Source: Streptosporangium lutulentum (GTDB lineage Bacteria; Actinomycetota; Actinomycetes; Streptosporangiales; Streptosporangiaceae). From it: a DNA stretch of 64,000 nucleotides. This document shows, one piece after another, positions 1 through 64,000 of the stretch (positions within the stretch are counted from its first letter, which is position 1; every line of letters starts with the position of its first letter). Position numbers and translations under genes: made by a program. The notes below the pieces were generated by a model. It worked only from the letters and a program-made list of their open reading frames with translations. It was not told the DNA's origin and did not search any database. The stretch lies in contig NZ_JAUSQU010000001.1 of the NCBI RefSeq assembly GCF_030811455.1, positions 4,092,001 to 4,156,000 of the forward strand, in the 5' to 3' direction.

Positions 1-340
1 AGAAGACCAGGGACAGCAGCGAGGCGTCCATGAGTTCCAGCGCGGAGAAGTACAGGCCGGCCTGGGTGGCGTATCCGACGGCGCCCAGACCCAGGGCGGT
101 CACCAGCACCACCGGTGTGCTTCGTGTCGCCGCCGTCCGGTCGGGGATCATCGGGTCGCGGCGCAGACCCGGCCGCAGAAGCAGCAGCATCCCCAGCAGC
201 ACAGCGCCCAAGGCGAAGCGCACCAGCAGTAGCGCACCGGGCGAGACGCCTGCGGCGTACGCGAGTTTCCCGAAGATCGCCATGGCGCCGAAACACGCGG
301 CGGACAGAAGGCACAGAGCTGGACCCATGCCCTTCAGCAT
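1..340 (-). CDS. EamA/DMT-family transporter, N-terminal part (runs off window start)
   Basis: Reading the reverse strand from the ATG at 340 gives about 113 residues with no stop before the window edge. The protein opens MLKGMGPALCLLSAACFGAM and continues with hydrophobic stretches and short basic loops, as in the first three helices of EamA (drug/metabolite) exporters, an inner-membrane family of about 300 residues and ten helices. An in-frame GTG at 349 is an alternative start. It is divergent from the LysR gene at 402 with only about 60 bp between them, a common arrangement in which the LysR protein controls the exporter. The substrate cannot be told. The family call rests on sequence character and context only. 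Confidence 0.75.
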   Translation of the reverse strand, partial: MLKGMGPALCLLSAACFGAMAIFGKLAYAAGVSPGALLLVRFALGAVLLGMLLLLRPGLRRDPMIPDRTAATRSTPVVLVTALGLGAVGYATQAGLYFSALELMDASLLSLVF

Positions 341-401
341 CGAGGCCACAACACTTCGAGTCCAGTGACGATTCCTGGGTGTCATTCATTAGTATTTCCG
401 C

Positions 402-1340
402 ATGGTCACGTTGGATCTCCGCCGTCTTCGCCTGCTTCGCGAGCTCGAGGAACGCGGGACCCTGGGCGCGGTGGCCGCCGCCCTGGACTACAGCCCCTCC
501 TCTGTGTCGCAGCAATTGACCGTCCTGGAGAAGGAGGTCGGCGCACGCCTGCTGGAAAAAGCCGGGCGCGGGGTGCGGCTCACCGACGCCGGCCGACTGC
601 TCGCGCAGCACGCCGGCATCCTGCTGGCCGCAGCCGAGGCCGCAGCAGCGGATCTGGCCGCCCTGGGCGTTGAGGTGCGGGGCACCGTACGCGCCGGCGG
701 CCTGCAGTCGGCGACTCGCCGGCTGCTGGTTCCCGCGGTGGCACGCATGCTGGTCCAGCACCCCCAGGTACGCACCGAGGTCACCGAACTCGAACTCGAA
801 CAAGCCCTGCCCGAACTACGTCTCGGAACGATCGACCTGGTGATCAGCGACGAGTACGACGGCCACCCACGCCCCCGGCCGGCCGGACTACGATTCGCGC
901 TGCTGCACGAGGAACCGCTGAAGCTGGTCCTGCCGTCCGATCACCGGCTGGCCAGGCACGGAGGGCCGGTCGCCTTGTCCGAGCTTCAAGACGAGGTCTG
1001 GGTGGCCTCGGACCGGGGGACCGGCCATCACGACATGGTCGTGGGAAGCTGCCGGTCCATCGGCGGCTACGAACCCGACGTACGGCACCGATCCAGCGAC
1101 GCGGACGTCCAGCTCGAACTCGTCCGCGTCACCGGAGCCGTAGCTCTGCTGCCGGCCCTGACCCTGCCCACCGCAGCGGACCCGGCACTGGCGATCCGAG
1201 ACGTCGCCAAGCAACGGCTCGGACGGCGACTGGTCATCGTCCGTCGAGACGGCCCCTCAACCCCCGCGCTCACAGCCTTCCTGACTGTCGTGACCAGCCA
1301 GGCGCACCACCTCGACAACAAGGACGGCCGAAAGCGGTAG
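402..1340 (+). CDS. LysR-family transcriptional regulator
   Basis: This 312-residue protein has the usual LysR length and layout. An N-terminal winged helix-turn-helix (residues about 3-62, with LGAVAAALDYSPSSVSQQL in the recognition region) is followed by a substrate-binding domain of two lobes. LysR proteins bind their own divergent promoter and respond to a small ligand. The target here is probably the EamA exporter starting at 340. The ATG at 402 places the HTH at the extreme N-terminus as expected, although no good Shine-Dalgarno sequence is visible. The C-terminal tail is basic and poorly conserved. The inducing ligand is unknown. Confidence 0.9.
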   Translation: MVTLDLRRLRLLRELEERGTLGAVAAALDYSPSSVSQQLTVLEKEVGARLLEKAGRGVRLTDAGRLLAQHAGILLAAAEAAAADLAALGVEVRGTVRAGGLQSATRRLLVPAVARMLVQHPQVRTEVTELELEQALPELRLGTIDLVISDEYDGHPRPRPAGLRFALLHEEPLKLVLPSDHRLARHGGPVALSELQDEVWVASDRGTGHHDMVVGSCRSIGGYEPDVRHRSSDADVQLELVRVTGAVALLPALTLPTAADPALAIRDVAKQRLGRRLVIVRRDGPSTPALTAFLTVVTSQAHHLDNKDGRKR

Positions 1341-1351
1341 GCAGATGTAAT

Positions 1352-1377
1352 GCGGCCGTCGAGGCGCCATCGGCCGC
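1352..1377 (+). terminator. Candidate terminator after LysR gene
   Basis: Twelve bases after the LysR stop, GCGGCCG (1352-1358) pairs with CGGCCGC (1371-1377) across a 12-base loop. There is no U-tract, as is common for actinobacterial terminators. Confidence 0.4.
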
Positions 1378-1411
1378 CTTGGCAGAGAGCCGGTGAGCGA
1401 CAACGGTGAAA

Positions 1412-1884
1412 GGTCCGCACGATCAACTGCCACCACGACTTCACCCAGCAGGAGAACCACCACGGCAAGAACCTGTGGATCACCCGCAAGGGAGCCATCA
1501 AGGCCGACACCGGCGACGAGGGCGTGATCCCCGGCTCCATGGGCACCCGCTCCTACATCGTGCGCGGCCTCGGCAACCCCGCTTCCTACACCTCCTGCTC
1601 ACACGGCGCAGGCCGCCGCATGTCACGCGGCCAGGTACGCCGCTCCCTCTCCCCCGAGTCACTGACCCAGGCCATGAAAGGCCGGACCTGGAACGCCAAC
1701 CGCGCCGCCGCACTGGTCGACGAACACCCCAAGGCGTACAAGTCCATCGACCAGGTCATGGCGGACCAGAAGGACCTGGTCACGATCCAGCACACCCTCC
1801 GCCAGATCTTCAACTACAAGGGCTGACCCCGTAGACCACGCGCCTCGTCGCCAACCACAGGCGGCGAAGCTCCGCGTTTGCCGA
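1412..1884 (+). repeat. 473-bp direct repeat, left copy (rtcB 3' end)
   Basis: This segment is identical to 14317-14789 except for two bases (1437 G for A, and one T for C in the later coding part). It covers the last 414 bp of the rtcB coding frame, the stop codon and 58 bp beyond it. Similarity drops abruptly on both sides. It is the truncated copy; the right copy is part of an intact rtcB gene. Confidence 0.95.
1413..1826 (+). pseudogene. rtcB 3' fragment (RNA ligase, truncated copy)
   Basis: In frame, this reads as the last 137 residues of RtcB and ends with the same QIFNYKG terminus as the intact gene at 13577-14731. It keeps the SHGAGR motif that holds the guanylylated histidine, but it lacks the N-terminal two thirds including the metal-binding GVDIGCGM region, so it cannot be an active ligase. 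It differs from the intact copy by one Asn-to-Asp and one Ala-to-Val change. The nearest internal ATG (1524) would give only 100 residues. It should be regarded as a duplication scar. Confidence 0.9.
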
Positions 1885-1902
1885 CTCCCGAGCCGGCACC
1901 CA

Positions 1903-4646
1903 CTAAGGCCCCACGGCTATCTTCCGGGCTCCAAGCGGCCCGAAGTCATAGATCGTGTTGTTCACCTGCAGTCCGTCGATCGCGCCGATGAAGGCGGTGT
2001 CCATGCTGAAACCAAGACTCAGTGTGATCACCGCATCCGGCATCGCGGCCTTGAGTTCGTCGAACGAACACGGAGAAGCCAAAGTGCAGTTGATCAAGAT
2101 GCCCGTCGCCCCAGTGGCATACCACTGGCTGCCGGCTGCGCCGGCGTCGTATTGCTGCCAAGTATTGGGCAGCCGGGGGTCGGGAGTCGACGGGCTGACA
2201 GAGGTGTCAGGCAGATAGATCACGGTCGCGTAGCTCGCCGAGCCCACGTTGGGATCAACCTCTATGCTCAGTCTCGGCACGGAGACCGCCTCCGAAGAGT
2301 TGGTGCCCGCGAACGCCCAATATTTCAGCGTGATGAGATCACTGATCGACAACTCCGCGAAGTCCGTCTCGTTGCCGAAAGTGATCTTGTCTGGGCTGTC
2401 GCCAACGATGATTCCCAAGCTGCCGACGCCATAGGGCGGCGGTACGGTGGCCGCGGAGCTACTGGCAGGGTCTCGGCCATACGGGCCAACACGGTAGACG
2501 GCACTCGGCCCACTCTCTGATTCGCGGCCGATGACGCCCCACCTGTCGGTGCAACAGATGGCCGACCCAGGAGGTCCTTGAGGTCCCGTCTCTCCCTGCG
2601 GTCCTGCCGGTCCTTCCGGTCCGGTCGCGCCGGCCGCGCCGGTCGCACCCACCGGTCCTGCCGGTCCCGTCTCCCCCTGCGGTCCTGCCGGTCCCGTCTC
2701 CCCCTGCGGTCCTGCCGGTCCCGTCTCCCCCTGCGGTCCTGCCGGTCCCGTCGCGCCTTCCGGTCCTTCCGGTCCGGTCGCGCCAGCCGCGCCGGTCGCA
2801 CCCACCGGTCCTGCCGGTCCTGCCGGTCCCGCCGATCCTTCCGGTCCTGCCGGTCCTTCCGGTCCGGTCGCGCCGGCCGCGCCGGTCGCACCCACCGGTC
2901 CTGCCGGTCCCGTCTCCCCCTGCGGTCCTGCCGGTCCTGCCGGTCCCGCCGATCCTTCCGGTCCTGCCGGTCCTTCCGGTCCGGTCGCGCCGGCCGCGCC
3001 GGTCGCACCCACCGGTCCTGCCGGTCCCGTCTCCCCCTGCGGTCCTGCCGGTCCCGTCTCCCCCTGCGGTCCTGCCGGTCCCGTCTCCCCCTGCGGTCCT
3101 GCCGGTCCCGCCGGTCCCGCCGATCCTGCCGGTCCTTCCGGTCCGGTCGCGCCAGCCGCGCCGGTCGCACCCACCGGTCCTGCCGGTCCTGCCGGTCCCG
3201 TCTCCCCCTGCGGTCCTGCCGGTCCTGCCGGTCCCGCCGATCCTTCCGGTCCTGCCGGTCCTTCCGGTCCGGCCGCGCCGACCGCGCCGGTCGCACCCAC
3301 CGGTCCTGCCGGTCCCGTCTCCCCCTGCGGTCCTGCCGGTCCCGTCTCCCCCTGCGGTCCTGCCGGTCCCGTCTCCCCCTGCGGTCCTGCCGGTCCTTCC
3401 GGTCCCGTCGCGCCTTGCGGTCCTTCCGGTCCTTCCGGTCCCGTCTCCCCCTGCAGTCCTGCCGGTCCCGTCGCGCCTTGCGGTCCTTCCGGTCCTTCCG
3501 GTCCTTGCGGTCCTGCCGGTCCCGCCGATCCTTGCGGTCCTTCCGGTCCTTCCGGTCCTTCCGGTCCTGCCGGTCCTGCCGGTCCCGCCGGTCCTTCTGC
3601 ACCAGGGCCGCCGGTCGCGCCGGTCGCACCCACCGGTCCTGCCGGTCCCGCCGATCCTTGCGGTCCTGCCGGTCCCGCCGATCCTTGCGGTCCTTCCGGT
3701 CCCGCCGGTCCTTGCGGTCCTTGCGGTCCTTCCGGTCCTGCCGGTCCTTCCGGTCCTGCCGGTCCTTCCGGTCCGGCCGCGCCGACCGCGCCGGTCGCAC
3801 CCACCGGTCCCGCCGGTCCTGCCGGTCCCGTCTCCCCCTGCAGTCCTGCCGGTCCCGTCGCGCCTGCCGGTCCTTCTGCACCAGGGCCGCCGGTCGCGCC
3901 GGTCGCACCCACCGGTCCTGCCGGTCCCGTCTCTCCCTGCGGTCCTGCCGGTCCCGTCGCGCCTTCCGGTCCTTCCGGTCCTTCCGGTCCGGCCGCGCCA
4001 GCCGCGCCGGTCGCACCCACCGGTCCTGCCGGTCCCGTCGCGCCTTCCGGTCCTTCCGGTCCGGCCGCGCCAGCCGCGCCGGTCGCACCCACCGGTCCTG
4101 CCGGTCCCGCCGCTCCTTCCGGTCCTGCTGGTCCTTCCGGTCCGGCCGCGCCGACCGCGCCGGTCGCACCCACCGGTCCTGCCGGTCCCGTCTCTCCCTG
4201 CGGTCCTGCCGGTCCCGTCGCGCCGGTCGCACCCACCGGTCCTGCCGGTCCCGCCGATCCTTGCGGTCCTTCCGGTCCCGCCGGTCCTTGCGGTCCTTCC
4301 GGTCCTGCCGGTCCTTCCGGTCCGGCCGCGCCGACCGCGCCGGTCGCACCCACCGGTCCCGCCGGTCCTGCCGGTCCCGTCTCCCCCTGCAGTCCTGCCG
4401 GTCCCGTCGCGCCTGCCGGTCCTGCCGGTCCTTCTGCACCAGGGCCGCCGGTCGCGCCGGTCGCACCCACCGGTCCTGCCGGTCCTGCCGGTCCCGCCGG
4501 TCCTTCCGGTCCGGTCGCGCCGGCCGCGCCGGTCGCACCCACCGGTCCTGCCGGTCCTGCCGGTCCCGCCGATCCTTCCGGTCCGGTCGCGCCGGCCGCG
4601 CCGGTCGCACCCACCGGTCCTGCCGGTCCTTCTGCACCAGGGTCAC
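1903..4646 (-). pseudogene. Collagen-like secreted protein, 3' portion (split by IS3 element)
   Basis: This is the downstream part of a large collagen-like gene read on the reverse strand. It holds about 230 uninterrupted Gly-X-Y triplets built from units such as [23 protein letters not shown] and GPEGPEG. About 220 residues of non-collagen sequence follow, starting at [10 protein letters not shown] and ending ARKIAVGP. That C-terminal domain is rich in Ser, Thr and hydrophobics and looks like a beta-rich globular head; I do not recognise its family. The nucleotide repeats are nearly identical, so the tract is recent and length-variable. The first part of the gene lies at 5963-6437. The two parts join in frame when 4647-5962 is removed. 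An open frame begins in the IS end at 4689 ([11 protein letters not shown]), but the product would lack a signal peptide. Confidence 0.9.
4644..4646. repeat. Target-site duplication of IS3 element, left copy (CAC)
   Basis: CAC at 4644-4646 is repeated at 5960-5962, directly outside the terminal inverted repeats. Three bases is a normal duplication size for IS3-family elements. Confidence 0.85.
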
Positions 4647-4716
4647 GGGCCTTCACCCCGAGGTGTGGACATCTTGAGTGCCAGATCATAGAGATCTGGA
4701 GACCAAGGAGTTCCTC

Positions 4717-5040
4717 GTGGCCATGAAGGCCTACTCAGTTGAGTTCAAGACAGACGCCGTCGCGTTGTATCTGTCGGACCCGTCGCGGACGTACGCGTCG
4801 GTGGCCAAGGACCTGGGCGTCAACCGTGAGACGTTGCGCCTGTGGGTGCACCAGGCGCGGTCTGCCGGCACTGCTCCGAAGACGGGCTCGGTGAAGAGGC
4901 CGCCGACGGGATTGGTAACCTCCGGCAACGTGCTGGAAGAGGAGAACAAGCAGTTGCGGGCCCGGATCCGGGAACTGGAGCTGGAGCGCGAGATTTTGCG
5001 GCGGGCGGCCAAGTATTTCGCCGGGGAGACGAACTGGTGA
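4717..5040 (+). CDS. IS3-family transposase OrfA
   Basis: A 107-residue protein with an N-terminal helix-turn-helix ([16 protein letters not shown] then [16 protein letters not shown]) and a C-terminal leucine-zipper-like coiled coil ([20 protein letters not shown]). It recognises the element ends and is part of the transposase. The GTG at 4717 is chosen because AAGGAG at 4705-4710 is correctly spaced; the ATG at 4723 is the alternative. The stop overlaps the orfB start by 3 bp. Confidence 0.9.
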
Positions 5041-5927
5041 GTCGCTTCCAGTTCGTTGCCGATCACCGTGACGCCTTCGGGGTGAAGCGACTGTGCCGAG
5101 TGCTGGAGGTCTCCCGGTCGGGGTTCTATCGGTGGGTGGCCGCCACACCGGCGAGGGCGGTGCGGACGGCGGCCGACGCTGCGCTCGCGGCGGAGATCAG
5201 GCAGATCCACGCCGACTTCGATGGCACCTACGGCAGCCCGCGGGTGACTGCCGAGCTGCGCGATGCGGGCCGGCGGGTCAATCACAAGCGGGTGGCGCGG
5301 ATCATGCGGGTCTTCGGCATCGTCGGGCTGCATCTGCGTAAGAGGGTCCGCACCACGGTGCCCGAGCCCTCCCATCAGAAGATGCCCGACCTGATCAAGC
5401 GGGACTTCACCGCGGCCGCGCCGAACCAGCGGTACGTGGGCGACATCACCTATCTGCCCGTCGGTGAGGGACAGTTCTTGTATCTCGCGACGGTGCTGGA
5501 CCTGCATTCACGTCGCCTGGCTGGTTGGTCGATCGCCGATCACATGCGCACCGAGCTGGTGACCGACGCGCTGCGGGCAGCCGCCGCCACGCGGGGTGGT
5601 GACCTGGCCGGGGCGGTCTTTCACTCCGATCACGGGGCGCAATACACCTCCGCCGACTTCGCCGCCGTGTGCAAGGAGTTCGGTGTTCGCCAGTCGATGG
5701 GCGCCGTCGGGACAAGCGCGGACAACGCTGCCGCCGAGGCGTTCAACGCCACTCTCAAACGCGAGACGCTGCAGGGCGCCAAACGCTGGTCCTCGGCCCG
5801 CCAGGCTCGCCTGGAGGTCTTCAAGTGGATCACTCGCTACAACACCCGAAGGAGGCACTCCAGCCTGAACTACCTCAGCCCGATCACCTACGAGCAGCGG
5901 TCCGATAGGGTCCTGCTCGCCGCATGA
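5037..5927 (+). CDS. IS3-family transposase OrfB (DDE integrase)
   Basis: This 296-residue protein has an N-terminal HTH_21 segment (YGSPRVTAELRDAGRRVNHK) and an rve integrase core. The catalytic acidic residues are visible in VGDITYL, HSDHGAQY and NAAAEAFNATLKRE. It ends with the family signature YNTRRRHSSLNYLSP. It lies in the -1 frame relative to orfA and overlaps its end (GTGA at 5037-5040). It is therefore made either as an OrfAB fusion by frameshifting, as usual in this family, or by translational coupling. I see no A6G slippery site, which leaves coupling plausible. Confidence 0.93.
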   Translation: MSRFQFVADHRDAFGVKRLCRVLEVSRSGFYRWVAATPARAVRTAADAALAAEIRQIHADFDGTYGSPRVTAELRDAGRRVNHKRVARIMRVFGIVGLHLRKRVRTTVPEPSHQKMPDLIKRDFTAAAPNQRYVGDITYLPVGEGQFLYLATVLDLHSRRLAGWSIADHMRTELVTDALRAAAATRGGDLAGAVFHSDHGAQYTSADFAAVCKEFGVRQSMGAVGTSADNAAAEAFNATLKRETLQGAKRWSSARQARLEVFKWITRYNTRRRHSSLNYLSPITYEQRSDRVLLAA

Positions 5928-5959
5928 CAGCTGGTGTCCACATTTTGGGGCCAAGGCCC

Positions 5960-5962
5960 CAC
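5960..5962. repeat. Target-site duplication of IS3 element, right copy (CAC)
   Basis: This is the second copy of the CAC at 4644-4646, immediately outside the right inverted repeat that ends at 5959. Confidence 0.85.
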
Positions 5963-6437
5963 CGGCCGTGCCCTGCGGTCCTGCCGGTCCCGTCGCGCCT
6001 TCCGGTCCTGCCGGTCCTGCCGGTCCTGGCGTACCAGTTTCACCTACGGGGCCTTCTGGGCCCTGAGGGCCATGTAAGCCGGTTCGACCCGTCGCGCCCT
6101 TCGGTCCTTTCCTGCCTTTCGGTCCGCGCGGACCACGCAGGCATACGCAAACCTCGTTCCTGCACCTACATGGCTTGCAGCACCTCTTCCGGCAATGCCC
6201 CCCCGCATAGACGTGCGGCTTTCGGGAGACGGCAACAGGAGGGCAAGCCAGAACCGACTTACTCTCCTTAACTTGTGCGATCAAGCGAACGCTGCTCAGC
6301 TTTTGCTTGGGGACGATTGCCTGCACTTGGAATGATATGGATAAAAAAACACCGATCAGAATCACCGTAACGCCTCGATTTTGAGCGCGTCTGCTGGACC
6401 ATGGGATCACAATGCGCCTGCTATCGATGGAATTCAT
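5963..6437 (-). pseudogene. Collagen-like secreted protein, 5' portion (split by IS3 element)
   Basis: This is the N-terminal part of the collagen-like gene. From the ATG at 6437 the protein has a basic start, a hydrophobic signal segment (VTVILIGVFLSISFQVQA), a short linker and a strikingly Cys-rich basic motif (HCRKRCCKPCRCRNEVCVCL). About 19 Gly-X-Y triplets follow, beginning GPRGPKGRKG. Joined to 4646-1903 it gives 1072 residues with about 250 triplets and no break in the Gly register. An in-frame ATG at 6485 would add 16 residues; no Shine-Dalgarno sequence decides between them. Cysteines flank the triple-helix region at both ends and could lock trimers through disulfides. With the IS in place this half reads into the element and ends at 5508. 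Confidence 0.85.
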
Positions 6438-6705
6438 ATCATTCCGTGTCATTCGGGGTCTTGAGGAGGGGCCTCTACGACGCATGGATAGTGATCATGG
6501 GATACCCGATGAATACCCTTAAATGCATCCCCCCGACCACCAAACCGTAAATTGAGAATATGGTGACAGGAAAGCGGCAGAGGAAAGCCTGTCGAGGTTT
6601 ATATTCATGCACATAAGGACTTTATGTTGCGATCTTTGGCCTGTATGTCATTGAATTCGCAGTGAAGGCGTTTGGTGCATTTTGCGGGGGAAGGTGGGGG
6701 AACCC
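6438..6705. other. AT-rich leader between two secreted-protein genes
   Basis: This non-coding stretch is clearly more AT-rich than its surroundings. It contains A/T runs near 6545-6625 and should hold the promoter of the collagen-like gene and the 3' flank of nothing else on the plus strand. I cannot identify a specific promoter or operator. Confidence 0.5.
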
Positions 6706-7887
6706 CTAGAGCTCGTCGGCGGCCATTGCGTTCACAGAGGATTGGCGTGGCGGGCAGGTCATACGCCCCGCTGTCGTGGACGGCAGATTGACTTGAGGCT
6801 CGCTGCCACACGTTGGCCCGCATTCCTCTAGCAGGCAGAAGCCCTGGGAGTCGACGGCCTGGATGAAGGCCGGTGACGTGCCGCCGTCCAGTTCGGTCGT
6901 GCCGGGGAAAACGGCGACGATCTCATGTACGCCTTCGGAGAGGGGAGCGACGGTCAATTCGGCGTGGCCTGTGCCATCGAGCTGGGCTGTGCCCAGGCTC
7001 ACTCCGTCGCTGAAGAATTCGACCGGGCCGGTGGGAACGATCCCGCTCGGAGATCTCACCGTCGCGGTGAAGGTGATCGGGCTTTGCTGGCTGATGGCGC
7101 ACGACGAGTTCACCGCGGTGGTGGTGGACCTGTCGGGAGGACCCGCGCAGGTAGACAGGATGATGGTGTTCGTGTCCAGCGTGACGGTGCCATTGTGAGC
7201 CAGGGTTCGACCGTCCACGGTCACGCCGCTGCCCACCGTGATCGAGGTCAGCGCGAGAACGTCGCCGGCGAAGTCGGTAGTGGCTCCGAGCGTGGCCGAG
7301 CTGCCTACCTGCCAGAAGACGTTGCATGCCTGTGCCCCCCCGGTGAGGGTCACCGTGCTGGCGGCCGCGGCGATGAGGGTGGAGGCGGTCTGGAAGATGA
7401 AGACCGCGGTGGGGTCACCCTGGGCGTCGAGTGTCAGATTTCCTGTGATCTGGAATGTGCCCGCGGCGGAATTGTAGACGCCGGGAGTCACGGTGGTTCC
7501 ACCCAGCTGTGTCGGGATGGTGGCGTCAGGAGTGCGAGAGGCAGCGTCGTTGTAGGCGGCGAGCAGATCCGCCTGAGCCTGTGCGGCGGTGGCGTCGGCG
7601 GCGTGGAGGGTCCCGATCAAGGTGCCGGGCGGGAAGCCGGTCACCACGGAGCCCGGGCTGGTCCCCAGATCTCCGGTGACGATGGTGGGGCCGGTATTCA
7701 TGACAGAGGCCCCGCCCAGGACTGCGAATTTCGCAGCCGTGCCCAGCGCGACCGGTGCCGCCAATGCGTTCGCGGCACAAGGTGTCGCAGCGATGCTTCC
7801 TGTCGCGATCAGGACCGCGAGGACCCATGCCGGCAAGGAGCGAACGATGCTTTGTGATACAAGACGGGGGCCACCGGCGTCTGTCAT
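6706..7887 (-). CDS. Secreted DUF3494 (ice-binding-like) protein with Ig-like domain
   Basis: The 393-residue protein starts with a signal peptide (LPAWVLAVLIATGSIAATPC). A DUF3494 beta-solenoid domain occupies residues about 45-250 (LGTAAKFAVLGGASVMNTGP, TIVTGDLGTSPGS, NLTLDAQGDPTAVFIFQ, CNVFWQVGSSATLG). A bacterial Ig-like domain follows (about 255-345, ITFTATVRSPSGIVPTGPVE), and then a short Cys-containing tail. DUF3494 includes ice-binding proteins but also many adhesins in mesophiles, so a surface-adhesive role is as likely as ice binding. No LPXTG or other anchor is seen. The ATG at 7887 is preferred over the TTG at 7890. It faces the same way as the collagen-like gene and shares an AT-rich upstream region. 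Confidence 0.88.
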   Translation of the reverse strand: MTDAGGPRLVSQSIVRSLPAWVLAVLIATGSIAATPCAANALAAPVALGTAAKFAVLGGASVMNTGPTIVTGDLGTSPGSVVTGFPPGTLIGTLHAADATAAQAQADLLAAYNDAASRTPDATIPTQLGGTTVTPGVYNSAAGTFQITGNLTLDAQGDPTAVFIFQTASTLIAAAASTVTLTGGAQACNVFWQVGSSATLGATTDFAGDVLALTSITVGSGVTVDGRTLAHNGTVTLDTNTIILSTCAGPPDRSTTTAVNSSCAISQQSPITFTATVRSPSGIVPTGPVEFFSDGVSLGTAQLDGTGHAELTVAPLSEGVHEIVAVFPGTTELDGGTSPAFIQAVDSQGFCLLEECGPTCGSEPQVNLPSTTAGRMTCPPRQSSVNAMAADEL

Positions 7888-8250
7888 CAAACTGCTCTTT
7901 TCCTTTAGTGCGACTCAGTCCAGGCGCATTACCGATGACGCGTCATATCCTCCAACTTACTAATCGGCAGTTTGGTTCCTTGTCATCCGACATGCGGAAG
8001 AAAAATGCCGGGTGTCATTTCTGGGCAAAAGATGGGATCGCCATGGTGTCCGATAGTGCTTTTAATCATTCAGACGCTGAATGGCACTCATTTCCCGACA
8101 TTTCGATATTAACAATTCAATATCCTCCAGAGGTGAGAGTCGACTGCCAGGCGATCGCCCATCCTGCACATGGAACCGCGCCAAGAGGCGAGGAGGCGTC
8201 GCACCTTAGCCTCGATCTTTCGTGATTTTTGTGTGATGGGTCTGTCGATC
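7888..8250. other. Gene-free AT-rich region upstream of the DUF3494 gene
   Basis: About 360 bp without a credible gene and of lower GC than the flanks. It must hold the promoter of the DUF3494 gene on the reverse strand. No recognisable operator was found. Confidence 0.5.
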
Positions 8251-9176
8251 AAACGGCTCTGTCGCAGATTCGGTGGTGACGGAACGTCTCCTGCGTCATG
8301 GTGAGTCATGCGTGATGTCGACGAGCTTGTGAGTGTCGTGTTCTCGGGCTTCTTGCCGTTGGCCGTAGGGGATATGGCGGACGAGGGGGGAACATATCCG
8401 GTGCGGGCGCGGCCTCCTCCAGCGCCGGCACCAGGTCCACGACTCGCCCGGCAAGGGCGTCGGCCTGCTGGAGTGCGCACGCAGCCTGAACGTGTCCCTG
8501 GGTACCGTCAAGCGCTACGCACGCGTGTCCGAACCCGAACATCTGCGACGCGCCCCGCAGTACCGTCCCACCCTTGTCGACCCTTACCGCGACCACCCAC
8601 GGCACAGCCGCGCCGACGACCCCGCTGTCCCCGTGCCGCACCTGTTCACCGAGATCAAAGCTCTCGGCTGTCGGGGCAGCTTCAACCTTCTATATCGCTA
8701 CATCACCCCAGGGCCGGGCCGAGGGCGAGCACTCGCCAATTTCACCGCGTCGCCTGGCCCGGCTCTTGCTCACCTGGCCCGGCAATCTGACCGACACCCG
8801 TCGGCGCCTACTGGACGACCTCATCACCGCCTGCCTGGAGATGATCGACCTGGCCGGGTTCGCGTGTGCCTTCGCCGGCCTACTCCGGCCGCGTGACGGC
8901 AACGCCGTCCGTCTCGACGGTCGGATCGCCACCGCCCGGGCCGCCGATCTCCCTCATCTGCACGCTTTCACCCGCGGCCTCGACCAGGATCGCGATGCCG
9001 TCCGCGCGGCCCTCACCCTGCCCTGCCACAACGGTGGCGCCGAAGGCGTGAACGCCAAGACCAAGCGGATCATGCGCCAGACGCACGGCCGAGCCGGCTT
9101 CACGCCGCTCCGCCACCGCATCCTCCTGGGATAAACACACGGCTCTGTCACCACCGAAAGAGAGGCAGAGCCGTTT
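8251..9176 (+). mobile_element. ISL3-family element, internally deleted remnant
   Basis: Two terminal inverted repeats are present. The left (8251-8280) and the right (9147-9176, read inwards) share AAACGGCTCTG, then TTCGGTGGTGAC. The interior is only about 860 bp instead of the usual 1.2-1.4 kb for ISL3 elements, and the transposase frame is broken. No convincing 8-bp target duplication is visible. Confidence 0.8.
8308..9134 (+). pseudogene. ISL3-family transposase, deleted and frameshifted
   Basis: The N-terminus (ELVSVVFSGFLPLAVGDMAD, from 8322) is the start of an ISL3 transposase. It is joined after about 30 residues to C-terminal sequence that moves between frames: NVSLGTVKRYARVSEP near 8485, then GRAEGEHSPISPRRLARLLL near 8720, then CHNGGAEGVNAKTKRIMRQT and the end LRHRILLG at 9134. 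The large middle part with the zinc-finger region and most of the catalytic core is missing, and at least one frameshift lies near 8700. The element cannot move by itself. Confidence 0.82.
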
Positions 9177-9178
9177 TT
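9141..9178 (+). terminator. Intrinsic terminator formed by ISL3 right end
   Basis: GGCTCTG (9141-9147) pairs with CAGAGCC (9166-9172), followed by GTTTTTT. This is one of the few U-tract terminators in the window, just after the transposase remnant stop. Confidence 0.6.
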
Positions 9179-9284
9179 TCCACGGTCCCTGACGTAGAGA
9201 GCTCCGCACCTTGCTCAAGCGGCGGGCAGGAACCGGAGCCCGGCCCGTCTACCCGGCCGGGCGGCCCGACCAGCACGCCGATCA

Positions 9285-9650
9285 CTACATCCGCGCAAGC
9301 AGATCGCGGGCATCGGGCGGGCTGAGCGTATCCGGCGAGGGCATCATGGCGAAGCTGTCCTCCAGCCCGGTGAGCTGAAGCAGTCGCCGTACCGCGGCCG
9401 AGACCCCGGCCAGCGTCAACGACCGGTTCAGCTCGGTGGCGTGCCGCCGGCTCACCATCAGAGCCGACAAACCTTGGGCGTCCATGAAGGACACTCCGGA
9501 CAGGTCGATGACCAGGGGGCCGTCACCGGTGCGCAGGGCGTCGTCGATTCGCGTGCACAGCAGGGGCTTGCCGACGATGTCCAGCTCTCCACGCACCGTA
9601 ACGACCGTCCACCCGTTCATCTGCATAGTGGAGATCATCAGTTCGTCCAT
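9285..9650 (-). CDS. STAS-domain anti-sigma-factor antagonist-like protein (phospho-Ser missing)
   Basis: A 121-residue single STAS domain (MISTMQMNGWTVVTVRGELD at the start, VIDLSGVSFMDAQGLSALMV in the middle). SpoIIAA/RsbV proteins bind an RsbW-like kinase and are switched off by phosphorylation of Ser in the DSSGL loop. Here the loop reads DAQGL, so the usual phosphorylation site is absent and the protein may be constitutively active or have another role. The ATG at 9650 follows GGAG at good spacing; the ATG at 9665 is possible. It is monocistronic and lies near a second STAS gene and a kinase gene. Confidence 0.85.
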   Translation of the reverse strand: MDELMISTMQMNGWTVVTVRGELDIVGKPLLCTRIDDALRTGDGPLVIDLSGVSFMDAQGLSALMVSRRHATELNRSLTLAGVSAAVRRLLQLTGLEDSFAMMPSPDTLSPPDARDLLARM

Positions 9651-10282
9651 CACCGCTCCCACCATCTAGGCGTTAAGCGGGGTCGGGCGGGGCACCCTCC
9701 GGGAACTCTCACCCGGACCTGCGCCCTCGCCGACGCCGCACCTACACGTGTGTCGCGGGTCCGGGCGGCACGGTCCACCACGAAACCTCGCGATGGACCA
9801 CATGACCAAATCATTACTTTAGGCGATCGGTCATATACATAGCGCAGCATACGCCTTGAGAGGTAGCAGCCACACCCCCTGGTCCGGAGCTCTCACCCGG
9901 GAGGGCAGACCAGATACGTCGAAAAGGAGCAAGCAGGCCGCCGCGAAGACAATTCATGTGGCTGACCGACAGAAACGCCGAGCTGACGCCGATTAGCGGT
10001 ATCGGGGCCGGGGTCTCACTCGGAGAGTGCGGCGGCGGCTTCGGCGCTGAGCTGGGAGGGTCTACCCCGCCGCCGGTGTCGACCGCCGTGCAGCCATGCA
10101 TGGCTGCGGGTGCCAGGTGAAGCGGACCCGTGGTGACTCCCTGCCGCATCACCGGAAGGTCACGGGGCCAAGGCGGCTCAGGGAGCCGGTGATATCCGTG
10201 ACGCACCGTGCGAAACATATAACACTTTGTGCGACTTTTAGGATGCATTCCGTAATACATGGCGTGTCGACCGGCGAACCAG
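9651..10282. other. Gene-free region
   Basis: About 630 bp. Open frames here have no coding character and no recognisable domain. The parts near 9800-9850 and 10200-10280 are locally AT-richer and may carry promoters for the flanking genes. Nothing more specific is supported. Confidence 0.4.
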
Positions 10283-11035
10283 TTATATGTCGGATCTGTC
10301 GATGGGGGAGGACCGCTGGATGTACATCAGCTCTGCCACGATCGCGTCCTGGTTGATCACTTGGCGGGCGATGGCCGACAGTTGCTGGTTGTGGTTGCGG
10401 GCGTAGGCACGTAACAGGATGAACGCCTCGCCGACGTCGATCTGACCGCGTTCGGCCAGCATGCCCTTGGCCTGTTCGATGACGATGCGGCTGTTGAGGG
10501 CGTGTTGCAGCTGCTCGGTGATGAGCTGATGCTCACGCAGGGTCCGCTCGTGGGTGATGCCGATGGTGGCCACGTCCGCCAGCGCCTGAGCGACGGAGGT
10601 GTTCTCCGGGGAGGGAACGCCGGGGGCGGAGCTGAACAGGTTCATCGCTCCCAGGACCTGGTCGCGTAGCCGCAAGGGGAAGGCCTGCACCGCGGCGAAG
10701 CCGGCATGGTGAGCCGCCGTGGTGAAGCGCGGCCACTGCTGCGGGTGGGCGGCCAGGTTGGAGCAGGTCACCATCTGACCGCTGTGGTAGCAGTCCAGGC
10801 AGGGGCCTTCCTCGTCCTGCAGCTGGAACAACTCCAGCAGCCGGGCCTGTTCGGTGGAGGCCGCCACCAGGGTCAGGCTCCCCCGCTGGTCTGCCAGCAG
10901 GATGCCTGCCGCGTCGACGTCGAGGAGATCCACGCAGCGTTCAGCCAATGTCTGCAGCAAATCGATGACGTCGAAGCCGACCACCAGTGTGTCGGCCAAC
11001 TCCACGAAAGTCTGCGCTGTCCGTCGGTCGAGCAC
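10283..11035 (-). CDS. GAF-ANTAR domain transcription antitermination regulator
   Basis: A 250-residue protein with an N-terminal GAF domain (residues about 5-160, VDAAGILLADQRGSLTLVAA and DEEGPCLDCYHSGQMV) and a C-terminal ANTAR domain (about 175-230, ALNSRIVIEQAKGMLAERGQ then LLRAYARNHNQQLSAIARQV). ANTAR domains bind paired RNA hairpins to block termination, and the GAF domain senses a ligand or redox state. The AKGMLAER core is well conserved. The start is GTG at 11035. It lies 62 bp downstream of a second GAF-ANTAR gene on the same strand, so co-transcription is possible. Confidence 0.92.
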   Translation of the reverse strand: MLDRRTAQTFVELADTLVVGFDVIDLLQTLAERCVDLLDVDAAGILLADQRGSLTLVAASTEQARLLELFQLQDEEGPCLDCYHSGQMVTCSNLAAHPQQWPRFTTAAHHAGFAAVQAFPLRLRDQVLGAMNLFSSAPGVPSPENTSVAQALADVATIGITHERTLREHQLITEQLQHALNSRIVIEQAKGMLAERGQIDVGEAFILLRAYARNHNQQLSAIARQVINQDAIVAELMYIQRSSPIDRSDI

Positions 11036-11096
11036 TGTCCTTCACCTTCGTTCTGAGGTTCATGCCCTATCCGGCGGTTCGTTGTCCGTGGCCGCC

Positions 11097-11822
11097 TTAC
11101 ACCGAATCTGGTTCGAATCGCAGCCGTCGCGCCACCACGTCACGGGCCACCTCCAGCAGGCTGCGCTCGTCGGCGAAGGCGTGGGCACGTAGCCGTACGA
11201 ACGCGGCGCTCAGGTCGGTGCGGGACTGGACCGCGACCATACCGGTGGCCTGGTGCACCTCCGCCCAGCGTTCGGCTGTACCCCACCGTAACTCCTTCGA
11301 CCCCCCGGCGGCGCCGTCGGGGGTCGCCAGTTGCTGTACCTGCACCAGCAACGCCGCATCAGCGAACACCAGCGCATCAGCCGCCTCCTGCGACGTCAGC
11401 CATCCCGCGCCGGCACGGCTGATCTCCAGCACACCGACCGAGATCGCCCCCAGCAGCAGCGGGAACGCGAAGATCGCGCGAACGCCTGCCTGCACGGCGG
11501 CCGGGGCGAACATCGGCCAGCGCCGCTGCGTGCCGTCCTCGGCCAGGTCGCCGACCAACACGGGCCGGTCCCTGGCGAGCGCGTCACATCCCGGGCCCTC
11601 GCCCAGCGTGACGTGTAAGTCCATCAGCCCATAGGCGCCGGAACCGCTCGCGTACACCGGTTCGTAACCCATGCGCCGGTCGTTGAGGGCCACGCCCACC
11701 CCCTGGGCGCGCAGCACTTGCACGCAGATCAGGCACACCGTGTCGAGGGAGACCGGCTTACCGTCATCGCGAGCGCGAGCGTTGATCGCCGCCCATACCG
11801 CTGACGGCCGCTGCTTGTCCAT
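11097..11822 (-). CDS. GAF-ANTAR domain regulator (second copy, diverged ANTAR)
   Basis: A 241-residue protein with a GAF-like sensor (YASGSGAYGLMDLHVTLGEG) and a C-terminal ANTAR-like helix bundle (AEVHQATGMVAVQSRTDLSA then VRLRAHAFADERSLLEVARD). The core reads ATGMVAVQ rather than the standard AKGMLAER, so RNA binding may be altered. The ATG at 11822 overlaps the stop of the STAS gene by one base (TGATG), indicating translational coupling; a TTG at 11825 is less likely. The STAS-ANTAR pair suggests a shared stress signal. Confidence 0.85.
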   Translation of the reverse strand: MDKQRPSAVWAAINARARDDGKPVSLDTVCLICVQVLRAQGVGVALNDRRMGYEPVYASGSGAYGLMDLHVTLGEGPGCDALARDRPVLVGDLAEDGTQRRWPMFAPAAVQAGVRAIFAFPLLLGAISVGVLEISRAGAGWLTSQEAADALVFADAALLVQVQQLATPDGAAGGSKELRWGTAERWAEVHQATGMVAVQSRTDLSAAFVRLRAHAFADERSLLEVARDVVARRLRFEPDSV

Positions 11823-12307
11823 CAATCTCCACCGTCTACGGCGCGGGCATTCGTGGCGATCAGGAAAAGGCCGTTGTTCGGGGCGACCGGGATAGGGCTG
11901 TGTTCGTCGGCGTCGAGCTGCGCCTCATCCAGGCACACGGCAGGCGCTGGATCCCATCCAGGCGCCTCGTCCCAGCCGGTGAGCCGTAACAGACGGAGCA
12001 CCATCGCCGGGGCCGCCACCATCCGGACGACACCCGCACTGCCACCACCCGGGCCGAGGCCGGCGGTGACCAGCACGCGCAGGCCGCTCACATCGATGAA
12101 CTCCAGCCCGCTCAGATCGACGGACAACAGGCCATCGCCATGAGCCGCCCTGTGGGCCGCCCCGGCCAGCGCCGCCGTCAATGCGGGCACGCCGCTACGG
12201 TCCAGCTCTCCCTCCAGTCGTATCCCCGGCGGGTGCACCGTCGACGTGATACGCAACGTCTCGTCGTCGTAGACCGGTGAGCAGGTGGCGCCATCGGTAT
12301 CGTCCAT
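11822..12307 (-). CDS. STAS-domain anti-sigma-factor antagonist
   Basis: A 161-residue protein with a STAS domain at about residues 17-120 (GIRLEGELDRSGVPALTAAL, LSVDLSGLEFIDVSGLRVLV). The serine in FIDVSGL occupies the phosphorylation position of RsbV/SpoIIAA, so this one can be controlled by an RsbW-type kinase. The candidate kinase is encoded divergently at 12633. A 40-residue acidic/hydrophobic tail of unknown role follows. It is the first gene of a coupled operon with the GAF-ANTAR gene at 11822. Confidence 0.88.
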   Translation of the reverse strand: MDDTDGATCSPVYDDETLRITSTVHPPGIRLEGELDRSGVPALTAALAGAAHRAAHGDGLLSVDLSGLEFIDVSGLRVLVTAGLGPGGGSAGVVRMVAAPAMVLRLLRLTGWDEAPGWDPAPAVCLDEAQLDADEHSPIPVAPNNGLFLIATNARAVDGGD

Positions 12308-12505
12308 GCCAGATCCCCCAGAGGCTCGTCAAAGAGACAATCCGCGAGGTCAAGACGGCACGAGATCAATGCAAGTAGGGCGCCGTAGGCTCGGGGGCCC
12401 ACCAGCGAAAGACACCGCTCTCTCAGGCTACTCGCCAACTGGGTGCCTGACCATCTCCACACCGACGCCATACCCCTGGCAGGGACGCGGTTGCCGGTCG
12501 CCGAT

Positions 12506-12528
12506 GGTTAAGCAGGCAAGAGCGGGTA
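12506..12528 (+). promoter_or_regulatory. Sigma-B-like promoter upstream of RsbW-like gene
   Basis: GGTT (12506-12509), 14 bases, then GGGTA (12524-12528) matches the stress-sigma consensus of Streptomyces sigma-B-type factors (GNNT, 14-16 bases, GGGTA). It lies about 105 bp before the GTG at 12633. Autoregulation of the partner-switching module by such a sigma factor would be typical. This is a motif match only. Confidence 0.4.
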
Positions 12529-12632
12529 GTCACCCTCGTGTAGTTCGTCAGCAAGCGCCCTGAGTCTGGTAGGCGAATCCGTTAGCCCCTGGTGAGATCC
12601 AGCAGATACGGCATCCGCATGAGGGGATCTGT

Positions 12633-13154
12633 GTGAGCACCAACCATCGAGAACCTTGGCCGATCACCACCAACCTGGCCGCCCTGCGGCAACGGATCCA
12701 CCACCGTGCGACGGATGCAGGGTTGACCGGAGCGCGACTGGAGGACCTCCTGCTCGCCGCCAACGAAACCGCCGTCAACGTCCTGGAACACGGCGGTGGA
12801 AGCGGCACCCTGGCCGTCTGGCACGACGAGACGGAGCTGACTGTCGACGTCGTCGACACCGCCGGTCGGCTCATGCCTCAGGGTGTCTACCACTGGCGCT
12901 CATCTCATCAGGCGGGCCGGGGCGTCGGATTGTGGCTGATGGGCCGACTCTGCGATGAGTTCACCATCCACCAGGACAGCGGACGATCACGCGTCCGGCT
13001 GCGGATGTACCTGCACACCCCGGCCTCACCGCCACTGGTGGCCGAGCCCCGCCGTACCGCCTCGAACTCCGTGCCACAGCGGAGTTCACGACAGAACACC
13101 CCTGTGGCCTGCGGGTACGACCCGGCCTCCGTCCTGGGACGGAGTTCGCCGTGA
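12633..13154 (+). CDS. RsbW-like anti-sigma regulatory factor (HATPase_c serine kinase)
   Basis: A 173-residue protein with a GHKL ATPase fold. The N-box is in LLLAANETAVNVLEHGGGSG (about residues 50-68), a G1-type Asp is in VDVVDTAGRL, and the glycine-rich lid is GRGVGLWLM near residue 100. It is expected to bind a sigma factor or to phosphorylate a STAS antagonist; the divergent STAS protein with the intact Ser is the natural partner. The last 45 residues are low-complexity. The GTG at 12633 is chosen because GAGGGGA lies 6 bases upstream. No sigma factor gene is in the window. Confidence 0.88.
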   Translation: MSTNHREPWPITTNLAALRQRIHHRATDAGLTGARLEDLLLAANETAVNVLEHGGGSGTLAVWHDETELTVDVVDTAGRLMPQGVYHWRSSHQAGRGVGLWLMGRLCDEFTIHQDSGRSRVRLRMYLHTPASPPLVAEPRRTASNSVPQRSSRQNTPVACGYDPASVLGRSSP

Positions 13155-13576
13155 GCAGGTCGCCACATCAGCCGACGGCGCTGGACAGCATGCTCGGCAC
13201 CGGGGCCGCCTGATCCTGCTGCAGGCCGGAGCGGCCGCCGCTTCCCCGTTCGAGGACAGCCTAAGACAGGAGATCAGAAGCAGAACCGATTAGCCCGACG
13301 CCCAATCGTCGCCCGTCCCACTTACCGAAACGAGTCACCGTCCCGATCGGACCATCACCACGTCATCCGATGGCAACCCGACCCGGAGCACCGGGCCGCC
13401 AGGCCCGAGCACCGGAGGCGGGGCGGCGTGACAGCCCCAACAACTCACCCGAAAAACGACGCAGCGGGGCCGAGAGAGAACGGAAAGCCCCCATGATGTG
13501 CTTCGCTCGCCTGAAAACTAGTTGGATCTTGCGACAGACCTGGGCAAGCTGGATCTCGTACCCGAAGGAGACCATC
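13155..13576. other. Gene-free region upstream of rtcB
   Basis: About 420 bp in which I see no gene, RNA or clear promoter. An open frame continues upstream of the rtcB ATG from 13370, but that part lacks coding character. Confidence 0.4.
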
Positions 13577-14731
13577 ATGCCGAACCAGGCCGCACCGAAC
13601 CTGCTGTCGTGGGCAAGTGACATCGAGGCAGGTGCCATCGAGCAAGCCGCACGCGCCTCCCGCCTGCCTTTCGTGGCCGGCCATGTCGCTCTCATGCCAG
13701 ACGCGCACGTCGGGATCGGCGCGACGGTCGGATCGGTCATCCCGACCAAGGGTGCCATCATCCCGGCCGCCGTCGGCGTCGACATCGGCTGCGGAATGAT
13801 CGCGACCGAGACGACGCTCACCGCCGCCGACCTACCCGACAACCTGGCCGCGCTGATGCCGCTGGTGGAGAAGCGGATCCCCGCGGGTGTCGGGCAGGGA
13901 CACGACGACCCGGCCGTGGACCAGGCGCTCAGCGAACTCGACCGTCCGCACACCGACCTTTCTCCCAAGCAGGAGAAGACGGTCTCCTGCCAGTTCGGCA
14001 CCCTCGGATCCGGCAACCACTTCGTCGAGGTCTGCCTGGACGAGCAGGACCGGGTGTGGACCGTGCTGCATTCGGGGTCGCGTGGCATCGGCAACCAGCT
14101 CGCGACCAAGCACATCGCCGAGGCCAAGAAGCTGATGCAGCGCTACTTCATCGAACTGGAGGACCCGGACCTGGCCTACCTCGTCCAGGGGACGCCGGAG
14201 TTCACCGCCTACATCGAGGACATGCTGTGGTCGCAGCGCTACGCCATGGCCTCGCGCGCCCGGATGGACAAGACGTTGAGCGCCGCGCTGTTCAGCGTCG
14301 CCGGTAAGGGCTCCAGGGTCCGCACGATCAACTGCCACCACAACTTCACCCAGCAGGAGAACCACCACGGCAAGAACCTGTGGATCACCCGCAAGGGAGC
14401 CATCAAGGCCGACACCGGCGACGAGGGCGTGATCCCCGGCTCCATGGGCACCCGCTCCTACATCGTGCGCGGCCTCGGCAACCCCGCTTCCTACACCTCC
14501 TGCTCACACGGCGCAGGCCGCCGCATGTCACGCGGCCAGGCACGCCGCTCCCTCTCCCCCGAGTCACTGACCCAGGCCATGAAAGGCCGGACCTGGAACG
14601 CCAACCGCGCCGCCGCACTGGTCGACGAACACCCCAAGGCGTACAAGTCCATCGACCAGGTCATGGCGGACCAGAAGGACCTGGTCACGATCCAGCACAC
14701 CCTCCGCCAGATCTTCAACTACAAGGGCTGA
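13577..14731 (+). CDS. rtcB: RtcB family tRNA-splicing/RNA-repair ligase
   Basis: The 384-residue protein joins RNA 2',3'-cyclic-phosphate or 3'-phosphate ends to 5'-OH ends using GTP and Mn2+. Visible motifs are ALMPDAHVGIGATVGSVIPT (about 38-57), the metal-binding GVDIGCGM (67-74), FGTLGSGNHFVEV, HSGSRGIGN, NCHHNF and SHGAGR with the guanylylated His at about 311. The ATG at 13577 follows AAGGAG at 13564-13569. The length is slightly short but typical of bacterial RtcB. Its last 415 bp and 58 bp downstream are duplicated at 1412-1884. No rtcA, rtcR or archease gene is adjacent. Confidence 0.93.
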   Translation: MPNQAAPNLLSWASDIEAGAIEQAARASRLPFVAGHVALMPDAHVGIGATVGSVIPTKGAIIPAAVGVDIGCGMIATETTLTAADLPDNLAALMPLVEKRIPAGVGQGHDDPAVDQALSELDRPHTDLSPKQEKTVSCQFGTLGSGNHFVEVCLDEQDRVWTVLHSGSRGIGNQLATKHIAEAKKLMQRYFIELEDPDLAYLVQGTPEFTAYIEDMLWSQRYAMASRARMDKTLSAALFSVAGKGSRVRTINCHHNFTQQENHHGKNLWITRKGAIKADTGDEGVIPGSMGTRSYIVRGLGNPASYTSCSHGAGRRMSRGQARRSLSPESLTQAMKGRTWNANRAAALVDEHPKAYKSIDQVMADQKDLVTIQHTLRQIFNYKG

Positions 14732-14789
14732 CCCCGTAGACCACGCGCCTCGTCGCCAACCACAGGCGGCGAAGCTCCGCGTTTGCCGA
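14317..14789 (+). repeat. 473-bp direct repeat, right copy (within intact rtcB)
   Basis: This is the partner of 1412-1884, two mismatches in 473 bp. The two copies are in direct orientation and 12.9 kb apart, so recombination between them could delete everything from the collagen-like locus to rtcB's 5' end. Confidence 0.95.
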
Positions 14790-15175
14790 TCTCTCGACCA
14801 GCACCTGTATGAGGAGATCGGGAATCGTGCTCATCGCGCGCACGGTCCAACACCGGTGGCACCCGCGTCACGCGCTTGATCATCTCGCGCGCGTTCCATG
14901 CTCGGTAGTCAGACAACTACAAAATGGAGCGGCCTGGCTGACGCCTCGAAGCAACGGGGTCGATAGCACCGCGCCCTCATAGAACTGCCGAGCCGGAACG
15001 GTGAACGGCGGTCACTCCGTCCGCGTCGGCTCGCCAACGCCACTGGGTTTCCCCCGTAGCACGGCCACCTCGACACCTGCAAAGCCCTGCGCAGCCGCTG
15101 AACATCAAAAATCCGGCGAACTCTGGACGGGGACCTGCTCCCGAGCGTGAGAACGACCTGAGGGAGTATGTGAAG
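14790..15175. other. Gene-free region
   Basis: About 390 bp between the end of the rtcB repeat and the LLM oxidoreductase. I see no gene or specific regulatory element. Confidence 0.4.
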
Positions 15176-16039
15176 ATGCATTTTTCGATCAACATCCCGA
15201 ACTTCGGGGACTTCGCGGACGCCAGGACCGTCGCATCGGTGGCCGTGGCGGCCGAACGTGCGGGCTGGGACGCGTTGTTCGTCTGGGACCACATCGTGCA
15301 CCGCAAGCAGCTCCGCCGTACCTTTGGCGATCCGTGGATGCTGCTGACCGCCGCGGCGCTGGCCACCTCGCGGATCCGGCTGGGCACGCTGATCACCCCG
15401 GTCGCCCGCCGGCGTCCCCAGCAACTGGCCCGCCAGGTGGCCACCCTCGACGCGCTCAGTGGTGGGAGGGTGATCTTCGGGGCGGGCCTGGGCGCGCCGA
15501 TCGACGACGAGTTCGGCAGTTTCGGGGAGCCGACCGACCCGGTCGTGCTCGCCGAACGCCTGGACGAGGGGCTGGACCTGCTGCGGCGCTATTGGTCGGG
15601 CGAGCCGGTGAACCATGAAGGAGCGCACTTCCAGGTGCGCGATGTGACCCTGCTGCCCGCCACGGTGCAACGTCCCCACCCGCCGGTCTGGATCGCGGGG
15701 TACTGGCCGCGTCAGCGCCCGATGCGCCGAGCCGCCCGCTGGGACGGTGCGGTGCCGCTGTTCGCCTCCGCCACTCATGGCGAGCCGCCGCCTGTAGAAG
15801 AGGTCCGCGACCTCGCCGCCTTCGTCCACCGGCACCGCGACGACAGCCGAGGCACCCCCTTCGAGATCGTCGTCGGCGGTGTGAGCCCGGCCGACCCCGC
15901 CAAGGCGCGCGACCTGATCGGCCCGCTGGCCGACGCCGGCGCGACGTGGTGGGACGAGCGGCAGCACATCAGGGGCGATGACCTCGACAAGCTCGGGCCG
16001 GTGATGCGCCGCATCGAACAAGGCCCACCGGTCATGTAG
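15176..16039 (+). CDS. LLM-class flavin-dependent oxidoreductase
   Basis: A 287-residue protein of the luciferase-like monooxygenase fold, which uses FMN or F420. It begins MHFSINIPNFGDF and carries WDALFVWDHIV, a RIRLGTLITPVARRRP segment, the LDALSGGRVIFGAGLGAP signature and an RPHPPVWIAGYW segment. The family is about 280-340 residues. The ATG at 15176 lies 9 bases after AGGGAG; the in-frame GTG at 15170 is too close. It is convergent with the DHA2 exporter at 16143-17612, so there is no operon partner. Substrate unknown. Confidence 0.9.
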   Translation: MHFSINIPNFGDFADARTVASVAVAAERAGWDALFVWDHIVHRKQLRRTFGDPWMLLTAAALATSRIRLGTLITPVARRRPQQLARQVATLDALSGGRVIFGAGLGAPIDDEFGSFGEPTDPVVLAERLDEGLDLLRRYWSGEPVNHEGAHFQVRDVTLLPATVQRPHPPVWIAGYWPRQRPMRRAARWDGAVPLFASATHGEPPPVEEVRDLAAFVHRHRDDSRGTPFEIVVGGVSPADPAKARDLIGPLADAGATWWDERQHIRGDDLDKLGPVMRRIEQGPPVM

Positions 16040-16142
16040 GCCGCGGACGGCGCCAGGCGAAGATGAAGATCGTGCCGCCCACCATCGACAGCGGCTCGCG
16101 CCGATGGTGGGGGGCTGAACAGCGGGCCAGAGGGGAGCCCCG

Positions 16143-17612
16143 TCACGCCGGTTTCATCGGCCGGGTCTCCTCGCGCTCGCCGGCGCTGTCCGCTCTGGCG
16201 GGCAAGAGCAGGGCGGTGACGACCACGGCCACGGACAGCACCGCGCCGATGATGAAGGCCAGCCGCATGCCGTCGAGGTTGGCGAGCGCCTCCGTGACTC
16301 CCTCGGATCTCAGGGCCTCGGTTCGCGCGCTCATCACGGTGATCACGAGCGCGGTGCCGATGGCCGCGGAGACCTGTTGCAGCGTGCTCAGGATCGAGCT
16401 GGCGTGGGAGTAGAGCGGCGGTGGAACCGCTCCGAGCCCGAGAGTGAACACCGGGGTGAAGGTCGCGGCCAGACTCACCATCAGCAGCGCGTGCAGAGCG
16501 AGGAGCTGCCAGAACGGCATGGTCATCGTGACCAGGGTGAAGCCGGTGAGCGCGAGCGTGATCCCGATCGCGCCGGGGATGACCAGGACCCTGCCGCCGA
16601 ACCGGTCGAACAGGCGGCCGACGGTCGGACCGAGCAGCCCCATCGCGAGACCGCCCGGCATCACGAGGAGTCCGGCCTGCAGGGCACTGAGCTCGCGGAC
16701 GTTCTGCAGGTACAGCGGCAGCAGGACCATCGAGCCGAGCATCGCCATGAAGGACACCGACATCAGGATCAGTGCGACCGTGTAGGTGCGGTAGCGCAGG
16801 GTGCGCAGGTCCAGCAGCGGCACACCGCGCTTCTGCAACGACAACTGGCGGAAGACGAAGACGACGATGGCGACCAGGCCGGCCGCCACGATCGCGGCGG
16901 CGACGCGGGCGTCACCGCCCTCGAACCGGCTGAGCCCGTAGACCAGGCCGCCGAAGCCGAGGGCCGCGGTCACCACGCTCAGCCAGTCGACGGTGCTGAG
17001 CTCGGGCTCTCCGACGTTCTTGAGCTGTTTCAGGCCGCGCCATGTGATCACGGCGGCGATGGGGAACACCACGGCGAACAGCAACCGCCAGGACCCGAAC
17101 TGAAGGATCACCCCCGAGACCGTCGGGCCCATGGCGGGCGCGACCGAGATGGCCAGGGAGACGGCGCCCATCACCCGGCCACGTTCCGCCTCGGGCACCA
17201 CCTGCATCAGCGTGGTCATCAGCAGCGGCATCATCACAGCTGTCCCGGACGCCTGGATGATGCGAGCGCCCAGCAGCACCTCGAACGACGGCGCGACGGC
17301 GGCCAACGCCGTGCCGAACAGGAACAGGCCCATCGCGGTGGTGTACGCGCTGCGGGTGGACACCCTCTTCAGGAACCATCCGGTGATCGGGATGACGGCG
17401 GCCATGGTCAGCATGAAGGCGGTCGAGAGCCACTGTGCGGTCTGCTCGGTGATGTGCAGCGCGCCCATCAGCCGCGGGATCGCGTTGATCATGATCGTCT
17501 CGTTGAGAATGACCACGAATGTGGCGAGCACCAGCAGCCGGATCACGGCCGGGGTACGACCCGGAACGGCGGTCGCCGGCTTGGCGGGTGAGTCGAGCTG
17601 CGGGCTTAACAC
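16143..17612 (-). CDS. DHA2-family MFS multidrug exporter
   Basis: The 489-residue membrane protein has about 14 predicted helices, as in EmrB/QacA proton antiporters. The first helix reads VLATFVVILNETIMINAIPR, with the substitution pattern of the DHA2 motif near LMGALHITEQTAQWLSTAFM. The antiporter motif (ASGTAVMMPLLMTTL to APAMGPTVSGVIL) is visible at residues about 120-170. The C-terminus is a basic and acidic cytoplasmic tail. It is monocistronic and no repressor is adjacent. It exports hydrophobic drugs or metabolites; the substrate is not predictable. Confidence 0.92.
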   Translation of the reverse strand: MLSPQLDSPAKPATAVPGRTPAVIRLLVLATFVVILNETIMINAIPRLMGALHITEQTAQWLSTAFMLTMAAVIPITGWFLKRVSTRSAYTTAMGLFLFGTALAAVAPSFEVLLGARIIQASGTAVMMPLLMTTLMQVVPEAERGRVMGAVSLAISVAPAMGPTVSGVILQFGSWRLLFAVVFPIAAVITWRGLKQLKNVGEPELSTVDWLSVVTAALGFGGLVYGLSRFEGGDARVAAAIVAAGLVAIVVFVFRQLSLQKRGVPLLDLRTLRYRTYTVALILMSVSFMAMLGSMVLLPLYLQNVRELSALQAGLLVMPGGLAMGLLGPTVGRLFDRFGGRVLVIPGAIGITLALTGFTLVTMTMPFWQLLALHALLMVSLAATFTPVFTLGLGAVPPPLYSHASSILSTLQQVSAAIGTALVITVMSARTEALRSEGVTEALANLDGMRLAFIIGAVLSVAVVVTALLLPARADSAGEREETRPMKPA

Positions 17613-18043
17613 GGAACCTCAATCGGGGTTGTCGGACATGACGTGGTCGTGGCCGGCGTCCCGGCCTCGGGTCTCACAAGAAGTCGTGGTCATGCAAAGA
17701 CTGACCTACACCACCGACAAAACTCATCGCCCGCCCCCAGCATTCCGGCAAGTGCCGCGAAATGTCACCTCGTTTTCACCGGCGGACGAGGCAGGATGAC
17801 CGTCCGCTTCTCAAGCGGAGCGATCACCCCGCTCACCCGCTGAGAACCGGGAGCAGTGGGGTGCCGACGGTGCCTGCCGTATGCCTCTGGCGGGGGACGT
17901 CGCCGTCGGCGTTCAGCGGGGAACGGTCTACGCCCGGGTCCCGGGTACGGCGTCGAACACGGCGGACGGATTCGTTGTGATCACGATCCTCCCGGTGACG
18001 ACGGCCGTCGTGGTGATCAGCGGATCGGACTTCTGGTTGGCTG
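17613..18043. other. Gene-free region
   Basis: About 430 bp with only short non-credible frames. The first part should contain the exporter promoter (reverse strand). No operator was recognised. Confidence 0.4.
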
Positions 18044-18394
18044 ATGTCCATGACGACGAATGTGAGCATCCCGGGCCAGGCCCACCGGGACCCTTGGCGC
18101 ATCTGCGCGGCGATCGGTACCGGCACCCTGATTCCCACCACCGTGTTCGCCTGGGTCCTCGTGCTGAGCACCTATGAGGCTTCCCGGTGCCTCACCTACG
18201 GGGAATGCAACCGGAACGTGGACGCACTGTTGTCGGTGGCATGGTGGGCCTTCTTGGGGAGTGTCGCCGCCGGCCTGCTCGCACTCGTACTTCCGAAACG
18301 GTGGCAGGCGATGAAACGGCTCCGGCCGGTGTTGGCCATCACCCAGCTCCTCCTGCAGGCGATCACCTTCGCCGCGATACTCGGCAGCGCGTGA
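18044..18394 (+). CDS. Small hypothetical membrane protein
   Basis: A 116-residue protein with three or four probable membrane segments (IGTGTLIPTTVFAWVLVLST, SVAWWAFLGSVAAGLLALVL, VLAITQLLLQAITFAAILGS) and two Cys in the first extracytoplasmic loop (RCLTYGECN). I do not recognise a family. The starts at 18044 and 18050 are both possible and no strong Shine-Dalgarno sequence is present. It is next to a convergent small membrane protein gene. Confidence 0.6.
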   Translation: MSMTTNVSIPGQAHRDPWRICAAIGTGTLIPTTVFAWVLVLSTYEASRCLTYGECNRNVDALLSVAWWAFLGSVAAGLLALVLPKRWQAMKRLRPVLAITQLLLQAITFAAILGSA

Positions 18395-18465
18395 CGGTCG
18401 CGAGCACCGCCATGGACCGGCACAGGTCGCGGATCACCGGGATATCGGGCAGCAGCCGGGCCACG

Positions 18466-19020
18466 TCATGAGCGGTCATGAGCCCCATTCAATCGGACGC
18501 GGCGTCCTCCTCGCCGGGGCATGACGGTCGTCTCATCACGCCGGAGCAGCGACAAGAACACGACCAGCACCGCGCCGCCCACATAATGCATGACCGGCCC
18601 GGCCGCGATGATGTTCCACCCCCTGAAACGAAGCGCGTTCCGGCATTCATCGGTGACGACCTCGATGGCGAAGGGGATCGTGAACACCACGGCGATCACC
18701 ACGAACAGCGCCGCCGTCGCCCAGCCGGCGATCGTGCCCCACCTCCCGCGAAGGGCGAGAACCGCACCCAGACCAAGCACCATCACGGCGGTGGGCCAGC
18801 CGTTCGACTCCGCGGAAACGGTCCGCCAGCTGATCTCCGTCAGCCAGCCGACATCCTGAAGGACGTACGACTCCGCGCTGAGAGGGCAGGTGAATCCTCT
18901 CGTGTAGGTCGACCATTCTTGGAGGTGCCACCAGACGGTACGCGATGCGGGGGCCGCCAGAGCCGCCAGGGTCAACACGGGTATCCCCCAGCGCGGGGGC
19001 GTCTGCGGTAATGGAAGCAA
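18466..19020 (-). CDS. Hypothetical membrane protein
   Basis: A 184-residue protein with about four hydrophobic segments (IPVLTLAALAAPASRTVWW, AVMVLGLGAVLALRG, TIAGWATAALFVVIAVVFTI, VGGAVLVVFLSLL) and a basic C-terminus. The first loop contains single Cys residues (FTCPLS). The start appears to be TTG at 19020, which is not certain. No family was recognised. Organisation and size resemble the neighbouring convergent small membrane protein, but the sequences are not clearly related. Confidence 0.55.
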   Translation of the reverse strand: MLPLPQTPPRWGIPVLTLAALAAPASRTVWWHLQEWSTYTRGFTCPLSAESYVLQDVGWLTEISWRTVSAESNGWPTAVMVLGLGAVLALRGRWGTIAGWATAALFVVIAVVFTIPFAIEVVTDECRNALRFRGWNIIAAGPVMHYVGGAVLVVFLSLLRRDETTVMPRRGGRRVRLNGAHDRS

Positions 19021-19132
19021 GATCGCCGCCGCTTCATCGTGAATGGAGGCGCCCAGCCTAGATCATTTGCGACAACGGAGACAGAGGCCATCCACCTCAC
19101 GCCCGCCCGCTCCTGTCCATGGCGTCAACCGG

Positions 19133-19711
19133 TCAGCACTGCCATAAAAAACGACCCTCCTGCTCGTCGGCGCTGAGGAAGCCGTAGCCCATGCCGCCGT
19201 CGCCGAAGTTCAGTTCGTACATGTGCCGCTGGGAGGATCTGAGCTGGAAGAAGAACGTCCATGGACCGCCGTCCGGGTACTCCTCGAACTGCAACCAGGT
19301 GGGAGCGCCCAGAAGACGGGATTCCCACCGGTGACGCGGCTCCACCTGCTCGACCTCCTCCAGGTCGGCGAACAGCTCGCCGACGAGGCTCTCACCCCGG
19401 TCGGTGGCGACCGTCTGGACGAACCGCGGGATCCGGCCCGGCTGCACGATGAGTGCGTTCTCGCCCCCCTCCGGCCGCCACGACTCCTCGCAACCGTCAC
19501 CCATGAACAGGTAGGCCATCCGGATGGACCCACCGGGCAACCTGAACTGCCCGATGAACCCCATCGGACGCTCGTGCCGCGCGCAGAGCGGCCATCGCGG
19601 CTCCTCCAGCCAGATCGGCTGACCGCCGAGTTTGGTGGCGAACTCCTCGATCACCTCGTCGACGCGAGAGAAGACCATCTCGTACGCGAGGCCGTCGTCA
19701 CCGTCGATCAC
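19133..19711 (-). CDS. DUF1963 (YwqG-like) family protein
   Basis: A 192-residue soluble protein. The segment KLGGQPIWLEEPRWPLCA followed by PMGFIGQFRLPGG is typical of the DUF1963/YwqG family, whose function is unknown and whose members often occur near toxin-immunity genes. Near the C-terminus, MYELNFGDGGMGYGFLS is also family-like. The start is GTG at 19711; a downstream ATG (MVFSRVDEV) is an alternative. It lies 104 bp downstream of the next gene on the same strand, with no clear link. Confidence 0.7.
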   Translation of the reverse strand: MIDGDDGLAYEMVFSRVDEVIEEFATKLGGQPIWLEEPRWPLCARHERPMGFIGQFRLPGGSIRMAYLFMGDGCEESWRPEGGENALIVQPGRIPRFVQTVATDRGESLVGELFADLEEVEQVEPRHRWESRLLGAPTWLQFEEYPDGGPWTFFFQLRSSQRHMYELNFGDGGMGYGFLSADEQEGRFLWQC

Positions 19712-19815
19712 CGGGACATCTTACGGCGAGGCGCCGGTCCGGCTCATGAGACGAAAAGCCGGCCCGATCACCGAAAGCGGAATCGCCGGCTCTGTGCGCC
19801 GCCGTGAAGGTTCCG

Positions 19816-21105
19816 CTACATGCGGTTGGCCGGTCTGGGACGGGCGCGGCGGCGTCGGTAGTGCCGTACCAGCGCAGGCAGCCATGGCACGGCGCCGAGT
19901 GCGAGCAGTAACGACAACAGCGGCATCCACCACCATGGCGAGACACGCGCCGGTGGTGGGGACGGCGTCGGTGTCACCCATGGCCGTGCGGTCTTCGACC
20001 ATGCCAGGAACGCGTCACCGATCGGGAGCAGACCGAAGGCGTACCGCTTGGTCCACGGGGTGCCGAGCGGCAGGCCCGCCACCTCGCCGTAGTTAGCCAA
20101 GGCTGCGGCCAGCGAGGCGTCGCCGTGGACCTGGGCCGCACCGAGAGTGACCGCGGTCGCCGACAGGCTCACCCCGAGTGGGAGCGGGCCGGAGTCGACG
20201 TCGGCCGGACCGTCCACACCGTCGGGGTATTCCCGCACGGCCGGCCCGAGGCCGAACGGGGAGATGACGTACTGGTCGCGGAAGCGCAGGTACTGCTCAC
20301 CGGCGAAGACCGGGTCGACGTCGAGCAGGAAACGTTGAATGAGGCTCTGTGAACTGCCCCTGGCCATCTCGACCGGGTCGCCGGTGTCGGGGTCGACGCT
20401 ATGCGGCAGCAGCCCAGTGCGTGGATCAAGCCGCTGGCGTACTTCTCGAAGCCACCGTTCGACGGTACTGGAGAAGCGCGGCGGCAGCAGCAGATCGTGC
20501 AGCCGTAGTGACGCCATCGCCACGGTCGAGTCGACCGGCCATGCCTGACCCGGGTACGCCGCCAGGTACGGCGACGCCGAGGTGTCGAACGCCACGCCGA
20601 GCGAGGCGGAATCATCGGCGAACCGGCGCAACTCGGTCGGATCGCGTTGCCCGGCCGGTTGCAGGCTCAGCACCCCGCCACGCAGCCAGTTGCCCCAGCC
20701 GCGGTAGAAGACACCATACGACGGGGTGAGATCGGGGCTGAACGGGGCGCGGCCGGATGGCGATTCCAACCGTCCCAACGCCCACCGTGCTTGTCGCAAC
20801 GGCTCCGACCGCTCGCCGGCCGGTAAGCGCATCCCGAGTTCGACCCAGCTCAGGCCGTACAGCACGTGCAGGAAGAAGTACCCCTCCGGGAACAGACGCT
20901 GCGCCTCGTCGCCGGCACCGCCGTCCAACGCCGAGCGCAGGAACGCCAACTGCCGCTGGACCCCGGCCGGCTCACCGGTCGTCCCCGCGGTGGCCGGCGC
21001 GACCAGTCGCACCGCGGCCGCCAGCGCGCAGACGCTGACCACGACGGCGACCAGTCGACGCGACCATCGCAGCACCTGACGCATGGTTAACGGCGGCTCG
21101 GACAT
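19816..21105 (-). CDS. Membrane-anchored hypothetical protein, helical-barrel-like extracytoplasmic domain
   Basis: A 429-residue protein with an N-terminal membrane segment (LVAVVVSVCALAAAVRLVAP), a long extracytoplasmic domain, and a C-terminal helix with a basic end (WWWMPLLSLLLALGAVPWLP then RRRRARPRP). The central part carries repeated aromatic- and Asp-rich helices (YGVFYRGWGNWLRGG, LDPRTGLLPHSVDPDTGD, FRDQYVISPFGLGPAVREY), reminiscent of alpha/alpha-barrel enzymes such as the linalool dehydratase/isomerase or glycosidase-like folds. That resemblance is tentative, and no catalytic residues can be assigned. Confidence 0.6.
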   Translation of the reverse strand: MSEPPLTMRQVLRWSRRLVAVVVSVCALAAAVRLVAPATAGTTGEPAGVQRQLAFLRSALDGGAGDEAQRLFPEGYFFLHVLYGLSWVELGMRLPAGERSEPLRQARWALGRLESPSGRAPFSPDLTPSYGVFYRGWGNWLRGGVLSLQPAGQRDPTELRRFADDSASLGVAFDTSASPYLAAYPGQAWPVDSTVAMASLRLHDLLLPPRFSSTVERWLREVRQRLDPRTGLLPHSVDPDTGDPVEMARGSSQSLIQRFLLDVDPVFAGEQYLRFRDQYVISPFGLGPAVREYPDGVDGPADVDSGPLPLGVSLSATAVTLGAAQVHGDASLAAALANYGEVAGLPLGTPWTKRYAFGLLPIGDAFLAWSKTARPWVTPTPSPPPARVSPWWWMPLLSLLLALGAVPWLPALVRHYRRRRARPRPANRM

Positions 21106-21599
21106 CCGATGATCTTAGCCCGGTGGGCACCGTCGGTGGGACGTCTCTCACCCCGATGATCAACATGCTTCGCAAGGGAACGCGCCGCATCCATCTCGAG
21201 ACGGATGCTGTTGGTGATCTTCCTTGGCCTGCGGACATGGAGCGACGACGGTACTTGCCTGGGCATCTGATCCGCAGCAAGGTCGAGACGGTGCCGGAAA
21301 GGCCGGTTCGGAGACACCTCGCTCTTGACCGCCTTCCTCGGATGTCCACTCACATCCGGGGACGGTGTCAGCACTTCCGTTAGGAAGATCACATTCTGGG
21401 TGCCGTCCGCACGAGTTGACGGCCTCAGCGTTCACGCGGAGAAGCGTGATGCGGGTCATCGACCGTGACCGCCGAGCCGCGTGCACCGCCTCCGCGGACG
21501 CAGCCCGCTGCGCACAAAAATCAAAAGTCACTTACACCGCGCCCGCACTCCTTGATCGGAATACGATGCCTTCCACTGTTTCCTGGCTTGAGGTGCTGA
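21106..21599. other. Gene-free region
   Basis: About 490 bp between divergent genes. Open frames here have no coding character. No operator or RNA was recognised. Confidence 0.4.
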
Positions 21600-22115
21600 A
21601 TGGAACTGTTTCCTGAAGAGAGTCAGTGGGAGCTGCTGACCGCCGCAGGGCTGCGGCAGGATTTCCAGGCGGTGTGGATCGAAGGCGACGACCTCGACGC
21701 GATCACCGCCGAGTTGAGGATCGACCCCGCCGCAACGCTCGAATGCGATCTGGCCACCGCGCTGCGCTGGAACAGTATGGACATGCGTACCCTCATCCTC
21801 TGGATGGGCGGGCACTCGCCTGGCTGGACGTTCGCTCTGGTGCTCACCGGCATGGGGTCCGACCTGAACCTGCCGGGCCGGCGGGTCTTCGACTTCTGCT
21901 ACGCGCGGGAGATCGACGAGTTCTACGGCGTCAGCGGCCTCTATGACGAGGAGGGGCTCGACGACCTGGAGCTCAACGACGACCAAGGCGGCGAAGAGGA
22001 CCTCGACCCCCACCTGATCGCCATCGGGCGGGTCACCGGCCGGTTCATCGACCAGGACTGGCTCGCCGAACGACGAACCCTGTGCCGGGTCCCGATGAAA
22101 GCGAGAGCCTCATGA
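21600..22115 (+). CDS. Hypothetical protein, first of a tandem paralogous pair
   Basis: A 171-residue acidic soluble protein. It shares a common plan with the next gene: an aromatic/Leu start (QWELLTAAGLRQDFQAVWIE), GDDLDAITAELRIDP, then a Trp-Gly-Gly-His segment (LWMGGHSPGWTFALVLTG) and a C-terminal (IAIGRVTGRFIDQDWL). The layout resembles the actinobacterial DUF6461 group, but I am not certain of that. The ATG at 21600 follows GAGGTG. Its stop overlaps the start of the next gene (ATGA), so the pair is coupled. Confidence 0.7.
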   Translation: MELFPEESQWELLTAAGLRQDFQAVWIEGDDLDAITAELRIDPAATLECDLATALRWNSMDMRTLILWMGGHSPGWTFALVLTGMGSDLNLPGRRVFDFCYAREIDEFYGVSGLYDEEGLDDLELNDDQGGEEDLDPHLIAIGRVTGRFIDQDWLAERRTLCRVPMKARAS

Positions 22116-22708
22116 CGTACGGAGAACAGTGGGCCCTGCTCTCGGCGCGTGGGTTCGATGACATGTTCGCCGGAACCTGGATCGAGGGCGACGACCCCGA
22201 CGAGATCGCCCGCATCCTGGGCTCCGACCCGGCGGCGGCGGTGCCCTGCGGGCTCGACGAGGCGATGCGGGAGTACGAGCCGTACGCGTTCAAGGAACTC
22301 GTCTGGCTCGGCGAGCACGCCCCCGGCTGGACCCACGCCGTCACCATCGCCGGGCCGCGTCCGCGCACCGACCTGCTGGCCGCCAGTGGGCGCAGGTTCG
22401 TCCAGGTCGTGTGGGAGCCCCATGGCTTGGGCGTGCACGATCTGTACTATTCGGACGGGGTCACCGCCGGGCGGCAAAGCCCGGTCGCCATCGCCGAACC
22501 CGGCTGGCCCTTCCACGAGTACGTCGAAGGCCTCACGCGAAGCCGCCCCGGCCTGATCGACGTGTTCACCGGAGGTCCGGCCAAGCCGGTGGGCAGTCTG
22601 GGACTGTGGCTGGACAACTGGCTCATCCTGGCGGGTCGTGTCTCCGGGCGTCTCATCGACGAGCGGTACCTCGACGCCACCCGGCGGCTGTATCGCATTC
22701 CGATCTGA
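22112..22708 (+). CDS. Hypothetical protein, second of a tandem paralogous pair
   Basis: A 198-residue protein starting MTYGEQWALLSARGFDDMFA. It is related to the preceding gene through GTWIEGDDPDEIARILGSDP, LVWLGEHAPGWTHAVTIAGP and the C-terminal LILAGRVSGRLIDERYLD. It carries an additional middle segment (HEYVEGLTRSRPGLIDVFTG) that the first paralogue lacks. The ATG at 22112 overlaps the upstream stop by four bases. Possibly a DUF6461-like protein; function unknown. Confidence 0.7.
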   Translation: MTYGEQWALLSARGFDDMFAGTWIEGDDPDEIARILGSDPAAAVPCGLDEAMREYEPYAFKELVWLGEHAPGWTHAVTIAGPRPRTDLLAASGRRFVQVVWEPHGLGVHDLYYSDGVTAGRQSPVAIAEPGWPFHEYVEGLTRSRPGLIDVFTGGPAKPVGSLGLWLDNWLILAGRVSGRLIDERYLDATRRLYRIPI

Positions 22709-23064
22709 CCGGCCGTACGGCCGACCATGTCCGGTCTCCCGTGGTTCACTCGTGATGGACGGACCTCCCCGGGGGACATGTCCGCGGCCCGGAACCGCGG
22801 CCGCTGCCGCTCGGCTGCGGACAGTCCCCCGGCCCTGTCGGATCGACTCATCCTTCAAGGCTGTCACCTGGACAAACGGCCGCCACCAGGTCACGCCCGC
22901 ATTTCCCGATCGGTACAGCGGCCCCTACGCCGCCCGCTTTCGGCACCCGTCGGCGGCACGGCCGGGCTTCATGCCGATGTTTTCGGCCTGCCGGTCGTCA
23001 TGGTCCGTGCGTCCGGCGGACGAGGACGTGGCGGGTGGCCGTGAGCCCCCGCCATCGGCCCTTG
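22709..23064. other. Gene-free region between convergent genes
   Basis: About 355 bp. I see no gene; short GC-rich palindromic segments may act as terminators, but none is convincing. Confidence 0.35.
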
Positions 23065-23817
23065 CTATTCGTCAGGCAGCAGGTACCGCCAGGAGAGCAC
23101 GAAGAGTGCCCCCGAACCGGTCTTGAAGAGTGGCCGGCCGTGCCCCTGCCCGGCGGGCACCGCCTTGGTGATCGCGCTCACCGCCGCCCCCTCGATGTCC
23201 TTCTGCCAGATCGGGTCCACCGTGCCCGAAGGCTCCGGGACCCCCGCGGGCCACGGCGCCGGCGTGTCCTCCGCCGACGCGGCCCCTTCGGCGACCATTC
23301 GGACGCGGGTGGCGACATAGTCGGTGCCCTCGGCGGTGGCCCGGGTCGCCAAGCCGTCCATCAGCTTCCTCGCCTCCGAAAGCCCCTTCGGGTAGAAGCC
23401 CGCGACCTGGTCCAGGGCCGGGGCCCGGACCTCCAGCAGCTTGCCGTCCTTCCCCCGCACCCCGAGGACGGTGGTCGGCACGTCCGTCACCATCGGCGCG
23501 CCCGGCTTGGGCTCCGCGGTCGGCGGTTGCCCGGTCAGATATGTCTCCATCGACGCGACCGTCTCGCCCGTCTCGGCCTCGGCGAGCCTCAGTTGCCTGC
23601 TCGCGTCAACGATCACCAAGCCGTCGCTGTACAGCACCACCCTCGGCGGACGCAGCACGTTCGTGGTCGCGGTCACGAACCCGCCCTCGGCGCCCCACAA
23701 GGCGACCGGCTTCGCCGGCTCGGCGTCGGCCGGGGTCGCCGTCATATCCGCTTCCGCCCCTCCGCAGGCCGCTGTCAGGGACAGCAGCGCCACAAGCAGG
23801 GTCATTCGTAGTCTCAT
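23065..23817 (-). CDS. Putative lipoprotein
   Basis: A 250-residue protein with a lipoprotein signal peptide (MRLRMTLLVALLSLTAAC) in which LTAAC is the lipobox, so it is exported and lipid-anchored. The mature part has no recognised domain; its beta-rich segments (VVLYSDGLVIVDASRQLRLA, TTVLGVRGKDGKLLEVRAP) resemble proteins typical of Streptosporangiaceae and Streptomyces of unknown function. The ATG at 23817 gives the correct signal length; an upstream GTG at 23826 is less likely. It is followed 51 bp upstream on the same strand by the HxlR gene end. Confidence 0.75.
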   Translation of the reverse strand: MRLRMTLLVALLSLTAACGGAEADMTATPADAEPAKPVALWGAEGGFVTATTNVLRPPRVVLYSDGLVIVDASRQLRLAEAETGETVASMETYLTGQPPTAEPKPGAPMVTDVPTTVLGVRGKDGKLLEVRAPALDQVAGFYPKGLSEARKLMDGLATRATAEGTDYVATRVRMVAEGAASAEDTPAPWPAGVPEPSGTVDPIWQKDIEGAAVSAITKAVPAGQGHGRPLFKTGSGALFVLSWRYLLPDE

Positions 23818-23868
23818 GCCCCACAAACGTACGTTTCCCTCAGGCGGTTCAGCCGGTGTCGTTCGAGG

Positions 23869-24333
23869 TCAGGCGGATCCGGCGAAGGGGAACACCACCC
23901 CGTCGGCGGGGATGACGGCATCGGTGTCGTCGACGAACGCCACGCGCACTGGTCGTCCGTGGTCCGCCGAACGCCTGAGAACGCTTGGTCCCGAGGTCGG
24001 GGGCCTGTTCTCGTCGCCCCACTGCTGCAGCGCGGCGAGCACCAGGAGCAGCTGTTCGCCGGCCGGAGTCAGGTGGTAGCTGTACCGGGTCCGGGCGCCC
24101 GGCTCTCGATAGGGCTGCTTCTCCATGACATCCGCGTCCACGAGAATGTTCAGGCGGTTACTGAGCACGTCCGGGGCGATCCCGAGTCCGTCGCGGAAAT
24201 CCGCGAACCGGGTCACCTTCCCCAAGGCGGCCTCTCGCAAAACGAGGAAGGTCCACTTGTCGCCCACGATTTCGAGCGTGCGCGCGATCGAGCACACCTC
24301 TTCTGTCTTGTGATTGACATTGACAGTACCCAT
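23869..24333 (-). CDS. HxlR-family transcriptional regulator
   Basis: A 154-residue winged-helix regulator. Signatures are CSIARTLEIVGDKWTFLVLR at residues 14-33 with the conserved Cys, then RFADFRDGLGIAPDVLSNRL and a wing ending YSYHLTPAGEQLLLVLAALQ. HxlR proteins often respond to electrophiles or quinones and control adjacent reductases. An SDR gene lies 230 bp upstream on the same strand (24563-25276) and is the likely target. The C-terminal 40 residues extend beyond the usual domain. Confidence 0.9.
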   Translation of the reverse strand: MGTVNVNHKTEEVCSIARTLEIVGDKWTFLVLREAALGKVTRFADFRDGLGIAPDVLSNRLNILVDADVMEKQPYREPGARTRYSYHLTPAGEQLLLVLAALQQWGDENRPPTSGPSVLRRSADHGRPVRVAFVDDTDAVIPADGVVFPFAGSA

Positions 24334-24562
24334 GGCGCTATTCTAGCCCCTGAGTTGCACATTCCTACCCAGTGGTGCTCGATCAACGCGACAACGCGGA
24401 TCAGGGCGAGGGTGCGACGACGATCCGCCGCGGCGCGGCGTTCACGACATCCCCCTCGGCGGCCGGCGCGGCATTCATGACGACCCGGCCGGCCGTATGG
24501 GCATGTGGCTCACAGGCCGGCCCGCGGCGTCTCGCTGTCACCGCCCCATCTCGGAACAGGAG

Positions 24563-25276
24563 CTACCGGGCCGCGGGCAGACCGGGGTAGAGCTGGTCCA
24601 GCCCGCCGGAGAGCGCGGCCCTGGCGTTGCGGCTCTTGTCGTCGGCGACCACTTCGAGGGCGCGCGCCTGAACACCGTCCAGGGCCAGGCTCGCCACCCA
24701 GGCGGGATCGACCTTGTCCGAGCCGTCGACGTAGTCGGCCATGTCCGTGTCCATGTAGCCGACGTGGAGAGCCGTGACGTCGATACCGGCAGGGGCCAGT
24801 TCTTGCCGGATCACGTTGGTCATCGCCAGCTCGGCGGCCTTGGCCGCGCTGTAGCCGCCGTACGCCGGGTAGTGCACCCAGGACAGGACGGACAGGATGT
24901 TGAGGATCGCCCCGCCTCCGTTGGCGGTGATGACGGGGGCGAAGGCGCGGGCGACGTCGAGAGACCCGAAGAAGTGCGTCTCCATCTCGCGCCTGATGTC
25001 CGCGATGTCGCCGTCGATCAGTCCCACGTGCGTGCTGATGCCGGCGTTGTTGATCAGCAGTGTGGTGTCCGGCGCGCCTTTCGCCGCCTGCGCCACGGAA
25101 GCGGGATCGGTGATGTCCATCTGAAGCGGCACGACTCCCGGGAGGTCGACCGAAGCCGGACGCCGGACGCCGGCGTACACCTTCCTGGCTCCGCGCTTGA
25201 GCAGTTCCTCTGCCAGGTGCCGTCCCAAACCGCGATTCGCCCCTGTCACCAGTGCGACAGCGTTCTGAATGTCCAC
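24563..25276 (-). CDS. SDR-family oxidoreductase
   Basis: A 237-residue Rossmann-fold NAD(P)-dependent oxidoreductase of classical SDR type. The cofactor motif is TGANRGLG (residues 14-21), then LLINNAG, a catalytic Ser in LNILSVLSW, and YGGYSAAKAAE with the Tyr and Lys. The start is GTG at 25276. An inverted repeat (TGCCT/AGGCA at 25321-25334) lies about 50 bp upstream and may be an operator, plausibly of the HxlR regulator on the same strand. Confidence 0.9.
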   Translation of the reverse strand: MDIQNAVALVTGANRGLGRHLAEELLKRGARKVYAGVRRPASVDLPGVVPLQMDITDPASVAQAAKGAPDTTLLINNAGISTHVGLIDGDIADIRREMETHFFGSLDVARAFAPVITANGGGAILNILSVLSWVHYPAYGGYSAAKAAELAMTNVIRQELAPAGIDVTALHVGYMDTDMADYVDGSDKVDPAWVASLALDGVQARALEVVADDKSRNARAALSGGLDQLYPGLPAAR

Positions 25277-25320
25277 GTGCGCCTCCTTCTGGATCCTGAA
25301 TACCTATCCAGAACCTAGCC

Positions 25321-25334
25321 TGCCTGAATAGGCA
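25321..25334. promoter_or_regulatory. Candidate operator upstream of SDR gene
   Basis: TGCCTGAATAGGCA is a 5-bp inverted repeat with a 4-base centre, located about 45 bp before the GTG at 25276. A related half-site (GAATACCTATC) lies at about 25298-25308. A regulator-binding site is inferred only. Confidence 0.3.
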
Positions 25335-25953
25335 TACGCAACTCAGGGGGGCGCCCGGCATGGATGTCGATCGGCAGACCGCGTGCGCAGTGCCGGAACT
25401 CACGTGGGCATCCGACCTGGCCTTCCACCCTCAGCACTCGTGTCCCTACGCCTATATCCACCGATGGCCCGGTTGCTCGGCTGATTGACGCTTTTCGCAC
25501 GGAGTTATGCCTCGAAGGAGGTGAAGATTTTGGTGTCACGGCCTGAGGCCGCGATCCTGCGCCGCCAGGTCGTCTCCCCCGCGCGGATCGGGCCGAGCGG
25601 GCTTTTCCGGCCGCACCGGTACGGCCGCCGCCCCAGCGGCTTCGGCTCCATCGGATCGGACGCCGGGCGGGCGCCACCGATCGGGCACCGAACGCCGGGC
25701 TTATCCGGAGAAGGCCGGGCGTCCGCCGATCCCGGACGGACTCCGGGATCGGCGGACGCCCGGCCGGGGAGAACCCGCGATGAGACGGCTCTCACCGCGC
25801 CATCCGGAGGCCCCTCATCCGCGGCTGCGAGCGCTCCCGCTTCGGACGCACCGCCGGGGCCAGGCGGCGTCACGCATCGCGATGACCGGACCCGCCGTCA
25901 CGCCCGTCCCGTGACGCGCCTCCGGCGTCGAGCGGCGGGCGGGGCGGGTGCGG
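25335..25953. other. Gene-free region containing a strong hairpin
   Basis: About 620 bp at the 3' end of the sugar ABC operon. Apart from the hairpin at 25713-25765 I see no gene or RNA that can be supported. Confidence 0.45.
25713..25765. terminator. Perfect 24-bp hairpin, probable terminator of the sugar ABC operon
   Basis: Arms at 25713-25736 and 25742-25765 are exact reverse complements with a 5-base loop (CGGAC). It lies about 190 bp beyond the stop of the last permease gene (25954, reverse strand). No U-tract follows, as often in this group. Its length and perfection are unusual for a simple terminator. Confidence 0.55.
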
Positions 25954-26871
25954 TCACTTGCTGAACCCGGCCGTCAGGCCGCTGAGCAGCTGACGGCGGC
26001 CGATCACGTACATGGCCAGGATGGGGATCGTGGTCAATACGACGGAGGCGAGTACGGCGGGCACGTTCACGCTGTACTGCCCCTGGAAACTCCACAGCGC
26101 GAGCGGCAGCGTGCGCTTGTCGGGGCTCTGGGTGAGGACCAGCGGCAGCAGGAACCCGTTCCAGATCGTCAGTGCGTTGTAGATCGTCACCGTCACCACG
26201 GCCGGCATGGTGAGCGGCAGGGCCAGGCGCCAGAGCGTCGCGATCTCGCCCGCACCGTCCAGCCGCATCGACTCGAACAGCTCCTTGGGCACGTCACGGA
26301 TGAAGTTGGCCAGGATCAGCACCGAGAGCGGGATCGCGAAGGCGATGGACGGGAGGACCAGTCCCAGCAGCGAGTCGTAGAGGCGCAGCCGGATGATGAT
26401 CAGGAAAACCGGGATGATGGTGGCCTGCAGCGGGATGGCCAGCCCCATGAGGAAGAGCGAGTTCACCCCCCGCAGGAAGCGGCGGCCGCCGCCCCGGACG
26501 ATCGCGTACGCCGCCATGAACGAGACCGCGACCGCCGGGACGACCGCGCCGACGGTCACGATGAGGCTGTTGAGGAAGTACAGCGGGAAGTCGGACTCGA
26601 CGACCAGCCGGTAGTTGTCGAGGGTCGGCTCGGTGGGCGGCGCCAGCGGGTTGGTGGCGTAGTAGCTGCTCTGCGCCTTGAAGCTGGTGATGAAGATCCA
26701 GTAGATCGGCACGATCACGATCGCCAGCCACAGCCAGCTCACGGCCCCGCCCAGCCAGTTGGGGCCGTCGCTGCCCGGACGCCGCCGCCGCCGGCGCCGG
26801 CGGCGGTGCCCGTGTGGTTCTGATTCGAGCGTCTCGGCCCGCCGGAGCTTCGTCGTGTGGGTCAAGCTCAT
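25954..26871 (-). CDS. Carbohydrate ABC transporter permease (MalG type)
   Basis: A 305-residue inner-membrane protein with six helices and a basic, Arg-rich cytoplasmic N-terminus ([12 protein letters not shown]). The EAA loop, which contacts the ATPase, reads ESMRLDGAGEIATLWRLALP. The C-terminus is typical of MalG-like CUT1 permeases (RRQLLSGLTAGFSK). The ATG at 26871 lies two bases after the stop of the MalF-type gene. There is no ATP-binding gene in the operon, as usual for actinobacterial CUT1 importers that share MsiK. Confidence 0.93.
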   Translation of the reverse strand: MSLTHTTKLRRAETLESEPHGHRRRRRRRRRPGSDGPNWLGGAVSWLWLAIVIVPIYWIFITSFKAQSSYYATNPLAPPTEPTLDNYRLVVESDFPLYFLNSLIVTVGAVVPAVAVSFMAAYAIVRGGGRRFLRGVNSLFLMGLAIPLQATIIPVFLIIIRLRLYDSLLGLVLPSIAFAIPLSVLILANFIRDVPKELFESMRLDGAGEIATLWRLALPLTMPAVVTVTIYNALTIWNGFLLPLVLTQSPDKRTLPLALWSFQGQYSVNVPAVLASVVLTTIPILAMYVIGRRQLLSGLTAGFSK

Positions 26872-26873
26872 GG

Positions 26874-27797
26874 TCAGGCCCCTTCCAGCTGACTTGCGTT
26901 GGCGTCGCGGCCGCCGAGCCGCCGCAGGAGCAACGCGAGGGCGAGGCCCACGAGGACGAGGATGACGGCGATGACACTGGCCGGTCCCATGAGGCTGGCC
27001 TGGAACCCGCGCTTGTACATGTCCAGGGCGAGCACCCGGGTGGCGTCGGCGGGGCCGCCCGCGGTCAGTACGAAGATCAGGTCGAAGAAGGTCAGGGACC
27101 CGACGACCATGAGGGTGGAGGACGTGATGATCGTGTACTTGAGCTGCGGCAGCGTGATGCTGAAGAACTTGCGGACGCGGCCCGCCCCGTCTATTTCGGC
27201 GGCCTCGTACAGGGAGCGCGGGATCTGCCGCACTCCGCCCTGGTAGATCAGCGAGTGGAAGGGGATGAACTGCCACGACACCACGAAGATCACGACGCTG
27301 AAGGCGAGGACGGGCTCGCCGAGCCAGTCCTGTATGAGCAGATCGACGCCCAGCCCGGCACCGAGCCCGAAGTTCGGATCGAGCAGCGCCTTGTAGGCGA
27401 TGGCGATGGCGGCCTGGCTGAGCAGCAACGGGATGAAATACAGCACCGCCAGCACCGCGCGGTAGCGCTGGCGCCCGGCCAGGAACACCCCGAGCAGGAT
27501 GCTGGCCGGGGTCTGAACCGCCCAGGAGACGACCATCACCAGCAGCGTCACCCACAGCGCGTGCATGAGGCCGGGGTCACCGAGCACGGCCCGCCAGCTC
27601 GTCAACCCGGACATCTGGATTTCGCCGAGCCCGTCCCAGGACGTGAAGCTGAGGAACAGGACCCCGACCAGCGGAATCACCCCGAAGGCGACGAAGAGCG
27701 CCAGGGCCGGCACGGCCAGCCACGGAAGGACGCCGCCTCGGGTCCTTCGCGTGGCGGCCGGCGGCGTCCTCCGAACGGGGGTGGCGAGCGCGCTCAA
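26874..27797 (-). CDS. Carbohydrate ABC transporter permease (MalF type)
   Basis: A 307-residue CUT1 permease with six helices; the first follows LPWLAVPALALFVAFGVIPL. The EAA loop is EAAEIDGAGRVRKFFSITLP. The start is most likely TTG at 27797, which overlaps the stop of the binding-protein gene (TTGA), indicating coupling. A longer frame upstream to 28043 runs inside the binding-protein gene and is not credible. It works with the MalG-type permease at 25954-26871. Confidence 0.9.
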   Translation of the reverse strand: MSALATPVRRTPPAATRRTRGGVLPWLAVPALALFVAFGVIPLVGVLFLSFTSWDGLGEIQMSGLTSWRAVLGDPGLMHALWVTLLVMVVSWAVQTPASILLGVFLAGRQRYRAVLAVLYFIPLLLSQAAIAIAYKALLDPNFGLGAGLGVDLLIQDWLGEPVLAFSVVIFVVSWQFIPFHSLIYQGGVRQIPRSLYEAAEIDGAGRVRKFFSITLPQLKYTIITSSTLMVVGSLTFFDLIFVLTAGGPADATRVLALDMYKRGFQASLMGPASVIAVILVLVGLALALLLRRLGGRDANASQLEGA

Positions 27798-29146
27798 CTG
27801 CCGATGACCGCGTTCATGTTGGACGCGAACTGCTCCGGTGTGATCGACAGCTGGAACAGCTTGGCGATGTTGTCCAGCAGCACCTCGGCCGCGGCGGGGC
27901 TGAGCGCCTGGTCCCAGGACTGGGCGAACGCCTTGGCGTTGCTGGCGATGCCGTAGACGAACTTCAGGAAGTCCGCGTCCTCGGAGGCGGCGAACGCGCT
28001 GTCGGCGCCGTTGACGATCGGCACCGCGCCCGTGCCGGCCCACTCCTTGACGTCCTCATCGTTGAGCACGGCGGTGGCGAAGAACTTCTTGGCGACCTCC
28101 TTCTGCTCGGGGGTCGCCTTGGAGGAGATCGACAGGTACTGGCCGGGGTTGCCGACGGTGTTGCTGGGGTCGCCCTTGCCGCCCTCGACCGGCGGGAAGT
28201 TCATGTAGCCGAGGTGGCCGCCGGAGACGAAGTCACCGCCGTCGGTCTTCATGCCGCCGTACGTCCAGCCGCCGTGCAGCATCATCGCGGCCTTGCCGGT
28301 GTACAGCAGGGCCTGGTCGGCGTTGGAGTCGGCCGTGATCGAGGAGAAGCCCTTGATGAACCCGTCCGCCTTGACGAGGTCCTGCAGCTTGGTCAGGGCG
28401 TCGAGGGCGGCGGGGTGGGACCAGGCGTCCTTCTTGGCGTCGAACACGGCCTGGAACACCTCGGGGCCGCCGATGCGGTCGAAGAGGAACTCCAGCCACA
28501 TCATGTTCGTCCAGCGGGACTGGCCGCCGAGGGAGAACGGGGCGATGCCGGCGGCGTTGAACTTGGGGACCAGGGCCATGATGTCGCCCCACGACTCCGG
28601 CGGCTGCACGCCCACCTGGTCGAAGATCTTCTTGTTGTAGTATAGGACGATGGGCTGCATGGTCTCGGCCGGCATCGCGTAGATCTTGCCGTCGATCGTG
28701 GCCGCCCCGAAGGAGGAGGCGAACAGCCGGTCCTTCACGGCGGGGTTCTGCTCGAACCAGGGGGTGAGGTCCTCCACCTGGCCGGCCTGCACGTACGTGC
28801 GCAGGGTCCCGCCGCCCCAGCCCCAGATGATGGTGGGGGCCTGGCCCGCTCCGATCGCCGTCTTGATCTTCGTCTTGTACGCGTCGTTCTGCATGGCCGT
28901 GAAAGCGATCTGCTCGTTGGGGTTGGCCTTGTTGAACCGCTCCACGGCCCTGGTGCGCACGCCTTCCTGCGGCTGGACCGAAAGGAACCAGTAGCTGGCC
29001 TTGTTCGCGGCGTTCCCGCCGCTCGCACTGGCCCCGCCCCCTGCCGGGGTGGGACCGGAAGTGCCGCAGGCCGCCAGCGCGGCTCCCAGGGGAATGCCCA
29101 TGGAGAGGCTGAGGAAGGTGCGGCGAGATGGTGTCTTTGACTCCAC
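27794..29146 (-). CDS. Carbohydrate ABC transporter substrate-binding lipoprotein
   Basis: A 450-residue extracellular sugar-binding protein of family 1. The N-terminus combines a twin-arginine motif (SRRTFLSLSMG) with a lipobox (ALAAC), so it is exported folded and lipid-anchored. The mature part follows the MalE pattern: FNKANPNEQIAFTAM, YKTKIKTAIGAGQAPTIIWG, YAMPAETMQPIVLYYNKKIF and GKAAMMLHGGWTYGG. The start is GTG at 29146. Divergent to a GH3 glycosidase gene with paired palindromes between, so a beta-linked oligosaccharide is the likely ligand. Confidence 0.93.
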   Translation of the reverse strand: MESKTPSRRTFLSLSMGIPLGAALAACGTSGPTPAGGGASASGGNAANKASYWFLSVQPQEGVRTRAVERFNKANPNEQIAFTAMQNDAYKTKIKTAIGAGQAPTIIWGWGGGTLRTYVQAGQVEDLTPWFEQNPAVKDRLFASSFGAATIDGKIYAMPAETMQPIVLYYNKKIFDQVGVQPPESWGDIMALVPKFNAAGIAPFSLGGQSRWTNMMWLEFLFDRIGGPEVFQAVFDAKKDAWSHPAALDALTKLQDLVKADGFIKGFSSITADSNADQALLYTGKAAMMLHGGWTYGGMKTDGGDFVSGGHLGYMNFPPVEGGKGDPSNTVGNPGQYLSISSKATPEQKEVAKKFFATAVLNDEDVKEWAGTGAVPIVNGADSAFAASEDADFLKFVYGIASNAKAFAQSWDQALSPAAAEVLLDNIAKLFQLSITPEQFASNMNAVIGS

Positions 29147-29276
29147 GCTGATCTCCGTATGTCGAATGCCGAGCTGGGCGCGGCTCCATGTGAAACATCA
29201 GTGGCGGTGGTCGTCGGTCCTAGATCAGCACCTCCGCTGCCAGGCATCCACTCTTCTTGAGCCCGGCATGTCGAAA

Positions 29277-29290
29277 CATTTCCGAAACAG
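29277..29290. promoter_or_regulatory. Candidate LacI-type operator for sugar ABC operon
   Basis: The palindromic core TTTCCGAAA (29279-29287) within CATTTCCGAAACAG lies about 130 bp upstream of the binding-protein start. It matches the core of the site at 29456-29470. Confidence 0.5.
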
Positions 29291-29455
29291 GCCGCGTGGC
29301 ACGTCAATTTAGATTTCCGCTACCCCCCTGTCAAGGGGTGGTCTGATATCGGTACAAGCTTCACATCTGACGCATGTAAGGTACTCTCATTTGGGGCTTT
29401 TCCTGGTCATATCGTGTGCGCCAGGATTCGAGCAGAGCCACCGCAACACACCGAA

Positions 29456-29470
29456 AAGTTTCGGAAACTT
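29456..29470. promoter_or_regulatory. Candidate LacI-type operator for GH3-lacI operon
   Basis: AAGTTTCGGAAACTT is a perfect palindrome with 7-base arms around one central base, 32 bp before the GH3 start. Its core is shared with the operator-like site at 29279-29287. The regulator is probably the LacI protein encoded in the same operon. Confidence 0.6.
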
Positions 29471-29502
29471 GTGGGGGGATGTTTTTCTTGAGGAGAGAGC
29501 AG

Positions 29503-31959
29503 ATGACGGCGCTAGATGGGACCTCCTCGGCGGACCGGGTCCTCCGTCCATGGCAGGACCCGGCACTCCCCGTGGCCGACCGGGTCGAGGCCCTCCTTGA
29601 GGAGATGACCCTGGAGGAGAAGGTCGGCCAGCTCGGCAGCCGGTGGCTCGGCAACGCCATGGAGGCCGACCAGGGCGGGGAGCCCGAGGAGGAGACGGAG
29701 GGCACGGCGAACGTGGCTCCGATGCAGGACGTCTTCGCGGCCTCGGGGAACGTGCCCCTTGAGGAGGCGGCCCGTCACGGGCTCGGCCATCTGACGCGGG
29801 TGTTCGGCAGCGCTCCGCTGACCGCGGCGGAGGGCGCCGCGGAGGTGGTACGGCTGCAGTCCGAGGTGGTGAAGCTCTCCCGGCTCGGCATCCCGGCGCT
29901 GGTCCACGAGGAGTGCCTGACCGGTTTCACCACCTTCGGCGCGACCGTCTATCCGGCGGCCATCGCCTGGGGTGCGACGTTCGACCCGGATCTGGTGGAG
30001 CGGATGGCCGCGGCCATCGGGCGGGACATGCGCGCGGTGGGCGTCCACCAGGGCCTGTCGCCGGTGCTGGACGTGGTGCGCGACTACCGCTGGGGCCGGG
30101 TCGAGGAGACCATGGGCGAAGATCCGTACCTCGTCGCGATGCTCGGCGCGGCCTACGTGCGCGGCCTTGAGCGCACGGGGATCATCGCCACGCTCAAGCA
30201 CCTCGCCGGCTACTCCGCCTCCCGGGCGGCCCGCAACCACGGCCCGGTGTCGATGGGCCGGCGCGAGCTGATGGACATGATCCTGCCGACCTTCGAGACC
30301 GCCCTCGTCGAGGGCGGCGCGCGTTCGGTCATGAACTCGTACTCCGACCTGGACGGGGTTCCCGCCGCGGCCGACCCGTGGCTGCTGACCGACCTGCTGC
30401 GCGACGAGTGGGGGTTCACCGGGACGGTGGTGTCGGACTACTGGGCGATCCCGTTCCTCGCGACGATGCACCAGGTCGCCGCGGACACCGACGAGGCCGG
30501 GGTGCAGGCGCTGACCGCGGGCGTCGACGTCGAGCTGCCCGACACGGTCGGCTTCGGCCGGCACCTCGTCGAGCGGGTACGGCGGGGCGAGCTGCCGGAG
30601 TCCCTGGTCGACCGGGCCGCCCGGCGCCTGCTCACGCAGAAGGTGCAGCTCGGGCTGCTGGACCCGGACTGGACGCCGGAGAAGTCGGTGGCCGGGGCGG
30701 AAGCCGTGGACCTGGACTCGCCGTCCAACCGGGCACTGGCCCGTGAGCTGGCCGAGCGGTCGATCGTGCTGCTCGACGCGGGCACCGCGCTGCCGTTGCT
30801 CGGCGAGGGGCGTCCGGAGCCGCGCCGGGTGGCCGTGGTCGGCCCTTGCGCCGACGACCCGCACACGTTCATGGGCTGCTACGCCTTCCCCAACCACGTG
30901 CTGCCCCGTCATCCGGGGCTCGGGCTCGGAGTGGCCGCGCCCAGCCTGCTCGACGCGCTGCGGGCCGAGCTGCCCGACGCCGAGCTGATCCACGAGCCGG
31001 GCTGCGACGTGCGCGGCGACGACCGCTCCGGCTTCGCCGCCGCGCTCCAGGCGGCCCGCGAGTCCGACCTGTGCGTGGTCGTCGTCGGCGACCTGGCGGG
31101 GATGTTCGGGCTGGGCACGTCGGGCGAGGGCTGCGACGCCGAGGACCTGAGGCTGCCCGGCGTGCAGGAGGACCTGCTGGTCGAGCTGGCCGCCACCGGC
31201 ACGCCGGTCGTGGTGGTCGTCGTCTCGGGCCGCCCGTACGCGCTGGGAGCCGTGTCCGGAACGGCCGCCGCGCTCGTCCAGGCGTTCATGCCCGGCGAGG
31301 AGGGCGGGGCGGCCATCGCCGGGGTCCTGTCCGGCAGGGTGCAGCCCAGCGGGAAGCTGCCGGTGCAGATCCCGCGCGGCCCGGGCGGGCAGCCGGGCAC
31401 CTACCTGCAGCCGCCGCTGGGCTCCAACAGCCACGGCATCAGCAACCTCGACCCGACCCCGCTGTTCCCGTTCGGGCACGGTTCCTCGTACACCACCTTC
31501 GCGATCGACTCCTTGAGGATCAGCGACGCCGAGGTGCCCACCGACGGCGAGTTCACCGTGTCGGTGCGCGTGCGCAACACCGGGGGCCGGGCGGGCGAGG
31601 AGGTCGTCCAGCTCTTCCTGCACGATGTGGTCGCCCAGGTCACCCGGCCGGTGCGGCAGCTCACCGGGTTCGCCCGGGTGCGGCTGGAGCCCGGCGCGAG
31701 CGCCCTGGCGACCTTCACGGTGCCCGCCGACCGGACCTCGTTCACCGGGCGCGACCTGAGGCGCGTCGTCGAGCCGGGCGACCTCGAGGTGCTCGTGGGC
31801 ACGTCGGCGTCCGCTCTGCCCTGCCAGGGCCACATACGATTGACCGGCCCGCTGCGTCACGTCGGTCCGGGCCGACGACTGGTCACCCGCGTGAATGTGG
31901 AACCGGCACCGGGCTCTTACCGAACACATCAGGGAGGAACAGATGCCGGCCAGTCCTAG
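29503..31959 (+). CDS. Glycoside hydrolase family 3 (beta-glucosidase/beta-xylosidase)
   Basis: The 818-residue intracellular enzyme releases sugars from beta-linked oligosaccharides. Domains in order: GH3 N-terminal TIM barrel (about 20-350) with LAGYSASRAARNH and the nucleophile Asp at about 312 in VVSDYWAIPF; GH3 C-terminal alpha/beta sandwich (about 400-640); and an Fn3-like domain (about 690-800, SLRISDAEVPTDGEFTVSVR). No signal peptide, so it acts on imported sugars. The ATG at 29503 follows GAGGAGAG. The lacI start overlaps its end by 17 bp. It is divergent from the importer genes. Confidence 0.94.
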   Translation: MTALDGTSSADRVLRPWQDPALPVADRVEALLEEMTLEEKVGQLGSRWLGNAMEADQGGEPEEETEGTANVAPMQDVFAASGNVPLEEAARHGLGHLTRVFGSAPLTAAEGAAEVVRLQSEVVKLSRLGIPALVHEECLTGFTTFGATVYPAAIAWGATFDPDLVERMAAAIGRDMRAVGVHQGLSPVLDVVRDYRWGRVEETMGEDPYLVAMLGAAYVRGLERTGIIATLKHLAGYSASRAARNHGPVSMGRRELMDMILPTFETALVEGGARSVMNSYSDLDGVPAAADPWLLTDLLRDEWGFTGTVVSDYWAIPFLATMHQVAADTDEAGVQALTAGVDVELPDTVGFGRHLVERVRRGELPESLVDRAARRLLTQKVQLGLLDPDWTPEKSVAGAEAVDLDSPSNRALARELAERSIVLLDAGTALPLLGEGRPEPRRVAVVGPCADDPHTFMGCYAFPNHVLPRHPGLGLGVAAPSLLDALRAELPDAELIHEPGCDVRGDDRSGFAAALQAARESDLCVVVVGDLAGMFGLGTSGEGCDAEDLRLPGVQEDLLVELAATGTPVVVVVVSGRPYALGAVSGTAAALVQAFMPGEEGGAAIAGVLSGRVQPSGKLPVQIPRGPGGQPGTYLQPPLGSNSHGISNLDPTPLFPFGHGSSYTTFAIDSLRISDAEVPTDGEFTVSVRVRNTGGRAGEEVVQLFLHDVVAQVTRPVRQLTGFARVRLEPGASALATFTVPADRTSFTGRDLRRVVEPGDLEVLVGTSASALPCQGHIRLTGPLRHVGPGRRLVTRVNVEPAPGSYRTHQGGTDAGQS

Positions 31960-33010
31960 ACGGGCCACGCTGGCCACGGTCGCGGCCTCGGCGGGCGTGT
32001 CGGTCGCGACCGTGTCGAAGGTGCTCAACGGCCGAGGCGACGTCTCCCCGGTGACGCGCTCCCGCGTGGAGTCGTTGCTGGAGCAGCACGACTACGTCGC
32101 GCTGCCGCAGCGCCGGCGGGGCGACGCGGCCGTGCTGGACACGATCGAGGTGGAGCTCGACGACGATCTCAACGCGTACTCGACCGAGATCATCCAGGGC
32201 GCCGTACGAGCCGGGGCCGAGGTCGACGCGGCGATCGTGGTGAGCATCCGGACCGACGCCGACCGCGCCGGAGCCTGGGCGCGCGGCCTGGCCACCGCCG
32301 GACGGCGGGCCCTGGTCGCCGTCACCAGCGAGTTGACCGCCGAGCAGCTCACCGCCCTGTCCCGCGTACGGTTGCCCCTGGTCGTGATCGACCCGCTGAA
32401 CCTGCCGCAGACCAGGGGGGTCACCAGCGTCGGCTCGACGAACTTCGCCGGGGGCCTGGCCGCGACGCAGCACCTGCTCGCGCTCGGGCACCGGCGCATC
32501 GCCTATCTCGGCGGCCCGGCCACGGCCGCCTGCAACCAGGCCCGGCTACACGGTTACCGCGCCGCCATGGAGGCCGCGGGCGCCGCGGTTCTCCCGGGTT
32601 ACGTACGGGCGGGGCATTTCCACTACCAGGACGGGGTGACGGGCGGCGCGGTCCTGTTCGACCTGCCCGAGGCTCCCACGGCCATCTTCGCCGGCTGCGA
32701 CGACATCGCGTTCGGCGTGCTGGAGGCGGCCAGGGCGCGAGGGTTGCGCGTGCCCGAGGACCTCAGCATCGTCGGCTTCGACGACACCCAGGTCGCCCGC
32801 ATGGCCTCGCCCCCGCTGACCACCGTACGCCAGCCGCTGCGAGAGATGGGCGGCGTCGCCGTGCGCACGGCGCTGCGCCTGGCGGCAGGCGAGCGGGTCG
32901 ACTCCCACCACGTCGAACTCGCCACCGAACTGGTGGTGCGCGGCTCCACCGCCCCCGCCCCGCCCGAGGGCTCCCCCCGGCCGCCGCTGACCCGCCACGC
33001 GGTCGGCTGA
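31943..33010 (+). CDS. LacI-family transcriptional repressor
   Basis: A 355-residue LacI protein. The N-terminal HTH reads TLATVAASAGVSVATVSKVL, followed by LNGRGDVSPVTRSRVESLLE as the hinge-proximal region. The periplasmic-binding-like ligand domain has FAGCDDIAFGVLEAARARGL and DLSIVGFDDTQVARMASPPL signatures. The ATG at 31943 is preceded by GGGAGG. It is co-transcribed with the GH3 gene and probably binds the GTTTCNGAAAC-like palindromes at both promoters (29279-29287, 29456-29470), repressing import and hydrolysis until the sugar is present. Confidence 0.93.
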   Translation: MPASPRRATLATVAASAGVSVATVSKVLNGRGDVSPVTRSRVESLLEQHDYVALPQRRRGDAAVLDTIEVELDDDLNAYSTEIIQGAVRAGAEVDAAIVVSIRTDADRAGAWARGLATAGRRALVAVTSELTAEQLTALSRVRLPLVVIDPLNLPQTRGVTSVGSTNFAGGLAATQHLLALGHRRIAYLGGPATAACNQARLHGYRAAMEAAGAAVLPGYVRAGHFHYQDGVTGGAVLFDLPEAPTAIFAGCDDIAFGVLEAARARGLRVPEDLSIVGFDDTQVARMASPPLTTVRQPLREMGGVAVRTALRLAAGERVDSHHVELATELVVRGSTAPAPPEGSPRPPLTRHAVG

Positions 33011-33072
33011 CCCGCACCACGAGCACCCCCGCGGCGGCCGGCGCCACCCGGGTGCGAGGTCGTTCGGCGTGA

Positions 33073-33102
33073 GGCCCCCGGCCGGTCGCCCGGCCGGGGG
33101 CC
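33073..33102. terminator. Bidirectional terminator between lacI and LLM gene
   Basis: A perfect 13-bp GC-rich stem (33073-33085 with 33090-33102) with loop TCGC, between convergent genes ending at 33010 and 33168. Confidence 0.7.
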
Positions 33103-33167
33103 CCGCGCGTCCCGGCGGGAAGCCGGTCAGCGGTCGCGGGCCGCGGTGATGGGGCGTGCCGATTGCC

Positions 33168-34121
33168 TCACCCGGCTTCCAGGTGAGGCAGTACCTCGGC
33201 GGCGATCAGCTCCAGGTGGTCGAGGTCGGCCATGTCGATCAGGCGCAGGTGCACCCGGGTGGCGCCGATCTCCGCGAACTCGCCGATCCGCTCGACGAGC
33301 TGCGCGGGCGAACCGATCACCGGGTCCTCCGGAGGCAGCGCGCTCGGCACGTGCAGCGGAGCGGCCCGGCGCCGGGCTTCGGCGTCGTCGCGCCCGATCG
33401 CGACGACGATGCCCGCGGAGAGCACCAGCGGGGCGCGGCCGGTGCCGGCCCGGCCCGTCCGCTCGCCGGCCTCCGCGACGCGCTCGTACGCCTCGGCCGT
33501 CTCCGCCACGCTCTTGAACGGCATGTTGAACTCGTCCGCGTAGCGGGCGGCCAGTTCGGGGGTGCGCTTCGGCCCGCGGCCGCCGACGATGATCGGCGGA
33601 CCGGGCACCTGGACCGGTTTGGGCAGGGCGGGTGCGTCGACCAGCCGGTAGTGGTCGCCGTGGTAGCTGAACCGGTCTCCCGCCGGGGTCGACCAGAGCC
33701 CGCTGACGATGGCGAGCTGCTCCTCCAGCCGGTCGAAGCGCTCACCGAGCCGGGGGAACGGGATGCCGTACGAGATGTGCTCCCGCTCGTACCAGCCCGC
33801 GCCGATGCCCAGCTCGATCCGGCCGCCGCTCATCTGGTCCACCTGCGCGACGATCATCGCCAGCGGGCCGGGCAGCCGGAAGGTCGCGGAGGTGACCAGC
33901 GTGCCGAGCCGGATCCGGGAGGTGTCCCTGGCCAGGCCGGCCAGGGTCACCCAGGCGTCCGTCGGGCCGGGCTCGCCGCCGTCGGCCCCCATCGACTGGT
34001 AGTGGTCCGCGCGGAGGAATCCCTCGAACCCGCCGTCCTCGGCCAGCCGGGCCATCCGCAGTTGGTCGTCGTAGGTGGCGCCGCGATGGGGCTCGGTGAA
34101 GACACACACTCGCACGCTCAT
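33168..34121 (-). CDS. LLM-class (F420-type) flavin-dependent oxidoreductase
   Basis: A 317-residue luciferase-like oxidoreductase, probably F420-dependent as in related actinobacterial enzymes. Motifs are GFLRADHYQSMG, SRIRLGTLVTSATFRLPGPL, DQMSGGRIELGIGAGWYERE and a C-terminal GSPAQLVERIGEFAEIGATR. The ATG at 34121 overlaps the stop of the ATPase gene (ATGA); an upstream frame to 34190 is inside the ATPase gene. Being coupled to a nutrient ABC transporter ATPase, it likely acts on the imported compound. Confidence 0.92.
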   Translation of the reverse strand: MSVRVCVFTEPHRGATYDDQLRMARLAEDGGFEGFLRADHYQSMGADGGEPGPTDAWVTLAGLARDTSRIRLGTLVTSATFRLPGPLAMIVAQVDQMSGGRIELGIGAGWYEREHISYGIPFPRLGERFDRLEEQLAIVSGLWSTPAGDRFSYHGDHYRLVDAPALPKPVQVPGPPIIVGGRGPKRTPELAARYADEFNMPFKSVAETAEAYERVAEAGERTGRAGTGRAPLVLSAGIVVAIGRDDAEARRRAAPLHVPSALPPEDPVIGSPAQLVERIGEFAEIGATRVHLRLIDMADLDHLELIAAEVLPHLEAG

Positions 34122-34903
34122 CGTCCTCTCTCTCCGGCCTCCGCCGGGGTGTCGCGCTCCATCAGCAGTTCGTGCAGGTCCGCACTGCACCGGGCGACCT
34201 GTTCCAGGTGCGCGTTACGGCCCAGGCTGCGCGGTCGCGGGATGTCGATGTCGACCACCTTGCGGATCCGGCCCGGTCGTGGACTGAGCACCACCACCCG
34301 GTCGGCCAGCAGCACCGCCTCGTCGATGGAGTGGGTGACGAAGACGATGGTGGCCGAGTTCTCCATGTGCAGGCGCTGGAGTTCCACCGACAGCTCCTCG
34401 CGGGTGAGTGCGTCGAGGGCGGAGAAGGGCTCGTCCATCAGCATCACGCGGGGATCGCCGATCAGTGATCGGCAGAGCGAGACCCGCTGCTGCATGCCGC
34501 CGGAGAGCTCATGCGGCAGGCGCTTCTCGAAGCCGCCCAGCCCGACCATGTCCAGCAGTTCCTGGGCGCGGCCGCGATGTTCGGCCCGCCGCCAGCCGAA
34601 GATCTCCACCGGCAGCAGCACGTTGTCGAGCACCGACCGCCAGGGCAGCAGCGCGGGCCGCTGGAACAGCATCGCGATGTCGCGGCGGGCCTTGGTGACC
34701 CGCTCCCCCGCGACCGTGATCTCTCCTTCGGTGACGGGCAACAAACCAGCGATAAGTCGCAGAAGGGTGGATTTACCGCACCCAGAACGGCCGACGACCG
34801 CGACGAACTCCCCCTCCGCCACATTCAGGTCGATGCCGCGCAACGCCTCCACCGCACCGGATCGCCCGGCGAAGGTACGGGAAACACCGGCTAGTCGGAT
34901 CAT
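34118..34903 (-). CDS. ABC transporter ATP-binding protein (nitrate/sulfonate/taurine type)
   Basis: A 261-residue ATPase with Walker A GRSGCGKST (about 39-47), Q-loop MLFQRPALLPW, signature LSGGMQQRVSLCRSL, Walker B VMLMDEP and switch His in FVTHSIDEA. It belongs to the SsuB/TauB/NrtD group, which energises import of small nitrogen- or sulfur-containing organics. Its partner binding protein and permease are encoded divergently from 35152. It is the first gene of an operon with the LLM oxidoreductase. Confidence 0.94.
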   Translation of the reverse strand: MIRLAGVSRTFAGRSGAVEALRGIDLNVAEGEFVAVVGRSGCGKSTLLRLIAGLLPVTEGEITVAGERVTKARRDIAMLFQRPALLPWRSVLDNVLLPVEIFGWRRAEHRGRAQELLDMVGLGGFEKRLPHELSGGMQQRVSLCRSLIGDPRVMLMDEPFSALDALTREELSVELQRLHMENSATIVFVTHSIDEAVLLADRVVVLSPRPGRIRKVVDIDIPRPRSLGRNAHLEQVARCSADLHELLMERDTPAEAGERGR

Positions 34904-34931
34904 CGGTCAGGCTTCTCCTCAGCGATGGTTA

Positions 34932-34948
34932 CTTCGCATCTCGCGAAG
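34932..34948. promoter_or_regulatory. Candidate operator in divergent ABC promoter region
   Basis: CTTCGC and GCGAAG flank a 5-base centre (ATCTC), between the divergent ATPase and binding-protein genes. A site for a shared regulator is plausible. No regulator gene is adjacent. Confidence 0.35.
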
Positions 34949-35151
34949 ATTATCTGGATTGACCGTTAAAGGGCAGATGCGGATCCATAATTCTGGTTTT
35001 CTCCTGCCTCGCACGCGACCCAGCCGCTCCACCAATGATGATTCTTACGTACGCTGTCCGCGAGGTTCCCCACCATGACCTCACCCCTGGATCACCCCGT
35101 TCGAACCCCCGCCGGCAGGTCGAGAACCCCGGCCGAAAGAAAACGGTGCCC

Positions 35152-36192
35152 ATGAGAAGGTTCACCCGCTCCGTTGCCGTCGCGATTGCGGCCGGCCTGC
35201 TCGCCGCCGTGACCGGTTGCGGAAATTCTGGCAATTCGGGCAATTCTCCCGAAGCCGACAGTAGCGCCACCAAGGCCTTGGAGAAAGTTACCTATTTAAC
35301 GTCATTTGGGAACTTTGGCCGAGACGCTTATGCCTGGGTCGCGAAAGAGAAGGGTTTCTTCGCGGAGGCCGGTTTCGAGGTGGACATCAAGCCCGGAGGC
35401 GGCACCGGCGACAACCTCTCGAAGATCGAGGCCGGCGCGGCGATGTTCACACCGCTCGACCTCACCGGTCTGCTGCTGGCCCGCGGCAACGGCGGCGCCA
35501 AGGACATCACGGTGGTGGCCGGCATCCAGCAGAACACCATGGCCGCGATCATCAGCCTTGAGGGCAACCAGATCGCCACTCCGAAGGACCTGGAGGGCAA
35601 GACGCTCGCCGACAGCCCCAGCTCGGTGGTGCGCAACCTCTTCCCCACCTACGCGAAGCTGGCCGGCGTCGACGCGTCGAAGGTCAAGTGGGTCAACGGC
35701 CAGCCGGCCAACCTGATCGGCCTGCTGGCGGGCGGGACGGTGGCCGGCATCGGCCAGTTCGTCGTGGGGAAGCCGACCGTCGAATCGGTCGCCAAGGACA
35801 AGAAGGCGGTGGTGCTGCCGTACAGCGACGTGATGGACGACCTCTACGGCAACGTGCTGGTCACCTCGGCGAAGATCGCCAAGGAGAACCCGGACACGGT
35901 CAAGCGCTTCACCGCGGCGCTGATCAAGGGACTCGTGTACAGCGTCGACAACCCCAAGGAGGCGGGCGAGCTCCTGCAGAAGAACGTCCCGGCCGCCGCG
36001 GCCGCGCCGGCCGCCGCCGAGTGCGAGCTGATGGCCGCGTTCGTCCGGCCGGACGGTTCGAGTGCCCCGGTCGGCTCGATCGACACGGAGCGGGTCGCCC
36101 GCAGCATTGAGACCCTGCAGGGCGCCGGCGCGATCCCGGCCGGTCTGACCCCGGACCAGCTCATCGACTCCAGCCTGACGCCGGCGTCCTGA
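35152..36192 (+). CDS. ABC transporter substrate-binding lipoprotein (NMT1/SsuA-like)
   Basis: A 346-residue lipoprotein with signal FTRSVAVAIAAGLLAAVTGC ending in a lipobox Cys, then a Ser/Asn-rich linker (GNSGNSGNS). The binding domain starts VTYLTSFGNFGRDAYAWVAK and continues KGFFAEAGFEVDIKPGGG, the pattern of NMT1/THI5 and SsuA-like proteins that bind aromatic amines, sulfonates or thiamine precursors. The ATG at 35152 is chosen because it directly precedes the signal peptide; the frame extends upstream to 35035. The partner permease follows. Confidence 0.9.
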   Translation: MRRFTRSVAVAIAAGLLAAVTGCGNSGNSGNSPEADSSATKALEKVTYLTSFGNFGRDAYAWVAKEKGFFAEAGFEVDIKPGGGTGDNLSKIEAGAAMFTPLDLTGLLLARGNGGAKDITVVAGIQQNTMAAIISLEGNQIATPKDLEGKTLADSPSSVVRNLFPTYAKLAGVDASKVKWVNGQPANLIGLLAGGTVAGIGQFVVGKPTVESVAKDKKAVVLPYSDVMDDLYGNVLVTSAKIAKENPDTVKRFTAALIKGLVYSVDNPKEAGELLQKNVPAAAAAPAAAECELMAAFVRPDGSSAPVGSIDTERVARSIETLQGAGAIPAGLTPDQLIDSSLTPAS

Positions 36193-36268
36193 CCGCCGCC
36201 GTCATCGAACCGGCGCCCCCGGCGCCACCCCGGTGGACAGACCGGACGAGGAGAGTGAGAAGCGTGAC

Positions 36269-37102
36269 ATGGCCGAGGTGAGCGAGATTCGACCCCCGGT
36301 GCGCGCCGACGCGCCCCGGGCGTACCGGCTCGGCGGCGAGATGGCGACCGCGGTGATGTGGCCGGTCCTCGGGCTGCTGGTGGCGATCACCGGCTGGTGG
36401 CTCGTCACCTCGGCGTTCCGCCTCGTCCATCCCGCGGTGCTGCCCCCGCCGCAGGACGTACTGGCCGCGTTCGACGCGAGGTCGGCGGAACTGCTGAACG
36501 GGCTGGCCGCGACCACGCTGGAGACCGTGATCGGCTTCCTGCTCTCCTCGGTCGCGGGGATCCTGATCGGGATCTCGCTGGCCGGCTCGCGGGCGATCGA
36601 GCGCATGTTCTCGCCGCTGCTGGTGGCGGTCAACGCGGTGCCGAAGATCGCGCTCGGGCCGCTGCTGGTCGTCTCCCTCGGCTGGGGACAGCGGCCGATC
36701 CTGACCATGGTGTTCCTGCTCAGCTTCTTCCCGATCGTGCTCTCCACCTCGACCGGGCTGACCACCACTCCCGCCGACCTCGCCGAGCTGGCCAGATCCC
36801 TGGACGCCTCCCGCTGGCAGGCCTTCCGCAAGGTACGGCTGCCGGCCGCGCTGCCGCAGATCTTCGTCGGCCTGAAGGTCGCCATGCCGCTGGCCGCGAT
36901 CGGCGCGGTGATCGGCGAGTTCCAGGCCGGCGAGGGCGGCCTGGGCTACCAGATCGTGCAGTACAGCGGGGTCGCCGACAGCGCCACCGCGTGGGCGGCG
37001 ATCATCCTGGTGGGAATGATGAGCATCGTCCTCTACTTCGCCCTGGTGCTGGCGGAGCGGCTGGCGCTGCCGTGGGTACGGGCCACCACCTCAGCCCGTT
37101 GA
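36269..37102 (+). CDS. ABC transporter permease (SsuC/TauC type)
   Basis: A 277-residue membrane protein with about six helices (VLGLLVAITGWWLVTSAF, LETVIGFLLSSVAGILIGIS, ILTMVFLLSFFPIVLSTSTG). The EAA-type loop reads ARSLDASRWQAFRKVRLPAA. The ATG at 36269 gives the usual short N-terminus; a GTG at 36233 is possible. It lies 76 bp after the binding-protein stop, in the same operon. With the divergent ATPase it completes the importer. Confidence 0.92.
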   Translation: MAEVSEIRPPVRADAPRAYRLGGEMATAVMWPVLGLLVAITGWWLVTSAFRLVHPAVLPPPQDVLAAFDARSAELLNGLAATTLETVIGFLLSSVAGILIGISLAGSRAIERMFSPLLVAVNAVPKIALGPLLVVSLGWGQRPILTMVFLLSFFPIVLSTSTGLTTTPADLAELARSLDASRWQAFRKVRLPAALPQIFVGLKVAMPLAAIGAVIGEFQAGEGGLGYQIVQYSGVADSATAWAAIILVGMMSIVLYFALVLAERLALPWVRATTSAR

Positions 37103-37147
37103 GAGCCGCCCGAACCGGCTGAGACGCCCCGGGACCAGGACGCGGAA

Positions 37148-37196
37148 CGGATTTTCGGACAGACCTTGTAAAGGGTTTTTACGATCCAAAAATCCG
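37148..37196. terminator. Nested inverted repeat between permease and amidase genes
   Basis: Outer arms CGGATTTT (37148-37155) and AAAATCCG (37189-37196) enclose inner arms GTAAA (37168-37172) and TTTAC (37178-37182). It lies 46 bp after the permease stop and about 110 bp before the amidase start. It may be a terminator/attenuator or an operator; the AT-rich arms stand out in this GC-rich sequence. Confidence 0.4.
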
Positions 37197-37309
37197 GGCC
37201 GCGTATGGCGGAGATCATGCCCTGGTGTAACAATCGTGCTGTTATCTCATCCCCCGGACTGTCACGTGATCGGCTCATCCGATCGCCACCGAAGGAGAGC
37301 CGTGCGCTG

Positions 37310-38317
37310 ATGGAGATCCTGGAATTCACCCCGCGGCCCGAGCAGTACGCGTGGACGTTCGGCGGGACCGCCCCCACGCACCGGATCAAGCCGGGAACCG
37401 TGCTGCGGCTGTGGAGCGACGACGCGTTCGCCGGCCGGCTCCGCGACATCACCGATCTGCCCAGCGCCGCGCTGGACGCGCGCTACCTCAACCCGCAGAC
37501 GGGCCCGTTCCACGTGGAGGGCGCCGAACCGGGGGACACGCTGGCGCTGCACTTCGTGGACATGACTCCCGCCCGCTCGTGGGGCGCCTCGGCGACCATC
37601 CCGTTCTTCGGAGGGCTGACCGGCACCGACCGGACGGCGACGCTGCAGGAGCCGCTGGCCGAGCGCACCTGGATCTACCAGGTGGACTCCACCCGCAACA
37701 CCGTCACGTTCGAGGCGCGAAGCAGCGAGCTGAGCCTTGAGCTGCCGATGGCGCCGATGCTCGGCACGGTCGGCGTCGCACCGGCCCTGGGTGAGGTCCG
37801 GACCTCCCTCGTGCCGGACGAGTTCGGGGGGAACATGGACACTCCCGAGATGCGCCCCGGCTCGACCTGCTACCTCGGCGTGAACGTGGAGGGCGCGCTG
37901 TTCTCCCTCGGCGACGGCCACTACCGCCAGGGCGAGGGCGAATCCTGCGGCACCGCGGTGGAAGGCGCCATGAACACCACCCTGGTGGTGGAGTTGATCA
38001 AGGGCGGAGCCCCGACGTGGCCGCGCATCGAGGACGACGACCACCTGATGGTGATCGGGTCGAGCCGTCCGCTCGAGGACGCCTGGCGGGCCGGCCAGGT
38101 GGACATGGTGCTGTGGTTCAGTGAGCTGTTCGGGCTGGACAGGCTCGACAGCTACCAGTTGCTGAGCCAGACCAGCCAGGCTCCCATCGCCAACGTCGTG
38201 GACACGAACTACAGCGTGGTGACGAAGGTCGCCAAATCCCTGCTTCCGCAGACCCAGGTGTACGGCGGCATGCACCGCCACCTGCGAGAGACGGCCAGGC
38301 TCATCGCCCCGCGTTGA
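37310..38317 (+). CDS. Acetamidase/formamidase family amidohydrolase
   Basis: A 335-residue FmdA/AmdA-type enzyme that hydrolyses small amides to carboxylate and ammonia. Family features are GTVLRLWSDDAFAGR, TGPFHVEGAEPGDTLALHF, an acidic ML.GTVGVAP segment, STCYLGVNVEGALFSLGDGH and the catalytic-region EGESCGTAVEGAMNTTL. The ATG at 37310 follows GAAGGAG at 37291-37297. Position downstream of an SsuA-like importer and beside an SDR and an LLM oxidoreductase suggests a shared catabolic pathway for an imported amide. Confidence 0.93.
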   Translation: MEILEFTPRPEQYAWTFGGTAPTHRIKPGTVLRLWSDDAFAGRLRDITDLPSAALDARYLNPQTGPFHVEGAEPGDTLALHFVDMTPARSWGASATIPFFGGLTGTDRTATLQEPLAERTWIYQVDSTRNTVTFEARSSELSLELPMAPMLGTVGVAPALGEVRTSLVPDEFGGNMDTPEMRPGSTCYLGVNVEGALFSLGDGHYRQGEGESCGTAVEGAMNTTLVVELIKGGAPTWPRIEDDDHLMVIGSSRPLEDAWRAGQVDMVLWFSELFGLDRLDSYQLLSQTSQAPIANVVDTNYSVVTKVAKSLLPQTQVYGGMHRHLRETARLIAPR

Positions 38318-38417
38318 TCCCCGCGCCGACGCTTTTCCCCGGCGACGACACCCCCCGTGTTCGCCGTACGGCCCAGGACGTGCGGCATGTGACAAGCAGC
38401 AAAAGAGGTTGAGAATC

Positions 38418-39179
38418 GTGGATCTTCAGCTGGCCGGGCTGCGTGCCCTGGTAACCGGTGGCACCAAGGGAATCGGCCGGGCGATCGTGGAGGTACTGGC
38501 CGAGGAGGGCGCCTCGGTGGCGTTGTGCGCCCGGACCGACTCCGACGTCGCCGCGACGGTGGAGCGGCTACGCGGGCAGGGCGCCAAGGTCACCGGCGGC
38601 GCGGTCGACGTCGCCGACGGCCCGGCCCTGAGCCGGTGGGTCGACGACAGCGCCGCCGAACTCGGCGGGCTGGACATCGTGGTGGCCAACGTGAGCGCCC
38701 TTGCCATACCCGACGTGGAGGAGAACTGGCACCGGAGCTTCGACGTGGACATGATGGGCACCGTCCGGCTGGTCAACGCCGCGCTCCCGCTGCTGGAGCG
38801 GAGTTCGGCGCCGTCCATCGTGACCGTGTCCAGCGTGTCCGGCCGGGAGATCGACTTCGCCGCCGGCCCCTACGGCACGTTCAAGGCCGCGATCGTCCAC
38901 TACACCCAGGGCCTGGCCTACCATCTGGCCGGCAAGGGGATCCGGGCCAACACCGTTTCTCCCGGCAACACCCACTTCCCCGGCGGGGTGTGGGACGACA
39001 TGGAGCGGAACAACCCCGAGTTGTTCGGCCAGGCCCTGGCGCTGAACCCGACGGGACGGATGGCCCGGCCCGAGGAGATCGCCCGCGCGGCGGTGTTCCT
39101 GGCCAGCCCGGCGGCCAGCTTCGTCACCGGCACGAACCTCGTCGTCGACGGCGCGCTGACCCGCGGCGTGCAGCTCTGA
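38418..39179 (+). CDS. SDR-family oxidoreductase
   Basis: A 253-residue SDR. The cofactor motif is TGGTKGIG, the NNAG position reads ANVSA instead, and the catalytic Ser (VSSVSG) and YGTFK (Tyr and Lys) are present. The C-terminal GRMARPEEIARAAVFLASPA and GTNLVVDGALTRG are standard. The GTG at 38418 is favoured because AAGAGG lies 9 bases upstream; a TTG at 38409 is closer than usual. It lies about 100 bp after the amidase gene and is probably co-transcribed. Confidence 0.9.
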   Translation: MDLQLAGLRALVTGGTKGIGRAIVEVLAEEGASVALCARTDSDVAATVERLRGQGAKVTGGAVDVADGPALSRWVDDSAAELGGLDIVVANVSALAIPDVEENWHRSFDVDMMGTVRLVNAALPLLERSSAPSIVTVSSVSGREIDFAAGPYGTFKAAIVHYTQGLAYHLAGKGIRANTVSPGNTHFPGGVWDDMERNNPELFGQALALNPTGRMARPEEIARAAVFLASPAASFVTGTNLVVDGALTRGVQL

Positions 39180-39298
39180 GGCTCACCGCGCCTCGAAGGG
39201 TGACCCGCACCGCCCGCTGACGTCCCCGTACGCGCACGACGGCCCGGTCGGCCCGGTCGGCCCGCGCCCGCCGGGGCGCCCGGACACGAACGGCTCCG

Positions 39299-40681
39299 CT
39301 ACAAGGAGCCGCCGGCCGGTTCCCGGCCGTCGTCACGCGAGGTGGCCAAGGGGAGGCGAAGGGTGAAACGGGCGCCACCGGCGGCGGAGGATCCGACCTC
39401 GATCGTTCCGTTGTGCGCCTGGGCGACAGCGCGGGCGATGGCCAGGCCGAGGCCCGTGCCCCCGCGGTCGCGGCTGCGGGCCGCGTCCAGCCGGGTGAAC
39501 CGCTCGAAGATCATTTCTCGGTGGACCTCGGCGACGCCTTCCCCGTCGTCGTCGACGACGAGCTCGGCCTGATCGCCGTTCGCCCACACCTCGACGGTTA
39601 TCGACTGCCTGGCGTGCCGCTCGGCGTTGTCCAGCAGGTTGGTGATGACGCGGCCGATCTGGCCGTGGCTGACGTCGACGGGCACGTCCGAACGGACGAC
39701 GAGCCGCACCCTGTCCGGATTCCCTCGCCGGGCGAGCTCCATCCGTACCAGCGCCGCCAGATCGGCTCTTTCCCTGAGCTCGGGCGCCGCGTGCCCGAGC
39801 CGGGCCAGCAGGAGCAGATCGGTGATGATCGCCTGGAGCCGATCGACGTCGGACAGCGACTGTTCGATCAGTTCGTTCAGGTCGGTCTCGCCGGGATGCA
39901 GCCGGGCCTCCTCCAGCTGGGCGCGGAGCCCCGCGATGGGGGTGCGCAGCTCGTGGGAGGCGTCGGCGGCGAACTGCCGTTGCTGCTCCATCGAGGCCTG
40001 CAGCCGGGTCAACGTGAAGTTGACGCTGTCGGCCAGCTCATGGATCTCGTCGTTGCTGGGTGGTACGGGCACCCGGTTCTCGGGGTAGGTCGCGTTGATC
40101 TCGTCGAGTTTCGCCCGGATGGTGCTCACCGGCCTGAGGGACGCGGTGACGATCCGGCTGCCGAAGTAGGTGATGATCACGGCGAGGATCAGCGCGCCTC
40201 CGCCTATCGCCGCGGCCAGCCGCGGATCGACCCACGGGGGGACCACGGGAGAGGCGCTGTAGACGATCCAGCTCTGACCCGCCCGGTGGGCCCGCTGCGC
40301 GATCACGATGTTGCATTCGCCGGCGGGAAAGACCCCGCCGCACACGACGGAGTCGGCGATGTTCGTGCCGTCGGTGGTGAACGTCGCCATGGCCGGTTTG
40401 CCCTGCAGCTCCGGGGTCGAGGCGACGACCCGGCCCTGCGAGTCGACGACCTGGAGATTTCGGCCCGGGCGCTGCGCGAGGGGGTATTCCAGCTGGCCCC
40501 GCTCCACCTCGACCGCCACGCGGCCACCGGCGGCGATGATCTCCCCGGTGAGGGACCCCGTGACGAAACGCTCGATGGCGATCATGAGCAATACGGCCAC
40601 CAGCGAGCACAGCAGGGCGGCCACCGCGCCGGCGAACAGCGTGATGCGGGTTCTGATCGAGATTCGGTGTCTCGAGCTCAT
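39299..40681 (-). CDS. Orphan sensor histidine kinase
   Basis: A 460-residue kinase. Layout: membrane helix (LFAGAVAALLCSLVAVLLMI), extracytoplasmic sensor about 37-150 with two Cys (VVCGGVFPAGEC), second helix (AAIGGGALILAVIITYFGS), HAMP (about 173-225), HisKA with the phosphorylated His at about 243 (ASHELRTPIAG), and HATPase_c (NLLDNAERHA, DDDGEGV, GGTGLGLAIARAVA). The neighbours on both sides are not response regulators, so its partner must be elsewhere. It is convergent with the SDR and divergent from the WYL regulator. Confidence 0.94.
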   Translation of the reverse strand: MSSRHRISIRTRITLFAGAVAALLCSLVAVLLMIAIERFVTGSLTGEIIAAGGRVAVEVERGQLEYPLAQRPGRNLQVVDSQGRVVASTPELQGKPAMATFTTDGTNIADSVVCGGVFPAGECNIVIAQRAHRAGQSWIVYSASPVVPPWVDPRLAAAIGGGALILAVIITYFGSRIVTASLRPVSTIRAKLDEINATYPENRVPVPPSNDEIHELADSVNFTLTRLQASMEQQRQFAADASHELRTPIAGLRAQLEEARLHPGETDLNELIEQSLSDVDRLQAIITDLLLLARLGHAAPELRERADLAALVRMELARRGNPDRVRLVVRSDVPVDVSHGQIGRVITNLLDNAERHARQSITVEVWANGDQAELVVDDDGEGVAEVHREMIFERFTRLDAARSRDRGGTGLGLAIARAVAQAHNGTIEVGSSAAGGARFTLRLPLATSRDDGREPAGGSL

Positions 40682-40916
40682 CCTCCCAAGCCTCCCCTTG
40701 GCCAGTGCACCACACGAACCCCAGGGCCCGGCGGAGGGGGGCAGCTGTTGATCTTAAACGGGAGCCCGTCCCCCCATCCGAACGGCGTGCCCTCCCCCGC
40801 GCCGGTACCGCACGCCGGACAGGGCGGCACCGGCGCGGCCGGGACCGGCCGTACGCCCCCTCCCGCGACCGTCCGGGTTGCACCGGGGACGGCGGGCATG
40901 AGGCCAGGATGGGAGG

Positions 40917-41888
40917 ATGCGTGCCTCACGGCTTATTTCCCTGGTGTTGTTACTCCAATCGCGCGAGACCATGACCGCCGGCGAGCTGGCGCGCGAGCTG
41001 GAGGTGTCGGAGCGGACGATCTACCGGGATGTGCTGGAGCTTTCGGCGGCGGGGATTCCGGTGTACGCCGAGCAGGGCCGTACCGGCGGCTACCGGCTGG
41101 TCGGTGGGTACCGGACACGGCTGACCGGATTGAGCCGGGCCGAGGCGGAGGCGCTCTTCCTGTCCGGGCTGCCCGGCCCGGCGGAGGAAATGGGGCTGGC
41201 CGACGCCGTGGCCGCCGCCCGGTTGAAGGTCCTGGCCGCGCTGCCCCCCGCGCTGCGGGATGCCCCGGCACAAGCCGGCCGGCGGTTTCACCTCGACGTC
41301 CCCGGCTGGTTCGCCAACGCCGACCCACCCCCTCGGCTGGCCGAGCTGGCGGACGCCGTCTGGCAGGACCGGATCGTCGAACTCCGCTATCGCCGGGGCG
41401 AGGAGGTGACCCGGACGACGCACCCGTACGGGCTCGTGCTCAAGGGGGGCGTCTGGTACCTGGTGGGCCGGGTCGCCGACGACTACCGGATCTACCGGGT
41501 GGACCGGATCGTCGCCGTCGAACCGGCCGGGGCGTCGTTCGTCCGGGACGAGCTGTTCGACCTGCCCGGGTTCTGGGCCGACAAGGCCGCGCGGTTCGTC
41601 ACGTCCATGCTGACCGAGCACGTCACCGTCCGGCTGAGCCCCGAGGGGATGCGCGCGCTGCCCTTCGCCGTCGAGCCGCCGGCGGCCCGGCAGGCCCACG
41701 CGGCGGCGGGCGAACCCGACGAGCGGGGCTGGGTGCTCACTCGCCTGCCCGTCGAGTCGCCGGCGGTGGCGTACACCGTACTGCTGCGTCTCGGCCCGGA
41801 GGTGGAGGTCGTCGGCCCTCCGGAACTACGCGCCCGGATGGCCGACGCCGCCGACCGGCTCGCCGGGCTCTACAGAACTCAGCGGTAG
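40917..41888 (+). CDS. HTH-WYL domain transcriptional regulator
   Basis: A 323-residue protein with an N-terminal HTH_11 (LARELEVSERTIYRDVLELS, residues about 24-43), a middle PafC-like region, and a WYL domain (YRRGEEVTRTTHPYGLVLKG then WYLVGRVADDYRIYRVDRIV). WYL domains bind nucleic acid or small ligands. The ATG at 40917 is preceded by GGAGG-like sequence. Its end overlaps the end of the convergent SDR gene by 10 bp; that SDR is its probable target. Confidence 0.93.
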   Translation: MRASRLISLVLLLQSRETMTAGELARELEVSERTIYRDVLELSAAGIPVYAEQGRTGGYRLVGGYRTRLTGLSRAEAEALFLSGLPGPAEEMGLADAVAAARLKVLAALPPALRDAPAQAGRRFHLDVPGWFANADPPPRLAELADAVWQDRIVELRYRRGEEVTRTTHPYGLVLKGGVWYLVGRVADDYRIYRVDRIVAVEPAGASFVRDELFDLPGFWADKAARFVTSMLTEHVTVRLSPEGMRALPFAVEPPAARQAHAAAGEPDERGWVLTRLPVESPAVAYTVLLRLGPEVEVVGPPELRARMADAADRLAGLYRTQR

Positions 41889-42793
41889 CCCGTCACGTCG
41901 GCGGGCTTACCCGCGTCCTGCACCTCCGTCATGTACCGCCACGCGTCGGGCCTGCTGCCGTCGACGTCGGTGAAGCCGTAGACCTGAGCGAGCCGCCCGC
42001 TGGACGACGACTGCCCGTTCCACCGCCCCACCTCGGGATCGGAGGCCAGTGCCACGACCGCCCGCCCCACGAAGGCGGGTGTCTCGGAGATGGCGAAGTG
42101 CGGTTGCCCCTCCAGCGCGTCACGCCAGTTCGCCTCCGTCACGCCGAACAACTCCAGCATGATCTCCGAACGCAGCCAGCCCGGGGTCAGCGACAGCGCC
42201 GTCGCGCCGTACGGGGCGAGCTCCTTGGCCTGGGCGAACGCCATCCGGTTCACCGACGTCTTGGCCAGGTCGTAGAAGAAGGAGACGCGGTAGTGGTCCG
42301 CGTTGTACTCGGCGGTGCCGTCGGTCACCTCGACGACCAGGCCGCCCGGCTTCCTGATCAGCAGGGGAAGGGCGTAGTGGCTGGTAATGATGTGGGTGTC
42401 GATCGCCAGCCGCAGGATGCGCATGCCCTTGTCCAGCGAGTGCTCCCACAGCCTCTCGTCCCAGCTGAACAGCAGCTCCCCGCCCCAGATGTCGTTGACC
42501 AGCACGTCGAGCCCGCCCTGCTCCCGGTCGATGCGCTCCACCAGCGCGCGGACCTGCTCGGGCACCAGATGGTCCACCCGCACCGCGATGCCCCTGCCTC
42601 CGGCGGCGGTGACCAGCTCGGCGGTCTCCTCGATCGTCTCCGCCCTGTCCATCTCCGAACGCCGCTCCCGGGTGCTGCGGCCTGTCACGTAGACCGTCGC
42701 CCCCGCCGCGCCCAGCTCCACCGCGATGCCACGGCCCGCACCACGCGTCGCCCCCGCGACCAGCGCGATCTTCCCTGTCAGTGATTGCGTCAT
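41879..42793 (-). CDS. SDR-family oxidoreductase, larger subfamily
   Basis: A 304-residue SDR with TGRxG-like cofactor region GATRGAGRG (residues 15-23). The NNAG position reads NDIWGGELL. A YRVSFFYDLAKTSVNRM segment holds the Tyr-Lys region. Length and the NDIWGGE motif place it in an atypical SDR subfamily (DHRS1-like layout). It is convergent with the WYL regulator, with a 10-bp tail-to-tail overlap. Substrate unknown. Confidence 0.9.
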   Translation of the reverse strand: MTQSLTGKIALVAGATRGAGRGIAVELGAAGATVYVTGRSTRERRSEMDRAETIEETAELVTAAGGRGIAVRVDHLVPEQVRALVERIDREQGGLDVLVNDIWGGELLFSWDERLWEHSLDKGMRILRLAIDTHIITSHYALPLLIRKPGGLVVEVTDGTAEYNADHYRVSFFYDLAKTSVNRMAFAQAKELAPYGATALSLTPGWLRSEIMLELFGVTEANWRDALEGQPHFAISETPAFVGRAVVALASDPEVGRWNGQSSSSGRLAQVYGFTDVDGSRPDAWRYMTEVQDAGKPADVTGYR

Positions 42794-42816
42794 GAGGTCG
42801 ATGCTGGCGGTTATAT

Positions 42817-42833
42817 CTGACAGAGAACGTCAG
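42817..42833. promoter_or_regulatory. Candidate operator upstream of SDR gene
   Basis: CTGAC and GTCAG flank a 7-base centre, 24 bp upstream of the SDR start at 42793. It could be a site for the adjacent WYL regulator. It is a short repeat, so the confidence is low. Confidence 0.25.
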
Positions 42834-43170
42834 GCTTTCCAGCCCGCCGGGATTTTCATGGCGGATTCCCTGCCCCGTGGGCCGGGAGGAAGCGCTTCTC
42901 GTCGCGCGGGTCCGGCCCGGCGGGAGCCGGGATGTTCCGCGACGACCACGCGGGGCATGGTCTCCCTGAACGATGCGGGGCGTGCCGTACGGCCGAGGAA
43001 CGGCGAGCCACCGGCCCCCGGATGGAGGGCCGCGTGCCGCGATCCCCGGTTTTCACAGCCGGGGAGGGTGTCGGCGCGTCCTGACGTTCGGCGGCGCCGA
43101 ACCTCTCGACATCGTGGGATCGAACGAGGGAACGGCATCGCCGGTCGCCCACCGCGTAGGGAGATCGAAG
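42834..43170. other. Gene-free region
   Basis: About 340 bp between divergent genes with nothing else I can support. Confidence 0.4.
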
Positions 43171-43551
43171 ATGGAAATCATCACCCATGACTCGGCCGGC
43201 TCCGTCGCCGAGACGCTGGAACGGCTCAAAGGCCTGATCACGGCCAAGGGGCTGAATCTCTTCACCGTCATCGAACACGACGTGGCCGCCGCCGCCGCCG
43301 GGCTGAGCATGCGGCCCACCAAAGTCGTGATCTTCGGGAGTCCGGCGGCGGGCACCCCGCTCATGATCGCCGTACCGCTGCTCGCCCTCGACCTGCCCCT
43401 GAAGATCCTCATCTGGCAGGACGCGTCCGGCCGGACGCGGGTCAGCCACGACGACGTCGACGCCCTCCAGAAGCGGCACGGTCTCACCGACGAGCAGGCG
43501 GCGCCGTTGCGGGGGGTCGGGATTCTCGCCGCCGCGGCCGCCGGCGCCTGA
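43171..43551 (+). CDS. DUF302 family protein
   Basis: A 126-residue single-domain protein of the DUF302 family (VAETLERLKGLITAKGLNLF near the N-terminus, VVIFGSPAAGTPLMIAVPLL in the middle, LPLKILIWQDASGRTRVSH). Members are small alpha/beta proteins of unknown role, sometimes linked to metal or redox stress. The ATG at 43171 follows GGGAG. The protein ends in an Ala-rich tail. It is monocistronic. Confidence 0.9.
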   Translation: MEIITHDSAGSVAETLERLKGLITAKGLNLFTVIEHDVAAAAAGLSMRPTKVVIFGSPAAGTPLMIAVPLLALDLPLKILIWQDASGRTRVSHDDVDALQKRHGLTDEQAAPLRGVGILAAAAAGA

Positions 43552-43674
43552 CCCTCGACGGTGCGCCCGTTCCCGGCGAGGGGCGGATCCGCGCCGTCGG
43601 TGGCCCGTGCCGGCGAGAAAACCAGCGGATCGGCCCCACGACGTGGGCTCCCCCTTCGGGATCCCGTCGATCGG

Positions 43675-43977
43675 CTACGCCGATCGGCTGCCCTCCGAGG
43701 GGAAACTGCCGAGCAGACGCTGGGCGTAGAAGGACTCCCAGGGTTCCCCCTGCGCTTTCGCGGTGTACTCCTTGTCCAGTCCCACCAGTTCGTAGACGAG
43801 TTCGCTGCGCACCGGTGTGGTCTCCAGCAGGTACGGCAGGTTCGAAAGGTTGATCAGCCAGTCGGCGTACCAGGACGCCCAGTCGGCATCGGCTCCGTCG
43901 ACGATCCGGTAGACCCGGTGATGCGTCTCGGACGCTTCGCGCAGGACGTCGCCGACCTGTTCCACACGCTTGTCCAT
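43675..43977 (-). CDS. Conserved hypothetical small protein
   Basis: A 100-residue soluble protein starting MDKRVEQVGDVLREASETHH. The rest is rich in Trp and Tyr (DGADADWASWYADWLINL, KAQGEPWESFYAQRLLGSF). The pattern resembles small conserved hypotheticals of actinobacteria and cyanobacteria, but no named family can be given. The ATG at 43977 is preferred over a longer frame from 44013. The function is unknown. Confidence 0.65.
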   Translation of the reverse strand: MDKRVEQVGDVLREASETHHRVYRIVDGADADWASWYADWLINLSNLPYLLETTPVRSELVYELVGLDKEYTAKAQGEPWESFYAQRLLGSFPSEGSRSA

Positions 43978-44462
43978 GTGCACCCCTTCCCTTGGTGTTC
44001 CACCGCGATACACGCGACGAACGGGTGCCTTGCAGATGTCCCCCAGTGTATTGAAATCACCTGACCTGGCACTATGCCGGCCCCAGCGGCATGGTGGCGC
44101 CCCGGCGAAGGGCTCCTCCCCGGTGAGGCCGCCGCGGGCGGCTCACCGCCGGGAAACGAATTCGTGAAAAATCCTGACACTCTCTTTCGCCTTCCCCGAC
44201 GACGTCGAGGGCCCGGCGTCGTCCGGGACGCTCCACCCGCCGACAGGCCGCCTGCCGTCTCTCTGGTAGAACGGAATGATCACGGGCGGGCAGGTGACGA
44301 ATCCGAAAGGCGGATCAAGGCCCGTCATCGTCCGGGGTGGTCTGGTCGAGCGGGTGTGGGCGACCGCCGTCGGACATCCCCGGTCAGGACGAGAGACAGG
44401 CCCACCGGCGCGATCCCGTATCTCGCATTCGCCCACAGGACGACGAATCAGAAGGTGTCATC
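43978..44462. other. Gene-free region between divergent genes
   Basis: About 485 bp. It should hold promoters for the small hypothetical gene and the aldo/keto reductase. No specific element was recognised. Confidence 0.4.
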
Positions 44463-45392
44463 ATGGAACAGCGTGTTCTGGGCGGCAACGGCCCGAAACT
44501 GTCAGTGGTCGGGCTCGGCTGCAACAACTTCGGCAGGCGGATCGACGCCGCGGCGTCGGCGGCGGTCGTGCACGCGGCGCTGGACGCCGGGATCACCCAC
44601 TTCGACACCGCCGAGATGTACGGCGACGGCAAGTCGGAGGAGTTTCTCGGCGCCGCGCTCGGCTCGCGTCGCGACGAGGTGGTGATCGCCACCAAGTTCC
44701 TGCCCCGCCCCAAGGAGCAGCCGTACACCCCCGGGGTGCTCGCCGCCCGCATCCGCGAGGCGGCCGAGGGCAGCCTGCGCCGCCTCGGCACCGACCGTAT
44801 CGACCTCTACTACCAGCACTACCCCGATGCGGAGGCGCCGACCGAGGAGGCGCTGGAGGCGCTGGACGAGCTGGTGCGGGCGGGCAAGGTCCTGCACATC
44901 GCCAGCTCGAACGTGTCCGCGGAACAGATCGAGCGCTCCGCCGTGGTGTCCGGCGACAAGGGGTGGCCGAGGTTCACCGGCACGCAGATCGAGTGGAGCC
45001 TGCTGTCCCGCGCCGTGGAGGAGTCGGTCGTGCCCGCGGCCACGGCCGCCGGCATGGGCGTGATCCCGTACTTCCCGCTCGCTTCGGGACTGCTGACCGG
45101 CAAATACCGCAGGGACGAGGCGTTCCCGCCCGGCAGCCGCCTCGCGACGTCCGGTGAGCAGTTCGCCGCCAGGTTCGCCAACGAGGCGAACTTCGCCAAG
45201 GTCGAGGCGTATGAGGCGTTCGCGGCCGAGCACGGTCACACCGTGACCGAGCTGGCGATCGGCTGGCTGCTGGCGCAGCCGTCGGTGGCGTCGGTGATCG
45301 CCGGTGCCACCAGGCCCGAGCAGATCGGAGCCAACGCCGGCTCCGTCTGGACGTTGTCCCCCGCGGAGTCGGCCGCCGTCGCCGAGTTCTGA
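44463..45392 (+). CDS. Aldo/keto reductase
   Basis: A 309-residue NADPH-dependent TIM-barrel reductase. The catalytic residues are visible: Asp and Tyr in HFDTAEMYGDGKSEEFLG, Lys in VIATKFLP and His in LYYQHYPD. The C-terminal cofactor segment SVIAGATRPEQIGAN is standard. The ATG at 44463 is at the start of the conserved domain; an upstream frame to 44337 has no coding character. It is followed by a strong terminator at 45409-45441. Substrate unknown. Confidence 0.93.
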   Translation: MEQRVLGGNGPKLSVVGLGCNNFGRRIDAAASAAVVHAALDAGITHFDTAEMYGDGKSEEFLGAALGSRRDEVVIATKFLPRPKEQPYTPGVLAARIREAAEGSLRRLGTDRIDLYYQHYPDAEAPTEEALEALDELVRAGKVLHIASSNVSAEQIERSAVVSGDKGWPRFTGTQIEWSLLSRAVEESVVPAATAAGMGVIPYFPLASGLLTGKYRRDEAFPPGSRLATSGEQFAARFANEANFAKVEAYEAFAAEHGHTVTELAIGWLLAQPSVASVIAGATRPEQIGANAGSVWTLSPAESAAVAEF

Positions 45393-45408
45393 CCTCTCCG
45401 CCACGACA

Positions 45409-45441
45409 CCGGCCGTCGCGAGTTTTCCTCGCGACGGCCGG
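45409..45441. terminator. Terminator after aldo/keto reductase
   Basis: A perfect 14-bp stem (45409-45422 with 45428-45441), loop TTTTC, 17 bp after the stop codon; it lies between convergent genes and may serve both. Confidence 0.75.
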
Positions 45442-45527
45442 AGGCACCCCCGGCAGCGGACTTTCCGCGGTGAACGACGCGTCACCGGGCCCGCGGGGCG
45501 CCTCGGCGAACGTTCCCGGTCAGAGCA

Positions 45528-46055
45528 CTAATCGGGGGTGGGAAGGTCGACGACCCCGACGACGTTGGACACCGGGACGGTGGCGCCCTCGACGCCCTCT
45601 CCCAGATGACTGCGCGAGTCCAGAGAAACGTGGCGATTGTCCCCTTGGACCCAGACGCGCCCCTGGGGAACGACCACGGGACCGAAATCCTGATGCGAAG
45701 CGGGAGGCTCCTTGATGTAGGGCTCCTCCAGAGGACGCTCGTTCAGGGTTATCCGCTCCCCGTTGTCGCAGCATTTCACGGCGACCCCTGGGACTCCGAT
45801 GACTCGCGCGACCCGGGCCCCCGCGCTCCACGACTCGGGCGCCTCGAAAACGATGACGTCACCCAGCTTGGGAACGTATTCGCCCCTGGCCATATCGACC
45901 GTGACACGGCTGCCCTTTTTAATCGTGGGCTCCATCACCTCACTGGGGACGTCGTACTTCTTACGCCCGGAGACTCGATCAACAATGCCACACCCCGCGA
46001 GCAGGGGCAGAATCATCACCATAGATAGAATATGCAGTCCAAAACGATTCACCAC
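45528..46055 (-). CDS. Signal peptidase I-like lipoprotein lacking the catalytic dyad
   Basis: A 175-residue protein with signal and lipobox (MILPLLAGC, Cys22), then an S26 signal peptidase I fold. Box B reads VPSEVMEPTI where active enzymes have PSGSMEPT, so the catalytic Ser is Val40. In box D, RVARVIGVPG replaces the usual KRVIGLPG, so the catalytic Lys is Ala83. Box C (LGDVIVFEAP) and box E (GDNRHVSLDSRSHLG) are recognisable. It probably keeps the fold but cannot cleave peptides by the known Ser-Lys mechanism. The start is GTG at 46055. Confidence 0.85.
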   Translation of the reverse strand: MVNRFGLHILSMVMILPLLAGCGIVDRVSGRKKYDVPSEVMEPTIKKGSRVTVDMARGEYVPKLGDVIVFEAPESWSAGARVARVIGVPGVAVKCCDNGERITLNERPLEEPYIKEPPASHQDFGPVVVPQGRVWVQGDNRHVSLDSRSHLGEGVEGATVPVSNVVGVVDLPTPD

Positions 46056-46548
46056 GGCATTGTCCAGGCCGAAACACGACCCGGTGGTTCGTGCCCCGTC
46101 ACGATCCCGTCACGGGCGACACCGTGATCCCTCAGGCGGACCCGACCTGCGACCTCCCGTCGTGTGAGACCGCGGGCATCTCGGATCTCCGCCGGCCGAA
46201 GGATTTCGTCAAAAGCTCCTCCCCGCCGGCTTCCACGACCTCCTGGCGGCCCGTTCGGCATGCTCGGCCCGAGTTCCTCGCCCTCATGGGTCGGCCTTCC
46301 TCTTCCCGCGCTCATTTTTCACGAAATCCCGTATCGCCGTTCGTTCACGGGAATGGCTTCGAGATACCCGCGCCTGGTTTTGTCGGCGATGACAAGAAGG
46401 ACGGTGAATCGTCGCGGTCGGAACGGCACCGCTCCGGGCCGGGGTCCCTTCGGATCGCGCGTCTTCCAGCCGGCGACGGGCTCCCCCGGCCTGCGGGAAA
46501 CGCCACGGAAGGAGAACTCGAGATGCCGTACGAAGAGTCGAGGGAAGG
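46056..46548. other. Gene-free region
   Basis: About 490 bp between same-strand genes. Long frames here are antisense artefacts. No RNA or operator was recognised. Confidence 0.4.
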
Positions 46549-47430
46549 TCAGGGGGCGGTGAGCGCGGTGCCCTGGGCGAGGAGGAGGAGCACGTCGACC
46601 GCGGCCACGGCGATGGCCGCCGCGAAGGGCGCCCGGGGCGAGCGGCGGCCCAGGAGCAAGCCCGCGACGGTGAACGCCCCCGCCGCCGCGAGGGCGGCCC
46701 AGCTCCCCGCGCCCGGGGGCTCGGGCGGGCCGAGGACGAGGAGCCCCGTCGCCAGAAGCAGCGGCAGGGGGATCAGGGCGCGGACCCGGGCGGTCCCGAG
46801 CCGTTGCGGCCAGCCCCGGACCCCGGTGGCGAGATCCGCGGGGATGTCGGGCAGGACGTTGGCCAGGTGCGCCCCGCAGCCGAGCAGCGCGGCCGCGAGG
46901 ACGGCCCACCAGGCGGGCCACGGGTTTCCCGGCAGCCCCAGGGTCACGAAGCCCGGCAGCGAGCCGAACCCCACCGCATAGGGCAGCCACGACAGCACGG
47001 TGGCCTTCAACCGGAGGTCGTAGACCCAGGCCGCGGCGACGCCGGTGAGATGGACGGCCCCGGCCGCCGGACCGGAGGCGAGGGACAACGGCACGCAGAG
47101 CGCCAGGGCGGTGCCCGCGGCGATCCACACCGTCCGGACGCTCACCGCGCCGTCCACGACCGGCTTGCCGGTACGGCCCGCGGCGGTGTCCCGTCCGGCG
47201 TCCACCGCGTCGTTGCACCAGCCGATCGAGAGCTGACCGCTCAGCACCGCGGCGGCCACGAGGGCGCAACCGGCCGCGTCGCGCCCGCTCGCCCAGGCCA
47301 GCGCGGTCACCAGGGCGGTGACCGCCACGGTCGGCCCCGGGTGGCAGGCGCGCGTCAACCCCAGGGCGGCCCGGAGCCCGGCCCGGAGCGCTGCCCTGCG
47401 GCCCAGGCGCGGATGCCGGCTCGTCGTCAC
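46549..47430 (-). CDS. UbiA-family prenyltransferase (agqD-like)
   Basis: A 293-residue membrane protein with about eight helices. The two prenyl-diphosphate/Mg2+-binding motifs are NDAVDAGRD (with TGKPVVDG after it) and DIPADLATGVRGWPQRLG. It attaches a prenyl chain to an aromatic acceptor. The start is GTG at 47430; an upstream frame to 47559 has no coding character. It is divergent from the type III PKS operon, which makes a phenolic acceptor likely. A TnpB element separates the two. Confidence 0.9.
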   Translation of the reverse strand: MTTSRHPRLGRRAALRAGLRAALGLTRACHPGPTVAVTALVTALAWASGRDAAGCALVAAAVLSGQLSIGWCNDAVDAGRDTAAGRTGKPVVDGAVSVRTVWIAAGTALALCVPLSLASGPAAGAVHLTGVAAAWVYDLRLKATVLSWLPYAVGFGSLPGFVTLGLPGNPWPAWWAVLAAALLGCGAHLANVLPDIPADLATGVRGWPQRLGTARVRALIPLPLLLATGLLVLGPPEPPGAGSWAALAAAGAFTVAGLLLGRRSPRAPFAAAIAVAAVDVLLLLAQGTALTAP

Positions 47431-47604
47431 CCGATGATCGTAGGCCGCGGGCACCGGGAACGGGAGGATGCCGGGACGCCGCGAGAGACGTCCGCGTCCC
47501 TGGGGTTCCTCATATCGTTCTCCCGGTTCGCGAGGCATGCCGTACACGTAGATGGGCAAGATCTAGACGTCCGCCGTCCGCGACTCCCGGGAGCAGTCAA
47601 ACAG

Positions 47605-47726
47605 TTGACATCCTCTCCTCCCTTCAGGGAGGGGACTCCCACGGTCACCCGTGAGCCTTCCTGCTTCACCGCCAGTCGCCCGCCAGGAGAACTCCCTTGA
47701 GGTCTTACACCGACTCCACAGGCGTT
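47605..47726 (-). ncRNA. Putative omega-RNA / right end of TnpB element
   Basis: Directly downstream of tnpB on the reverse strand is the conserved right end of IS605/IS1341-type elements. It contains the hairpin CCTCCCT/AGGGAGG (47617-47632) and ends GGATGTCAA at about 47605. TnpB proteins use an RNA from this region, its 3' end extending into flanking DNA as the guide. The exact RNA boundaries cannot be read from sequence. Confidence 0.6.
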
Positions 47727-48857
47727 TCACCTCTCCGCCAGCCCGGCGGCGAGGATGTTCTTCGCGGCGTTCACATCCCGATCATGAACGGCACCACAGG
47801 CACACACCCAGTCACGAACGTGCAACGGCATCGACGCAGTGATCGCGCCGCACGCCGAGCACAGCTTGGAGGAGGGAAACCAGCGGTCCGCGACCACGAG
47901 CTCCCGCCCGTACCACCGGGTCTTGTACTCCAGCATGGTGCGTATCTGACGCCAGGAGGCATCGGAGATGGCGCGGGCCAGGCTGTGGTTCTTCACCATG
48001 GTGCGCACGGTGAGGTCCTCGATGGCGACCACTTGGTTCTCGCGGACGATCGAGGTGGTGAGCTTGTGCAGGTGATCGCGGCGGCGGTCGGCGATCCGGG
48101 CATACACCCGGGCCACCCGGAGCTTCGCCTTGCGCCGGTTGGCCGAGCCCTTCTGTTTGCGGGCCAGGTTACGCTGCGCCTTGGCGAGCCTGGTGCGGTC
48201 GGCCCGCTCGTGGCGGGGGTTGACGACCTTGCCGTCGGCGTCGGTCACACCCTGGATCGGCCGCGACAGGGTGAGCAGAGCCGTGATCCCCGCATCCACA
48301 CCGACCATGCCCGTGCTCGCATCCAGCGGGCGGATCGCATCCTCGCACAGGATCGACACGTGCCAGCGGCCCGCCGCGTCTTTGGACACGGTGACCGTGG
48401 AGGGGTCCGCACCCTCGGGCAGCGGGCGCGACCACACGATGTCCAGCGGGCCGTCCATCTTCGCCAGGCTGAGCCGCCCGTCCTTCCAGCGGAACGCGGA
48501 GCGGGTGTATTCGGCGCTGAGCCTGGACTTCTTGCGGGACTTGAAGGAGGGGTATCCGGCCCGCTTGGCGAAGAAGTTCGTGAACGCCGTTTGCAGGTGG
48601 CGCAGCGCCTGTTGCAGCGGGACCGAGGACACCTCGGCCAGGAAGCCGAGTTCTTCGGTGCGTTTCCATTCGGTCAGCGCGGCCGAGGAATGCACGTAGG
48701 AGATTGTCCGGCCTTCTGTGGTGTAGGCGCGGGTGCGTTCTTCGAGGGCTTTGTTGTAGACCAGGCGGGCGCAACCGAAGGTCCGGGAAAGCTCTTCGGC
48801 CTGTTCGGGGGTGGGGTGGAAGCGGAACGTGAAGGCCCGCTTCACGAGCTGCGCCAT
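47727..48857 (-). CDS. tnpB: TnpB (IS605 OrfB) RNA-guided endonuclease
   Basis: A 376-residue TnpB starting MAQLVKRAFTFRFHPTPEQA. The N-terminal OrfB domain (CARLVYNKALEER) is followed by a RuvC-like nuclease with catalytic Asp in VGVDAGI, Glu in VVAIEDLTVRTM and Asp in HDRDVNAAKNI. A zinc finger (CSACGA then CACGA) lies between the last two. All three acidic residues are present, so the nuclease is probably active. No TnpA is present in the window, so the element is solitary. The ATG at 48857 is preferred to one at 48866. Confidence 0.93.
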   Translation of the reverse strand: MAQLVKRAFTFRFHPTPEQAEELSRTFGCARLVYNKALEERTRAYTTEGRTISYVHSSAALTEWKRTEELGFLAEVSSVPLQQALRHLQTAFTNFFAKRAGYPSFKSRKKSRLSAEYTRSAFRWKDGRLSLAKMDGPLDIVWSRPLPEGADPSTVTVSKDAAGRWHVSILCEDAIRPLDASTGMVGVDAGITALLTLSRPIQGVTDADGKVVNPRHERADRTRLAKAQRNLARKQKGSANRRKAKLRVARVYARIADRRRDHLHKLTTSIVRENQVVAIEDLTVRTMVKNHSLARAISDASWRQIRTMLEYKTRWYGRELVVADRWFPSSKLCSACGAITASMPLHVRDWVCACGAVHDRDVNAAKNILAAGLAER

Positions 48858-48965
48858 GCCTCGCACAATGCCACAAGATCAGTTAAGTACGGGCTTGATT
48901 CGTGCGGCACGGTGCCGCGTTTCCTTCTCGGCCTGAAGGCCGGGGTCTCCACGCTGGAGGAATTG

Positions 48966-50033
48966 ATGACGCGAATCGCCGCTGTGCACGGCGCTCTTCC
49001 GCCCAACCGCTACTCCCAGGCAGAGATCACCGACACGTTCGCCCAGGTGTGCCTGCCCTCGGGCGCCGGCCGGCGGCTGCTTGAACGGTTTCACACCGGA
49101 GCCCGGGTCGGCTCACGTCATCTGGTGCTGCCGCTCGACCAGTACGCCAAGCTTGAGGGCTTCGGGATGGCCAACGACGTCTTCGTCGACGCCGCCGTGT
49201 CGCTGGGCGCCGAGGCGGTGGATGGGGCGCTGGAGGCGGCCGGGCTCGCGCCGGGCGATGTGGACATGATCCTTTTCACCTCGGTGACCGGTATCGCCGC
49301 GCCCTCCGTGGACGCCAGGCTGGCCGGAGTGATCGGGCTGCGCCCCGACGTCAAGCGGGTGCCGGTGTTCGGTCTCGGCTGCGTGGCGGGGGCCGCCGGG
49401 ATCTCCCGCCTCCACGACTACCTGCTCGGCTGGCCGGGCCACGTGGCCGTACTGCTCTCGGTCGAGCTCTGCTCCCTCACCCTGCAACGGGGTGACGCCT
49501 CCGTCGCCAACCTGGTCGCGAGCGCGCTGTTCGGCGACGGAGCGGCGGCCGTGGTGGCCTGCGGCGACGATCGGCCGCTCCGGGCGGACGGCCCGGGGGG
49601 CCCGGCCGTGGTGGCCACCCGCAGCCACCTGTACCCCGGTTCCGAGCGCGTGATGGGCTGGAACGTCGGCGACACCGGCTTCCAGGTGGTGCTCGACGCG
49701 AGCGTCCCCGACGTGGTGCGCACCTACCTGGCCGACGACGTGCACGGCTTCCTCGCCGATCACGGCCTGACCACCCGGGACGTGACGGCCTGGGTGTGCC
49801 ATCCGGGCGGTCCCAAGGTCCTGGAGGCCGTGGCCGAGACCCTCCGGCTGCCGGACGGCGCGCTCGACCTGACCTGGCGTTCGCTGGCCGAGGTGGGGAA
49901 CCTGTCCTCCTCCTCCGTGCTGCACGTTCTCCGGGATACCCTCGCCCTGCGGCCGCCGCCGCCGGGCACGCCCGGTCTGCTCATCGCGATGGGTCCGGGC
50001 TTCTGTTCCGAACTCGTACTGCTGCGCTGGTAG
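48966..50033 (+). CDS. Type III polyketide synthase (agqA-like)
   Basis: A 355-residue chalcone synthase-fold enzyme condensing an acyl-CoA starter with malonyl-CoA. The catalytic Cys is at about 139 (VFGLGCVAGAAG), His at about 279 (VCHPGGPK) and Asn at about 312 (GNLSSSSVLH). Other features are SRHLVLPLDQYAKLEGF and GDTGFQVVLD. The ATG at 48966 follows GGAGG with good spacing. Downstream methyltransferase and FAD oxidoreductase genes follow at 7 bp and by overlap. The product is probably an alkylresorcinol or alkylpyrone-type phenolic lipid. Confidence 0.93.
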   Translation: MTRIAAVHGALPPNRYSQAEITDTFAQVCLPSGAGRRLLERFHTGARVGSRHLVLPLDQYAKLEGFGMANDVFVDAAVSLGAEAVDGALEAAGLAPGDVDMILFTSVTGIAAPSVDARLAGVIGLRPDVKRVPVFGLGCVAGAAGISRLHDYLLGWPGHVAVLLSVELCSLTLQRGDASVANLVASALFGDGAAAVVACGDDRPLRADGPGGPAVVATRSHLYPGSERVMGWNVGDTGFQVVLDASVPDVVRTYLADDVHGFLADHGLTTRDVTAWVCHPGGPKVLEAVAETLRLPDGALDLTWRSLAEVGNLSSSSVLHVLRDTLALRPPPPGTPGLLIAMGPGFCSELVLLRW

Positions 50034-50040
50034 GAGCCCG

Positions 50041-50601
50041 ATGTCCTGGCATCTGTCGTCCTGGTATCTCCTTCTCCTGCTGCTCGTGGGAGCGGAGCGC
50101 GTCGCCGAGCTGGTCGTCGCCCGCCGCAACGCGCGGTGGAGCATGGAACGCGGCGGGGTGCTGTCGGGCGCCGGCCACTATCCGTGGATGGTCGCCCTGC
50201 ACACCGGGCTGCTGGCCGGTTGCCTGCTGGAGGCGGGCCTGGCCGACCGGCCCTTCGTCCCGGCGCTCGGCTGGCCCATGCTCGTCCTGGTGGTCGCCGC
50301 GCAGGGACTGCGCTGGTGGTGCATCACCGCCCTGGGTCCGCAGTGGAACACCCAGGTGATCGTGGTGCCCGGCCTGTCCCCGGTGACCCGCGGCCCCTAC
50401 CGCCTGCGCTGGCTGCGCCACCCCAACTACGTGGCCGTGGCCGTGGAGGGCGCGGCGCTGCCGCTGGTGCACGGCGCGTGGATCACCGCGCTGGTGTTCA
50501 CCGTGCTCAACGCGGCGCTGATGGTGGTGCGGATCCGCTGCGAGGAGGCCGCCCTGGCCTCGCTCGTCCCCCCGGCGCCTTCCGGGCGGGCCCGGGCGTG
50601 A
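50041..50601 (+). CDS. Isoprenylcysteine carboxyl methyltransferase-like methyltransferase (agqB-like)
   Basis: A 186-residue integral membrane protein of the ICMT family with about five helices. The SAM-binding C-terminus is visible in VTRGPYRLRWLRHPNYVAVA and VVRIRCEEAALA. In type III PKS operons such proteins O-methylate the PKS product. It starts 7 bp after the PKS stop and its stop overlaps the next start (GTGA). Confidence 0.92.
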   Translation: MSWHLSSWYLLLLLLVGAERVAELVVARRNARWSMERGGVLSGAGHYPWMVALHTGLLAGCLLEAGLADRPFVPALGWPMLVLVVAAQGLRWWCITALGPQWNTQVIVVPGLSPVTRGPYRLRWLRHPNYVAVAVEGAALPLVHGAWITALVFTVLNAALMVVRIRCEEAALASLVPPAPSGRARA

Positions 50602-51611
50602 TCGACGTCCTCATCGCGGGGGGAGGACCGGCGGGTCTGGCCACCGCCATCCACGCGGCACAGGCCGGGATGGAGGCGGTGGTGGTCGAGCCCCGGCCCA
50701 TGCCGGTGGACAAGGCGTGCGGCGAGGGGCTGATGCCCAGCGGTGCCGCCGCCCTGCGGTCGCTGGGCGTGCGGGTCGAGGGCCGGACGCTGCGCGGGAT
50801 CCGCTACCTGGACGGGCGGCACGAGGCTCAGGCCGCGTTCCGCGACGGCCCCGGGCTGGGCGTGCGCCGTACCGCGCTGCACACCGCACTGTCCCTCCGG
50901 GCGGCCGAGCTGGGGATCGAGGTCGTCCGCGGCAAGGTGGGCGAGCTGCGGCAGGACCGCGACGGGGTCGAGGCTGCGGGGCTGCGGGCTCGCTGGCTGG
51001 TGGCCGCGGACGGCCTGCACTCCCCGCTCCGCGCCCGGCTGGGGCTGGAACTGCCCGACCGCCGAGCGCGCCGGTACGGCCTGCGCAGGCACTACCCCGT
51101 CGCGCCCTGGACGGACTTCGTCGAGGTCCACTGGGCGGCGGACGGCGAGGCGTACGTGACGCCGGTCGGCGACGACCTGGTCGGCGTGGCCGTGCTGAGC
51201 TCGCGTCGCCGCGGTTACCCGGAGCACCTGGCGGACTTCCCCGCACTCGTGGCCCGGTTGCAGGGACCGGCCACGACCCCGGTTCGCGGCGCGGGGCCGC
51301 TGCGCCAGCGGGTGCGCGCCCGGGTCGCCGGGCGGGTGCTGCTGGTCGGGGACGCGGCCGGATACGTCGACGCGCTCACCGGCGAGGGGGTCTCCCTGGC
51401 GCTGCTGTCCGCGCAGGCGCTGGTGGGGTGCCTGCGGGCGGGCACCCCCCAAGCGTACGAGGGTGCCTGGCTGCGGCTATCGCGGCGTCACCGGCTGCTC
51501 ACCGGGGCGCTCGTGGGGACCCGCCGGTACCGGGCGGCGGCGAGGCTGATCGTCCCGGCGGCCCAGCGGATGCCCCTGCTGTTCGGCGCGGCGGTGCACG
51601 CCCTGGCCTGA
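50598..51611 (+). CDS. FAD-dependent oxidoreductase/monooxygenase (agqC-like)
   Basis: A 337-residue FAD protein with the dinucleotide-binding motif IAGGGPAGLATAIHAAQAG (about 5-23), an ACGEGLMPSGAAALR segment, and the GD-type motif VLLVGDAAGYVDALTGEGVS (about 246-265). It belongs to the geranylgeranyl reductase/FAD monooxygenase group that acts on phenolic lipids or prenyl chains. The GTG at 50598 overlaps the ICMT stop. In the agq cluster the corresponding enzyme hydroxylates the aromatic ring. Confidence 0.9.
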   Translation: MIDVLIAGGGPAGLATAIHAAQAGMEAVVVEPRPMPVDKACGEGLMPSGAAALRSLGVRVEGRTLRGIRYLDGRHEAQAAFRDGPGLGVRRTALHTALSLRAAELGIEVVRGKVGELRQDRDGVEAAGLRARWLVAADGLHSPLRARLGLELPDRRARRYGLRRHYPVAPWTDFVEVHWAADGEAYVTPVGDDLVGVAVLSSRRRGYPEHLADFPALVARLQGPATTPVRGAGPLRQRVRARVAGRVLLVGDAAGYVDALTGEGVSLALLSAQALVGCLRAGTPQAYEGAWLRLSRRHRLLTGALVGTRRYRAAARLIVPAAQRMPLLFGAAVHALA

Positions 51612-51714
51612 GTCCTGCGGCCGGACGACCCGGAGCTCGTTTCCTAGTTCTGGTGAGGAAGGCCCCGGTCGTGTCCGCGCCGACGGCCTGTTCCGCCAGG
51701 CCGACGGTCGAGGG

Positions 51715-52395
51715 TCAGTAGTCGAGGCTCGGGAACCAGTCGCCCCGGCCGTGAGGGGTGAGGTCGAGGAGGTGCCAGACGGGGGCGAGGAGATCGATGC
51801 CGCGCTCGTCGAGGTCGTCGGCCACGCGAGGGTGGGCGGAGTAGAAGTGGCGGATCGCGCCGTCGCCGTCGCGGGTGAAAACGGAGACGGTGGAGTCCTG
51901 TCCGCCGTCCTGGTCCTCGCTGCCGAGGTCGTACTTGAAGGTGCTGTCGCCGCAGCTCAGCAGCCGCAGCCGGTGCCAGCCCCGGTCGCGGGCGTGCTGC
52001 CGCAGGACGGGCGGATCGGCGGCCGCGGCGATGACGAAGTCGGCGTTCTGGGCGATGTGGTGGGAGATGCCGTTGAAGCCGTCGATCCACAAGGTGCACA
52101 TGGGGCACGGGTCGGTCTGCAGCTTGCCGTACATGAGGTGGTAGACGATCAGCGGGCGGTCCGGCGCGGTGAAGAGCCCGCTGAGGGCAACCTCGCGGAC
52201 CGGTGTGTCGCCCGCGCCGAGGTCGGCGGGACCCTCGATGAAGACGTAGTCGTCGACGGGCGGCCCCGGTGGGAGCGCCCGCCGCTGGGCCGCGACCTTC
52301 TCGCGGTGGCGCATGAGGTCGATCTCGGCCAGGCGCAGTTCCTGGCGGGCGGCGAGGTACTCCGCCGATTCGCCGGCCGGTTTCGTCTGCCGCAT
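51715..52395 (-). CDS. DUF899 thioredoxin-like family protein
   Basis: A 226-residue protein of the DUF899 family. It begins MRQTKPAGESAEYLAARQEL and has LTAPDRPLIVYHLMYG-like text and the CPMC motif (TDPCPMCTLWIDGFNG) typical of these thioredoxin-like proteins of unknown function. Family members end near DLTPHGRGDW as here. The ATG at 52395 is the first credible start. It faces the same way as the amine catabolism genes but lies after the truncated permease, so its operon membership is uncertain. Confidence 0.9.
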   Translation of the reverse strand: MRQTKPAGESAEYLAARQELRLAEIDLMRHREKVAAQRRALPPGPPVDDYVFIEGPADLGAGDTPVREVALSGLFTAPDRPLIVYHLMYGKLQTDPCPMCTLWIDGFNGISHHIAQNADFVIAAAADPPVLRQHARDRGWHRLRLLSCGDSTFKYDLGSEDQDGGQDSTVSVFTRDGDGAIRHFYSAHPRVADDLDERGIDLLAPVWHLLDLTPHGRGDWFPSLDY

Positions 52396-52463
52396 GGCGT
52401 CCTCCTGGGGTAGCGATTCCCCCGGTCCCCGGTCCGATCCCCGGATCCCCCAGCTCTCCAAGT

Positions 52464-53228
52464 CTATGCGGGAGGGCGGGCCCCAGCCAGGCGGTGAGGC
52501 GTTGGCGGGCCGGCGCGGCACGTACGGATCGACCCGGCCGCCTCGAAGCCCACGAACGACCAGCCCACGTAGGCGGCGGCCGCGAGCATCGGCCCGGCGG
52601 CCCACAGACCGCCCTGGGCCGTGCCGATCCCGTCGAACAGGACGCTGAACGGGTTCACCCGATAGAAGATCAGCAGCACCGTGCCGAGTCCGATCGAGGC
52701 GAGCACCTCGCAGACCAGGCTCGCCGTGACGAGGATCTTCAGCGTCCGGCGTCCGACGATGTTGGCGAGGCTGCCGAGCACGAGGATCGCCAGCGCCGTG
52801 AGCACGGTCACCCATTTGCCGGGTTCGGCCACTCCCAGCGCCTCCAGCAGGAAGCCCGCCGCGCCGTACGCCAGGGTGGACAGGGCGATGGTGAGGCCCC
52901 ACATGTACGCCCAGGCCGCGAACCAGCCGCTGCCGGTCCCGCTCACGTGCCGGGCCCACTGGTAGACGCTGCCCTCGTACGGCCAGCGTGAGGCGAGCTC
53001 GCCGAAGACGCAGGCGACGAGAAGCTGTCCGGCGAGCACGATCGGGAACGCCCACCAGAAGGCGGGCCCCGCGGCGACGACGCCCAGCGTGAAGATCGCA
53101 TACAGCGCGACGATCGGAGAGACGTCGGCGAACGCCAGCGCCCAGGCCGAGCGCAGGGTGAAGCCTTTGTGGAGGGTCTGCCCGTCGGCCGCGGGCGCGG
53201 CGGGACGGGCGTCGGTAGGAGACGTCAC
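52464..53228 (-). pseudogene. APC-family amino acid/amine permease, truncated
   Basis: The first about 235 residues match an APC permease with six to seven helices (LRSAWALAFADVSPIVALYA, VVAAGPAFWWAFPIVLAGQL, ELASRWPYEGSVYQWARHVS) up to WSFVGFEAAGSI. The sequence then changes abruptly to about 20 residues without transporter character and stops at 52464. Complete family members are about 480-500 residues, so the C-terminal half is missing. Junction near 52535. The GTG at 53228 overlaps the stop of the deacetylase gene. It is likely non-functional. Confidence 0.8.
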
Positions 53229-54145
53229 GGGGGGCTGCCTCTCAGTTCGGGTTTCGGGATGGCGCGCGGCTTCAGGGCGAGGCCGCGCACGTGCCGGGCG
53301 ATGTCGCCCAGGGGCGCCAGCCACACGTCCGTGCAGCCGGCGACGTGCTCGATCAGTCCTTCGAGGGCGGCGGCCCGCGCCGGGCGTCCCGAGAGGAAGG
53401 GATGGTTGGTGAGCACGAAGCAGCCGCCCTCCCGGCGGAGCGCCTCGAACTCGCCCCGCCACATCGAGACGGCCTTGGCGGGGTCCTCGATGAGCCCGCT
53501 CCCCGAGATGTCCGGCAGGTAGCAGTACTGCTCCCAGTCGTCGAGTCCCCAGTGGACGGGGATCTCGACGATCGACGTCGCGCCGCCGGCGTCGAGCTCG
53601 TACGGCACGTCGGCGTCCATCAGGCTGGAGTCGTAGAGGAAGCCGCGCTCGGCCAGCAGGCGGGGCGAGTCGTAGGTCAGCTCCCACATCGGCGCGCGGT
53701 AGCCCACCGGCCGCACTCCGGCCACCTCGGCCAGCGCCGCCAGTCCCCGGTCCAGGATCTCCGCCTCGGCGGCCTCGTCCACCTCGGCGAGCGACTCGTG
53801 CAGGTAGCCGTGGTGCGCGATCTCGTGGCCCCCGTCGGCGATCGCGCGCACGGCGCCGGGGTGGCGGTGCGCCGTGTACCCGGGGACGAAGAAGGTGGCC
53901 CGCACCCGGTGCTCGGCGAGGATCCGCAGCAGGCGGGGCAGGCCGGTCAGCGGCCCGTAGGCCTGGTGGCTCATCACGCTCAGCCGGGACGCCGCCGCCG
54001 CCGGGTTGCCGAAGAGCACCGCCGACTCGGCGTCGACGTCGAAGGTGAACGAGGCCGCCGCGCTCTTGCCGTGCGGCCAGGCGACCGGCTCGGCGGGCCG
54101 CATCGCGGGCACCTCGTGACCGGCGGGCTCGGCGGGCCGCGTCAT
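53225..54145 (-). CDS. NodB-type polysaccharide deacetylase family protein
   Basis: A 306-residue metal-dependent carbohydrate-esterase-4 deacetylase. The catalytic/metal motifs are [10 protein letters not shown] (Asp) and [12 protein letters not shown] (His pair), then [20 protein letters not shown] (Arg) and the C-terminal [13 protein letters not shown]is. There is no signal peptide, and the family also contains deacetylases of small N-acetylated molecules and PuuE allantoinase. Its ATG at 54145 overlaps the ureohydrolase stop (ATGA). In this operon an N-acyl or amide bond in an amine/guanidino compound is a likelier target than a polysaccharide. Confidence 0.88.
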
Positions 54146-55095
54146 GAGCGCTTCCCGGCCAGCAGGCTCACCAGTTCGTAGGCGACGGTGGCCGCCGCCA
54201 CGGAGGTGATCTCCGCGTGGTCGTAGGCGGGGGCGACCTCCACCACGTCGGCGCCGACGATGTTCAGTCCCGCCAGTCCTCGCAGCACCGACAGCAGCTC
54301 CCGGCTGCTCATCCCGCCGCTCTCCGGCGTCCCGGTGCCCGGGGCGAAGGCGGGGTCCAGCACGTCGATGTCGATGGACAGGTACACCTGGGCGTCCCGC
54401 ACCCTGTCCAGGACGCGTTCCGCGACGCCGCGCGGGCCGATGAGGTCCATCTCGGCGCAGTGCACGATCGTGAAGCCGAAGCGGGCGTCGTCGTCGAGGT
54501 CGCGGGGGTCGTACAGGGAGCCGCGGATGCCGACGTGGGCGCTCGCGTCCCGCATCAGCAGGCCCTCCTCGGCGGCCCGCCGGAACGGCGTGCCATGCGT
54601 GTACGGCTCGCCGAAGTAGGTGTCCCAGGTGTCGAGGTGGGCGTCGAAGTGGACCAGCGCGACGGGCCCGTGCGCGGCGGTGGCCGCGCGGAGCGCGGGC
54701 AGGGCGATGGTGTGGTCGCCCCCGATGATCACGGCTCGCCCGCCGTCGGCCGTCAGCTCGCGGAGCCCCGCCTCCACCTGGACCACCGCCGCCCCGATGT
54801 CGAAGGGGTTGCAGGCGATGTCGCCCGCGTCCACGACCTGCTGCGCGGCGAACGGCATCACGTCCTGCGCGGGGTTGTACGGCTTCAGCAGCCGGGAGCC
54901 CTGCCGCACCGCGGCGGGCCCGAAGCGCGCTCCTGGCCGGTAGGTGACGCCGCTGTCGAAGGGCACGTCCACCACGGCGACGTCGAAGCGCTCGACGTCC
55001 TCGCGGCGTGGCAGGCGCGCGAACGTCGCGGGCCCCGCGTAGCGGGGGATCTTCAGCGCGTCGAGCTGGCCGATGTGCGTGTGGTCGCGCCCCAT
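54142..55095 (-). CDS. Ureohydrolase family protein (agmatinase/guanidino hydrolase)
   Basis: A 317-residue Mn2+-dependent ureohydrolase. All metal motifs are present: [23 protein letters not shown], and [20 protein letters not shown]. The family hydrolyses guanidino groups (agmatine, guanidinobutyrate, guanidine and others) to urea and an amine; the exact substrate cannot be fixed from the sequence. The protein starts [20 protein letters not shown] from the ATG at 55095. It is the third gene of a coupled operon with two SDRs upstream. Confidence 0.93.
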
Positions 55096-55121
55096 ACCGT
55101 TCCTTCTCTTCTCTAGGCTCT

Positions 55122-55712
55122 CTAGGCGCGGGCCCGGGTGGTCCCGCCGTTGACATGGATGACCTGGCCGACCAGGGAGGACATACGCGGGTCCGCGAGG
55201 TGGGCGACGGCCGCCGCGATCTCCTCCGGGGTCGCGATCCGGCCGAGCGGCACCCGCTCGGCGTACCGCCTGCGGATCTCCTCGGGGCTCACCCCAGCGG
55301 CGCGGGCGTCGACCTCCAGTTGCGGGGTGTCGACGACGCTGGGCGCGATGGCGTTGACCGCGATGCCCTCGGGGGCGAGTTCGCGGCCGAGCGTCTTGGC
55401 CAGCGAGATCAGCCCGGCCTTGGACGCCGCGTAGGCGCTCGCCCCGGGCCATCCGATGACCCCCCACTCGGAGGCGACGAACACCACGCGCCCGCCGGCC
55501 CGTTCCTCGACCGCGGCCGCCATCCGCCGTACCGCCTCGGGATCCGCCACGTCGGCGGGTACGGCGAAGCCGCCGATCTCCTCCGCGAGCAGGTCGAGCT
55601 CCGGTCCGGGCGAGCGGTCGGAGACCGCGACGAGGGCGCCGTCGGCGGCCAGGCGGCGCGCGACGGCCCGGCCGAGCCCGCCGGCGGCCCCGGTGACGAG
55701 GGCGACGCGCAT
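55122..55712 (-). CDS. SDR-family oxidoreductase with internal deletion
   Basis: A 196-residue SDR, shorter than the 245-250 of its relatives. The cofactor motif TGAAGGLG and the catalytic Ser (VASEWGV) and YAASK (Tyr, Lys) are present. About 50 residues are missing between [10 protein letters not shown] and [10 protein letters not shown], the part that carries the NNAG motif and helices 4-5. The deletion is in frame, so the product may be folded poorly or have lost activity. Its ATG at 55712 overlaps the stop of the next SDR by one base. Confidence 0.8.
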
Positions 55713-56407
55713 CAGATCACCGCCCCGGCGTTGGGCGAGATGACCTCGCCGCAGCAGAAGGTGCCCTCTTCGATCAGGAACGCCGCGGTCACGGCGACCT
55801 CCTCCGGGGTGACGAGCCGGCCCGCGGGGAGCGAGGCGAGATAGGCCGGGTCCCGCCAGGGGGAGGCGGCTTCGAGCAGCGGGGTGTCCGTCGGCCCCGG
55901 CGCGACGGCGTTCACGCGGATGCCCGCGGGGGCGAGTTCGACGGCCAGGGACCGGACGAGGCCGATGATCGCCCCCTTGGCCGCGGCGTAGTGCGCGTCG
56001 CCGTCGCCGCCGCCGATGGCGAGCTCCGAGGTGACGGCGACGATGGCGCCCCGGCCGCGTCCGATCATGCCGGGGACGACCGCGCGGCAGACGTTGAGCA
56101 GCCCCCCGAGGTGGACGTGCAACATGCGCAGCCACTGCTCCCGTGTGATGTCGGCGACCGGGACCATGGCGTAGTGACCGGCGGCGGACACGACCGCTCC
56201 GATCGGCCCGAGTTCCCGTTCGACCCGCTGTATCGCCGCGTCCACCTGGGCGGGGTCCGCGACGTCGACGCCGATCGCGTGATCGGCCCCGGCCGCGGGC
56301 CGCAGGTCGAGGCCCGCGGTCACCCAGCCCCGGCGGGACAGCTCGGCGACGACCTCGGCCCCGATGCCGCTCGCCGCGCCGGTGACCAGCGCCACCCGTT
56401 CCCTCAT
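55712..56407 (-). CDS. SDR-family oxidoreductase
   Basis: A 231-residue classical SDR starting [20 protein letters not shown]. It carries TGAASGIG, a VVSAAGHY (variant of NNAG), the catalytic Ser in VTSELAIG and YAAAK. Its C-terminal region has two Cys ([17 protein letters not shown]). The ATG at 56407 follows GGAGG; a frame upstream to 56530 is not credible. It is the first gene of the catabolic operon and is divergent from the PucR regulator. Confidence 0.9.
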
Positions 56408-56577
56408 CCGGCCTCCTCGACGGGGTTCTGGCGTCCATGGAAACGACGTGACGACGCGATCGACAAGGGTTTTGGGAGAGGCTTGGGGTAATGCACCGTT
56501 ACGGGGCGGGCCGACCGTGCAGTTCTCCAATGCGGGGTCACGCGTCGGTCACAGGGCGCGTTTAGTCTGAAATAGTT

Positions 56578-57684
56578 ATGTCCGTGACCAGGGAGTCTCC
56601 ACCGGGTCTTTCCCGCCTGCGGCTGACCGTGGCAGAACTTCTCGCGGAGCCGCGGTTCCACCTGCGCCTGGTCGCGGGCCACACGGGGCTCGACCGTCCG
56701 ATCCGCTGGGCGCATTCGACCGAGCTGCTGAATCCCGGCCCCTACCTGCGCGGTCACGAGATCGTGCTGACCGTGGGGGCGTCGCTCCGCGAGCCCGCCC
56801 TGGCCGTCGCCTTCGTGGAATCCGTGTACGCCAGCACGGCGAGCGCGATCGGATACGGGATCGGCGACGTCACGCCCGAGGTTCCCGGCGCGCTGCGGGA
56901 AACCTGTGAACGGCTGGGGCTGCCGCTGTTCGAGGTGCCCCCCGACGTGCCCTTCGTCAGCTTCACCGAGTGGCTGGCCGAGCGGCTCGCCACCGCCCAC
57001 GACGTGGAGCACGACCTCGGGGAGGTCGGGCGGCTGCTGGGTCTGGTCGGCTCCGGGCTCGCCTCGGCGGAGGCCGTCCGCGGCCACGTCGAGCGGGCGG
57101 GGCTGCCTGACCGCCCGCTCGTGGTGGCCTCGCTGCCCGTGCCGGAGATCCCCACGGAGACCGGGACGCCGGCGGGGGTCGTCATGGGCGTCGCCGACGG
57201 CGTCGCCGTGCTCCTGGCGGCCGACGAGCTGCCCGCGCGCGAGCTCGCCGCCTCCTGGCCGGCGCCGTGCGGCATCGGCGGGCCCGTGCCCCTCGCGCAG
57301 CTGTCGCGCGGCCTGTCGGAGAGCCGCGCCGCGCTCGACCTGGCCAGGCGGCGCGGCGGGATCGTCCGTTCCGGGGACCTGGCCACGTTCACCGCGCTGC
57401 TCGGCGGGATCGGGCCGCGCAGGCTCGAACCCTTCATCGAGCAGATCGCCCGGCCGCTCGCCACCTACGACGCCGCCCACGGGACCCGGCTGATCGACAC
57501 GCTTCAGGCGTTCCTCGAAAGCGACGGCTCGGTCGGCGCCGCCTCACGCGCCCTCTTCCTGCACGTCAACTCCCTGCGGCACCGGCTGGCCCGGATCGAG
57601 GCGGTGACCGGGCGCAACCCGCTGCGGTTCGAGGACCGGATCGCCCTCGCGGTGGCGATGTGGGCCTGGAACGCCCGGAGCTGA
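56578..57684 (+). CDS. PucR-family transcriptional activator
   Basis: A 368-residue PucR protein. An N-terminal PucR domain (about 15-130, TVAELLAEPRFHLRLVAGHT, IRWAHSTELLNPGPYLRGHE) senses a metabolite. A C-terminal HTH_30 follows (about 310-365, TLQAFLESDGSVGAASRALF then LHVNSLRHRLARIEAVTGRN). PucR proteins control purine, amine and other nitrogen catabolism. It is divergent from the SDR-ureohydrolase operon starting at 56407, with about 170 bp between, and is the obvious activator. Confidence 0.93.
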   Translation: MSVTRESPPGLSRLRLTVAELLAEPRFHLRLVAGHTGLDRPIRWAHSTELLNPGPYLRGHEIVLTVGASLREPALAVAFVESVYASTASAIGYGIGDVTPEVPGALRETCERLGLPLFEVPPDVPFVSFTEWLAERLATAHDVEHDLGEVGRLLGLVGSGLASAEAVRGHVERAGLPDRPLVVASLPVPEIPTETGTPAGVVMGVADGVAVLLAADELPARELAASWPAPCGIGGPVPLAQLSRGLSESRAALDLARRRGGIVRSGDLATFTALLGGIGPRRLEPFIEQIARPLATYDAAHGTRLIDTLQAFLESDGSVGAASRALFLHVNSLRHRLARIEAVTGRNPLRFEDRIALAVAMWAWNARS

Positions 57685-57713
57685 CGCGGCCCGGAGCCGC
57701 CCCGGCCGACGGT

Positions 57714-58598
57714 TCAGCCCGTGCCCTGGGAGGTCGGGTGGATCTTGCCCAGCCGGGCGGCGTAGTGGCCCGTCCCCTCGAAGCGGATCCGCCACTCCCC
57801 CGCCTGATGATCCTGCACGATCCGGCTGAACCTCCCCTCGGCGTCGCTCGTGGCCGTGCCCACCGGCCTCCAGTCCGCCTGCGCCGTCTCCCGGTGCAGG
57901 ATCTCGACGGGCTGGCCGGCGAACGGGACGTAGTCGGCGACCCCCCGCGGATCGACCCGCTTCAGCACGCCGCCGACCTCCACCTCCGCCCCCTTCCTGA
58001 CCGCCTGGACCGCGCCGAACCTGGTCTCGCGCTTCAACCAGAACGGCGCGTACCCGGTGACCGTCGTGCCGCCGGCTCCCCTGGCCGTCGCGGTGACGGT
58101 CCAGCGCCCCGCGGGATACCAGCGGCTCAGGCTCTTGTCGGGGGCGAACCGCCAGGTCTCCCAGTCCTGTCCGGCACGCGCGGCGACCGCCCGCGTCCCG
58201 ATCGCGCTCCCCCCGCCGCCGGCGAGGACGTGCGTGACCGGGGCGGCGTCCCCCGCCCCGGAGACCTGGCCGGACAGGCGAGCCGGGCGCGGTCCGGAGG
58301 CGGGGCCGGACACCGAGACGGAACCGGACGCGGAGACGGGGAGGGTCACGCCCCGGGACTCGGGAGGTGCGCCCGGCTCGACCTGGATCGTCACCCCCTC
58401 CGGGCCGATGACCCCGCGGGCGACCACCTCGACCACCAGGCGCACCGCGCCGACAGGCCCGACCACCGGGGAGGCGGGATTCAGGGTCACCGAGCGGATC
58501 GTCAGGTCGGGGGTCGTGGCGGCGGCCGGGGCCTCGACCGGCGCGGGCAGCGCCACGACCCCCGCCGCCAGGGATGCGAGGAGAACTTTCGTCGTCAT
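57714..58598 (-). CDS. Secreted hypothetical protein
   Basis: A 294-residue protein with signal peptide MTTKVLLASLAAGVVALPAP. The mature part is beta-rich with several Ig-like repeats (LTIRSVTLNPASPVVGPVGA, RWTVTATARGAGGTTVTGYA, VGTATSDAEGRFSRIVQDHQ, EWRIRFEGTGHYAARLG), resembling extracytoplasmic Ig-like proteins common in Streptosporangiaceae and Streptomyces. The function is unknown. The ATG at 58598 is chosen as the start of the signal peptide. Confidence 0.75.
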   Translation of the reverse strand: MTTKVLLASLAAGVVALPAPVEAPAAATTPDLTIRSVTLNPASPVVGPVGAVRLVVEVVARGVIGPEGVTIQVEPGAPPESRGVTLPVSASGSVSVSGPASGPRPARLSGQVSGAGDAAPVTHVLAGGGGSAIGTRAVAARAGQDWETWRFAPDKSLSRWYPAGRWTVTATARGAGGTTVTGYAPFWLKRETRFGAVQAVRKGAEVEVGGVLKRVDPRGVADYVPFAGQPVEILHRETAQADWRPVGTATSDAEGRFSRIVQDHQAGEWRIRFEGTGHYAARLGKIHPTSQGTG

Positions 58599-58701
58599 GA
58601 CCAGGACGCTAGGAAACACGCGGTAAGGGCGGGGTAGACGACACACACCCGATCAGGCAAAGGCCACCCGCACGCACGGCGCCGAGAGGCGGAAGGCCCC
58701 G

Positions 58702-58742
58702 CGGGGCGCCCGCTCCCCCGGCCGGGAGGATCGGGCGCCCCG
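58702..58742. terminator. Terminator after acyl-CoA ligase gene
   Basis: Outer 11-bp stem (58702-58712 with 58732-58742) enclosing CTCCC/GGGAG (58713-58717 with 58724-58728), just beyond the acyl-CoA ligase stop at 58747 on the reverse strand. Confidence 0.6.
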
Positions 58743-58746
58743 ACGC

Positions 58747-60582
58747 TCAGCTCTCGTACATGTCGTCGATGATCGCGGCGTACTTGGCGTGGATGACGCG
58801 GCGCTTGAGCTTCAGGCTCGGCGTGAGCTCCGAGGTCTCGGCCGTCCACTCCTCCGGCAGCAGGCGCCAGCGCTTGACCTGCTGGACGCGGGCCAGCTTC
58901 TCGTTGGCGGCGGCGATCGCCGCCTCGATCTCCTTGAGGACCTCGGGGTGCTCGGCGAACTCGGCCAGGGTGGTGAACTCGAAGCCGTGCCCCTGGGCCC
59001 AGCCGGGGGCCACCTCGCCGTCGAGGGTGAGGATCGCCACCGGGTACGGCCTGCTGTCGCCGTAGGCGAGCGCCTGTCCGATGAGGGGGTGTTCCTTGAG
59101 GTGGTTCTCGATGTTGGCCGGGGAGATGTTCTCGCCGCCGGCGGTGATGATGAGCTCCTTCTTGCGGTCGACGATGCTGACGAAGCCGTCGGCGTCGATG
59201 GAGCCCACGTCGCCGGTGCGCAGCCAGCCGTCCGCGTCCAGGAGCTCGGCGGTCGCCTCCGGCCTGCCCAGGTAGCCCCTGGTGTTGGCGGGGCTGCGGG
59301 TGATGATCTCGCCGTCCTCGGCGATGCGGATCTCGACACCCGGACCCGCCTGGCCGACCGTGCCGAGCTTGAAGCGTTCGGGGGAGTTGGCGGTGAACGC
59401 GCCGGTCGTCTCGGTCATGCCGTACACGTCGAGCACGCGCAGGCCGAGACCGGCGAAGAAGCGCTGGACCTCCCCCGGCATCGGCGCGGCGGCGGTGATC
59501 AGGAAGACGGCGTTCTCGAAGCCGACCATCGCGCGGATGATCGACAGCAGGGCGGCGTCGGCCTGCTCGTAGGCGGCCTGGACCTCGGGCGAGGGCGTCC
59601 GCCCGTACTGGCTGGCCTCGACGTGGGCGAGCCCGGCGGCCATGGCCCTGCGGACGTCCTCCTGCTGCTCCTGCGGCTGGGTGGACAGCAGCGCCTGCAG
59701 GCGGGCCATCATCTTCTCCCAGACGCGCGGGACGCCGAAGAACAGCACCGGCTTGACCTGGCCGAGAGCGGCGCCGAGCTGGGCGAGGTCGGTGCAGAAG
59801 TGCGTGTGGGAGATCTTGAACAGCGGCAGGTAGAGGCTGAGCACGCGCTCGGCGATGTGCGCGTAGGTGAGGTAGGAGATCTGGGTGCCCTTCTCGGGCA
59901 GCGACGCCATCCGGTCGGTGGCCACGACCTCGAAGAACACGTTGGTGTGGGTCAGCGGCACGCCCTTGGGATTGCCGGTGGTGCCCGAGGTGTAGAGGAC
60001 GGTCAGGGTGTCGTCGGCGGCCACGGCCTGCCAGCGGGCGTCGATCCCGTCGGGGTCCCGGGCGAGCCGTTCCCTGCCCAGGGCCAGGAAGTCGTCCCAG
60101 CCGACGAACCGGTCCCCCTGCGGGGTGTCCTCCAGCACAATGATCTTCCGGAGCTCCGGGAGATCGTCGAGCACCGGCTCCCATCTGGCCAGGTCGGCCG
60201 GGCCGCCCAGCACCGCGATCTTCGCCTTGACGTCGCCGGCCACGAAGGCCACCTGTTCGGGGGCGAAGGTGGAGTAGACGGAGCACGACACCGCGCCCGC
60301 GTGCACCGCGCCGAGGTCCGCCAGCACGTGCTCGCTGCGGTTGACCATCATCAGCGCGACCGCCTCGCCCGGCTCCAGTCCCAGGGCGACGAACCCGGCG
60401 GCGATCTCCAGGACCCGCTGCCGGGCCTCGGCGTAGGTGAGGGTGCACCAGCCCCCCTCGACCGGGTCCGAGTAGGCCGGAGCATCGGGGTCGCTCTCCG
60501 CCGCCTCCTTCAGCTGCCCGCAGACGGTACGACCCGCGATCTGGAGTTCGATCGCCGCACGCTCCTCAAGGACCCCGGTCAT
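58747..60582 (-). CDS. Long-chain fatty acid-CoA ligase (AMP-dependent)
   Basis: A 611-residue adenylate-forming enzyme of FadD15/ACSL type. The P-loop motif is TVLYTSGTTGNPKGVPLTH, followed by VYGMTETTGAF (A5) and WLRTGDVGSIDADGFVSI (A7-8). The C-terminal domain has the motif KKELIITAGGENISPANIEN (with the catalytic Lys region near VQQVKRWRLLPEEWTAETSEL). It activates fatty acids to CoA esters. The ATG at 60582 follows AGGAGG. It is divergent from the POT transporter. Confidence 0.93.
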   Translation of the reverse strand: MTGVLEERAAIELQIAGRTVCGQLKEAAESDPDAPAYSDPVEGGWCTLTYAEARQRVLEIAAGFVALGLEPGEAVALMMVNRSEHVLADLGAVHAGAVSCSVYSTFAPEQVAFVAGDVKAKIAVLGGPADLARWEPVLDDLPELRKIIVLEDTPQGDRFVGWDDFLALGRERLARDPDGIDARWQAVAADDTLTVLYTSGTTGNPKGVPLTHTNVFFEVVATDRMASLPEKGTQISYLTYAHIAERVLSLYLPLFKISHTHFCTDLAQLGAALGQVKPVLFFGVPRVWEKMMARLQALLSTQPQEQQEDVRRAMAAGLAHVEASQYGRTPSPEVQAAYEQADAALLSIIRAMVGFENAVFLITAAAPMPGEVQRFFAGLGLRVLDVYGMTETTGAFTANSPERFKLGTVGQAGPGVEIRIAEDGEIITRSPANTRGYLGRPEATAELLDADGWLRTGDVGSIDADGFVSIVDRKKELIITAGGENISPANIENHLKEHPLIGQALAYGDSRPYPVAILTLDGEVAPGWAQGHGFEFTTLAEFAEHPEVLKEIEAAIAAANEKLARVQQVKRWRLLPEEWTAETSELTPSLKLKRRVIHAKYAAIIDDMYES

Positions 60583-60760
60583 GACGCGCCTCCTGAAAGT
60601 GCCCACTTGCACGAGTGGGATGCATCGCACCACATGACGATCACTGAGAACAAGACCCCCGCAGGGAGAAGAATCATCACCGTGCGCAGTCTTCTCGCAC
60701 ACCCTCCGGCATATCTCCATAGAGTTAGATGTCGATCACACAGTGACGTCGGGGGGCGGC

Positions 60761-62260
60761 ATGACATCCGGGACGAGCGCTCACGAGAAGACCTTCTTCG
60801 GACATCCGCGCGGCCTGGCCACCCTGTTCGGCACCGAGCTGTGGGAGCGCTTCAGCTGGTACGGCCTGCGCGCCATTCTGGCCACCTTCATGGTCACCTC
60901 CCCGGCCACGGGCGGCCTCGGCCTGACGGAGGCGACCGCCCAGGCGATCGTCGGCATCTACGGCGCCCTCATCTATCTCGTCGCCCTGCCCGGCGGCTGG
61001 GTCGCCGACCGGGTCCTGGGCGCCCGCAAGGCGGTGCTGTGGGGCGGCGTCGTCATCATGTGCGGCCACATCAGCATGGCCGTCCCGGTCCGGACGGGCG
61101 CCTTCGTCGCGCTCGGCCTGTTCCTCATCATCGTCGGAACCGGGCTGCTGAAGCCGAACATCTCCACCATGGTCGGCAGGCTCTACCCGCAGAACGACGA
61201 CGCGCGCAGGGACGCGGGATTCTCCATCTTCTACATGGGGATCAACATCGGCGCCTTCGTCGCCCCCATCGTCGTCGGCTGGCTCGCCTCGGGCGACCGG
61301 TGGCACCTGGGCTTCGGCGCGGCGGCGGTCGGCATGGCCCTGGGCCTGATCCAGTACGTGCGGGGCCGCCGCCACCTGCGGGGCGTGGGCGACGAGCCCG
61401 GACATCGGCTGACCCCCGCCGAGCGCAGGCACTTCGGCCTGACCGCCCTCGCCGTCGTCGTCGTGATCGCCGTGGCCCTGGCCGCCTGGACGGCCTCGGG
61501 AACCTTCAGCCTCGACGCCTTCGCGCTCGCGATGACGCTGATCATCCTGGCCGTTCCGGTGCTCTATTTCGGCTACATCCTGCTCGGCAGCCACAACCTG
61601 ACCGACGACGAGCGCTCGCGGGTGAAGGCCTACATCTGGCTGTTCATCGCCGCCGCCATCTTCTGGATGATCTACGATCTGGCTCCGACCGTGCTGCTGT
61701 TCTTCGCCGAGAACAAGACCGACCTGTCGCTGTTCGGCATCCCGATCACCGCCGCGACCACGCAGGCGTTCAACCCGTTGTTCATCATGATCTTCGTGCC
61801 GGTCTTCGCCGTGCTCTGGGTCAGGCTGGGCAACCGGGTGACCGCTCCCCAGAAGTTCGCGGCCGGACTGTTCGTCAACGGCCTGAGCTTCATGCTCATG
61901 GCGCTGGCCGCCAAGCTGGCCGAGAGCGGCAGGATCTCGGTGTGGTGGCTGGTGCTGGTCTACCTCGTCCAGGTCTTCGGGGAGCTCGCGCTGAGCCCGG
62001 TCGGGCTCTCGATCACCAGCAAGCTCGCCCCCCAGGCCTTCAGGAGCCAGATGCTGGGACTGTGGTTCATGTCCTTCGCCGTGGGCGACTCCGTGGGAGG
62101 GCAGACCGGCCGGCTGAAGAACCACATGTCGGAGCCCGCGTACTTCCTCACCCTCGCGGTGATCTCCGTCGTGGCGTCCCTCGTGCTCCTCGCGTTCGCG
62201 GGCAGGCTCCACGCGATGATGCGCGAGCACCGGGAGCCGAGCGCTCCGCCGTCCCCCTGA
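60761..62260 (+). CDS. POT-family proton-dependent oligopeptide transporter
   Basis: A 499-residue membrane protein with about 14 helices. The POT signature ELWERFSWYGLRAILATFM (ExxERF motif) is in helix 1, followed by GGWVADRVLGARKAVLWGG and FSIFYMGINIGAFVAPIVVG, a PTR2 family signature. It imports di- and tripeptides with protons. The ATG at 60761 follows GGGGGGC; a GTG at 60743 is also in frame. It is divergent from the acyl-CoA ligase. Confidence 0.93.
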   Translation: MTSGTSAHEKTFFGHPRGLATLFGTELWERFSWYGLRAILATFMVTSPATGGLGLTEATAQAIVGIYGALIYLVALPGGWVADRVLGARKAVLWGGVVIMCGHISMAVPVRTGAFVALGLFLIIVGTGLLKPNISTMVGRLYPQNDDARRDAGFSIFYMGINIGAFVAPIVVGWLASGDRWHLGFGAAAVGMALGLIQYVRGRRHLRGVGDEPGHRLTPAERRHFGLTALAVVVVIAVALAAWTASGTFSLDAFALAMTLIILAVPVLYFGYILLGSHNLTDDERSRVKAYIWLFIAAAIFWMIYDLAPTVLLFFAENKTDLSLFGIPITAATTQAFNPLFIMIFVPVFAVLWVRLGNRVTAPQKFAAGLFVNGLSFMLMALAAKLAESGRISVWWLVLVYLVQVFGELALSPVGLSITSKLAPQAFRSQMLGLWFMSFAVGDSVGGQTGRLKNHMSEPAYFLTLAVISVVASLVLLAFAGRLHAMMREHREPSAPPSP

Positions 62261-62305
62261 CACTCTGCAGAAAAACCCGTAAATCAGTCATGTGATGATT
62301 TATCG

Positions 62306-62917
62306 GTGCATCAAGTGCTTGATCTGGTCGGAATCTTTGTGTTCGCGCTCTCCGGCGCGCTCGTCGGCGTCCGCAGGAAACTGGATGTGGTGGGCATGGC
62401 CGTACTGGCGGAGATGACGGCCCTGGGCGGTGGGATCCTGCGCGACCTGATCCTGAACGTACGGCCCGCGGCCTTCTCCAGCGTCGGCTACGTGCTCGTC
62501 CCGGTCGTCGCCACCGCGATCGTCTTCTTCTGGCATCCGCACGTGCAGCGGTTGATGCCGGCGGTGGACGTGCTCGACGCGGCGGGCCTCGGCCTGTTCT
62601 GCGCGGTCGGCACGGAGAAGGCGATGAGCTACGGCCTCAGCCCGCTGCACGCGGCCCTGCTCGGAATCACCTCCGCGGTCGGCGGCGGCATCCTGCGCGA
62701 CGTCCTCGCCGGGCAGGTCCCCACCCTGCTGTACGACCGCCAGCTCTACGCGGTGCCCGCCATGCTCGGCTCGGCGCTCATGGCCCTGCTCTACACCCTC
62801 GACCTGCACGGGTGGCCGGCCACGCTGGCCGCCGCCGTGCTCGCCTTCGGCTTGCGCATCGCGGCCATGAGGCTGCGGTGGCGCGCACCGCTCGCCAGGG
62901 GCGTGACGCCGGAGTAG
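62306..62917 (+). CDS. TRIC/UPF0126 family cation channel
   Basis: A 203-residue protein with about seven helices made of two inverted-topology repeats. Each repeat carries the family motif GGGILRD (GGGILRDLILN near residue 41, GGGILRDVLAG near 128), typical of prokaryotic trimeric intracellular cation channels, which conduct K+ and form trimers. The start is GTG at 62306. Its last about 37 bp are duplicated directly downstream (62918-62955). Confidence 0.93.
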   Translation: MHQVLDLVGIFVFALSGALVGVRRKLDVVGMAVLAEMTALGGGILRDLILNVRPAAFSSVGYVLVPVVATAIVFFWHPHVQRLMPAVDVLDAAGLGLFCAVGTEKAMSYGLSPLHAALLGITSAVGGGILRDVLAGQVPTLLYDRQLYAVPAMLGSALMALLYTLDLHGWPATLAAAVLAFGLRIAAMRLRWRAPLARGVTPE

Positions 62918-62955
62918 GCGCGCACACCGCTCGCCAGGGGCATGACGCCCGAGTA
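62881..62955. repeat. Tandem duplication of the TRIC gene 3' end
   Basis: The end of the gene, including GCTCGCCAGGGGCGTGACGC and its stop TAG, is followed directly by a near copy (62918-62955) with ACACCGCTCGCCAGGGGCAT and a second TAG. Two units of about 37 bp; a few substitutions. Confidence 0.75.
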
Positions 62956-62979
62956 GGCGCGCGCCCCGTCGCAGGCCGG

Positions 62980-63020
62980 GTCGGAGGGCAGGGTCAGAGG
63001 GCAGGGTCAGAGGGCAGGGG
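62980..63020. repeat. Short tandem repeat (about 13-bp units)
   Basis: The sequence GGGTCAGAGGGCA is repeated about three times, with the first unit reading GGGTCGGAGGGCA. The last unit overlaps the 3' end of the aminotransferase gene (63007 on the reverse strand). Confidence 0.7.
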
Positions 63021-64000
63021 TGAGCGGCTGGGCGGGACGGGCCCCGTACGCCCCCCTGACCCTCGCCTCGGCGATGCGGTCCACCGCCTCGGCGAGGACC
63101 TGCGGCGACTGGGTGAAGGGCAGGCGGAGCCGGCCCTCCAGCGTGCCGTCCGCGCCGAACCAGGGGCCGGGGGCGAGCCGCACGCCGTGGCAGCTCGCCG
63201 CGTCGGTGAGCGCGGTGGCGGACGGGCTCTCCAGCCGCACCCAGAGCGAGCCTCCGCCCTTCGGCACGGCGAACCCCCAGTCGGGCATGCGCGCCCTCAG
63301 GGCGGCCACCAGGGCGTCCCTGGAGGCGCCGTGGGTCCTGCGGCGCTCGGCCCTGGCGTCCTCGATGTCCTCGAACAGCCTGGTCACGACCAGTTGCTCG
63401 AAGAGCGGGCTGGCGATGTCCACGGCCGCGCGGAGCACGGCCAGGCGGCGGACCATGGCGGCGGTGGTGCGGATCCAGCCGATGCGCAGCCCGCCCCACC
63501 ACAGCTTGGACGCCGACCCGATGCTGATCACCCGCCCGTCGGTGTCGAACGCGGCCAGCGGCGCGGTGTCGGGCACCTCGTCGATCGCGAGCTCTCTCCA
63601 GGTCTCGTCCACCAGCAGGGTGGTGCCGTACCGCCTGGCCGCGCCGACCACGCCCGCGCGCGTGGCGTCGTCCATCAGGTGCCCGGTGGGGTTCTGGAAG
63701 TCGGGGATCAGGTAGGCGAGGCGGGCGGCCGACTGGCGCATCGCGGAGGTGAGCAGTTCGAGGTCCCAGCCGCCGTCGGGGATGCCGACCGGGATGATCC
63801 TGGCCCCGCGCAACCTGGCCAGGTCGACCGCGTGCGGGTAGGTGGGCGACTCCAGCACGATCGGGTCGCCCCGGGAGAGCAGCTCCGTGGTCACCAGGTG
63901 GATCGCCTGCTGGGCGCCCGTGGTGACCAGGATCTGCGCGGGCCGGGTGGCCAGGCCCTGCGCGGTGTAGCGGGCCGCGATCGCCTGGCGTAGCGGCGCG
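63007..64000 (-). CDS. PLP-dependent aminotransferase class I/II (C-terminal part, runs off window)
   Basis: At least 331 residues are encoded, with no start within the window. The PLP Lys is in SIGSASKLWWGGLRIGWI. Further typical parts are LVTTGAQQAIHLVTTELLSR, YLIPDFQNPTGHLMDDATRA (Asn and Pro near PLP) and LLVDETWRELAIDE (Asp). It is either a standalone aminotransferase or the C-terminal part of a MocR/PdxR-type GntR regulator, whose HTH domain would lie outside. Its last bases carry a 13-bp tandem repeat. Confidence 0.9.
   Translation of the reverse strand, partial: APLRQAIAARYTAQGLATRPAQILVTTGAQQAIHLVTTELLSRGDPIVLESPTYPHAVDLARLRGARIIPVGIPDGGWDLELLTSAMRQSAARLAYLIPDFQNPTGHLMDDATRAGVVGAARRYGTTLLVDETWRELAIDEVPDTAPLAAFDTDGRVISIGSASKLWWGGLRIGWIRTTAAMVRRLAVLRAAVDIASPLFEQLVVTRLFEDIEDARAERRRTHGASRDALVAALRARMPDWGFAVPKGGGSLWVRLESPSATALTDAASCHGVRLAPGPWFGADGTLEGRLRLPFTQSPQVLAEAVDRIAEARVRGAYGARPAQPLTPAL

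Follow-up and report, generated by a model that had tools for sequence, protein, structure and literature searches.

A copy of a multicopy insertion sequence (IS) of the IS3 family has very probably transposed into the gene of a probably secreted, collagen-like protein with 1,072 residues in Streptosporangium lutulentum, by a 3-bp staggered insertion at the trinucleotide CAC. Taken together with the mechanism, the loss of the product and the role of the protein described below, this reading is given a probability of about 0.93. The window analysed is a 64,000-nucleotide stretch of the genome, and the features at this locus, numbered from the first base of the window, are as follows.

1903..4646, minus strand: 3′ part of the collagen-like gene, with 231 uninterrupted Gly-X-Y triplets and the C-terminal domain.
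1903..2565, minus strand: C-terminal globular domain, without a Pfam or NCBIfam hit, modelled as a beta-sandwich.
4644..4646, no strand: left CAC copy of the 3-bp target duplication, from the sequence and the comparison of genome copies.
4647..5959, plus strand: IS3-family insertion sequence of 1,313 bp, ends GGGCCTT...AAGGCCC, identical to 18 other full genomic copies.
4647..4673, plus strand: left imperfect terminal inverted repeat, matching the right end at 21 of 27 bases.
4723..5040, plus strand: orfA, 105 aa, HTH_Tnp_1.
5037..5927, plus strand: orfB, 296 aa, DDE integrase core, with a GTG start that overlaps the orfA stop (GTGA).
5933..5959, minus strand: right imperfect terminal inverted repeat, partner of the left end.
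5960..5962, no strand: right CAC copy of the 3-bp target duplication, on the same basis as the left copy.
5963..6437, minus strand: 5′ part of the collagen-like gene, with the leader, a Cys-rich segment and the first 19 Gly-X-Y triplets.
6706..7890, minus strand: ice-binding-like gene (PF11999 and the Ig-like domain PF16640), directly upstream of the collagen-like gene and on the same strand.

The ends of the element were fixed by comparison with the other copies in the genome. At least 21 copies are full length (a lower bound, from the 40 scored out of 231 first-look candidates of the genome search); 19 are identical over 1,313 bp, two have one mismatch, and partial copies also occur. All 21 begin with GGGCCTT and end with AAGGCCC, and the flanks differ between copies. 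A perfect 3-bp duplication is found at 16 of the 21, and a 4-bp duplication at none. At the collagen-gene site the next outward bases are T and C, and this difference, together with the ends shared by the 21 copies, rules out a longer alternative duplication. A preliminary description of this DNA had proposed a base-exact IS3 insertion with a 3-bp CAC duplication, and its coordinates prove to be exact. The transposase frames, which it had called intact, are both open and stand in a −1 relation. With the NCBIfam IS3 model, orfB scores 333.9 bits (cut-off 160), and it carries an rve core with catalytic residues D136, D198 and E234, i.e., DD(35)E spacing. OrfA alone reaches 51.9 bits, below the whole-protein cut-off of that model, as expected for a part.

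When the empty site was rebuilt from 31 nt on each side, keeping one CAC, the join reads in perfect Gly-X-Y register, as had been proposed; no Gly-X-Y pattern appears in either of the other frames, one of which contains a stop. The rejoined gene encodes 1,072 residues from a Met at 6437, a start that is kept in relatives, in agreement with the first estimate of about 1072; counted from the ATG at 6485 it has 1,088 codons (174, the junction codon and 913). The Gly-X-Y tract scores 322 bits with PF01391, well above the cut-off, while the score of 480 with NCBIfam SclB (cut-off 325) stems from the repeats. The Cys-rich N-terminal segment has no match in Pfam or NCBIfam. A visible hydrophobic leader suggests that the protein is probably secreted. 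A C-terminal LPXTG wall anchor is absent, and the earlier description of a surface protein therefore goes beyond the evidence. Like the streptococcal proteins Scl1 and Scl2, and like Lcl and BclA, it has a long Gly-X-Y tract and is probably secreted, and BclA and Lcl also have a C-terminal non-collagen domain. It differs from the Scl adhesins in lacking the LPXTG anchor, and from all four in having a Cys-rich segment and a C-terminal domain that match neither Pfam nor NCBIfam. A search for literature on collagen-like proteins together with Streptosporangium found none.

Three relatives carry both gene ends in a single frame (lengths stop to stop): a member of the same genus (G004; 1,282 aa), Sphaerisporangium corydalis (1,076 aa) and Acrocarpospora corrugata (632 aa). 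Their identities to the split gene are 73%, 41% and 36%, respectively, in the non-repetitive N-terminal part, and 88%, 76% and 71% in the C-terminal domain. Because these three relatives have the whole in one frame, a reading of the locus as two separate genes with an IS between them is rejected, and the proposal of one ancestral gene split by the IS is borne out. No relative was found in which the two halves are separated by unrelated sequence. In a relative represented by locus L011, the junction motif GPQGTAGDPGA is unbroken. Between the split gene and G004, dN and dS (NG86) are 0.055 and 0.135 for the C-terminal domain, and 0.139 and 0.306 for the N-terminal part; dN/dS is thus about 0.4–0.45, which suggests modest constraint, applying to the time before the insertion.

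The near-identity of the genomic copies, and the fact that both gene halves are still open, indicate a recent insertion, in line with the preliminary description. The copies are also clustered, 15 of the 20 gaps between neighbours being under 100 kb, compared with a mean of 3.7 and a maximum of 11 in 20,000 random placements. Among the five full copies without a duplication, two are nested IS-in-IS and three are unexplained (L004, L008 and L028). The nested units (L031 and L034) have matching outer flanks, one reading GAC-[full copy]-[copy from about position 178]-GAC and the other CCC-[first 335 bases]-[full copy]-CCC. This arrangement fits a copy that inserted into another, with one side lost afterwards, as if by recombination between copies. 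The three full copies lacking matching 3-bp flanks are possible scars of rearrangement between copies.

The insertion is read from one assembly, and both the repetitive collagen tract and the presence of 21 IS copies that hardly differ make assembly difficult. An IS copy might therefore have been misplaced inside the collagen gene, and assemblies of the species do differ: in a second genome record (P0120, 156 aa, on a contig of 10,312,320 bases) the C-terminal domain has a frameshift. However, a random misjoin would not yield both a matching 3-bp duplication, as seen at 15 other copies, and an in-frame empty site, and the chromosome of this 10.6 Mb, three-contig genome is a single contig of 10,328,227 bases, making an assembly artefact very improbable.

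In a genuine transposition, OrfA and OrfB would make a circular or figure-of-eight intermediate, which would be pasted at the CAC site with a 3-bp stagger, duplicating CAC. The 5′ part of the gene now runs into the antisense strand of the IS and stops at 5508, so that 310 aa remain: the leader piece and a tail encoded by that strand. The 3′ part can only be started without a leader, for instance from an in-frame ATG that lies within the IS at 4689 and opens a frame of 928 aa. The secreted collagen-like product would be lost, since 231 of its 250 triplets and the C-terminal domain are now cut off from the leader, although translation of the 3′ part could start at the in-frame ATG. This start, perhaps with an outward promoter in the IS end, might mean that the gene has been remodelled and its expression kept or switched, since the 928-aa frame continues in frame through the collagen tract. 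Its product, having no leader, should stay intracellular, by eye the ATG is not preceded by a clear ribosome-binding site, and chance gives in-frame starts in one frame of three, so that remodelling is considered unlikely.

It had also been suggested that the loss may be strain-specific or reversible. Both go beyond the evidence, the former because one genome of the species was read. An insertion acting as a switch, with precise excision restoring the gene, would be consistent with two halves that are open and in register, but no sign of regulated excision is seen. An IS911-type copy-and-paste element need not leave its site, and if the window element moves as IS911 does, reversal is unlikely. 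The available part of PMC5771124 calls transposition in the IS3/IS150 subgroup cut and paste, which would suit a switch, whereas that of PMC6211511 describes IS911, the IS3-family model, as copy-and-paste. A reversible switch is judged extremely unlikely, and disruption by the transposed IS remains the preferred reading.

The element shares with the IS3 family (IS911, IS150, IS407, IS2 and IS51 subgroups) the overlapping orfs in −1 relation, an OrfA with HTH_Tnp_1, an OrfB rve core with DD(35)E, imperfect terminal inverted repeats and a 3-bp duplication. It departs from the family pattern in its ends, which are GGG...CCC in 21/21 copies instead of the general terminal CA, in lacking an A6G-type slippery run in the orf overlap, and in having an orfB with its own GTG overlapping the orfA stop. 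In the available part of PMC6211511, a terminal CA and an A6G-type −1 frameshift signal are described as general in IS3 elements, so neither strictly defines the family. None of the A6G-type frameshift motifs sought in the orfA/orfB overlap of the window element is present, and no run of five or more A occurs in the overlap of any of six elements (the window IS and five plasmid relatives).

IS relatives in G004 and G015, 80% identical, likewise have GGGC...CCC ends, which in two of the five examined are flanked by a 3-bp duplication (L067, GTG; L068, CTA). The five plasmid relatives, from Streptomyces and Rhodococcus, have a protein identity of about 71–75% and conserve the orfA end with its GTGA overlap; GGG end pairs were recovered for four, three of them flanked by a 3-bp duplication, and no end pair for the fifth. 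At least 5,000 plasmid records match orfB, a number from which the spread of the element cannot be counted. The GGG ends, the missing A-run and the GTG overlap recur in most of the relatives examined, from G004, G015 and actinobacterial plasmids, and so appear on sequence grounds to be traits of an IS group and not of the window copy alone. The actinobacterial elements at L066–L070 and L079–L083, with GGG...CCC ends, a conserved orfA end (AAGTATTTCGC...GTGA) and no A-run, represent a candidate IS3 subgroup. No literature was found on the IS3 family together with Streptosporangium.

The C-terminal domain was modelled from 113 sequences with a pLDDT of 95, replacing an earlier fold from 12 sequences (pLDDT 52). 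The fold is a confident beta-sandwich that resembles carbohydrate-binding modules at middling scores, and comparison by VIA-align gave no close structure standing clear of the others. The domain represents an unnamed family, with relatives in Streptosporangium subroseum, Sphaerisporangium and Acrocarpospora among named organisms. It occurs once in its own genome, where other collagen-like frames exist (among the matches listed), so that the split gene has no paralogue with this end domain to replace it.

For this strain and two relatives (P0083–P0085), the protein database has only C-terminal fragments of 171–175 aa. Gene finders call the 171-aa fragment (P0083) at 1903–2565, and treat the relatives (P0084, P0085) likewise. 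None of 1,392 candidates proved to be a longer protein carrying the domain (E ≤ 0.001). Among the 1,602 matches to the N-terminal half, collagen repeats seemed to account for the 120 listed. As the database holds only C-terminal fragments and no longer domain protein was found, annotation alone would hide the IS damage, and gene finders tend to miss such a long repetitive gene.

With a score of 209.5 bits (cut-off 28.7), PF11999 is present as a full domain in the gene directly upstream, which also matches ice-binding proteins of solved structure (6eio, E 1.4e-56). A search for the C-terminal domain found 35 loci. Six of them combine 16 or more triplets with upstream DNA that could be read (the split gene, L010 of Sphaerisporangium corydalis, L012 of Acrocarpospora corrugata, L036, L037 and L045). 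All six have a PF11999 gene directly upstream, compared with none of the 25 loci with 0–4 triplets, within whose flanks no partner was found. The 25 collagen-less loci include two partial matches (L077, L078) and one with four triplets (L056). Set aside were the collagen-bearing L009 and L011 as well as L076, all three lacking upstream DNA, and L073, with eight triplets and no PF11999 partner within 3.4 kb upstream. Partners were sought by tblastn with one query sequence, by which distant versions could be missed. The Fisher value for partner against triplet count is 1.4e-6, which overstates the support, as the six collagen-bearing loci are related. PF11999 genes are not universal, with a match in 10 of 61 family genomes. 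From these sequences the collagen-like and PF11999 genes appear to form a conserved pair.

In L037 (5436–7889), a paralogous locus in a same-genus relative, one 817-aa frame combines 16 collagen triplets with the C-terminal domain and a stretch of PF11999, pointing to a physical partnership of the collagen stalk and PF11999. A second PF11999 frame in the own genome (L071, 3520–5223; 568 aa) is fused to a Gly-Ala-Pro repeat tract. In its available part, PMC9957290 lists PF11999+PF01391 fusions for sea-ice metagenomes and suggests a role in biofilm attachment; in the window, by contrast, the collagen and PF11999 parts lie in two neighbouring genes. For a link between DUF3494 and collagen, the available part of PMC12337378 has collagen only in its reference list. 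The upstream gene resembles DUF3494/PF11999 proteins in its full domain and its match to solved ice-binding structures, but its host is a soil actinobacterium, and its ice binding is putative.

The fold of the C-terminal domain, with its middling Z, and the gene neighbourhood suggest a role for the collagen-like protein. When intact, it would probably form a long triple-helical stalk with an end domain predicted to be carbohydrate-binding-module-like, and it may act jointly with the upstream ice-binding-like protein as a secreted adhesive or sheath fibre.

As an event this is an ordinary IS knock-out, a case of a long, repetitive gene disabled by a recent burst of the IS; more of the interest lies in the target gene pair. 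Three things are directly testable: the unnamed C-terminal domain family, the pairing of PF11999 with collagen, and the actinobacterial IS3 group with GGG ends. As a tentative possibility, the pair may be a two-gene secreted fibre system of Streptosporangiaceae, with a Cys-rich base, a collagen stalk, a glycan-binding-like tip and a PF11999 beta-solenoid partner, which in this soil host would bind a polymer or surface other than ice and which the IS burst would have switched off in this strain.
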